A DNA stretch of 29,619 bases from a virus: IMG/VR virus record IMGVR_UViG_3300037541_000139, positions 1 through 29,619 of that record, one strand, 5' to 3'. The notes under the pieces are model-generated. The model was given only the letters and a program-made list of their open reading frames with translations. It did no database searches and was not told where the DNA came from. The stretch's first letter is position 1; the number at the start of each line of letters is the position of its first letter. This document shows, piece by piece, positions 1-29,619 of this stretch. Position numbers and translations under genes: made by a program.

Positions 1-362
1 GTATTGATCTGCTCCCAGAACAATACAGCAGAGATGCTATCAGCACCAGATGCGTTTTCAAGTACAGATAGCTGCATTTCCACGTTGATTGAAACAAGGT
101 CATTACCAGCCGCATTCTCAAGCACAGAACTAATAAAGCTTGCTGAACCTGAAATACTGTCTGCACCAGCAGATGTTTCAATAATCGTTCCACCAAAATT
201 AGCAGCCCCTGCAATTGTATCTGTACCACTGGCTGCTTCAATAATATCGGTGGCAAAGTATGGGTTGCCTGCCATGAGGTCATTGCCCGATGCGGCTTCA
301 AGAATAGATGCTGGATACTCAACCCCCGGCACAGCAACTGTGTCGTTTCCTGAAGCCAGTTC
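1..362 (-). repeat. 60-bp in-frame tandem repeats (20-residue protein repeats)
   Basis: Six consecutive units lie in one reading frame. The first is 63 bp (362-300) and the next four are exactly 60 bp (299-240, 239-180, 179-120, 119-60); the last runs off the edge. The protein register is conserved (EAASGND, EAASGTD, ETSAGAD, ENAAGND, ENASGAD), while the nucleotides have diverged. The array is therefore old and maintained at protein level. Confidence 0.85.
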
Positions 363-440
363 AAGAACAGAACGATCATAAGCTGACCTGCCCCAAGGCC
401 CAAATCCCCATGCACCTGATCCCCAGCCGCCTTCACTCAT
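1..440 (-). CDS. Repeat-containing virion (tail-type) protein, 3' end beyond window
   Basis: The gene starts at ATG 440 and stays open to the left edge (146 codons visible), so its C-terminus is missing. The N-terminus is Gly/Trp-rich (MSEGGWGSGAWGFGPWG). From residue 27 it consists of 20-residue repeats of the form E-x-A-S-G-x-D-x-[IV]-[AS] followed by an aromatic position and a hydrophobic pair. The ATG overlaps the stop of the upstream gene as ATGA, so translation is probably coupled. Its place at the distal end of the structural operon, together with the repeats, suggests a tail or fibre protein with stacked beta units. I do not recognise a named family, and the function is inferred from position and composition. 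Confidence 0.75.
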   Translation of the reverse strand, partial: MSEGGWGSGAWGFGPWGRSAYDRSVLELASGNDTVAVPGVEYPASILEAASGNDLMAGNPYFATDIIEAASGTDTIAGAANFGGTIIETSAGADSISGSASFISSVLENAAGNDLVSINVEMQLSVLENASGADSISAVLFWEQIN

Positions 441-1015
441 GTTGCCGTGAGTCGGAACTCATAAGTAACTGAGATCACGTCCCCGGATACCACAGACCGA
501 TCTCCGGGCGATTGGAAGTCTGCGGCACTGAATAACGTACCCGTCGTTCCTAAGATCGTGCTGTTACTTGTTAGGAAGGCGCCACCTACCGTTGCGGTTG
601 CGTCAATATTAAACACAGCCTTATTAGAGGTGTTCGTTACTACCGAAGGATTGGCATTTGTTGATGCGGCAAAAGTTGCCGCTGGTCTGGTTGCATCGCT
701 GTAGCAATCAATCTCTGTCCAGCCAGCATGGGAAGACATCGTATCCGAAGCAGCCGGTGTATTACTTGCAGCAGCACCGTATAAGCCCACATACCATGTT
801 GTGATCTGTGCTGCCGAGTTTGCCAGTGCCGTGCCAGCCATGTACTGAAGCCCGACGTTGACTACCAAGTTATCACCCTCAGCAGTCCACTTGAGGTTGC
901 CATCCTTATCATGGCACTCTGCATAGTACCTACCGCAGGCAACAGCCGATTCACCCCACGATGTTTTAGCGGCTAACCCGCTAGAAACTTGATCACCCGC
1001 TTTTGCTTTTTCCAT
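437..1015 (-). CDS. Phage structural protein, probably tail-associated
   Basis: This is a 192-residue protein rich in Ala, Ser and Thr. A conserved-looking central part contains GLQYMAGTAL and TWYVGLYGAA, followed by SSHAGWTE. I recall this pattern from uncharacterised virion proteins of environmental phages, but no biochemical role is known to me. It starts at ATG 1015 with GGAA seven bases upstream, two bases after the stop of the preceding gene, and its own stop overlaps the next ATG. Composition and operon position point to a beta-rich tail or fibre component, which is inference. Confidence 0.7.
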   Translation of the reverse strand: MEKAKAGDQVSSGLAAKTSWGESAVACGRYYAECHDKDGNLKWTAEGDNLVVNVGLQYMAGTALANSAAQITTWYVGLYGAAASNTPAASDTMSSHAGWTEIDCYSDATRPAATFAASTNANPSVVTNTSNKAVFNIDATATVGGAFLTSNSTILGTTGTLFSAADFQSPGDRSVVSGDVISVTYEFRLTAT

Positions 1016-1017
1016 CT

Positions 1018-1434
1018 CTATTCCATCCGTATCAAAGCATTGGTTGCTGAATTGGTCGGCATCGTAATTGTAAATTGAGTTGTGGTTGTTTTGTCAGACC
1101 CAAAATCTAAAACTGCTATCGAACGATCTGCTTTACTGCTGTTGTAAATCAATGCACATCGAGCTGTAAATGAAGCAGGATTCCAAATCACATTATCAAA
1201 ATCTACGTATGCCGTCGTACCTGAATAACTTACGGTAACGCCTGTCAATACTTTCCCACCAAGTGTATACCCAGTACCGCTTACTTCATTGGTTGACGAG
1301 TAAACGGTAGTCCCTTGGTTAAGATTCGCATTTGCAGTAAACAAAGCTATTTTTAATACGTCTGTATCTAGGTCATGTATACCTAAATACAATTCATACT
1401 TAAAGCTAGTTGTCTGCCCTTGGACGATACTCAT
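1018..1434 (-). CDS. Conserved phage virion protein (FKxELYLGIHDLDTD family)
   Basis: The 138-residue protein begins with a pattern I recognise from many uncultured phage structural operons: FKYELYLGIHDLDTD followed by KIALFTANANL, then EVSGTGYTLGGK and a C-terminal ALIYN segment. These proteins are normally left as hypothetical, and tail or surface location is assumed. The start ATG 1434 overlaps the previous stop (ATGA), placing it firmly in the structural operon. There are no membrane segments or catalytic motifs. The family resemblance is from memory and the role is inference. Confidence 0.72.
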   Translation of the reverse strand: MSIVQGQTTSFKYELYLGIHDLDTDVLKIALFTANANLNQGTTVYSSTNEVSGTGYTLGGKVLTGVTVSYSGTTAYVDFDNVIWNPASFTARCALIYNSSKADRSIAVLDFGSDKTTTTQFTITMPTNSATNALIRME

Positions 1435-2342
1435 GACACTTGGACCCTAACCTGACCGTCTCGGTATGCATCCATCCTTTGCTTACCGTCCCCAAGATTC
1501 TTGAGAAGTGCAATTGATTGGACATATCTATCGCTAGCAAGCTTCATAAGATCCGGCTCAAGTTTTAAGAACGTGGTCCCTTCTAGTATGGTTGCGTTTA
1601 ACAACGCAGAATCAAAGTTATCGCCTAACCACGTAGTACCTGCTATGTTGTCTACCGCAGAAACAGCTACTGTAAATCCTGATCCCGTGCCACCTAGATA
1701 AGTATTGGCACAAGTTAACGAGTCATTTGCCACATAAAAACAACCTGGGTTAGATATAGCAACTGCTGTTACTGCATTACCGGATACCGTAATTGTAGCC
1801 GTAGCTGCCGACCCACTACCACCTGTAAGCGGCACATCAAAGTACGTGCCATTCACATAACCTGATCCACCAACTATCGCGCCAACGCTATTTATTGCGC
1901 GTTGCACAATTGATGTCGGGTAAAAGTAATAGTGCAGTTCTGCACTGTAACCTGTATCAGGTGTTGGGCCGACAATAAACACAAGTTCGTTTGGAAACGT
2001 TGGATAGTCTGGACCAAACAAAGCGTAATGTTTTGGCAAGCCCGTTGACGTTGGATCAGGATACGCTTCTCTAATAAAGTTAACGTCTTTGTTTAACAAG
2101 TATAGGTATTCACCATTACTTTTTATGACGGCCAGCGAATATACCGAAAGCATGTCTGATGGACATTGCAAATATTTATTATTTGCCGTTAACGAGCCTG
2201 TGACGTTTTTACGCAGATTAGCAATCTGCACCGTATTGTAAATACGTTGCTCCGCCTGGCGGATCATGGTGTTCATGTCCGCCGTCTTAAACGTTGTTTC
2301 GAGGTAGTCTTCTACCGCCGTCACAAGCTCTTGATAATTCAC
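1431..2342 (-). CDS. Head-tail adaptor-like protein with inserted Gly-rich beta domain
   Basis: 303 residues from a GTG start at 2342 that overlaps the upstream stop. Residues 1-145 (QAEQRIYNTVQI, LRKNVTGSL, LLNKDVNFIREAYPDPTSTGLPKHYALFG, VGPTPDTGYSAELHYYFYP) match the phage adaptor family related to podovirus SU10, as I recall it. Such proteins join the portal ring to the tail. Residues about 150-230 are an apparent insertion with GGSGYVNGTY, PLTGGSGSAA and GNAVTAVAI, a repeat style seen in phage fibres and decoration proteins. The adaptor pattern resumes at TTWLGDNFDSALLNATILEG. Assignment is good for the family and moderate for exact function. Confidence 0.75.
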   Translation of the reverse strand: MNYQELVTAVEDYLETTFKTADMNTMIRQAEQRIYNTVQIANLRKNVTGSLTANNKYLQCPSDMLSVYSLAVIKSNGEYLYLLNKDVNFIREAYPDPTSTGLPKHYALFGPDYPTFPNELVFIVGPTPDTGYSAELHYYFYPTSIVQRAINSVGAIVGGSGYVNGTYFDVPLTGGSGSAATATITVSGNAVTAVAISNPGCFYVANDSLTCANTYLGGTGSGFTVAVSAVDNIAGTTWLGDNFDSALLNATILEGTTFLKLEPDLMKLASDRYVQSIALLKNLGDGKQRMDAYRDGQVRVQVS

Positions 2343-2491
2343 GCCATCGGTCCCCGAGCCATTACACCCTTAGTTGCAGCGCCAGTGCCACGAATTTTTA
2401 TGCCACTGGTTTTAATATCTTTTTCAGGATATCCAGCCGTATGGACCACAGGAACAGGCTTTGGCTTTTTAACAACCTTGATATCTTTCAT
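2339..2491 (-). CDS. Small basic hypothetical protein (50 aa)
   Basis: An open frame from ATG 2491 to TGA 2339 encodes MKDIKVVKKPKPVPVV and then a Gly/Lys-rich tail ending in MARGPMA. AGGT lies five bases before the ATG. Both ends overlap neighbours by 4 bp (ATGA upstream, GTGA downstream), the same spacing as the surrounding real genes, which supports it as coding. The sequence is proline- and lysine-rich with no predicted fold. It sits between two structural genes, so a minor virion or assembly role is possible. I do not recognise a family with a known function. Confidence 0.65.
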   Translation of the reverse strand: MKDIKVVKKPKPVPVVHTAGYPEKDIKTSGIKIRGTGAATKGVMARGPMA

Positions 2492-2661
2492 TTCATACCT
2501 CGATAAGTGAACGAAGATTTTTTCTGGTTCGCCACCTTTGCCAGGTTGCGTCCCATCTTCAACATATCAGCGTTTGTCTTTCCGCCTTTAGCTAGTTTCG
2601 TTAAAGGCTTGCCAGGGTGCATTGCCTTTTCATGTTTGTGTACCGCAGTCTTTGCATCCAT
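2488..2661 (-). CDS. Small basic hypothetical protein (57 aa)
   Basis: ATG 2661 is preceded by AGGAG with a six-base spacer. The product begins MDAKTAVHKHEKAMHPGKPL and continues TKLAKGGKTN, followed by ADMLKMGRNLAKVANQ, and ends FTYRGMK. It is Lys/His-rich, and the HPGKPLTKLAKGG stretch resembles other tiny phage proteins found beside virion genes. The stop overlaps the next start (ATGA). It lies in a chain of coupled structural genes, but no function can be assigned from sequence. Confidence 0.68.
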   Translation of the reverse strand: MDAKTAVHKHEKAMHPGKPLTKLAKGGKTNADMLKMGRNLAKVANQKKSSFTYRGMK

Positions 2662-2670
2662 GATGCACTC

Positions 2671-3084
2671 CTATGTTAAAGATATCGTTACTGTACCAAC
2701 AGCCGTTGCTGCGGCCAAGTAGTTTGGTGTTAGTCCGTCATCGTATGCAGAAGCACCGCCTACTGGATTCCACCCCCACTGTATATCTCGAGACCCTCCC
2801 GTGGGAAATCCACCAGAGGAATTAGGTAGTAACTCAAGACCATTTACCCCAGCAGTGACGTACGTTGTATCTTTTCTTGGGTTACGTACAGCCTGTGGGT
2901 CGTCCACAGGAAACATACCAAGAAGCAATTGAGGTTGATCGGGATCAAAGCACTCGTCACAAACCAATAAGTTATACCGCTTAGTTTTTATAACTTCTGT
3001 TCTGAGTTTCTTTAACTTAAATTGCTGACCACACCTATCGCACATAGCGATAGAGTTTTTACCCGAGGCATATCGATTACCCAT
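2671..3084 (-). CDS. Zinc-ribbon phage structural-operon protein
   Basis: I chose ATG 3084 because GGAGG lies five bases upstream. A GTG two codons earlier is possible but poorly spaced. The 137-residue product has an N-terminal four-cysteine knuckle, CDRCG at 15-19 and CDECF at 43-47, followed by DPDQPQLLLGMFPVDDPQAVRNPRKD. I recognise this arrangement from many metagenomic phage genomes next to connector genes. The C-terminal third is Gly/Ala/Thr-rich and virion-like. It probably binds one zinc ion. The gene overlaps the end of the previous gene by 8 bp. The exact role, possibly in the tail or neck, is unknown. Confidence 0.7.
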   Translation of the reverse strand: MGNRYASGKNSIAMCDRCGQQFKLKKLRTEVIKTKRYNLLVCDECFDPDQPQLLLGMFPVDDPQAVRNPRKDTTYVTAGVNGLELLPNSSGGFPTGGSRDIQWGWNPVGGASAYDDGLTPNYLAAATAVGTVTISLT

Positions 3085-4015
3085 ACCCACCTCCAGATCC
3101 TATGAACTGTTGGCGTGGGACGAATCGTATGGCTGCTTTCTCTCGATCCTCGCCTGCTGCTAGGTTGAATTGCTCTTCATAAGCCATCTTCAACATATCA
3201 ACTCGAGAAACAAGTTCTGGTTGCTTCATAGCAATGTAGTACGCAAGCCCAGCAACCAGACATGGTAGGAAACGAAAGTTCATATCAGCAGTCTGTATAC
3301 CTGCTCCTGCGTCTTGTACTCTTCTCATTCTCCAGTAGACAAATTGATAGGTCGTACTGTTGTCTGGCGTAGGCCAGACTGTTATGGCCGGTAGGTTAGG
3401 ATTGTATATTGTGGCTCCAGCCGTATGGCTTGTTGCCGTTGTTCCATTCTGTCCTCGTACAACACCACCTAACGAATTACCGTCTAACCATTGATAGAGA
3501 ATATCTTCGCTATCTATCCGAATAAATCCCGCACTAGGGAGACTTGCCGTTGAACTAAGCGTGATTGTCGTTGTTGTTGAATTAATCGTAGAAGACAACG
3601 TTGCATTAGCAGGGGAAACCTGACCTGATAGCCTTTGAATCCATACTTGGATGGGCCTAGCTTGTTGTAGCTTATTTGGGATCGTAGCGTAGGTTGAAAC
3701 GCTAATACGTGTAATCGTTAGGTCTGCCTGCGTAGACGATACATTCTGGCCGGTACGAATGACGTGTTCTAACAAGTCAATCGTGTCAATAGGCAATGCA
3801 TACGTGTTTACGCCTGCCGTCAGGGTGATAGTCCCCTGATCAATAGTCCACATGTTGATGCCACGATTCTGCCACTCAATGGTCATCAGGTTCATGGAAC
3901 GCCGAGCAGTGCGTAAGTCATAGCCAGTCCGCATCTCACGGCCAGCTCTCTCCCACGCCTCTTCGGCAATCTCAGTGAACTCTGGTGAAAACCCAGTTGA
4001 ACCGCTAGTTGGCAT
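3077..4015 (-). CDS. Probable head-tail connector or neck protein
   Basis: The 312-residue protein has an N-terminal helical part (EEAWERAGREMRTGYDLRTARRSMNLMTIEWQNRGINMWTI) and a beta-rich middle. That middle contains LTAGVNTYALP and IDLLEHVIR, followed by RISVSTYATIPNK and RPIQVWIQR. I recognise this as a widespread uncharacterised family in podovirus-like environmental phages, next to the adaptor gene. An ordering similar to P22 gp4-type tail accessory factors suggests a neck or connector role, which is inference. Residues 130-205 (Ser/Thr-rich, then ITLSSTASLPSAGFIRIDSEDILYQ) look like an added beta domain. ATG 4015 has GGAAG six bases upstream. Confidence 0.65.
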   Translation of the reverse strand: MPTSGSTGFSPEFTEIAEEAWERAGREMRTGYDLRTARRSMNLMTIEWQNRGINMWTIDQGTITLTAGVNTYALPIDTIDLLEHVIRTGQNVSSTQADLTITRISVSTYATIPNKLQQARPIQVWIQRLSGQVSPANATLSSTINSTTTTITLSSTASLPSAGFIRIDSEDILYQWLDGNSLGGVVRGQNGTTATSHTAGATIYNPNLPAITVWPTPDNSTTYQFVYWRMRRVQDAGAGIQTADMNFRFLPCLVAGLAYYIAMKQPELVSRVDMLKMAYEEQFNLAAGEDREKAAIRFVPRQQFIGSGGGYG

Positions 4016-4145
4016 GTTTGGCTTCCAATTCTCTTAAGTCCATAGCAACATCAGCAACGCCATGCCAGTCCTCAAGGGCTATCATGACTTGCAAATACTC
4101 TTTGAGTATCTCCTTTTGTACTTGCCAGTCTTTATAGTCTTTCAT
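4005..4145 (-). CDS. Small conserved phage protein, paralogue of the gene at 26272
   Basis: A 46-residue frame from ATG 4145 to TAG 4005 starts MKDYKDWQVQKEILKEYL and continues QVMIALEDWHGVADVAMDL. About half of the first 33 residues are identical to the 57-residue product at 26272-26445 (MKDY, VQK, IL, Y, MI, LE, W, V in register). This strongly supports both as real genes. Its start overlaps the upstream stop as ATGA and its 3' end overlaps the next gene by 11 bp. It is probably a short helical protein; I know of no established function. Confidence 0.75.
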   Translation of the reverse strand: MKDYKDWQVQKEILKEYLQVMIALEDWHGVADVAMDLRELEAKHAN

Positions 4146-4387
4146 CTGAATCTCGCAGTCTTTGCGGCAATTTTTGCCGGTTGCTTAACAAACTGCTTTC
4201 CTGCGCTTTTTCCAACTCGTTTTGCTCTTGTAGTCGCAGCATACTCTGAAGGTGTAAGAGACTTAATTGCCGCCTCCGGGAGATATCGTTCGCCAGTTGC
4301 TTTTGAACCCTGTGTGCTAGGTTTGCCACTGCGTGTCCTCCACTTTTGGTCTGTCCAATCCTTCAGACTTTTCTGCGGTGCTTTCAC
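4142..4387 (-). CDS. Small highly basic protein, DUF5872-like
   Basis: 81 residues from a GTG start at 4387 that overlaps the upstream TGA. The sequence contains SLKDWTDQKWRTRSGKPS, then ERYLPEAAIKSLTPSEYAATTRAKR, and ends GKQFVKQPAKIAAKTARFR. It carries about 20 Lys/Arg against 5 Asp/Glu. I recall the KW-x-QKWRT-SGKPS / ATTRAKR / GKQFVKQP pattern as the DUF5872 family of phages and large viruses; the DUF number is from memory. A nucleic-acid-binding or internal virion role would suit the charge, but nothing proves it. It is one of a block of tiny basic genes. Confidence 0.72.
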   Translation of the reverse strand: MKAPQKSLKDWTDQKWRTRSGKPSTQGSKATGERYLPEAAIKSLTPSEYAATTRAKRVGKSAGKQFVKQPAKIAAKTARFR

Positions 4388-4641
4388 TTCATCTTCTTTA
4401 AAGTCTGTGCCAGTCTTGCTCGTTGACCCAACTTACCCGGCGCTTTTGCTGCCTTGGCTAACTTACCTGCGGGAATAGGTTTGTCACCTTTGACACCTAA
4501 TGACTTACGTAACGCACCAGGCTTCTTGATGGCTTCTTTAATCCACTTACCACCTTTAAATCCAGGAACACCTCGACCTTTTAATACATCGGCTCGAGTA
4601 ACTTTTCCGTCGTCATTCAGATCAGGAAAGTCTTTAGTCAC
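4384..4641 (-). CDS. Small basic protein with EF-hand/dockerin-like calcium loop
   Basis: 85 residues from a GTG at 4641 with a GGGGG run about five bases upstream. Residues 7-18 (DLNDDGKVTRAD) fit the 12-residue calcium loop, with Asp/Asn at positions 1, 3, 5 and 12, Gly at 6 and a hydrophobic residue at 8. They are followed by VLKGRGVPGFKGGKW. The rest is Lys-rich (IKKPGALRKSLGVKG, LAKAAKAPGKLGQRARLAQTLKKMK). I recall similar proteins in other phage structural operons without known function. Calcium binding is inferred from the loop only. Confidence 0.72.
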   Translation of the reverse strand: MTKDFPDLNDDGKVTRADVLKGRGVPGFKGGKWIKEAIKKPGALRKSLGVKGDKPIPAGKLAKAAKAPGKLGQRARLAQTLKKMK

Positions 4642-4912
4642 GATAACCCCCGCCTTTTTGCTTGTACTTCATAGCAAGCATCTGTGCTTTACGAGCTGAC
4701 CACTGTCCCGGCGATCCGCCTTTGCCACCAGCTTTTATCTGGTTGAACAATGCTTTCCGCATTCCCGGCTTAGTGTAGTTTCCTGCTTCATTAACACGAG
4801 ACTCACCGCCTTCTGCAAAGGCTATGAAGTCCGTATCGTCTCGACGCTTTTTACGCCGAGCCGTGGGCATTTTGGAAGGCATGATTGCCCCCATGCCACG
4901 AGAAGCCATCAT
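4634..4912 (-). CDS. Small basic phage protein (GESRVNEAGNYTKP family)
   Basis: 92 residues from ATG 4912 (a second ATG follows directly). After a basic leader (MPTARRKKRRDD) comes GESRVNEAGNYTKPGMRKALF and then NQIKAGGKGGSPGQWSARKAQMLAMKYKQKGGGYRD. The latter part is a pattern I recognise from several phage and large-virus small proteins with no known role. The high Lys/Arg content and Gly-rich C-terminus are typical of this block. It overlaps the next gene by 8 bp. Confidence 0.7.
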   Translation of the reverse strand: MMASRGMGAIMPSKMPTARRKKRRDDTDFIAFAEGGESRVNEAGNYTKPGMRKALFNQIKAGGKGGSPGQWSARKAQMLAMKYKQKGGGYRD

Positions 4913-4913
4913 C

Positions 4914-5600
4914 TCAGCACTTACCGCCGTAGTTCATTTTCTTGACTTTACCGCCAGACTTCATGCCGGTAGAACCTTTCATGGTTACTTCCATGCCACG
5001 GGTCTTACCTTTCTTGGCAATGCCGTCAGCAGCTTTATGACCAGCAGCTAGACCGCCAGCAGCATAAGCCTTACCGCCGTGCTTCATGCCTTTCATTTCT
5101 GCCATCTCATGTTTGATCATGGACTTTGGCGCGCCTTTGGCTTTCATGAAGCCAACCTCTTTCTTCATCATTGCTTTGGATTCTTTCACTTGACCACCCT
5201 TTTTCATAAATTGACCAAGATCACCGTATCCCGGTGATGCAAAACGTCCTTTGTCAGAGTCTTTCTCTAAACGTCCAGCGGCTAAACCCGGACCAAGTCC
5301 GCGAATAAGTGAGTACTTACCTTCAGGTCTTTGTTCAATATACTCATCTGTTTCTTTTACGTCTGCTTGAATGCCTTTTAAATTATCAGCACTCTTTTTT
5401 AACATGTTTTGACGGTTACGAATTTGATCGGCCATAGCCAAAATATCTTCGTCCGACATCCCGCCTTTGTTAAATTTTTTGACTTTAGCCATTGCAAATT
5501 CCTTACCTACTGACATTGGAACACCAACCTTCTTTGCAAACGATGGACTATGCGCCACCGCTTGCATGAAACGTTTCTGTTTTTCAGAAACAGGTGGCAT
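4914..5600 (-). CDS. Lys/Gly-rich phage protein with SEKQKRFM N-terminus
   Basis: The preferred start is ATG 5600, which forms a TAATG overlap with the upstream stop. The frame is open to an ATG at 5645, but that would overlap coding sequence by 45 bp. The 228-residue product begins MPPVSEKQKRFMQAVAHSPSFAKKVGVPMSVGKEF, like small phage proteins of the S-x-KQ-x-RFM type. It continues with a helical segment (ADQIRNRQNMLKKSADNL). The second half has KGG and Met-rich repeats, and near its end AADGIAKKGKTRG echoes a motif in the upstream gene. It is probably a minor virion protein; the function is unknown. Confidence 0.7.
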   Translation of the reverse strand: MPPVSEKQKRFMQAVAHSPSFAKKVGVPMSVGKEFAMAKVKKFNKGGMSDEDILAMADQIRNRQNMLKKSADNLKGIQADVKETDEYIEQRPEGKYSLIRGLGPGLAAGRLEKDSDKGRFASPGYGDLGQFMKKGGQVKESKAMMKKEVGFMKAKGAPKSMIKHEMAEMKGMKHGGKAYAAGGLAAGHKAADGIAKKGKTRGMEVTMKGSTGMKSGGKVKKMNYGGKC

Positions 5601-5815
5601 TACATCTTTACCATCGTGCCACGAGTGCGTCCTTTTTTGACGCATCCGTCAGCGGCTTTGACGTAACCACCATTCTTAGCGGTTGCAACTTCTACTTCCA
5701 ATTCTGCTTTCTTAACAGGCTTGGGTCTAGGCTTTGGCTTCTTAGGTGCAAGACGTGGATCGTATTCGGACGATGCCATATCTGGTGGGCTGGGTACGTT
5801 ATTTGTCACTGACAT
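5600..5815 (-). CDS. Small Pro/Lys-rich protein with AADG-KKG-TRG motif
   Basis: I prefer ATG 5815 because AAAGGA sits about five bases upstream. An in-frame ATG at 5821 overlaps the previous stop but leaves no spacer. The 71-residue product has a Pro/Lys stretch (LAPKKPKPRPKPVKK) and ends with GGYVKAADGCVKKGRTRGTMVKM. That last motif recurs in the adjacent gene. The product is small, basic and without a known function, although I recall similar C-terminal motifs from other phage genomes. Confidence 0.66.
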   Translation of the reverse strand: MSVTNNVPSPPDMASSEYDPRLAPKKPKPRPKPVKKAELEVEVATAKNGGYVKAADGCVKKGRTRGTMVKM

Positions 5816-5817
5816 GA

Positions 5818-6069
5818 TCATCCTTTCTTAGCGAGGGCATCAATTTTTGCTTCAAGCCGTTCAAAGCCTGAGTCAAATCGTTCCATAATTTTTTCAAGAT
5901 CCGCACGAACTTCTGCACGAGTGATGTGATCACGGGCAATTTCCTCCCGAGTTCTATTCAGTAGGATCTGGATGCGTTTTTGTTCATCAGAAGAGTTCTT
6001 CAACATGAACATCACCAGTCCCACTAAAAACGACGTGATTAAATTCCAAACCAGCGTACCCGTTTCCAT
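5818..6069 (-). CDS. Single-span membrane protein with coiled coil
   Basis: 83 residues. Residues 5-23 (TLVWNLITSFLVGLVMFML) form one strong transmembrane segment. It is followed by a charged helical region (QKRIQILLNRTREEIARDHITRAEVRADLEKIMERFDSGFERLEAKIDAL) likely to be a coiled coil. Its size and topology fit small phage membrane proteins such as holin or spanin accessory proteins, but no lysin gene is nearby in this window, so a lysis role is only a possibility. It begins immediately after the previous stop (TAG ATG). Confidence 0.7.
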   Translation of the reverse strand: METGTLVWNLITSFLVGLVMFMLKNSSDEQKRIQILLNRTREEIARDHITRAEVRADLEKIMERFDSGFERLEAKIDALAKKG

Positions 6070-6324
6070 CTAACACTTCCAAGCCCTTAACGATTTATTG
6101 ATACGGCTGTTTGGATCATTAGCGGTTTTAGCCGACGTAAGCTTCTTCTTCATCCCTTCCATCCTGGCGCAGAATGATTTCTTACGTGGGCCACCTTCAG
6201 GCTGAGGTGCTTTAAGCCCCGGCTTCCCCGGATTGGCTGCGTTATAAGACGCACGTCCTTTGGCGTTCAATCCACCTTTCTCGGACTTGCCTTCTTTTCT
6301 TTGCCAAGCCGGTGTCTTAGCCAT
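6070..6324 (-). CDS. Small basic protein, DUF6321-like
   Basis: 84 residues: PAWQRKEGKSEKGGLNAKGRASYN, then KAPQPEGGPRKKSFCARMEGMKKKL and a tail ANDPNSRINKSLRAWKC. This full-length pattern, including SFCARM and the terminal RI-x-KSLR-WKC, is one I recall as the DUF6321 family, widespread in phages and some large viruses. The DUF number is from memory. No function is established. The net charge is strongly positive and two cysteines are conserved. The gene sits between virion protein genes and shares the tight spacing of the operon. Confidence 0.75.
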   Translation of the reverse strand: MAKTPAWQRKEGKSEKGGLNAKGRASYNAANPGKPGLKAPQPEGGPRKKSFCARMEGMKKKLTSAKTANDPNSRINKSLRAWKC

Positions 6325-6327
6325 GGC

Positions 6328-6909
6328 TTACCCGCAGATTAGTGTCACTGCCGTGACATTGGTAGGCGTAACAGTAGCAAAGTCATCATTACTAAATGCA
6401 GTACGGATACCTTCAGCCGCCATATATAAACTATTTACTTGCGTAGCAGAAGCTGGCGTATCTATTTCCAACAGGATTTGTGAGTCACTATTTCTTGTGA
6501 CAATCACTGTCCCTGCTGAAGCACCCGCTAAGTAATACAGACCTTTGATACGTGTGGCCGGTAATGCCAACGCACCACCATACCCAACCGTAATAGCCCC
6601 GGTCGTAGCAGCGCTTACCGTGATAGATGAAATTTGTGCAAAGTAGTTTGTGCTGTAAACCGTTGTCGCATTAGGACCGGTTACAACTTCAGTCACACTT
6701 GCGCCTGCAACCGACCTGCCAACAATCGTAAAGGTTTTGCCTGACTCATCAGACCCACCTGTAATCGATACCTTATAGCCGTATCCATTAATTCCCGGTT
6801 GGGTCTTTAACAGGGTTAAAGCTCCAGCGCCAGAAGGTGTAACTGAGGCCACATAAAAATTAGCACTAGACCTAATCTTTACCGACCATACATCATATTG
6901 CATCCCCAT
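6328..6909 (-). CDS. Virion structural protein (beta-rich)
   Basis: 193 residues from ATG 6909, preceded by AGGAG with a six-base spacer. The protein is rich in Ala, Gly, Ser and Thr, with short beta-strand patterns throughout (YDVWSVKIRSSANFYVASVTP, GYGYKVSITGGSDESGK, TVIVTRNSDSQILLEIDTP). There are no catalytic motifs. Its composition matches decoration or tail-surface proteins, and it lies just downstream of a second such gene. I recall related unnamed proteins in environmental phages; the role is inferred from context. Confidence 0.7.
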   Translation of the reverse strand: MGMQYDVWSVKIRSSANFYVASVTPSGAGALTLLKTQPGINGYGYKVSITGGSDESGKTFTIVGRSVAGASVTEVVTGPNATTVYSTNYFAQISSITVSAATTGAITVGYGGALALPATRIKGLYYLAGASAGTVIVTRNSDSQILLEIDTPASATQVNSLYMAAEGIRTAFSNDDFATVTPTNVTAVTLICG

Positions 6910-6922
6910 GATGCACTCCTAA

Positions 6923-7288
6923 TTAGGCTGCGGTCGTGATAGCAGTCCAAGTCGTAGCACCGTCCGTATTGATGTAGGCGCGAGTACTGGTCGAAGACCC
7001 ATCAGTGCGGAGATACAACGACCCTTGAGCTGCCGATACCGTTGGCGCGCCAGAACCTACAAAAATACCTAGGTTAGCGGTGGAAGACATTAAGAACGCC
7101 GCCATACCGCCAGCGGCAGGAGCAGTACCGCTATCAGCAGTTACGTTACCCGTGGCAGAAAGCGAAGCGACAGTAGTTGCAGCGCCAAACGTAGCGTCAA
7201 CAGTGACAGCACCCGTCGTGGCATTAACTGAAATATCTTGGAATCCAGCAACCGATCTAACTGGACCAGTGAATGTGGTGTTAGCCAT
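6923..7288 (-). CDS. Phage structural or head-decoration-type protein
   Basis: The 121-residue product begins MANTTFTGPVRSVAGFQDI. It carries the segment GIFVGSGAPTVSAAQGSLYLRTDGSSTSTRAYINTDGATTW at its C-terminus, which I recognise as a recurrent phage virion module. AAGGA lies five bases before ATG 7288. Gly/Ala/Thr-rich repeats in the first half (TTGAVTVDATFGAATTVASL) suggest beta structure. It is the first gene downstream of the homing endonuclease insertion, so its expression may depend on read-through or on an unseen promoter in 7289-7382. Confidence 0.72.
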   Translation of the reverse strand: MANTTFTGPVRSVAGFQDISVNATTGAVTVDATFGAATTVASLSATGNVTADSGTAPAAGGMAAFLMSSTANLGIFVGSGAPTVSAAQGSLYLRTDGSSTSTRAYINTDGATTWTAITTAA

Positions 7289-7305
7289 TTCATTCCTTAC
7301 ATGCG

Positions 7306-7359
7306 ATACGGTGTATTAGTCTGCATGTTCGTCAGCCGGGACTGTCTAATACACCGGAT
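7306..7359. repeat. Inverted repeat, 14-bp arms, downstream of homing endonuclease gene
   Basis: The arm at 7306-7319 (atacggtgtattag) pairs with 7346-7359 (ctaatacaccggat). Ten inner bases match perfectly (ggtgtattag/ctaatacacc), and 13 of 14 match overall. The loop is 26 bases. It lies in the 94-bp gap between the endonuclease stop and the next virion gene. There is no T-run on either side, so a simple intrinsic terminator is unlikely. It could be an RNA hairpin in the read-through transcript. Confidence 0.6.
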
Positions 7360-7382
7360 AACCCCGGAATAGTATGGTTTTA

Positions 7383-8303
7383 TCAGTTTATAGGGGTGGT
7401 GTCAATGCGTTTGGCTTTGATTAACGCTAGGTCGTTTTCTGTTGGTCTTGCATCCTTTCCTGCGTAAGTAAAAGTGTAACCTTTTAGTTTTCCTTTGCTT
7501 ATTGGGTTGCCCGAAGCTAAGGCGCGCCGAAGCGTTGGCATAGGTATGTCATAGCATGAAAGTACTTCTGTAAGACTAGGAAACAGGATACCTTCCGGCA
7601 TAGAAAAAACTGGCTTTCTCATTTTTAACTTAGTTTCGTCTGTATGTTTCTTACCCAAAAAAGATTTATGGCTGCGGCCTTCCTCAATATTTCGCCTGAT
7701 TTTTTTCAAGCCTTCTTCTGACACTTTCCTACCTGGTGCTTTTGGTTTGCCTCTTTGTGCATCACCAATCTTTTTCTTTACTTCTTCGGAAAGGGTCTTG
7801 CCGTAGCGGTAATGATTCTCGCCGCTTGTTGGTGTTCTGTTTTGCCTTATCTTTTGACGAGTTTCTTCCGAATGTTTCTTGCCAACTCGAGGGTGATTAA
7901 AGTAGTCGGCTGCGTAAAAATCTTTAAGAGTCTTAGAGATTTGTTCTTTCTGGGATAGTCGCATTGTCCTGCCAAAATTAGGCGTTACCTCTGGCGGCGC
8001 ATTTCTCCAAGGGGCTTCAGATGTGTATCCGCTGTTATAGCAGTACTCTTTACCAACGTGTTGCACAAGATAGGTGTCTTCTATCAACTGTAGAGAATGC
8101 ACTTCTGCCACTTCTTCCACAACAACAAACTCAAATTTACTTTCGCCGTATTTGTTCCAAGACGCCTGAAGGTGTTTGCAATGATGTCGATTGCCTCTCA
8201 ACAACTTTCGATGCTGGCGAAATCTAACTTTTTTATTTGTCGTGCTTCCTATATAAAACTTGTTGTTTACAAGATTGATAATTTTGTAGATGACCTGCGA
8301 CAT
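7383..8303 (-). CDS. GIY-YIG homing endonuclease with NUMOD3-type repeats
   Basis: The 306-residue freestanding endonuclease has the GIY-YIG core at its N-terminus: IYKI at 5-8, YIGS at 17-20, catalytic-type R28 and H31 (RFRQH) and E75. The linker holds four NUMOD3-like DNA-binding repeats (GKKHSEETRQKIR, GKTLSEEVKKKI, GRKVSEEGLKKIR, GKKHTDETKLKMR). The C-terminus (LFPSLTEVLSCYDIPMPTLRRAL) resembles a NUMOD1/IENR1-type helix-turn-helix. AAGGAG lies six bases upstream of ATG 8303. The gene has its own promoter and follows the capsid terminator, so it looks like an inserted selfish cassette within the head operon. The function is well supported by family knowledge. Confidence 0.93.
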   Translation of the reverse strand: MSQVIYKIINLVNNKFYIGSTTNKKVRFRQHRKLLRGNRHHCKHLQASWNKYGESKFEFVVVEEVAEVHSLQLIEDTYLVQHVGKEYCYNSGYTSEAPWRNAPPEVTPNFGRTMRLSQKEQISKTLKDFYAADYFNHPRVGKKHSEETRQKIRQNRTPTSGENHYRYGKTLSEEVKKKIGDAQRGKPKAPGRKVSEEGLKKIRRNIEEGRSHKSFLGKKHTDETKLKMRKPVFSMPEGILFPSLTEVLSCYDIPMPTLRRALASGNPISKGKLKGYTFTYAGKDARPTENDLALIKAKRIDTTPIN

Positions 8304-8336
8304 ACACTTCTCCTTGCGATATAAAACTGTCTTCGT

Positions 8337-8365
8337 AATGTACCGCTTGGAACCTCTGATGTCAA
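8337..8365 (-). promoter_or_regulatory. Sigma70-type promoter for the homing endonuclease
   Basis: Read on the minus strand, TTGACA (8365-8360) is followed after exactly 17 bases by TACATT (8342-8337). The -35 is a perfect consensus and the -10 is close. It lies between the capsid-operon terminator and the endonuclease RBS (AAGGAG at 8315-8310). Confidence 0.75.
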
Positions 8366-8366
8366 T

Positions 8367-8397
8367 AGAAAATAAAAAACCCCGCCTAAGCGGGGTT
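8367..8397 (-). terminator. Intrinsic terminator after the major capsid gene
   Basis: The stem AACCCCGC/GCGGGGTT (8378-8385 with 8390-8397) has a four-base loop. On the minus strand it is followed by TTTTTTATTTT. It is 30 bp beyond the capsid stop and immediately upstream of the endonuclease promoter. Confidence 0.88.
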
Positions 8398-8429
8398 CTA
8401 AACCAATCTAAGTGATTGATTTATATGGG

Positions 8430-9338
8430 TTATGCTCCGGGAGAACCGAAGATACCAAGCGGATCGCTCACTCCGAAGGAGTACCTCTCACGACTTTTAT
8501 ATCTGACATTCCCGGTGTCGAAGTCTCCATCCATTGACGTACTCAACGGTGTACGCACGAAGTGCTTCAGTCCGTTAGGAACATCGGTGGTGAGGAACCA
8601 GGCGTTGGTGTCAGTCAAGAAGTGATTGACTGTATAGCCTTCAGGGATTGAACCCATCATCTTCAGTGCATTCACATCGTTGTCTGCTGTAGCCACACGA
8701 AGCTCGGTTTGCAGCAAGCGGGTTGCTGTAAACATAAGATTCGGGGGGACTACCAACTTGCGTGGCTTGGCTGCGATCAACAGGCCACGTTCGTCGGTCC
8801 AGCCTGCGATTTGAATCACGGCGTTTTCCAACGACGTTTCATTCAAGTCAGCAGCGGTAGACGGCGTGTTGCTGTTGGTGCCACCAGAGATGAGGGGATG
8901 AGCTGTTGAGAACAAAGGCTGGCCGTCACCGTAGGTAACGACGGAATTAAAGCCGTTGTTCAGAACTGCTGCTGCCTTCACCTGTTTGGTGTAAGCCATG
9001 GCACGAGCCAGTGCTTTGGTGTAACGAGACGACAGGGTGTCGTACAGGTTATCTTCCACGGCCTCTTCGGTAATCGAAAAGCCCATAGCAATGGTTTCGT
9101 GGTTGTACCTTGCGGTCCATGCTTCTTGTGCGTTGTCGTATGCAATCGCACTACCTTCCGGTTTCACCGGTGCGGCACTAAAGCCTGACAGCTTGGTTTC
9201 CTCTTCGAAAGAACGTTCAGAAGATTCAGTTTCGTAAATCTCCTTATGCTCTTCACCATAACGAGCATACTCCAGACCGAACAAAGCGTTCAAGCCGGGG
9301 AGAAGCTCTTTCAGTAGTTGTGCGCGTGAAATAGCCAT
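8430..9338 (-). CDS. Major capsid protein
   Basis: 302 residues, full length for this type. It begins MAISRAQLLKELLPGLNALFGLEY. Motifs include YGEEHKEIYETESSERSFEEE, then WTARYNHETIAMGFSITEEAVEDN and YGDGQPLFSTAHPLISGG, followed by GLLIAAKPRKLVVPPNLMFTATRLLQ. I recognise this as a major capsid protein of the Mu gpT / HK97-fold group common in environmental phages. It lies downstream of scaffold and accessory head genes and directly before a strong terminator, as expected for the most abundant virion protein. AGGGG is placed near the start. Confidence is high from motif and context. Confidence 0.9.
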   Translation of the reverse strand: MAISRAQLLKELLPGLNALFGLEYARYGEEHKEIYETESSERSFEEETKLSGFSAAPVKPEGSAIAYDNAQEAWTARYNHETIAMGFSITEEAVEDNLYDTLSSRYTKALARAMAYTKQVKAAAVLNNGFNSVVTYGDGQPLFSTAHPLISGGTNSNTPSTAADLNETSLENAVIQIAGWTDERGLLIAAKPRKLVVPPNLMFTATRLLQTELRVATADNDVNALKMMGSIPEGYTVNHFLTDTNAWFLTTDVPNGLKHFVRTPLSTSMDGDFDTGNVRYKSRERYSFGVSDPLGIFGSPGA

Positions 9339-9350
9339 TTAAATATCCCC

Positions 9351-10220
9351 TTAAACGCCAGTTGCGAACTGGTAGCTGTGGTAGCCCTGGTTCCACTTAA
9401 CGAGGACTTCAGGATAACCAACGAAGGTTACGGTCTGTCCAGACGCTAAAGTGATTGCCGAAGCTAGGGTCACCGTCGTGCTGTTGACGTTTACAACGTA
9501 GTTGTATGAACCACTACGGAACGCACCAGCCGTTGCCGTAGGAGCAATGATTTGCATACCTGCTTGCAAACCAGTGACTGCCGATGCCAACGTGAGGGTG
9601 GTCGAAGAACCCGAAGTGCTACCCGTACCCGTAAGGGTATAAGCGGTTTCAGGAACGACTGCAACGATACGGAAAGGAAGCGCTGTCGTAACACGCTTGT
9701 TACCAGTACCGTTTGTTGGGTTGTCTGCCGAAACAGCCATGGCTGAGTTACCAGTGATAGTACTACCAGCAGTGCCGGTAACTGCATACACGTTAGTACC
9801 AACCAAACCAGTCGAAGCATAACCAATCGTGGTTGCTGTGTTAGACACAGAACTAGATTGACCAACCATGGCAACCTTAAAGACTGCCGAAGGATCATCC
9901 ACAACATAAGCTACTGCGTCATTGGCTGCGGTTGAAGCAGGCCAATACTGTGCGAACAGCTTTTGTCCAGTGGAAGGATTGGTATACGAGCAACCTACAA
10001 ATACCCCGATCTGACCGGCGCGAGCCGTTGTTGTGGTAGATGTAGACATACCCGTGATATTGATTGCACCACCCGAAAGCTCAACCAGATCACCATTAAA
10101 GATGCTCGTGGAATAAGCGTAAGGGATGGGAATCTGCCGAGTTGCTCCAGCATAGGGTAGGCCGTTTAGTTCGTTAATCGGCACAAAACCAAATGCGGAG
10201 CTGACAGTGGGATAAGCCAT
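9351..10220 (-). CDS. Head-associated structural protein (capsid decoration type)
   Basis: The 289-residue protein lies directly upstream of the capsid gene, with a 12-bp gap. Its N-terminus (FGFVPINELNGLPYAGATRQIPI, YSTSIFNGDLVELSGG, GQIGVFVGCSYTNPSTGQKLFAQYWP) and C-terminus (YPEVLVKWNQGYHSYQFATGV) form a pattern I recall from uncharacterised proteins always paired with this capsid type. Between them is a long Ser/Thr/Gly/Ala-rich insertion (residues about 120-265). A decoration or minor capsid role is inferred from adjacency and composition. Confidence 0.72.
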   Translation of the reverse strand: MAYPTVSSAFGFVPINELNGLPYAGATRQIPIPYAYSTSIFNGDLVELSGGAINITGMSTSTTTTARAGQIGVFVGCSYTNPSTGQKLFAQYWPASTAANDAVAYVVDDPSAVFKVAMVGQSSSVSNTATTIGYASTGLVGTNVYAVTGTAGSTITGNSAMAVSADNPTNGTGNKRVTTALPFRIVAVVPETAYTLTGTGSTSGSSTTLTLASAVTGLQAGMQIIAPTATAGAFRSGSYNYVVNVNSTTVTLASAITLASGQTVTFVGYPEVLVKWNQGYHSYQFATGV

Positions 10221-10235
10221 CTCTAACTCCTAAGT

Positions 10236-10685
10236 TTAAGAAGATCCACGTCCGAAAGTAACCTTACTCTGCCGATCTTTGAATAACGGCATTCTCGAGT
10301 CATTTTCTCGCATGAAGTTATTGTCTACAGATTGCATCTGAGCATCAGTTTGTTTCTGATAAAACTCATTGCGCTGACCGACCATTTCTGAAGGTGTTTT
10401 GCAAAGCAATAGACCACCGATCTCAATGCTGTCTGGAAACCGCGAGGTTTGACCAGCCATCATCTGAATCTCAGGATGCATCGAAGCTTTAACAGGTTCC
10501 CAGCCTTCACGTAACTTGGAAGAAATATGACGTGGATCAGCTTCACCCAAAGTACTTATACGAATCCAGCGAAAGTTATAACCTGGCTCCGGTGTTGGAT
10601 CAGGCAATAACTGCGGCGGCATCCACTGCTTCGGACGTTCAACCGTTTCTCTTGACTCGCGTTGACCTCGTTCTTGCTTTTCCAT
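10236..10685 (-). CDS. Conserved head-operon protein
   Basis: The start is ATG 10685, two bases after the scaffold stop, with AAGGA seven bases upstream. An earlier in-frame ATG (10760) would run back 74 bp into the scaffold gene and is rejected. The 149-residue product contains YNFRWIRISTLGEADPRHISSKLREGWEPVKASMHPE. It also has IGGLLLCKTPSEMVGQRNEFYQKQTDAQMQSVDNNFMRENDSRMPLF. I recall this family sitting between scaffold and capsid genes in many environmental phages. It may be a head-assembly or internal protein; no biochemical role is known to me. Confidence 0.72.
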   Translation of the reverse strand: MEKQERGQRESRETVERPKQWMPPQLLPDPTPEPGYNFRWIRISTLGEADPRHISSKLREGWEPVKASMHPEIQMMAGQTSRFPDSIEIGGLLLCKTPSEMVGQRNEFYQKQTDAQMQSVDNNFMRENDSRMPLFKDRQSKVTFGRGSS

Positions 10686-10686
10686 C

Positions 10687-11580
10687 TCAATTCCTTTGTA
10701 GTTTTGCCACTTCGCGTGCATATACCTCAAGGGGTATCTTGTAGCGATTAGCATAATCAACCTGTTTCTGTGTCAGCTTTACCTTTTTAGGGGCTGTGCT
10801 GCGCGTAGCAGGTGCCACATTTGACTTAACTGAACGCTGAACTCTTTCAGGTGGTTCCTCGGCGTCAAAGTATTCCGGGAACACTTGTCTCATACGAGTA
10901 TTTAGTTTCTCGTAGTACTCATCAGACGATGCATCGACGCCTTGCTTAATGAGCTTGGAGTGATACGCCAAGACAAACCCTGTCATTTCATCGTCTGAGC
11001 CAAACCAGGGGTTATCCTTTTTCCATGATTCGGCTTTAGGATCAACCCTCGGTGCCTCAATATGTACTTCTTTTTCAGGCTCTTGTCTAGTCGGCCTAAA
11101 GTTATTAACTCGTTCCAACTTTATTTTGGCTGAAGTTAACTCTTCGTGAGCCGAAACTAATCGATCACTGTCGCCAGATTCATACGCCTCCGTGTATTTC
11201 TTCTTGGCTTCTTCTACTTCCTTGGCGACTGTTTTTTTAGCCTGCTCAAGTAAAGCCTGTTGCCCTTCCGATAAAGAACTCTTTAGTTTTTTGTTCTCTT
11301 CGGCAATAGCTTGGGCTACACGAAACGCTTCTTCCTTGGCACGTTCCGCTTCTTCGGCGCGGCTTTTTTCAGTCTTGTATCCTTTATATAAATGATCAAT
11401 CCGTTGTTTAACTCTATCGCTGTACTCTTTAACTTCTGAGTCATCAAGAGGTTTTGGATCTTCACGAAGTTTTGGGTACTTAGGCTTTTCGTCTTCGACG
11501 ATTTCAACCTCTACATCACCCTCCACCTCAACTTCAATCTTCTCTTCCTTCTCGTCAGGAAACTTGTACTCTTCGCTCAT
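10687..11580 (-). CDS. Capsid assembly scaffolding protein
   Basis: The 297-residue protein is highly charged. It has an acidic N-terminus (residues 1-50, EKEEKIEVEVEGDVEVEIVEDE), then long coiled-coil helices (about 55-165, TEKSRAEEAERAKEEAFRVAQ and similar). The basic C-terminal helix (KKVKLTQKQVDYANRYKIPLEVYAREVAKLQ) is typical of the capsid-binding end of scaffolds. Its position before the capsid gene and its composition fit a scaffold well. There is no serine-protease motif, so it is not a protease-scaffold fusion. The assignment is by composition and synteny rather than a signature motif. Confidence 0.8.
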   Translation of the reverse strand: MSEEYKFPDEKEEKIEVEVEGDVEVEIVEDEKPKYPKLREDPKPLDDSEVKEYSDRVKQRIDHLYKGYKTEKSRAEEAERAKEEAFRVAQAIAEENKKLKSSLSEGQQALLEQAKKTVAKEVEEAKKKYTEAYESGDSDRLVSAHEELTSAKIKLERVNNFRPTRQEPEKEVHIEAPRVDPKAESWKKDNPWFGSDDEMTGFVLAYHSKLIKQGVDASSDEYYEKLNTRMRQVFPEYFDAEEPPERVQRSVKSNVAPATRSTAPKKVKLTQKQVDYANRYKIPLEVYAREVAKLQRN

Positions 11581-11588
11581 ATATCCTC

Positions 11589-11990
11589 CTAAGCTCTCGA
11601 AATGCCGCGAGGATCTTGAACAACGGCTTCAACCGAATCATCATTAATGATCCGAAACTCTTTGCCGTGAATCTTGATCCGCGTACCCGTGTTAGGACGA
11701 ACAAGAACAAAGTCACCTACTTTGCATGAAGGCCCGCTAGGAAAACGCGTCTTATCTTTATACGCATCTGGTCCTAACTTAACTACAAACAAAACTGGCG
11801 ATAACACTTCTTCGTAGTACACAGTCGATCCAGCCTTAACTAGTCCACTGTCATACTCCTCATCCACTTCGGGAAGTACACACAACACATGATAGGTAGA
11901 AGGTTCCGGCAACTGTTTTGCCTTTTCCTCTGCCGTCTCAGGCAACGTTGTTGCCGACTCTCCATCTTGGGAGATTAGTAACTCACTCAT
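11589..11990 (-). CDS. GroES-like co-chaperonin
   Basis: From ATG 11990 (AAGGAA seven bases upstream; an ATG at 11996 is possible) the product is about 133 residues. The C-terminal half carries the Cpn10 core pattern: CKVGDFVLVRPNTGTRIKIHG followed by KEFRIINDDSVEAVV. This compares with GroES V-x-VGD-x-VL-x5-GT-x-VK-x-G-x-EY...ED-x-AVV. The upstream part (EEYDSGLVKAGSTVYY) could be the GroEL-binding mobile loop. The first 35 residues are an extension. T4 gp31 sets the precedent of a phage GroES substitute needed for capsid folding. It is next to the scaffold gene, consistent with a capsid-folding role. The family call is solid; host GroEL partnership is inferred. Confidence 0.8.
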   Translation of the reverse strand: MSELLISQDGESATTLPETAEEKAKQLPEPSTYHVLCVLPEVDEEYDSGLVKAGSTVYYEEVLSPVLFVVKLGPDAYKDKTRFPSGPSCKVGDFVLVRPNTGTRIKIHGKEFRIINDDSVEAVVQDPRGISRA

Positions 11991-12177
11991 CTTCATCTTC
12001 CTTTATACGACTCTCAAGGTCTTGTACTTCTATCTGTGCAGATCGTAGACCTCGGATAACGCCGCACAGTTCTCGATACTCGGCATAATCTTTTGCCGAG
12101 CCGTTGCTCACAGACTCATTCAAATTTTGAATGCGGTCTTGTAGTTTCTTTTGGAGTAAATCAAACACAGAGTTCAT
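11983..12177 (-). CDS. Small coiled-coil hypothetical protein
   Basis: 64 residues: a helical N-terminus (FDLLQKKLQDRIQNLNESVSNG), then AKDYAEYRELCGVIRGLRSAQ and an acidic tail (ESRIKEDEDE). I recall the DYA-x-YRELCGVIRGL stretch from other phage head operons, where the protein is unnamed. It overlaps both neighbours (by 17 bp upstream, 8 bp downstream). Its size and helicity would suit an assembly cofactor, but no function is demonstrated. Confidence 0.7.
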   Translation of the reverse strand: MNSVFDLLQKKLQDRIQNLNESVSNGSAKDYAEYRELCGVIRGLRSAQIEVQDLESRIKEDEDE

Positions 12178-13012
12178 GGCCCATTTCTTTCATCGTTTCT
12201 TCGATAACTTTGTTTGTTTTCTCTTCCCCAATAATTTTGGAAAAGTGCTCTTGAATATCTTCTACCGGACGACCTATTTCTAGCCACCCTATTACATAAT
12301 TTCTTATTCTGTCTTCCCACACGTTGTTATATTTTGTTCCATTGGGCCTGCCAAACCTATGTATCCATCTTAAAAATGGAAGACATAATGTTCGATTACC
12401 TGCTTGGCGGAATTTTTCATGTATATAAAACTCTTCTCCGCCAAAACCTTTAAAGTTTCTGTTAAACCCTAGCCATGCGTCCTTCTTACATGTGAATAAT
12501 CCAAGGCCTTGTGCAGGTATATCAAATGGTTCCCCATCTTTATTTCTTGCTCGTTCATCAAAGCCCCATACGCCAAACATACCTTCATTCCATCGAGGCT
12601 CAAAATGAGTAGACATTAAATAAATATCGTCGTGTACAAGTGGTCCTTGTAATAAATCTTTTGTGTCTTGATTTAAATCGTAATATTCCAAAAGTCTTTT
12701 AACTGAACCTGGCTCTAGTAGGACATGTGAATCTAAACACATCACATATTCGGTATCAGCTTCTTCAAAGATTAAATCTCTAACTGCCGTTCCTTTTATT
12801 TTGTCTGTGTTTATATACTTGCTGTTTGGAACATAAGACTTTAGAAAATTCTCTATGTGTTTTGAGTGAGTACCATTTACACAGTTATCAATAACAAGGT
12901 ATTTAATGCGAGAGACATCGGCATCTTGGTGATAATAACGAAGAGACTGAACAGTGAAATAAACGCCATCAAAATCTTCATAGACCGCCATGCCGATAGT
13001 TATATCTCTCAC
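12161..13012 (-). CDS. Glycosyltransferase family 2-like protein
   Basis: 283 residues with a GT-A fold pattern: ITIGMAVYEDFDGVYFTVQSLRYY at the start, KYLVIDNC, then YVMCLDSHVLLEPGSVKRLLEYY. The DSH at 94-96 replaces the usual DxD metal site. GLGLFTCKKDAWLGFNRNFKGFGGEEFYIHEKF (GGEE at 191-194) resembles the acceptor/catalytic-base segment of GT2 enzymes. The substrate is unknown; it could modify virion proteins, host surface glycans or DNA. The gene looks more AT-rich than its neighbours and lies between portal and head genes, as expected for an acquired moron gene. It has only short overlaps with neighbours. Confidence 0.8.
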   Translation of the reverse strand: MRDITIGMAVYEDFDGVYFTVQSLRYYHQDADVSRIKYLVIDNCVNGTHSKHIENFLKSYVPNSKYINTDKIKGTAVRDLIFEEADTEYVMCLDSHVLLEPGSVKRLLEYYDLNQDTKDLLQGPLVHDDIYLMSTHFEPRWNEGMFGVWGFDERARNKDGEPFDIPAQGLGLFTCKKDAWLGFNRNFKGFGGEEFYIHEKFRQAGNRTLCLPFLRWIHRFGRPNGTKYNNVWEDRIRNYVIGWLEIGRPVEDIQEHFSKIIGEEKTNKVIEETMKEMGHELCV

Positions 13013-13020
13013 AATTGCTC

Positions 13021-15369
13021 TTACCTTAGCTTAGTTAACACATCAGCTTTTAACTTCTTGTCAAAGTCAGACGACTTTGCCGCAATACGTTGCTGTTCTT
13101 TACGTGCTTCAACAGCGATCCGTTCTTGCTCAACCTGTAATCTTGCTTGTGCAAGTGCAATATCTGCTGCATCTTTAGCGGCTTTTCGCTTAACTTCTTC
13201 GGCTTTGATTTGAAGTTCTGCTTGCTGCATCTGAACCATCGGGTCTTGGGCCTGTTGCATAGCCTGAGCCTGTTTGGCTTGGGCCATATTCATCTGTAAG
13301 AGCTGTGTACCTGCTTGTGCGGTCAGTCTTGAGATCTCTACCTCTACGTCATCGGGTAATTTCTCGTTAGGCGGCGGTAAAGGAACACCGATTTGCTCTT
13401 CAATTTTCTTCCTATATAGGAAAGACAGATGTTCTGCGACGTGAGCCTGTACTGCTGACGCGATTTGTTGCGCCATAGGGTTCTGGCCGATCATTTGCAT
13501 GATCATTGGGTCTTGGATAAAGGACATATGCGTCGCTATATGCGCGTCATGGTCCTGATAAATGAACGCTTTTGTGGGTTCCATCCGCAAAAACGCCATG
13601 TTTTCTGATACAGGGTCTTTTGGATGCTGATCTTCAGGTAGTGGAACCAACTTATCGGCGTTTTTCACCCCTAAAACTTCAATCATTTGCCGGTGTAACT
13701 GGGGCAAATCATAAATTTGGGGTGCTTGAGCCGCTAATTGAATGACCGCTTGGTACTGCATGATCCTTTGCGCCATGGTTGCAGCGTTTGGATCACTAAC
13801 AGGGATGATATCGACGTGTTCGTAGTCCTCTTGTTTCGCTTTGCGGTTACCACCTTCAGGGATGTAGGCATATTCTTCAGGGGTGTAGTCCCGAATAATG
13901 TCCCTTAATAGTTTAAATTCCTGTTTCATCGCCGCATGAACACGCGCTTGCACGGCACTCATGGTCTTTAACTGTCTCTCTAGAAGAGCTAAGGTCGTTC
14001 CGACTGGAGCCTGAGACGACATATCACTGACTTTCATGTCAGCAATAGAGCCTAATCGCCTTCCTTCCTCGCTTATCTTGTCTAATAAAGCAGCTAAAAC
14101 CTGTGACGGCTCCTTATAAGGAAGCGTCATGATGTTGTCTTTAATAGCACCGCTAGGTACGTCAACGTCTCTAAATTCGCCAGGTGCAATCGGGGTGTCG
14201 TCACCCTTAACTCTTAAACCTCGAGATTTGAGACCTCCGGGCAGGTTAGATAATGTCCCTGCGTCTACCAGTTGCCTGATCAACATGGTGCCTGCTCGAG
14301 CATATCCTCCAATAAGATGGATATAACCAAACCCATAGGCTCCAAATCCTGGGACGTAATCGTACTGAACTAAGTGTTGACGCTTCCTATATAAGTGATC
14401 GCCTTCACGCCAGTTACGATAAATCGATAAGACTTTGTTGGTTCCTTTATCAATCGTAATAATATAAGGAACGGCGATGTCATCATCTACTTCATAGCCA
14501 GGTAAGTTATAGTCAACCTGTATCTCACAAATGAGATATCGATCATCGTCATTAATTGAAAACCCAGTCTCGTCGGCTTTCTTTTCTTCGATGTCATTAA
14601 TAACTTTTACTGGTTCGCCAAGTTCTACATCTCTATAAAAGCCTTTTACTTGTAAACGATGGATATCGTTTTTTGTCTTACGCATCATATGGGTGACACG
14701 TTCCGCTGTCCTTGCGCCTGACGAGCCATAAGGAATAATCACGTCTTCAGCCGGAATAAATATGGATGTCTCACGTCCTAAATTAGGATCGTAGTAAACC
14801 TTTTTAAAAGCAGCGCCGCTTAGGCCTAAGTTAAACAACATCCGTTCATGTTCAGGTCTGTATTCAGGGATTGTTTCGGTTAAACGATAGTTCATATCGT
14901 CACGAACACGTTCTGCGGAGTCTTCTTTTTCTTTTGTTATCTGGCCTATGATTTCTGTTTTAACTGGGCCTTGAGCAGGAAAGGTCTCGATAATCATTTC
15001 TGATTGAAACCGCACGGCTGCTTCTGTTAATAAGGTAGAGAACACGCCACAGGCACCGTTCCAAGGTTCTGTCCTCTCTTCATATTTCATACCAAGGACT
15101 TCTAAGCCTTTGACGTACATATCGACCCAGTCTTTTCTAGATCCAATATCTGCGTCTACCTCACCCATTAAATCAGACGCCAAGGTTTGAAGTTCTGACT
15201 CCGACATATAGTCAGCCAGATTTGCATCAAAGTCTTCTGCGGTTTCTTCGCCTTGTTCTAAAACAACCTCAAGTCCATCCATGCCGATGGTTACAGACTC
15301 GGGGTTTTCAATTTCAATCTCAATTTCTGCGTCGTCAGACATCAGGGGTTCAAGGGGCTTATCTAACAT
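13021..15369 (-). CDS. Portal protein
   Basis: The 782-residue protein lies directly downstream of the large terminase with a 9-bp gap. An acidic leader precedes the core: GSRKDWVDMYVKGLEVLGMKYEERTEPWNGACGVFSTLLTEAAVRFQSEM, then ERMLFNLGLSGAAFKKVYYDP and GFGYIHLIGGYARAGTMLIRQLVDAGTLSN. I recognise this as the large portal type of podovirus-like phages, at a length near P22 gp1. The C-terminus (residues about 640-782) is Gln/Ala/Met-rich and likely a long helical barrel or coiled coil. The 12-copy ring at the head vertex is family knowledge. Confidence 0.88.
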   Translation of the reverse strand: MLDKPLEPLMSDDAEIEIEIENPESVTIGMDGLEVVLEQGEETAEDFDANLADYMSESELQTLASDLMGEVDADIGSRKDWVDMYVKGLEVLGMKYEERTEPWNGACGVFSTLLTEAAVRFQSEMIIETFPAQGPVKTEIIGQITKEKEDSAERVRDDMNYRLTETIPEYRPEHERMLFNLGLSGAAFKKVYYDPNLGRETSIFIPAEDVIIPYGSSGARTAERVTHMMRKTKNDIHRLQVKGFYRDVELGEPVKVINDIEEKKADETGFSINDDDRYLICEIQVDYNLPGYEVDDDIAVPYIITIDKGTNKVLSIYRNWREGDHLYRKRQHLVQYDYVPGFGAYGFGYIHLIGGYARAGTMLIRQLVDAGTLSNLPGGLKSRGLRVKGDDTPIAPGEFRDVDVPSGAIKDNIMTLPYKEPSQVLAALLDKISEEGRRLGSIADMKVSDMSSQAPVGTTLALLERQLKTMSAVQARVHAAMKQEFKLLRDIIRDYTPEEYAYIPEGGNRKAKQEDYEHVDIIPVSDPNAATMAQRIMQYQAVIQLAAQAPQIYDLPQLHRQMIEVLGVKNADKLVPLPEDQHPKDPVSENMAFLRMEPTKAFIYQDHDAHIATHMSFIQDPMIMQMIGQNPMAQQIASAVQAHVAEHLSFLYRKKIEEQIGVPLPPPNEKLPDDVEVEISRLTAQAGTQLLQMNMAQAKQAQAMQQAQDPMVQMQQAELQIKAEEVKRKAAKDAADIALAQARLQVEQERIAVEARKEQQRIAAKSSDFDKKLKADVLTKLR

Positions 15370-15378
15370 GGTCTATCC

Positions 15379-16866
15379 TTAATAGTAGGCTTTCCGTCGA
15401 AAGGTTTGCGGCTCATCTTCCTCGTCAGATGCCAGTCTTAAGAAGCCGCCTTGCCTGAATCGTATCAGCGCTTGAACACTTGAGTCTACGAGGTCATCAT
15501 GTTCTGCATTAGGGAATGCCGCCATTTGCTCTACGACTTCATCAGCCCAGCGGGTATCTGGTCGCCACACCTTACCTGATCGAAACAGATCCGATACTGA
15601 ATTAATCCTAACGAATTTATCGTTTCCTCTTACCGGGGTGTACTCAGAGACAGGAACTCCCATTTGTCTTAATTCAAAAACCAAAGGCGCGCCAGCAGCT
15701 TTTGCCTCGATAATGCAAGCGTCAGGTTCCCAGTATTTATACTGATTTAAAGCTTTGTCTTTTAATTCAGGAAACTCCATCCTTTTTTGGAAGGCATCTA
15801 ACATGATGATGTTAGCGTCTCGTTTATCCTCATCTTTATAAAACACACCCCATGTTGTACATGCTGAGAAGTCAGCTCGCTCACTCTTTGTAAATGCGGT
15901 GTCCCAACTCTGAATAATAAATTCACAAGGCGGCGGATCGTCTTTCTCCCATAGCTGCCACCATTCTCTTTTAATAATGGCACCTTCTTCGCCGGTTGGC
16001 TGTTGTTGATATTGTGCATTCCACTTAGAAGGAGGTAGTTCTTCCCGTAAAGCCTCGAGTTCTTTTAACGACCAAAACTCCGGCCATAAAGGATTACCAC
16101 TTGGCATAATGGCAGGGAGTTCAATGACTTCCCACTCTTCATGCTTTTCCCTTTTCGCCGCTTCGCTAATTATCTTCCCTGTAAGGTCTCTGTCCGACCA
16201 CCTTGTCATGACCACGACTATGGTCCCCCCAGGCTGAAGACGCTGTCTTGGACCTGACGTATACCACTCAAAGACCTTATCAAACACAGAAGGATCGCCT
16301 AGTGTGGCTTCCTGTTCTGAATGCGGATCATCAATAATTAAAAGATCCGCACCTTTACCCGTTACCGTACCGCCTACACCGATAGCAAAGTACTCGCCGT
16401 CATGATTCGTCGCCCACCTGCCTGCGGCTTTACTGTCCTGCCGTAAAGAAACGTTAGGAAATACTTCTGAGTACTGCTCACTCATCACTAAGTTCCTAAC
16501 CTTTCTTCCGAAGTTCACCGCCAAATCCGCCGTGTTTGATGTCTGTATTACTTTCCTTTTAGGAAACTTACCGAGATACCAACTTGGTAATAAGTAACTT
16601 GCAAACTCAGATTTTGTGTGCCTTGGTGCCAAGTTAATAATTAACCGTTTAATCTTTCCCTCAGCGATCTCTTCAAACTTCTGCCCCATCAACGCATGGT
16701 GCCTTCCACCAATAAATCCAGGCCACATCTTCTTCACGTAGTTCATGAACTTCGCTTGGCATCGCTCTCTTTCTACAGCGTTTTTATAAGCCATGACTTG
16801 ACTTAATAACTTCTCCTGCTCCGCCACAGGAAGCTTCTGTATCAAGTCATCTAATTTCATAGACAT
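15379..16866 (-). CDS. terL: Terminase large subunit
   Basis: The 495-residue packaging motor has both expected domains. The ATPase domain has a variant Walker A (LAPRHTKSE, 79-87), Walker B with catalytic acid (LLIIDDPHS, 175-183) and a coupling-type motif (VVVMTRWSDRDL). The RNase H-like nuclease domain has SWDTAF (D322), EAKAAGAPLV and NAEHDDLVDSSVQAL. The PRHTKS-type Walker A is typical of the Terminase_6 group. The start at ATG 16866 lies inside the upstream gene (20-bp overlap) and lacks a clear SD, so translation is probably coupled. ATG 16860 is an alternative. Confidence 0.95.
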   Translation of the reverse strand: MSMKLDDLIQKLPVAEQEKLLSQVMAYKNAVERERCQAKFMNYVKKMWPGFIGGRHHALMGQKFEEIAEGKIKRLIINLAPRHTKSEFASYLLPSWYLGKFPKRKVIQTSNTADLAVNFGRKVRNLVMSEQYSEVFPNVSLRQDSKAAGRWATNHDGEYFAIGVGGTVTGKGADLLIIDDPHSEQEATLGDPSVFDKVFEWYTSGPRQRLQPGGTIVVVMTRWSDRDLTGKIISEAAKREKHEEWEVIELPAIMPSGNPLWPEFWSLKELEALREELPPSKWNAQYQQQPTGEEGAIIKREWWQLWEKDDPPPCEFIIQSWDTAFTKSERADFSACTTWGVFYKDEDKRDANIIMLDAFQKRMEFPELKDKALNQYKYWEPDACIIEAKAAGAPLVFELRQMGVPVSEYTPVRGNDKFVRINSVSDLFRSGKVWRPDTRWADEVVEQMAAFPNAEHDDLVDSSVQALIRFRQGGFLRLASDEEDEPQTFRRKAYY

Positions 16867-17287
16867 ACGTAGGCCCGTGACCTAAATCCTTAATGTTCTC
16901 GTCCTTAAATAATTCTTCTTTGCTCACATAACCTTTATACCAACCACCTTCGTCGTCAATCACCATCAAGACATACAAATCACACGGACTCCTCTTCTTA
17001 TTAATCGTCGCCACTAATCTCCCCGTCTTGTACCTCGTACTCTTCACATCAATAGACTTCCCGTCTTTTGTATAAAAGTCCGCATCAGCCTTCCTTGCAC
17101 TCAAATTCACAAAGTAGTTAAACATCTTCCCAAAACAAACCTCTCCAATCATGCCGTCTATATCCGCCTGTAATCCATCTTCCATCCTTTTCATATCCAC
17201 ATGATGTTCCCTACTGTACTCATACCTCTCCCTAGCCACCATCATGACTACCTTCTTCTCCACCTCCGTTAAATCAACCCTTCTCAA
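16847..17287 (-). CDS. PD-(D/E)XK-like nuclease-fold protein
   Basis: 146 residues, likely from a TTG at 17287 (TTGA overlap with the upstream stop, AGGA seven bases before). ATG at 17245 is the next option. The central part reads DGMIGEVCFGKMFNYF, then ADADFYTKDGKSIDVKSTRYKTGRLVA and SPCDLYVLMVID. E49, D68/D70 and D80-V-K82 fit the E...D...D-x-K pattern of restriction-endonuclease-like folds. It sits directly upstream of the large terminase. It may process DNA ends, degrade host DNA or act in recombination; the fold is likely and the role is open. Confidence 0.68.
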   Translation of the reverse strand: MRRVDLTEVEKKVVMMVARERYEYSREHHVDMKRMEDGLQADIDGMIGEVCFGKMFNYFVNLSARKADADFYTKDGKSIDVKSTRYKTGRLVATINKKRSPCDLYVLMVIDDEGGWYKGYVSKEELFKDENIKDLGHGPTYVYEIR

Positions 17288-17565
17288 TCCAAATTCCTAA
17301 AGTTGATATATATAGGCCGAATCGTACGTCCTCTCTTACCTACCTTCTTAACCGCGCCGATCCTTACTAACTGGTCCACTATCCGCTTCGTATTCCCTAT
17401 CCCCATCTTCCCCCTTAAGTACGCCAATTCCCTCAACGTAGGGCTGTATTGGAACTTCTTCCAATACTCATCAATCAATATAAACATATCCCTCTGTACC
17501 GGTGACATAACTCCAATACACTCCTCAAATGTCGAATTCTTGGTGAACTTTGGTACACTGACCAT
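17284..17565 (-). CDS. LexA-type winged-helix DNA-binding protein
   Basis: 93 residues. Residues 20-86 (MSPVQRDMFILIDEYWKKFQYSPTLRELAYL, then GNTKRIVDQLVRIGAVKKV and RTIRPIYINF) follow the LexA N-terminal winged-helix pattern, including the SPT-x-RELA recognition helix region and a basic wing. The self-cleaving peptidase domain is absent, so it cannot act as classical LexA. ATG 17565 has no visible SD. The 128-bp gap upstream holds a perfect 14-bp palindrome and two direct repeats, so autoregulation of this gene and the downstream packaging genes is plausible. A DNA-recognition role in packaging is an alternative. Confidence 0.75.
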   Translation of the reverse strand: MVSVPKFTKNSTFEECIGVMSPVQRDMFILIDEYWKKFQYSPTLRELAYLRGKMGIGNTKRIVDQLVRIGAVKKVGKRGRTIRPIYINFRNLD

Positions 17566-17597
17566 TTCACATATTCTATAACCTATACCGCAAACTC

Positions 17598-17647
17598 CAT
17601 AAACGTTTATGTAGTTTTGGTATACATAGCTGTAAGTTGGTATATAT
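17598..17647. promoter_or_regulatory. Operator-like sites upstream of the LexA-like gene
   Basis: A perfect palindrome CATAAACGTTTATG lies at 17598-17611, centred about 40 bp upstream of the LexA-like start codon. Next to it are two direct repeats, TTGGTATAcAT (17617-17627) and TTGGTATAtAT (17637-17647), exactly 20 bp apart, about two helical turns. The remainder of 17566-17693 is AT-rich. A weak minus-strand promoter (TTACAG, then TACATA) would overlap the palindrome. The operator role is inference. Confidence 0.5.
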
Positions 17648-17693
17648 CCTCATACAAGATGGTACCTAATCGTACTTGGAAATTTTCGCTATT

Positions 17694-18374
17694 TTATTTA
17701 TCACTCTCAGGGTCGGAATTTTGAAAGGGGGTGGGGGTATCTGATTGGGAGGTGGATGATTCGTGGGGAATAGTATGTACATGCGGACGGGACTCCGATT
17801 CAGCGTCAGGGGGGGTGGGGGAGGGGTGGGTTCCACCCAGTTCCTGTATCAACGAGGTGGGGTCTACATCGATGGCGTGCGCCTTCAGCATGTCCGAGAG
17901 CATGTCCATGATCTGATCGCGCGCGTGTTCGCTCGATGAAACATGCGTGATTTCTTTTCGATCAACAAAGGCTGATACCTCAGCAACAGTGCCAAGTACT
18001 TTGGCCGCTGCTACTTTTTGCGCTTGTTTGGTCTCTGGATCGATCAGGGTTTGGACGAGAGACTGGATCACAAGTTCCCGAAGGGCAATAGGGGTTCGAT
18101 ATTTCGCACTCTCAATTGCCAGTTCGTAAGCTTCGATCTCTCGCTTGATTCGCTCGTCACGCATCAATGCATATGGCTGTGCGGATAACGTTCGCTTTGT
18201 TGCGTTCGCTTTGTATGCGTCTCTATATGCTTGGGCCTTAGTTGCCCCCTCTGCTACTCGTCGGGCAAAAGTACGTTGTTTGTGGGTTAACCCTCGGGAA
18301 ACGGTTTTTCCGAACAATAGTTCGTTGGGTATTGTCTCTAGACTTTCTTTTGCTTGTTTACGTGAAAGCTTCAT
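17694..18374 (-). CDS. terS: Terminase small subunit
   Basis: 226 residues. The N-terminal LTHKQRTFARRVAEGATKAQAYRDAYKANATKRTLSAQPYALMRD is the typical small-terminase helix-turn-helix region (the G-x-TKAQAYRDAY pattern). A helical oligomerisation part follows (RELVIQSLVQTLIDPETKQAQKVAAAKVLG). The last 50 residues are Ser/Pro/Thr-rich and probably disordered. It recognises phage DNA and loads the large subunit, by family knowledge. It is the first gene of the leftward operon, with a promoter at 18439-18411, and unusually is separated from the large subunit by two genes. AAGGG lies about ten bases before the ATG. Confidence 0.82.
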   Translation of the reverse strand: MKLSRKQAKESLETIPNELLFGKTVSRGLTHKQRTFARRVAEGATKAQAYRDAYKANATKRTLSAQPYALMRDERIKREIEAYELAIESAKYRTPIALRELVIQSLVQTLIDPETKQAQKVAAAKVLGTVAEVSAFVDRKEITHVSSSEHARDQIMDMLSDMLKAHAIDVDPTSLIQELGGTHPSPTPPDAESESRPHVHTIPHESSTSQSDTPTPFQNSDPESDK

Positions 18375-18410
18375 AGGCTATTGCCCTTCGGGCTAGGTTC
18401 GGATCGCGCG

Positions 18411-18439
18411 ATTCTAATGGGAACAAATGCGGAAAACAA
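18411..18439 (-). promoter_or_regulatory. Sigma70-type promoter for the terminase/structural operon
   Basis: On the minus strand TTGTTT (18439-18434) is followed after 17 bases by TAGAAT (18416-18411). It lies 37 bp or more upstream of the small-terminase ATG (18374), in the divergent gap. Confidence 0.6.
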
Positions 18440-18458
18440 CAAACCCGCTAAATATCGC

Positions 18459-18488
18459 TTGCACTGGTAAGAAAAACTGCACTACAAT
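18459..18488 (+). promoter_or_regulatory. Sigma70-type promoter for the rightward gene group
   Basis: TTGCAC (18459-18464), an 18-base spacer, then TACAAT (18483-18488). It lies 38 bp upstream of ATG 18527, which has AGGAG at 18513-18517. It is divergent from the terminase promoter, with a 19-bp gap between their -35 elements. Confidence 0.65.
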
Positions 18489-18526
18489 GGGATTTCATAC
18501 ACCAAAAGGATTAGGAGATAACACAA

Positions 18527-18793
18527 ATGAACGGATTTACAAATGCAGCGACTTGGATTGTTTTTCGTGACATGTTTTCGAATGTGATCCCGTACCAGAT
18601 TATCGGGTGCGATCGCAAGCCTTCAATCGATGAACTCTCACAATCCCTTCGTTTGATTGCCGTTAATCAAGCCTTTGATACATCAACTGAAGGCTTTGCA
18701 AGGGATTGCGCGATCGCTTTTCTTGAGGATGTAAGTTTTTTCCAGATCGCCGAAGTCATGCTTGAAAACTACTATGCAGAGGATTTTGCTTAA
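18527..18793 (+). CDS. Hypothetical early-type protein (NGFTNAATW start)
   Basis: 88 residues. The N-terminal NGFTNAATWIVFRDMF resembles small phage proteins beginning NG-x-TN-x-TW, which have no known function. A helical remainder contains IDELSQSLRLIAVNQ and acidic IAEVMLENYYAEDFA. It is the first gene behind the 18459-18488 promoter and has a good RBS, so it is likely expressed early. Its DNA carries two GCGATCGC octamers (18609 and 18710 approximately). Confidence 0.65.
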   Translation: MNGFTNAATWIVFRDMFSNVIPYQIIGCDRKPSIDELSQSLRLIAVNQAFDTSTEGFARDCAIAFLEDVSFFQIAEVMLENYYAEDFA

Positions 18794-18815
18794 TAAACCA
18801 CCAAAGGAGCAACGC

Positions 18816-18980
18816 ATGAAAACCTACACAGTCACAGTCACAGTCTCTGTTACCCGGGCAATCAGCGCCGAATCCGAGGAGGAACTGCGCGATCTGATCC
18901 TCAATGGATGTACTGACATTGACGAAGAACTGAATTGCGCCGATTACCAGATTGACATTATCGACGTCGAAGAAGAGTAA
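18816..18980 (+). CDS. Small acidic hypothetical protein (54 aa)
   Basis: I chose ATG 18816 because AAGGAG sits six bases upstream. The frame is open to 18762, but that would overlap the preceding gene. The product MKTYTVTVTVSVTRAI begins with a beta-strand and continues ESEEELRDLILNGCTDIDEELN, then YQIDIIDVEEE. The beta-helix-beta layout and acidity resemble small phage DNA-mimic or regulatory proteins, but no family is recognised. It is followed by a possible weak hairpin terminator. Confidence 0.65.
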   Translation: MKTYTVTVTVSVTRAISAESEEELRDLILNGCTDIDEELNCADYQIDIIDVEEE

Positions 18981-18991
18981 ACCGCTATAGA

Positions 18992-19019
18992 TTTGGAGCT
19001 GGTCCAAACCCTTTTTTTT
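18992..19019 (+). terminator. Possible weak terminator or attenuator
   Basis: TTTGGA (18992-18997) pairs with TCCAAA (19003-19008) around a five-base loop. Three C and eight T follow (19012-19019). The stem is short and AT-containing, so termination would be partial. The next gene's RBS (GGAG) follows directly. Confidence 0.4.
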
Positions 19020-19030
19020 GGAGTGTAAAA

Positions 19031-19327
19031 ATGCTTTTAATCAGCAAAACCTACGAAGTAATCACGCACGAATCCGCCGAGCATGGCGAAGTTGAAGAGT
19101 CAGGTTTTGAGTACGAATCCGAGTCTTTTTCTTTTCGTGATTTGGTTCGTGAGTTGCGTTATTTTCCTCACCCTTCATGTTCGGTTATCGGTCCGGGTGT
19201 TTGGGTATCGAGCGAACCCGAACAAGACTATAGGACCGGTGAGTACAGGTCCGAACACTTGCACTTTGTCGGACCGGAGAGAAAAGAAAAGTACTGGATT
19301 AAAGCCCTAAAGCTTGCCCTCAAGTAG
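19031..19327 (+). CDS. Conserved small phage protein of unknown function
   Basis: 98 residues: YEVITHESAEHGEVEESGFEYESESFSFRDLVRELR, then HPSCSVIGPGVWVSSEPEQDYRTGEYRSEHLHF and KEKYWIKALKLAL. I recall this pattern (YEVIT-ESAE-GE, S-W-SSEP-DYRTGE, KYW-KA) from small proteins in phage early regions, always without a function. GGAG lies about eight bases upstream of ATG 19031. A hairpin with a short T-run follows the stop. Confidence 0.7.
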   Translation: MLLISKTYEVITHESAEHGEVEESGFEYESESFSFRDLVRELRYFPHPSCSVIGPGVWVSSEPEQDYRTGEYRSEHLHFVGPERKEKYWIKALKLALK

Positions 19328-19334
19328 TTCAATT

Positions 19335-19357
19335 AAAGCCCTTCGCGGAGGGCTTTT
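19335..19357 (+). terminator. Probable intrinsic terminator
   Basis: AAAGCCCT (19335-19342) pairs with AGGGCTTT (19349-19356) around a six-base loop, followed by only a short T-run (TTTT). It lies 8 bp after the stop of the preceding gene and 25 bp before the GP88-type gene. It is likely a partial terminator. Confidence 0.6.
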
Positions 19358-19381
19358 GTGGACCTACTACGGAGATAACAA

Positions 19382-20050
19382 ATGAGACTTAGAGAAAATC
19401 ACCCGGCACTCGAACATGCCGTCACAATACACCCGAAGACGGTTAAACCCTTAGCCGACTATGCTTCGCGACTACTCAAGCCTGCTAGCGGCAATGCCAA
19501 GCTTGGTGCGGGTTCGAACGTCGTCACCAAGGGAAAATGGTCCGGCATGGCCATGTATACGTTAACCCTCGAGGAAAGGGCTACATGCTCCCGGACATGT
19601 CAGCAATGGGCTAGGTGTTTTGGGAACAATATGGGGTTCGCTCACCGTATCTCATCCGACGAACCCGAATTACTCGAAATGAGACTTAATGACGAACTCG
19701 AGCATTTGTCGCGGGTACATCCTGACGGTTTTGTAATCCGCCTTCATGTCTTAGGTGATTTTTATAGTCCGGAGTACGTAAACTTTTGGGCTAATGCCCT
19801 TCGGGCATACCCTGCACTACATGTCTTCGGGTACACCCATAGGACCGAAGGTCCGATCGCCGAAGCCATAGCCGAGAATTTGCAGACTGACCGAGCATGG
19901 ATCCGATGGTCCGACAAAGGCGGTGAAATGTCCGCTAATGTTCACGGCGAAGGTATAACATGCCCGGAGCAAACCGGGAAAACCTCCTCATGCCTGACAT
20001 GCGGGCTTTGTTGGACCACCACCAAGGCAATAGCCTTTATCGAGCATTAG
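19382..20050 (+). CDS. GP88-family phage protein (Cys-rich)
   Basis: The 222-residue protein carries the full GP88 pattern as I recall it (PF17338 from memory, named after mycobacteriophage gp88). It has LGAGSNVVTKGKWSG, then LTLEERATCSRTCQQWARCFGNNMGFAHR, IRLHVLGDFYSPEYVNFW, VFGYTHR and CPEQTGKTSSCLTCGLCW. Seven cysteines fall in two groups (69, 73, 79 and 194, 204, 207, 210), suggesting a metal or Fe-S site. No activity is known to me. RBS GGAG lies eleven bases upstream. It lies about 1.3 kb upstream of the dpdA-like gene on the same strand, so a link to nucleic-acid modification is possible but unproven. Confidence 0.8.
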   Translation: MRLRENHPALEHAVTIHPKTVKPLADYASRLLKPASGNAKLGAGSNVVTKGKWSGMAMYTLTLEERATCSRTCQQWARCFGNNMGFAHRISSDEPELLEMRLNDELEHLSRVHPDGFVIRLHVLGDFYSPEYVNFWANALRAYPALHVFGYTHRTEGPIAEAIAENLQTDRAWIRWSDKGGEMSANVHGEGITCPEQTGKTSSCLTCGLCWTTTKAIAFIEH

Positions 20051-20051
20051 C

Positions 20052-20180
20052 ATGAAAGTCTACGTACTCATGGCAGGCGTCGATGTTATCGGCGTCTTTA
20101 CCACCGAAGCTTTAGCCTTTCAAGCCGCGCGCAAGTTGGGCCTTCGGTCCTACGTTATCGACGATTTCATCCTGAAATGA
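20052..20180 (+). CDS. Small hypothetical protein (42 aa)
   Basis: ATG 20052 to TGA 20178-20180 encodes MKVYVLMAGVDVIGVFTTEA, then LAFQAARKLGLRSYVIDDF and a short end. The V-x-GVF-TTEA-A pattern resembles tiny phage proteins I recall with a beta-alpha-beta layout and no known function. It starts one base after the GP88 stop, and its own stop overlaps the next start (ATGA). This coupled spacing supports coding. Confidence 0.6.
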   Translation: MKVYVLMAGVDVIGVFTTEALAFQAARKLGLRSYVIDDFILK

Positions 20181-20341
20181 ACCGAACCGCCGAAAAGGTT
20201 ATCGACATGTACAGCGAACATGCTTATGTCTTTTGCGTGTACATGGCAAGCAAGTTTTCATCCGACAGCCTAGGCTATCGATATTGGCTAGGCGTCGCTC
20301 AATTAGTAGACCAAAAGGAGAATCAACATGATGCCCAATAG
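20177..20341 (+). CDS. Small hypothetical protein (54 aa)
   Basis: ATG 20177 overlaps the preceding TGA and the frame runs to TAG 20339-20341. The product begins MNRTAEKVIDMYSEHAYVFC and continues VYMASKFSSDSLGYRYWLGV. It is mostly helical and has no recognised motif. Its last 14 bases overlap the next gene's start. Translation coupling and sense-strand position make it plausible, but support is limited to spacing. Confidence 0.5.
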   Translation: MNRTAEKVIDMYSEHAYVFCVYMASKFSSDSLGYRYWLGVAQLVDQKENQHDAQ

Positions 20342-20549
20342 GACGGCCGACGAGATGTTGTTTGAGTACGGATCCCGACTCACTCAAGATCAACGCGATT
20401 TTCTCTATGCGTTCATCCAGATTTGGGAGTTCGTAGACCGTCACGGTCAAAACCTCGAACCCTTAGTCGATATCTATGACCATTGGATTAACACTCAGAT
20501 TCTGGAAGGCAAAAAATCAGACGCTGAATTTTTGGAGTCGCTATGCTAG
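20328..20549 (+). CDS. Small hypothetical protein (73 aa)
   Basis: ATG 20328 has AAGGAG seven bases upstream (20315-20320). The product MMPNRTADEMLFEYGSRLTQ is followed by DQRDFLYAFIQIWEFVDRHG and acidic helical sequence ending AEFLESLC. No family is recognised. Its stop overlaps the following small frame by 7 bp. Confidence 0.6.
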   Translation: MMPNRTADEMLFEYGSRLTQDQRDFLYAFIQIWEFVDRHGQNLEPLVDIYDHWINTQILEGKKSDAEFLESLC

Positions 20550-20650
20550 ATCATCGCCAAAAGTACGCACTCGAAATGGCAGTTTACGAGCTGGTCAACG
20601 CCGTCCAATCTACCCGGGCAACCAACAATGGGGAACAATATGAATATTGA
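20543..20650 (+). CDS. Possible very small protein (35 aa)
   Basis: ATG 20543 to TGA 20648-20650 encodes MLDHRQKYALEMAVYELVNA followed by VQSTRATNNGEQYEY. GGAG lies six bases upstream. The overlap layout matches the neighbours, but length and composition give little independent support. It may instead be part of the leader of the next gene. Confidence 0.4.
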   Translation: MLDHRQKYALEMAVYELVNAVQSTRATNNGEQYEY

Positions 20651-21248
20651 GACATACCATGATCCTGATCGCGCAGGATTGAATGACGAACATCTGGACA
20701 ACACTTATCTGGCCGAGTCATTCCCAAACGCAAACAGTCCTGCTGAACTTTACCGACAGGTTTACAAATGGACTTCCTGTGGCGCATACCTCAGCGCCAG
20801 AATCAATTATTTTGAAACTATCGAGCCGGACGGATTCAACGATTACCCTTCAGACATCGAACGGTCTGAATGGGTTCATTGCGGCGAACTGCACAAGCTT
20901 GGGTCATGGAAAGACCTTGACGAGAAAGGCATCCTGATAACTGCGCTTTTGGTCGGTTCAATTGTCGAAGGCGTGGACTATGGTACGGACGATATCGAAC
21001 TTGAGATCAACCAACTAGACGAAGAACCAGACGACTTTCGCAAACGTTTTTATGCTGCGGTCGAAGAAGTAGAAAACCAAGCTTCAGATATCTGGAATAA
21101 CACGCATGGTTGCGAAGGTTGCGCGGCTCATTGGAGAGAAGAAGGGTTTGAAACAAACGAGTGGGGCGAAGCGATGGAAGGTTGCGACGCAATGACGCCT
21201 GTCTGGAAAGACTGCCCCGACTGCCAAGGCCACGGCACTATTATATGA
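20640..21248 (+). CDS. Conserved phage protein with C-terminal zinc-knuckle cysteines
   Basis: ATG 20640 is preferred because GGGGA sits about six bases upstream; ATG 20628 lacks an RBS. The 202-residue product has an acidic body (DDIELEINQLDEEPDDFRKRFYAAVEEVENQASDIW). Its C-terminus has NTHGCEGCAAHW and CPDCQGHGTII. The final C-x2-C-x-G-x-G resembles a DnaJ-type zinc motif and, with the C-x2-C before it, could bind one zinc ion. I recall similar unnamed proteins in phage early regions. No activity is assigned. Confidence 0.66.
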   Translation: MNIETYHDPDRAGLNDEHLDNTYLAESFPNANSPAELYRQVYKWTSCGAYLSARINYFETIEPDGFNDYPSDIERSEWVHCGELHKLGSWKDLDEKGILITALLVGSIVEGVDYGTDDIELEINQLDEEPDDFRKRFYAAVEEVENQASDIWNNTHGCEGCAAHWREEGFETNEWGEAMEGCDAMTPVWKDCPDCQGHGTII

Positions 21249-21257
21249 GGCACGAGA

Positions 21258-21356
21258 ATGAAACGTCTAACTGATCTGGTCTTAGACCTTGTTGTGATGG
21301 TTGTTTCCGGTGTTGCACTTGGTTGGATGATGGTGAAGTGGTGGTTTTCTGAATGA
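21258..21356 (+). CDS. Small single-span membrane peptide (32 aa)
   Basis: ATG 21258 (GAGG about eight bases upstream) encodes MKRLTDLVLDLVVMVVSGVA followed by LGWMMVKWWFSE. Most of it is one transmembrane segment with a Lys/Arg start and Trp-rich end. Its stop overlaps the ATG of the dpdA-like gene (ATGA), so the two are co-translated. It might assist the preQ0 transporter two genes down, which is speculation, or simply couple translation. Confidence 0.55.
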   Translation: MKRLTDLVLDLVVMVVSGVALGWMMVKWWFSE

Positions 21357-22081
21357 GGTTCTTCACTGGCTTGCATCACCCCGCAGACTCGAAACACTTT
21401 GAGTCTGCTTTCATTTCCGTAAACACCATACGGAATCGCAAAAGCCATTTTCCGGCTAACGACTGGATCATGGATTCAGGTGCATTCACTGAGGTGGTCA
21501 GACATGGGGGATACCGTTTCCCCGTGTCTGAATATGCCCATCACATCAAACGATTTTCTACCTGCGGCAACCTACTAGCCGCAGTGTCCCAGGATTTTAT
21601 GTGCGAAGCATTTGTCCTAAAAATGACCGGGAAAACCATACCCGAACATCAACGCATGACCATCGAACGCTACGACGAGCTGCTTCAACATGATGTTGGA
21701 GGTGTCTATATCATTCCGGTCCTGCAAGGGTACGACCCACAAGACTACGTCAATCACATACGCATGTACGGCGAACGCCTAAAGCAAGGCATGTGGGTCG
21801 GTGTGGGGTCCGTATGCAAACGCAACAGCAACATCGAATCCATCGAGCAAGTGCTACTCGCTATCAAAACCGAACGTCCCGATCTACGTCTTCACGGGTT
21901 TGGTGTGAAGACTACTGCCCTATCATCCGGGTTAGTCAGAGAATTGCTTTATACAGCAGACTCTATGGCATGGTCTTTTGCCGCTCGATACGAACGCCGC
22001 AACGGAAATGATTGGCGGGAAGCGAAAGTGTTTGAAGATCGCATCAATACCATGCAATATCAAAAGCCTTTGTTCATCTAG
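21353..22081 (+). CDS. dpdA: DpdA-like tRNA-guanine transglycosylase family protein (7-deazaguanine DNA modification)
   Basis: The 242-residue protein has the complete phage DpdA/TGT-like pattern. MDSGAFTEV at 40-48 matches the TGT DSGGF active-site motif. SQDFMCE is at 79-85, IIPVLQGYDPQDYV starts at 120, GVGSVCKR at 150-157 and HGFGVKTT at 181-188. ADSMAWSFAAR at 202-212 carries the likely nucleophile Asp203. By family knowledge, these enzymes replace guanine in DNA with a 7-deazaguanine such as preQ0, protecting phage DNA from host nucleases. The start overlaps the upstream membrane peptide (ATGA) and a preQ0-type transporter gene follows after 7 bp. DNA rather than tRNA as substrate is inferred from phage homologues. 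Confidence 0.82.
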   Translation: MRFFTGLHHPADSKHFESAFISVNTIRNRKSHFPANDWIMDSGAFTEVVRHGGYRFPVSEYAHHIKRFSTCGNLLAAVSQDFMCEAFVLKMTGKTIPEHQRMTIERYDELLQHDVGGVYIIPVLQGYDPQDYVNHIRMYGERLKQGMWVGVGSVCKRNSNIESIEQVLLAIKTERPDLRLHGFGVKTTALSSGLVRELLYTADSMAWSFAARYERRNGNDWREAKVFEDRINTMQYQKPLFI

Positions 22082-22088
22082 GATATTT

Positions 22089-22562
22089 ATGTACTTAGCG
22101 ATTGCCATCTACACCTTTGCCATGACGCTTGCCAACTTGAGTGTTGCGGCTTTCGGGCCTTCGGTTACACCGTTAAATGCTTTTCTGTTCATTGGTCTAG
22201 ACCTTACCCTTCGGGACTGGTTGCATGTGCGTCTTAAGTTTTGGCAGATGGGCATCTTGATTGCTGTTTCAGGACTTCTAACGTTGCTTCTGAACCCTGC
22301 GTCCGGTCTGATTGCCATCGCATCAGCAGTTGCTTTTACTGCTGCCGCTAGCGTGGATTGGGCAGTCTTCGCCAAGCTCCGTGGCAGTTGGTCTATCAGG
22401 GCCAACGCCAGTAATGTTGCCGGTGCTATGGTGGACTCACTTCTATTCCCGACAATTGCTTTTGGCGTGTTAATGCCACACATCATCGCCATGCAGTTTG
22501 CAGGCAAGGTTATTGGTGGCTTTCTTTGGTCGCTCATTTTGAAAGGCAACCATGAAGAATAA
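22089..22562 (+). CDS. yhhQ: YhhQ/VUT-family queuosine-precursor (preQ0) transporter
   Basis: 157 residues with several membrane segments: MYLAIAIYTFAMTLANLSVAAFG, then GILIAVSGLLTLLLNPASG, GLIAIASAVAFTAAASVDW and IIAMQFAGKVIGGFLWSLIL. LNAFLFIGLDLTLRDWLH and RANASNVAGAMVDSLLFP are patterns I recognise from the VUT/YhhQ (DUF165) family. Bacterial YhhQ imports preQ0 and preQ1. ATG 22089 has AGGA five bases upstream; the frame stays open further back inside dpdA but without a start signal. Shorter than typical bacterial YhhQ, as in phage versions. Pairing with dpdA strongly suggests supply of preQ0 for DNA modification. Confidence 0.82.
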   Translation: MYLAIAIYTFAMTLANLSVAAFGPSVTPLNAFLFIGLDLTLRDWLHVRLKFWQMGILIAVSGLLTLLLNPASGLIAIASAVAFTAAASVDWAVFAKLRGSWSIRANASNVAGAMVDSLLFPTIAFGVLMPHIIAMQFAGKVIGGFLWSLILKGNHEE

Positions 22563-22752
22563 GACGATGTTCGCCATCTATTTGATGGAAGATGAATCCG
22601 GATTTGTGCGGGTCAGTGCCGACCATTACGGCCCAGGCGAGGCGAGTTATTCCCTTGGTATGGAAATGCTCATGTTCCTGAAGCATACCGAAAGGGAAAA
22701 CCCCTCCCACATGAAAGTTGAAGGGGTCTTTTATGCTTTACAAACGCAGTGA
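22552..22752 (+). CDS. Hypothetical protein (66 aa)
   Basis: ATG 22552 overlaps the transporter by 11 bp. The product MKNKTMFAIYLMEDESGFVR continues VSADHYGPGEASYSLGMEML and ends VEGVFYALQTQ. No family is recognised. It is the last gene of the rightward group; its final 15 bp overlap the end of the convergent primase-like gene, and a possible bidirectional hairpin lies within it. Confidence 0.6.
   Translation: MKNKTMFAIYLMEDESGFVRVSADHYGPGEASYSLGMEMLMFLKHTERENPSHMKVEGVFYALQTQ
22697..22732. terminator. Candidate bidirectional terminator at convergent gene ends
   Basis: AAAACCCCT (22697-22705) can pair with AGGGGTcTTTT (22722-22732) through a six-base G/C core with one bulged C and a 16-base loop. 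It is followed by T-rich sequence in the plus direction and TTTTCCC in the minus direction. It lies inside the last codons of the rightward gene, 7-41 bp beyond the primase-like stop on the other strand. Confidence 0.42.
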
Positions 22753-23541
22753 TTTTGTAAGTGAGAGTCCGGCTTTTAGTATCCCAACCTTTCTATGGTA
22801 ATCGTTGAAGTCATTGCCAACGTCCGGTGGCATGAAATACGGCAAGCCAATTCGCTTCGCTACCGTCTCACCCGTCTGGCTTGCGTCGTTATCCGCGATC
22901 ACAAATCCATCCTTGGCTAGCTTGCCAAGGTTATGCGCCGAGAAACAAACGTGAATCGTATACCTACGCTTCATCGACTTTAAGATCATCCGAAGGCTTA
23001 ACGCCGTGGCGTATCCCTCGCACCAAAAGTTTGGGCCTTTGTTATCAAACACAAACTCTGCCCCACTGGTCTTTTGGCCGAACAAAAACTTCTTTTCTCC
23101 GGCCTCGCTAATCATCTGGCATCCGACCAACCGAGTCCCTATCCGCATCGGGATCACCAGGATCTTTTCATTATCCTTAAACCACACATTCCCACGTTCA
23201 TCCGGAAAACCTTTCCGTAGGAAGTACTCGTGGGTGAATAGTTCACACTGATTCAAGATCCATCCGGCCTTCTTAGCCGCACGTTCCTGCATCTCCTGTG
23301 TCTTATCGGTCGCAGCCTGAATGAACTTCTTAAAGTTCAGATCATCCTTATTGTCAGACTGCCACACCGACACAGCAGTATCCAACGCATGGTTCTGTAC
23401 GAATCCGTACGTCCCCATCCATTTCACTGCGCCGTTCTTCTTATTCGGGTGATCCTCAGTCCTGTATCTCCTCCAAACACCTATCGGTGGTGTTTGGTCG
23501 ATGATGATTCCATGCCCCCTGCAAAACGATATGAAGTCCAT
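22738..23541 (-). CDS. TOPRIM-domain primase-like protein
   Basis: 267 residues. The C-terminal TOPRIM domain has the glutamate motif (FWCEGYATALSLRM, E175) and the D-x-D motif (FVIADNDASQTGETVAKRI, D217 and D219), ending PPDVGNDFNDYHR. This is the pattern of phage and plasmid DNA primases of the DnaG/TOPRIM type. The N-terminal half (GVWRRYRTEDHP, WMGTYGFVQN) replaces a classical zinc-binding domain and resembles phage primase N-termini I recall. A TAATG junction with the helicase gene indicates co-translation, so they likely act together at the replication fork. No replicative RecA-type helicase domain is fused. Confidence 0.8.
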   Translation of the reverse strand: MDFISFCRGHGIIIDQTPPIGVWRRYRTEDHPNKKNGAVKWMGTYGFVQNHALDTAVSVWQSDNKDDLNFKKFIQAATDKTQEMQERAAKKAGWILNQCELFTHEYFLRKGFPDERGNVWFKDNEKILVIPMRIGTRLVGCQMISEAGEKKFLFGQKTSGAEFVFDNKGPNFWCEGYATALSLRMILKSMKRRYTIHVCFSAHNLGKLAKDGFVIADNDASQTGETVAKRIGLPYFMPPDVGNDFNDYHRKVGILKAGLSLTKSLRL

Positions 23542-25010
23542 TAGATCTTCCTACTTTTGTATAAGAAATGTCTTAGCCGTTGTTTAATGAATCGTTCTGT
23601 CTCCGAAGTCGGTGGCTTCACGGTCTTATCGTCCAGGCCTCGAGGCCATACCCCAAACTTATCCTTGTACGTGTGTGCTGCTCGTCCTTCCCGCCAACCG
23701 TCATACATCACCTTCCACCGAAGTTGACTCCAGAAGTCCTGCTTGTTCTCCCTAGACATCGCACCCAACTCGGTCAGCTCTCCTGCCACCGAGGCTACCT
23801 TGTTCTTCCTCTCCCTTACATGACCACAGTTCGCACACGTATCCGAACCTTTAGGCCATAACGCCGAACAGACGGGACATTTACTGGCTTCTTTTTCCTT
23901 CTGGCTTGGTTCCTTCTTAGCCTTTTCCTTGCCGTCGTCCAACTCCTGAACACCGGCCTCGAATACATCCTCCCATTCGTCCCTAAAACGAACGTAGTTG
24001 CCCGAATGATCAAGCCATAGGGCGAAGTCCTTACCCGTGGCTCCACGCATCACACGGCCCATCTGTTGAATGTGTGAGGACAATGATTTGCTGAACGGCC
24101 TGGCACTCACGCCGATCTTCACATCCGGTACATCAAAACCCTTGGTCAAAATGTCCGTTGCGATCAGTCCATGTATCTCAGTATCTGGCTTGCTGAACTC
24201 CGTAATTACATCCTGCTTGAACTTGTCATCGTCCAGATATGAAACAGATACGAAGTTGTATCCCTGCTCTGCGAACTTCCGAGAAAGGTCTGCTCCATGC
24301 GCTACACCAGAACAAAAGACAATCGTCTTCTCTGGCTTACCAAATATTTCATGAGTCTTCTTTATCCATTCAGCAACAATATCTCCAGTGATAACCATCC
24401 CACGCTTTTCAGCTTCGCCTGATGACCATTCACCGGCTACCTTCTTGGCGCCGGTCATATCAATCTCTTTCGCCACAAAGACCTTAAGCGGTACAAGCAC
24501 TCCCTGATTGACCAGTTCCTTGGTCGTGACCGTGGATACGACATGTTCATACACCGACCCAAGACCCTTTGTGAAAGGCGTAGCAGTCAGACCAATCACC
24601 CTGACATCTGGATTGTTCTTGATGAAGTCCATCGTCTGTTGGCGCGTTGTATGAGCTTCATCAACGATTAAAAGGTTAAGACCAGGAAACGATCCTCGCT
24701 TCTCTAACGTCTGTGCCGAGCAGACTTGGATGTTTTCGTACGGCCTCCAACGCCAGTGTTTGGCCTGCAACACACCGTGGTCGATGTTGTACCTATCGAG
24801 TCGTTTACTGGTTTGGTCGCAGAGAATGATCCGGTCAAGGATCATTGCTGCTTTGTTGCCCTTCTGTTTTGTGGCGTTCAACAGAGCAATCGCCATCTCA
24901 GTTTTTCCCGCACCCGTTGGAGCATATAGGATTTGACAACGTTTACCTGCTGCAAATCCCTGTCTCAACGCCTCGAGTGTGGCGTTCTGGTAATCCCTCA
25001 AATTAAGCAT
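23541..25010 (-). CDS. Superfamily 2 DNA/RNA helicase with zinc ribbon
   Basis: The 489-residue helicase has the SF2 motifs in order: LRDYQ near the start, Walker A APTGAGKT (30-37), DEAH at 117-120, TATPF at 142-146, IATDILTKGFDVPD around 282-295 and QMGRVMRG (motif VI, 315-322). A four-cysteine ribbon follows (CPVC 377-380, CANC 391-394). The C-terminal domain (FWSQLRWKVMYDGWREGRAAHTYKDKFGVWP) is a pattern I recall from phage DEAD/DEAH helicases. The gene is co-translated with the primase-like gene. It likely unwinds phage DNA during replication or recombination. AGGAG is six bases upstream of ATG 25010. Confidence 0.9.
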   Translation of the reverse strand: MLNLRDYQNATLEALRQGFAAGKRCQILYAPTGAGKTEMAIALLNATKQKGNKAAMILDRIILCDQTSKRLDRYNIDHGVLQAKHWRWRPYENIQVCSAQTLEKRGSFPGLNLLIVDEAHTTRQQTMDFIKNNPDVRVIGLTATPFTKGLGSVYEHVVSTVTTKELVNQGVLVPLKVFVAKEIDMTGAKKVAGEWSSGEAEKRGMVITGDIVAEWIKKTHEIFGKPEKTIVFCSGVAHGADLSRKFAEQGYNFVSVSYLDDDKFKQDVITEFSKPDTEIHGLIATDILTKGFDVPDVKIGVSARPFSKSLSSHIQQMGRVMRGATGKDFALWLDHSGNYVRFRDEWEDVFEAGVQELDDGKEKAKKEPSQKEKEASKCPVCSALWPKGSDTCANCGHVRERKNKVASVAGELTELGAMSRENKQDFWSQLRWKVMYDGWREGRAAHTYKDKFGVWPRGLDDKTVKPPTSETERFIKQRLRHFLYKSRKI

Positions 25011-25020
25011 AAGTTCTCCT

Positions 25021-25038
25021 GCCGAGACACCCCTCGGC
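25021..25038 (-). promoter_or_regulatory. GC-rich hairpin abutting the helicase RBS
   Basis: GCCGAG (25021-25026) pairs with CTCGGC (25033-25038) around a six-base loop. On the minus strand the stem ends directly before the helicase AGGAG. It could modulate translation or stabilise the mRNA. No T-run follows, so a terminator is unlikely. Confidence 0.4.
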
Positions 25039-25043
25039 TTGGG

Positions 25044-25277
25044 TTAGTAGATACCGTGTTCCTTCTCTGTTGCCCTGACTAAACGCCAACCTTTGTAATC
25101 CAATGCAAGGAGTCGCATACGATCCTCCGGAATCGGCGTTTCACATAGATGCAAACTCTCTCGCAATGCTTGAAGTGCGTCTTCATCATGTTGCTCCCAG
25201 TCTATTGAATGAGTCCTCTTCCAAAGTTCTAATGACTGAATAGCCATCGTCATGGCCCTACGTGCGTTGATCTTCAT
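25044..25277 (-). CDS. Hypothetical protein (77 aa)
   Basis: The product begins MKINARRAMTMAIQSLELWKR, then THSIDWEQHDEDALQALRESLHLCE and RLLALDYKGWRLVRATEKEHGIY. It is predominantly helical with no recognised motif. The start overlaps the ParB-like gene's stop by 4 bp (ATGA), so it belongs to the same replication-module transcript. I do not recognise it. Confidence 0.65.
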   Translation of the reverse strand: MKINARRAMTMAIQSLELWKRTHSIDWEQHDEDALQALRESLHLCETPIPEDRMRLLALDYKGWRLVRATEKEHGIY

Positions 25278-26029
25278 TTCTTCTGCAACATGGCTACTTG
25301 TTTCTTCAACTGTGCATTCTCGTTTTGAAACGTGTCTCGAGATATGCGAAGTGCTTCATTCTCAATCTTCAAGATTCTAATTTCCTCCCGTAGGGATTCA
25401 ATAGTCTCCTGCGCCATCGATGCATCCGGTGTAGTCCCCATCTTCGCTACGGCTAGCTGATCCTTCAACGATTCATTCTCTGCCAATAGATCGTCAACAG
25501 CATCCTTCTCTGGATTGAACTCTTCCTCCTTCGGTGGTTCAACCTTGATCTCAGATGTCTTGCCGGTCTTGGTGTTGAACTTTCTCGTCGTCCTGGCCGC
25601 ACCCATCTCCTTGCGAAGCTTGGCTACCAGAGGAGCTGATACCTTACAGTTCCTTGCTATCTCGTTGTCAGCCCAGTCCTGCCATTCAATGTCTTCCAAC
25701 ATCGTGATGACAGCCTTGCGCTTGTCCTCATTCGTCCTCCGAAGTCCATGCAAAGCATTGGCCCCAAGCGAATGCAGGATCGCATCCCGCAGAGTCCCCT
25801 GAAGAACATCTGCATTGATCGCCTTCTTCTTCAGCCGACGATGCGCGTGATACCGGTGGAACCCGTCAACCAGATAATAATTAACGCCGTCTGAATACAA
25901 CTGAACCGGTGGGAAGATAGACCCGTGGTCCATCGCTTCAGCGTACTCGCTGACCACCTGCTCGTTGATCTCGGCTCTGCTCTGAGTCCCTGCTCCGATG
26001 TTGATGATGTCGATATTGATAGCTGTCAT
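25274..26029 (-). CDS. ParB-like domain protein with C-terminal coiled coil
   Basis: 251 residues. Residues 35-70 hold the ParB/sulfiredoxin-type core: FPPVQLYSDGVNYYLVDGFHRYHAHRRLKKK. GTLRDAILHSLGANALHGLRRTNEDKRKAVITML follows, with a helix-turn-helix-like part (NEIARNCKVSAPLVAKLRKEM). The last 70 residues are a heptad coiled coil (ESLREEIRILKIENEALRISRDTF). Chromosomal ParB proteins bind DNA and CTP; phage versions may be regulators or nuclease-like proteins. No ParA gene is visible, so plasmid-type partition is not supported. Position upstream of helicase and primase suggests a regulatory or replication role. Confidence 0.78.
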   Translation of the reverse strand: MTAINIDIINIGAGTQSRAEINEQVVSEYAEAMDHGSIFPPVQLYSDGVNYYLVDGFHRYHAHRRLKKKAINADVLQGTLRDAILHSLGANALHGLRRTNEDKRKAVITMLEDIEWQDWADNEIARNCKVSAPLVAKLRKEMGAARTTRKFNTKTGKTSEIKVEPPKEEEFNPEKDAVDDLLAENESLKDQLAVAKMGTTPDASMAQETIESLREEIRILKIENEALRISRDTFQNENAQLKKQVAMLQKK

Positions 26030-26172
26030 TTGCCACTCATTGAATAGCCCAGCCAGAACCAGCGCCAGTAGGTTTGCACGTTCTTAGTGGTGTACTTCCT
26101 CCCGTCCCACACCGGTGCTGATCTGCCCGAAGCAGTCAACATCGTCTCAAAAATCTTTCTCGCCTGATCCAT
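26026..26172 (-). CDS. Small hypothetical protein (48 aa)
   Basis: ATG 26172 is chosen because GGAG lies five bases upstream and the minus-strand promoter is immediately before it. The frame stays open to 26328 but that would run through the promoters and into the opposite gene. The product MDQARKIFETMLTASGRSAP continues VWDGRKYTTKNVQTYWRWFW and ends LGYSMSGK. The ending pattern T-x-W-x-W-x2-GY resembles small phage proteins I recall. It is the first gene of the leftward replication transcript. Confidence 0.66.
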   Translation of the reverse strand: MDQARKIFETMLTASGRSAPVWDGRKYTTKNVQTYWRWFWLGYSMSGK

Positions 26173-26203
26173 TTCGACTCCATAAAAGTATGAAAGAGTA
26201 GTC

Positions 26204-26232
26204 AGATTACCACTTGCGTTTACCAAAGTCAA
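26204..26232 (-). promoter_or_regulatory. Sigma70-type promoter for the replication module
   Basis: On the minus strand TTGACT (26232-26227), 17 bases, then TAATCT (26209-26204). It lies 32 bp upstream of ATG 26172. Its spacer contains the -35 element of the opposing plus-strand promoter. Confidence 0.72.
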
Positions 26233-26242
26233 CTGGTATATT
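26214..26242 (+). promoter_or_regulatory. Sigma70-type promoter for the rightward small-gene group
   Basis: TTGCGT (26214-26219), 17 bases, then TATATT (26237-26242). It lies 30 bp upstream of ATG 26272, which has CAGGAG at 26261-26266. It is interlocked with the minus-strand promoter, each -35 lying inside the other's spacer. Confidence 0.7.
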
Positions 26243-26271
26243 AGAGTCTGACCTAACAGACAGGAGATGAA

Positions 26272-26445
26272 ATGAAAGACTACACGAACCAGGATGTACA
26301 GAAGCAGATCCTTGTAGATTACATGCACTTGATGATCGTTTTAGAGGAATGGGATGCACTGACAGAAGTGTCTGAACTCATGTGCCATTTCCCTCAGCAA
26401 CCGTCATTTCTGAGAAGACATGATGAAGACCTGTCCGCCGTGTAA
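26272..26445 (+). CDS. Small conserved protein, paralogue of the gene at 4005-4145
   Basis: The 57-residue product begins MKDYTNQDVQKQILVDYMHL and continues MIVLEEWDALTEVSELM. It shares about 16 identical residues over the first 33 with the product at 4005-4145 in the structural operon. The C-terminal part (PQQPSFLRRHDEDLSAV) is unique to this copy. CAGGAG is five bases before the ATG. As the first gene behind a strong promoter it is likely early. The function is unknown; it is probably a short helical adaptor or regulator. Confidence 0.75.
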   Translation: MKDYTNQDVQKQILVDYMHLMIVLEEWDALTEVSELMCHFPQQPSFLRRHDEDLSAV

Positions 26446-26671
26446 TCAAAATTGCAATCAAGGTCGTCTATGTCCTGCTCGCATCAGTGATGCAGACATC
26501 CGAGATTGTATGGACGACATACCCAATTCACTAACCGCAGACAACTTTTTATACGCTTTTGCCCGAGCCATTGAATTTAAAGTGAGGAACTATGGATCAC
26601 GCGATACACATCATGAGAGCAATCAACGCACTCAAAAAGATGCACAACCTGTGCGAGGAAAAGAACTTTGA
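26420..26671 (+). CDS. Small Cys-cluster protein (CPPC-x3-C-x5-C)
   Basis: 83 residues. Residues 5-19 hold CPPCNQNCNQGRLCP, the same spacing as in the protein at 26752. The middle contains FLYAFARAIEFKVRNYG, close to AFAKAIEQ at the end of the protein at 28460. Such modules recur in small phage proteins. The start ATG 26420 overlaps the previous gene by 26 bp with GAGAAG upstream. The last 80 bp overlap the next gene in another frame, and the sequence after about residue 60 looks non-conserved. Zinc binding is likely but unproven. Confidence 0.62.
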   Translation: MMKTCPPCNQNCNQGRLCPARISDADIRDCMDDIPNSLTADNFLYAFARAIEFKVRNYGSRDTHHESNQRTQKDAQPVRGKEL

Positions 26672-26765
26672 TGAGGCCATTGAGTGTGGGCTGGAGGCTA
26701 TCGCTGAGTCACGCATGGCTACCTTGCTAGTACGCACAAAGGCTGGTGACAATGAACCATTCTAA
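26592..26765 (+). CDS. Small helical hypothetical protein (57 aa)
   Basis: ATG 26592 has GAGG six bases upstream. The product MDHAIHIMRAINALKKMHNL continues CEEKNFDEAIECGLEAIAES and ends with a short basic part (RMATLLVRTK). The pattern of two amphipathic helices with NFDEAIE resembles TPR-like small phage proteins I recall. It overlaps the preceding gene by 80 bp in a different frame and the next gene by 14 bp. Its RBS and composition make it as credible as the gene it overlaps. Confidence 0.6.
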   Translation: MDHAIHIMRAINALKKMHNLCEEKNFDEAIECGLEAIAESRMATLLVRTKAGDNEPF

Positions 26766-27006
26766 ATGTCCACCGTGTCATAACGAGTGTGGCAACGGCA
26801 GGCCATGTCCTGCGGAAACTCATCCTGCCTACGAACACTGGGAGAAGTGGTTCCCTAAGCACGGTATTGAACCGAGCAGATTTATCTTCTCTCGATCCAG
26901 CCATGGCAAGGCTTACCGTGCCGGTTATGACGCTGCAATCGAAGATACAAAGAAGATTGTCAAAGACGGTGAAGAGTGGAAGCTGTGGGGTAATGACCAA
27001 GCATGA
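26752..27006 (+). CDS. Small Cys-cluster protein (CPPC-x3-C-x5-C)
   Basis: ATG 26752 is preferred over the in-frame GTG 26746 because AAAGG is nine bases upstream. The 84-residue product begins MNHSKCPPCHNECGNGRPCP, the same four-cysteine spacing as in the gene at 26420. It continues YEHWEKWFPKHGI and SSHGKAYRAGYDAAIEDTKKIV. The second half (F-x-AGYDAA type) is a helix seen in many short phage proteins. It probably binds zinc; the role is unknown. The stop overlaps the next start. Confidence 0.68.
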   Translation: MNHSKCPPCHNECGNGRPCPAETHPAYEHWEKWFPKHGIEPSRFIFSRSSHGKAYRAGYDAAIEDTKKIVKDGEEWKLWGNDQA

Positions 27007-27443
27007 TCAAGATGAACGAACGGCTGTACGCCAGGATGATAAAGATGTTATTTGATGGGTGTACAGCTCAAAACGTTTGTGCAGAAACAGGTCTGCATAT
27101 CGTGACCGCACAGTCTTATCTCCGTGCCTTACATGATGTGGGTGCGGTGCATATCTCGGGTTGGGTGAAGAATAAAAGAGGTGCCGACGCGACAAAGATC
27201 TACACCCTTGGGGTTGGTGAAGACAAGCCCCGATTTAAGTTAACTCGAACTGAAATAGCAAGGAGATACAAATTCAAACAGAAGCTTAGAAAAAAGATGG
27301 AACGGGAACAATCAATATTGAACCAGGAGATACAACATGAAAAATCATTTACTGATTCAGGCGTACGAACTATTAATAGAACAGCAGGACAAATTACTTC
27401 AACAACAAGAAAAACAAATCCAAGAATGGAAACAAGAGGCTGA
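27003..27443 (+). CDS. HTH DNA-binding protein of phage type
   Basis: The 146-residue product starts at ATG 27003 (ATGA overlap). MLFDGCTAQNVCAETGLHIVTAQSYLRALHDVGAVHISGW is a winged-helix-like DNA-binding segment. It is followed by KNKRGADATKIYTLGVGEDKPRFKLTRTEIARRYKFKQKLRKK. I recall this HTH plus VY-LG-G-D / RR family from many phages and bacteria. The last 35 residues overlap the next gene by 107 bp and look random, suggesting loss of an earlier stop. It is likely a transcription or replication regulator; the target is unknown. Confidence 0.72.
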   Translation: MIKMNERLYARMIKMLFDGCTAQNVCAETGLHIVTAQSYLRALHDVGAVHISGWVKNKRGADATKIYTLGVGEDKPRFKLTRTEIARRYKFKQKLRKKMEREQSILNQEIQHEKSFTDSGVRTINRTAGQITSTTRKTNPRMETRG

Positions 27444-27624
27444 TCGTCAGAGTGCTAAGTACCTGCCCGCCGTACAGATGTTGGAAGACCACATCTTTAA
27501 AACTCAGGGATATAAAACCTTGTATGAGGTGGCTAGGAATATAGATATTAAGTATGCAGAAGATAACGGCAGGGTATTTGGTTTTGCTGAGACGGTAGAG
27601 ATTGATTACGAGGGACGGTCATGA
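27337..27624 (+). CDS. Coiled-coil hypothetical protein (95 aa)
   Basis: ATG 27337 has AGGAG about eight bases upstream. Residues 8-40 are a Gln/Glu/Lys-rich coiled coil (AYELLIEQQDKLLQQQEKQIQ, then EWKQEADRQSAKY). KTLYEVARNIDIKYAEDNGRVFGF follows. No family is recognised. The start lies within the 3' part of the preceding gene, 107 bp overlap, and the stop overlaps the following ATG. Confidence 0.62.
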   Translation: MKNHLLIQAYELLIEQQDKLLQQQEKQIQEWKQEADRQSAKYLPAVQMLEDHIFKTQGYKTLYEVARNIDIKYAEDNGRVFGFAETVEIDYEGRS

Positions 27625-27857
27625 ACAAAAACAAGTTAAACGATGTACTGCTTGCCATACCTGGTGGATCAATGAAGTTTGTCATGTCAAAACGGTTTGG
27701 CATTCTTGCTGTTCATACTGAAGATGTTGGCGGTCTTACTTACGTAGGACGATGGGTCAAGACTTCTGAGTTAGAAGATATTCCAGAAGGCTTATCAATG
27801 GCTGACGCTTCTAAGCTTGCAAAGGAGAAAGCTAATGAAACAAGTAAAGATGAATAA
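27621..27857 (+). CDS. Small hypothetical protein (78 aa)
   Basis: 78 residues: MNKNKLNDVLLAIPGGSMKF continues VMSKRFGILAVHTEDVGGLT, YVGRWVKTSELED and a helical acidic C-terminus (LSMADASKLAKEKANETSKDE). The fold is probably a small alpha/beta unit; no family is recognised. It starts with an ATGA overlap and its final 23 bp overlap the next gene. Confidence 0.65.
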   Translation: MNKNKLNDVLLAIPGGSMKFVMSKRFGILAVHTEDVGGLTYVGRWVKTSELEDIPEGLSMADASKLAKEKANETSKDE

Positions 27858-28155
27858 AGAAAAAAGAAAGCAAATGATCTTTGACTATCTTAAGAAGTTA
27901 AAGAACCCAGTGAATGCTTGGACGATTGGCGAGAAGTTTGAATTTACAGCGAAGCGAGCCGGTCAATTGTTAGATGAAATGGCAGCAGACGATATGGTTG
28001 TTAAGTCAAAAGGATTTAAGGAGCAAACCATTCCTTGGAAAAAGACTATCGTGAATTACTACGAAGTCAAAGAAGAACATAAAACCTACCAAGCACGTAA
28101 ACCTAAAGTGCCAATGAATTGGCATAACCCGTTTGGTATAGGAGCAAGGGTATGA
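27835..28155 (+). CDS. Winged-helix-like small protein
   Basis: ATG 27835 is chosen because AAAGGAG lies seven bases upstream (27821-27827). The 106-residue product contains EKRKQMIFDYLKKLKNPVNAWTIGEKFEFTAKRAGQLLDEMAADDMVVKSKG, the layout of a winged helix (helix, turn with AWTIGEKF, recognition helix, wing). It then has a basic tail (YQARKPKVPMNWHNPFGIGARV). It is likely a DNA-binding regulator. Assignment is by fold pattern only. Confidence 0.65.
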   Translation: MKQVKMNKEKRKQMIFDYLKKLKNPVNAWTIGEKFEFTAKRAGQLLDEMAADDMVVKSKGFKEQTIPWKKTIVNYYEVKEEHKTYQARKPKVPMNWHNPFGIGARV

Positions 28156-28463
28156 ACCGTTACACAAAAGTTCGTGAGTTAGTCAAAGATCCTTCGCTTA
28201 CGATCAAAGATATCGCGCAACAGACTGGCTATGACAAAGGCCATGTAAGTCGATTGAGAAAAGCGTCACAGCAATTTGAATGCCCTCGGTGCGGACATTG
28301 CTGCCAACCTCAGAACGACACACCACTTCGTGATTTCTTTGCAGCCAAGGCTATGAATCAGTTGTTTGAAGTCTGGGAAGACTTTGCAGGCTGGGGATTT
28401 GAAGATATTGCCGAGCGATCATATGCAATGGCCGATGCTATGTTGGAAGCGAGGGAGAAATGA
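28152..28463 (+). CDS. HTH plus Cys-cluster protein (CPRCGHCC)
   Basis: 103 residues with three parts. An N-terminal helix-turn-helix (REL VKDPSLTIKDIAQQTGYDKGHVSRLRKA) is followed by QQFECPRCGHCCQP, the same cysteine core as FECSRCGHCCKS in the next gene. The last part is DFFAAKAMNQLFEVWEDFAG, then DIAERSYAMADAMLEAREK. This last segment is a phage module I recall as FAAKAM...AY-x-ADAML-x-ARE. It may bind DNA and zinc. The start is coupled (ATGA) to the previous gene. Confidence 0.72.
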   Translation: MNRYTKVRELVKDPSLTIKDIAQQTGYDKGHVSRLRKASQQFECPRCGHCCQPQNDTPLRDFFAAKAMNQLFEVWEDFAGWGFEDIAERSYAMADAMLEAREK

Positions 28464-28981
28464 GTGCGATGACAAAGAAAGAATGGATGGAGTACCTCGA
28501 GAAGACATGGGATGCCGCGCAGAAAGAAGCGTGGAGCGAGCCGCAATTTGAATGCTCGAGGTGTGGGCATTGCTGTAAGTCAGATCTGGCAAGGGTTGGG
28601 GAAGTAGGCGTGTGGGGTGCGGTTCAGTGCGAGCCGCAGGAAGCATTGGAAGATGGTTGGTGCGACTGGGTATGCCCCAAACCAAGGGGTTATCTTATGC
28701 AGTGCTGTGATTGTGAATTGATTCACGAAGTTGATTTTCGTGTGGTGAGATATGAATCTGAAGATTCAGAAGTCTATGAAGTTGTTTACGACCCTAACTT
28801 GCAAGCACAAATGCGACTCCGGCGGCGAGATGACCTGTCACCAAAGCGTGAATGGGTTGGGCTGACGGATGATGCTGTGTTTGAGCTGGCAGATACAAAT
28901 CTCTACGATGGCGGCAAGAATTATGGTGTGCTTGCCTTTGCAAAAGCCATTGAGCAAGCCTTGAGGGAAAAGAACGCATGA
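28460..28981 (+). CDS. Cysteine-rich phage protein (CSRCGHCC...CCDCELIHEVDFRV)
   Basis: 173 residues. An N-terminal helix (KEWMEYLEKTWDAAQKEAW) precedes QFECSRCGHCCKS. Later YLMQCCDCELIHEVDFRVVRYESED and QAQMRLRRRDDLSP form a beta module I recall from many phage early proteins. The end reads NYGVLAFAKAIEQALREKNA, also seen in part in the protein at 26420. The cysteines (CSRCGHCC, CDWVC, CCDC) suggest one or more zinc sites. Starts with an ATGA overlap. No activity is known to me. Confidence 0.7.
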   Translation: MSAMTKKEWMEYLEKTWDAAQKEAWSEPQFECSRCGHCCKSDLARVGEVGVWGAVQCEPQEALEDGWCDWVCPKPRGYLMQCCDCELIHEVDFRVVRYESEDSEVYEVVYDPNLQAQMRLRRRDDLSPKREWVGLTDDAVFELADTNLYDGGKNYGVLAFAKAIEQALREKNA

Positions 28982-29340
28982 CGGACGAAGAACTGTTGAG
29001 GTATGCCGCAAAAGCGGTGGGGTACGTTGAACCAACGATGTACAGGCCGAAGACGAATTGTCTTTTGTGGGTCGGGAAGGAGTCCGGCGCATCCATATGG
29101 AGTCCTTTCCGAGATGATAAAGACGCTTTTGATCTGATGGTTGCATTGGATATTGGCGTTCACCACGGTTGGACGTTTGCAGATGAGAAGGTGCCGTATG
29201 CGAATGTATGCGCGCAACATATCCCGTCGATGATTGAGGTCGGGGAGATAAAGGGTGATGACCCGAAGGCTGCCACTCGCAGAGCGATTGTCAGAGCCGC
29301 TGCTGAGATTGGCAAAAACATGGAGAAGAATCATGGATAG
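28978..29340 (+). CDS. Small phage protein, DUF2591-like
   Basis: 120 residues: MTDEELLRYAAKAVGY, then SIWSPFRDDKDAFDLMVALDIGVHHGW and ATRRAIVRAAAEIGKNMEKNHG. The W-P-DD-DAF-L-V-L-I and ATRRAIVRAAAEIG pattern matches the DUF2591-type phage proteins as I recall them, again with no known function. It is co-translated with its neighbours (4-bp and 8-bp overlaps). Confidence 0.72.
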   Translation: MTDEELLRYAAKAVGYVEPTMYRPKTNCLLWVGKESGASIWSPFRDDKDAFDLMVALDIGVHHGWTFADEKVPYANVCAQHIPSMIEVGEIKGDDPKAATRRAIVRAAAEIGKNMEKNHG

Positions 29341-29619
29341 AGAAGCTATTGAAGAAGCGATAGAAGTGCTGGAGGATGCAAGCGCAGAGATGCTGGCGGA
29401 AACAGGCGATGAAAATTACTACAGCGAAGCCATTGCCGTTTTACGCCAAGCACTTGTCGATGCCGACGACACATCACAAGAACGTGTTGATGAAATCGTA
29501 AAAGCCTTAGTGCTGGCTGATGCGCTAGAAGAACTTGACGTGCAATTCAGCCACACGGGTCTATGCGGAGAAGCCGCCGACGAACTGCGCCGATTGCATG
29601 TATGGGAAAAGGCTTACGA
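29333..29619 (+). CDS. Helical acidic hypothetical protein, 3' end beyond window
   Basis: From ATG 29333 the frame stays open to the right edge, 95 codons. The product begins MDREAIEEAIEVLEDASAEM and continues LAETGDENYYSEAIAVLRQA, then a second helical unit ends AADELRRLHVWEKAY. It is composed of amphipathic acidic helices with two similar A-E-VLR or AADELRRL stretches. It overlaps the preceding gene by 8 bp with AAG/AGAAGA upstream. No family is recognised, and the C-terminus is missing. Confidence 0.6.
   Translation, partial: MDREAIEEAIEVLEDASAEMLAETGDENYYSEAIAVLRQALVDADDTSQERVDEIVKALVLADALEELDVQFSHTGLCGEAADELRRLHVWEKAY

Follow-up and report, generated by a model that had tools for sequence, protein, structure and literature searches.

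Gene layout at the locus and in sister phages

The stretch of viral DNA analysed here, referred to as the window, is an IMG/VR virus record of 29,619 bp. It is probably a genome fragment, so that genes missing from the window alone say nothing about the complete genome. Besides the genes considered below, it encodes a terminase, a portal protein, a major head protein, a helicase and a primase. The initial annotation had described three ORFs, in which a peptide gene overlaps a DpdA gene that is followed after 7 bp by a transporter gene, and this layout was found again at exactly the same positions:

21258..21356, plus strand: gene for a 32-aa single-helix membrane peptide, its stop overlapping the DpdA start (ATGA); lineage-restricted
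21353..22081, plus strand: DpdA-type guanine transglycosylase of the phrog_1279 subfamily, 242 aa (Pfam DpdA, phrog_1279, AF2, Foldseek)
22082..22088, plus strand: intergenic gap of 7 bp, the left junction of the transporter presence/absence difference (alignment with sister phages L014-L019)
22089..22562, plus strand: short VUT/QPTR-type membrane transporter (phrog_4899), 157 aa (Pfam Vut_1, phrog_4899, AF2)
22552..22752, plus strand: next ORF, 66 aa, whose ATG falls in the final codons of the transporter; it marks the right-hand junction of the presence/absence difference (sequence and alignment with sister phages)

An AGGA motif lies upstream of the transporter ATG. No direct DNA relatives of the window were found among phage isolates, and a Burkholderiales host is hinted at by the relatives of the transporter. 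Just upstream of the cassette, positions 20628-21248 hold an ORF of 206 aa that belongs to no known family and is precisely missing from the sisters L014 and L015; a gene for a GP88-family protein with cysteine motifs (Pfam PF17338) is located upstream at 19382-20050, and a homing-endonuclease-like gene (phrog_314) adjoins the major head protein gene on the minus strand at 7383-8303. The final 119 bp of the window (29501-29619) are 100% identical to positions 8631-8749 of L053, an otherwise different phage carrying a DpdA of another subfamily (B, below) paired with a VUT transporter, and 98% identical to the sister L018, reflecting either a recent exchange or a mosaic gene held in common.

Six sister phages (L014-L019) are colinear with the window over up to about 17 kb and encode DpdA proteins 92-99% identical to that of the window. 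In all six, the next gene starts directly after the DpdA stop and the transporter is precisely missing. A Vut_1 search of the records of L015 (58.4 kb), L019 (60.9 kb), L018 (29.2 kb) and L017 (16.9 kb) likewise gave no match. As the sisters keep a near-identical DpdA, the transporter is an accessory on which the enzyme does not depend, and its distribution can be explained either by one gain in the lineage of the window or by repeated loss.

The 32-aa peptide is identical in L014-L016, where the DNA differs only by synonymous changes, and L017 shows one conservative change (V to I). This retention of the protein identifies it as a real gene. The suggestion that it could be a new accessory part of the system did not hold up: in a tblastn search over all loci it was found only in L014-L017, with a diverged form in L018 and L019, and the small ORFs upstream of VUT in phage isolates are not hydrophobic. 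The peptide was accordingly rejected as a general accessory part, and we assign it no place in the mechanism. In L018 and L019, a GC-rich hairpin followed by a T-run (CCCCCGAAAGGGGGTTTTT) lies between the diverged small peptide and DpdA, at most 30 bp before the latter, which suggests a transcriptional coupling different from that in the window.

The DpdA-type enzyme and its short VUT-type neighbour

The window enzyme is a member of the DpdA/TGT superfamily, in line with its first description as a DpdA-like TGT homologue. It matches the Pfam DpdA family PF23859 (E 1.9e-36, 126 bits against a cut-off of 27) and phrog_1279, annotated as queuine tRNA-ribosyltransferase (2.5e-61), and TGT models are absent among its Pfam matches. 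Its subfamily is also that of the DpdAs in 390 mycobacteriophage records. A TGT barrel and intact active-site aspartates had been named in advance as checks on the assignment, and both were recovered. The AF2 model, built from a 25-sequence alignment (pLDDT 92.8, pTM 0.90), predicts a TGT-type (beta/alpha) barrel, for which Foldseek returned 7owz, 7ui4 and many TGTs (E 7e-6 to 1e-4, TM about 0.6). The best solved matches are tRNA-guanine transglycosylases, and the second is 7ui4, the DNA preQ0 insertase DpdA (E 9.8e-6). Across 25 relatives D41 (in DSGAF), D81, E85, H99, H181 (HGFGVK) and D203 (ADSMAW) are invariant; D41, D81, D203 and H181 were equated with TGT residues by motif order and strand ends rather than by superposed coordinates.

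The YhhQ/VUT-like character proposed for the neighbouring protein is borne out at the level of the superfamily. The protein matches Pfam Vut_1 (E 2.8e-10, 41 bits, cut-off 27) and phrog_4899 (2.7e-35), a diverse family listed in PHROGs with function unknown, but falls below the cut-offs of the NCBIfam YhhQ models PRK11212 (23.8 against 252 bits) and TIGR00697 (21.6 against 51). Since it passes Vut_1 and lies far below the YhhQ thresholds, it is named here a short QPTR/YhhQ-superfamily member and not YhhQ. The AF2 model (pLDDT 88.7) has six predicted transmembrane helices. A fold search with this model gave no significant match; the best-superposing structures were ECF S-components (TmRibU, TM 0.60, E > 1), a resemblance of the predicted fold that may serve as a lead only. 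A search of the sequences of solved structures returned nothing useful for either protein. We know of no assay for any short phrog_4899-type transporter.

With E. coli YhhQ (QPTR/COG1738) the window protein shares the Vut_1 superfamily, the six proposed transmembrane helices and a genetic link to Q precursors, but it is shorter (157 aa against 221 model positions) in addition to scoring below the YhhQ models. E. coli YhhQ is required for uptake of preQ0 and preQ1 (PMC5372724), and QPTR members vary in substrate (PMC11130926).

The fold raises the question of the nucleic acid that is acted upon. As its resemblance to tRNA TGTs is no weaker than that to DpdA, the pair might serve RNA, with a compact phage TGT placing an imported Q precursor into tRNA and so tuning translation during infection. 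This would suit a transporter family best known for tRNA queuosine, as well as the little or no modification seen in the DNA of phages with DpdA but without synthesis genes. However, the enzyme lies far above the Pfam DpdA cut-off while TGT models are not matched, it has 242 aa compared with 360-390 aa for the aligned TGTs, and its C-terminus contains no cysteines. Further, the related phrog_887 includes the DpdA of phage 9g, and this protein is a member of the family for which preQ0 introduction into DNA has been demonstrated (PMC6884629). We consider an RNA target quite improbable and base insertion into DNA the better account of what the window DpdA would do.

Linkage of transporter and enzyme across viruses

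Viral contigs were fetched by similarity to the transporter only, as one set of 80 nearest the window VUT and another 80 from a more distant query (160 in total), and DpdA was then sought with purpose-built profiles, that for the usual VUT partners being seeded from PEAT2 and its relatives. A DpdA of subfamily A or B was present within 1 kb and on the same strand in 80/80 contigs of the first set and 71/80 of the second, i.e. in 151 of the 160. Among the nine unpaired contigs, three (L132, L185 and L208) carry a third TGT-like protein, phrog_15826, three (L130, L189 and L197) end at the contig edge, and three (L191, L192 and L195) had no TGT-family neighbour that could be found. Grouping at 90% identity gave 65 clusters, and such a neighbour was present in 62 of them (exceptions: L130, L191 and L195). 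The median distance between the matched VUT and enzyme domains was 78 bp. In contrast, only 5 of 48 cellular loci with related VUTs (L361, L370, L373, L380 and L385) had an adjacent match to the DpdA profiles.

Similarly, VUT was found in 40 phage records, with a TGT-family gene close by in 32 according to HMM searches or coordinates. The two genes adjoin in PEAT2, Flyfo, Opt-719, AB3P2, LHE71, Phc, RCIP0319 and phiLM21 and in 12 of 12 records of Fishburnevirus-type mycobacteriophages, and they lie near each other in Arthrobacter phage Aoka. Seven mEp021-type records, of which mEp021 itself was inspected, and the unannotated faecal contig L412 seemingly have no TGT-family neighbour. In mEp021 (L006:5959-7226) the VUT gene is flanked by the genes for a DUF6378 protein and for a DNA methyltransferase, and an N6-adenine methyltransferase is encoded further upstream. 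VUT–DpdA adjacency is thus near-universal among VUT-bearing phages.

The partners of VUT belong to three TGT-like subfamilies, namely phrog_1279 (A, that of the window), phrog_887 (B, that of the phage 9g DpdA) and phrog_15826 (C). Their profiles align with an identical motif order (A with B, E 7e-8; B with C, E 4e-4), and the subfamily-B profile also detects C at about 1e-7. Genes of phrog_15826 lie beside VUT at L408:3491-4102, L409:3766-4392, L132:3415-4005 and L208:111-788; the family is listed with unknown function, and some annotators name its mycobacteriophage and Arthrobacter members DpdA-like. VUT is present in 51/80 subfamily-B loci compared with 5/92 subfamily-A loci, the latter five including L039, whose VUT adjoins a separate B gene. 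A tie between VUT and the DpdA subfamily of the window was considered and rejected on these counts, the usual partner being phrog_887. L039 itself carries two DpdAs, one of subfamily B that is paired with VUT and one of subfamily A that lies 7 kb from this pair and has no VUT (1466-2643 and 9327-9995).

In the VUT tree, the window transporter is nested among B-partnered VUTs and groups with those of L048 and L053, both B-partnered (SH-aLRT 95). Because the tree rests on few columns and leaves 61 of its 130 inner branches open, only changes on supported branches were counted; pairing with subfamily A requires at least seven. Judged from this count, the pairing of VUT with subfamily A arose at least seven times.

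Repeated pairing bears on whether the adjacency in the window is simply that of a passenger, a mobile single gene that landed beside DpdA with no functional linkage. The clean gene-sized presence or absence among the sisters would fit such a gene, other single ORFs such as 20628-21248 come and go in these phages, and DpdA without VUT is the rule in subfamily A. On the other hand, phage VUT genes without a TGT-family gene nearby are very rare, and VUT came to be paired with subfamily A repeatedly. Moreover, the window VUT shares 79% of its residues but only 71% of its bases with that of L048, an excess of residue over base identity which indicates that the protein is kept by selection. A mere passenger is therefore highly improbable, and a functional pairing of VUT and DpdA is the reading pursued below.

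Probable salvage of a 7-deazaguanine base

The initial annotation had noted no FolE, QueC, QueD or QueE homologue, and this absence extends beyond the window to relatives of 58-61 kb. FolE, QueC, QueD, QueE and QueF were not detected in the colinear sisters L015 (58.4 kb) and L019 (60.9 kb). Neither QueC nor QueD was found in the window or in 36 related DpdA/VUT records, except for a sub-cut-off QueC fragment in G008, and FolE, QueE and QueF were missing from the window and 25 related records. In phage 9g, used as a positive control, FolE, QueD, QueE and QueC were all detected; a QueF match overlaps its FolE gene and was not counted as QueF.

Chromosomal relatives of the transporter point to its substrate. 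A QueC-type motif occurs close to VUT in eight of the 48 cellular loci, and Pfam verifies QueC in five of these. In the proteobacterial contigs L363-L366 a short VUT, 67-72% identical to that of the window, follows queC directly, and in L364 (3245-5622) the gene order is queC-VUT-queD. To judge from this gene order, the short VUTs of L363-L366 are probably under-annotated Q-precursor transporters. A genetic linkage to Q-precursor metabolism of the QPTR type is thus found twice over, with DpdA in phages and with queC or queD in chromosomal relatives. Since these relatives adjoin queC and E. coli depends on YhhQ to salvage preQ0 and preQ1, we infer that the window VUT carries a Q-precursor base, which is most likely, though not certainly, preQ0.

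QueC was encoded in 31 of 31 searched cellular genomes carrying related transporters, so that a host lacking preQ0 synthesis is not a requirement; the idea that the host must be unable to make preQ0 is not supported. It follows that import would often be redundant, and DpdA may instead use host preQ0, with VUT enlarging the pool or switching the base (to preQ1 or queuine) and hence deciding which modification is made and not whether one is made. The presence of QueC in those genomes agrees with this, as do the retention of DpdA by sister phages without VUT, the different substrates of QPTR members (PMC11130926) and the diversity of phrog_4899 proteins. It fits poorly with the mycobacteriophages that have VUT together with phrog_15826, whose host genus is described as being without these genes (PMC6884629); for them, the base must come from outside. 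We regard such a supplementary role as unlikely in general, and supply of the base by import as the preferred account.

In the proposed mechanism, a tailed phage salvages bases with a cassette of two genes, one for a small VUT-type transporter and one for a DpdA-type transglycosylase. Through VUT, the infected cell would take up a 7-deazaguanine as the free base, which is most likely preQ0 or a closely related compound. DpdA would then swap the imported base for guanine in phage DNA by the base-exchange reaction of TGTs, and the modified DNA would look altered to host nucleases. The transporter would be an optional booster, with sister phages that lack it relying on the host's own base pool. 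That the pair salvages some 7-deazaguanine base is likely. The whole chain, from uptake through replacement of G in the DNA to protection, is, on balance, probable; we infer the transport direction, the exact base, DNA rather than RNA as the target and the protective benefit. The salvage strategy put forward in the initial annotation thus stands in its import logic, which is well supported by the near-universal VUT–DpdA adjacency, the chromosomal relatives beside queC and the lack of synthesis genes, while its two specifics, preQ0 and insertion into DNA, are less firm.

Salvage by phages with DpdA only is an earlier proposal and not new. Hutinet et al. (2019) described 76 phages with DpdA and without synthesis genes, the largest DpdA phage group, and proposed host supply or uptake for them (PMC6884629). 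They also noted YhhQ in some phages, uncorrelated with any phage group (PMC6884629). No report of the tight, repeated linkage of transporter and enzyme was found in the literature, judged on incomplete coverage. Like the window, the DpdA-only phages Salmonella 7-11, Mycobacterium Orion and Pantoea MED16 have DpdA without preQ0/G+ synthesis genes, but the window operon includes a transporter gene; MED16, with a subfamily-B DpdA, has no VUT annotated beside it. No modification was found in Orion (PMC6884629), while about 0.13% of G was modified as dADG in MED16 and about 0.02% of G in 7-11 (PMC6884629, PMC8306585), so that support for such DpdAs being functional in vivo is weak.

Other known systems resemble the window in part. 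The 7-deazaguanine pathways of phages 9g and CAjan likewise involve a DpdA homologue in a tailed phage, but 9g has FolE, QueD, QueE and QueC beside DpdA and the window lacks all four. Bacterial dpd islands with YhhQ, which is present in about 9% of such islands (PMC11888242), also place DpdA near a preQ0 transporter. They consist, however, of dpdA-C and restriction genes, whereas the window holds a compact phage pair with no dpd partners noticed nearby. In the haloviruses HCTV-1 and HCTV-16, a virus-encoded YhhQ has been linked to 7-deazaguanine DNA modification (PMC8651126); they encode a YhhQ-type transporter as the window does but, unlike it, belong to a group with the preQ0/G+ pathway.

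The finding that DpdA-only phages were unmodified or barely modified had left the activity of their enzymes open. A tightly linked transporter suggests a directly testable answer, namely that they may be short of base in laboratory media. The question is experimentally tractable with VUT-bearing isolates (LHE71 and Lg3 in E. coli; GreaseLightnin and Ksquared in M. smegmatis), as well as with sister phages that do or do not carry VUT. As mycobacteria are described as being without these genes, the VUT-bearing mycobacteriophages provide the cleanest test of import. For the protein families concerned, the analysis assigns a likely function to phrog_4899 and places phrog_15826 as a third TGT/DpdA-like family. 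More broadly, with the chances evenly balanced, the pair may represent a portable 'import and insert' cassette in which a single family of transporters has teamed up many times with TGT-type enzymes of three or more subfamilies, and by which phages would modify their DNA with environmental bases, even in hosts such as mycobacteria that are described as incapable of producing them.
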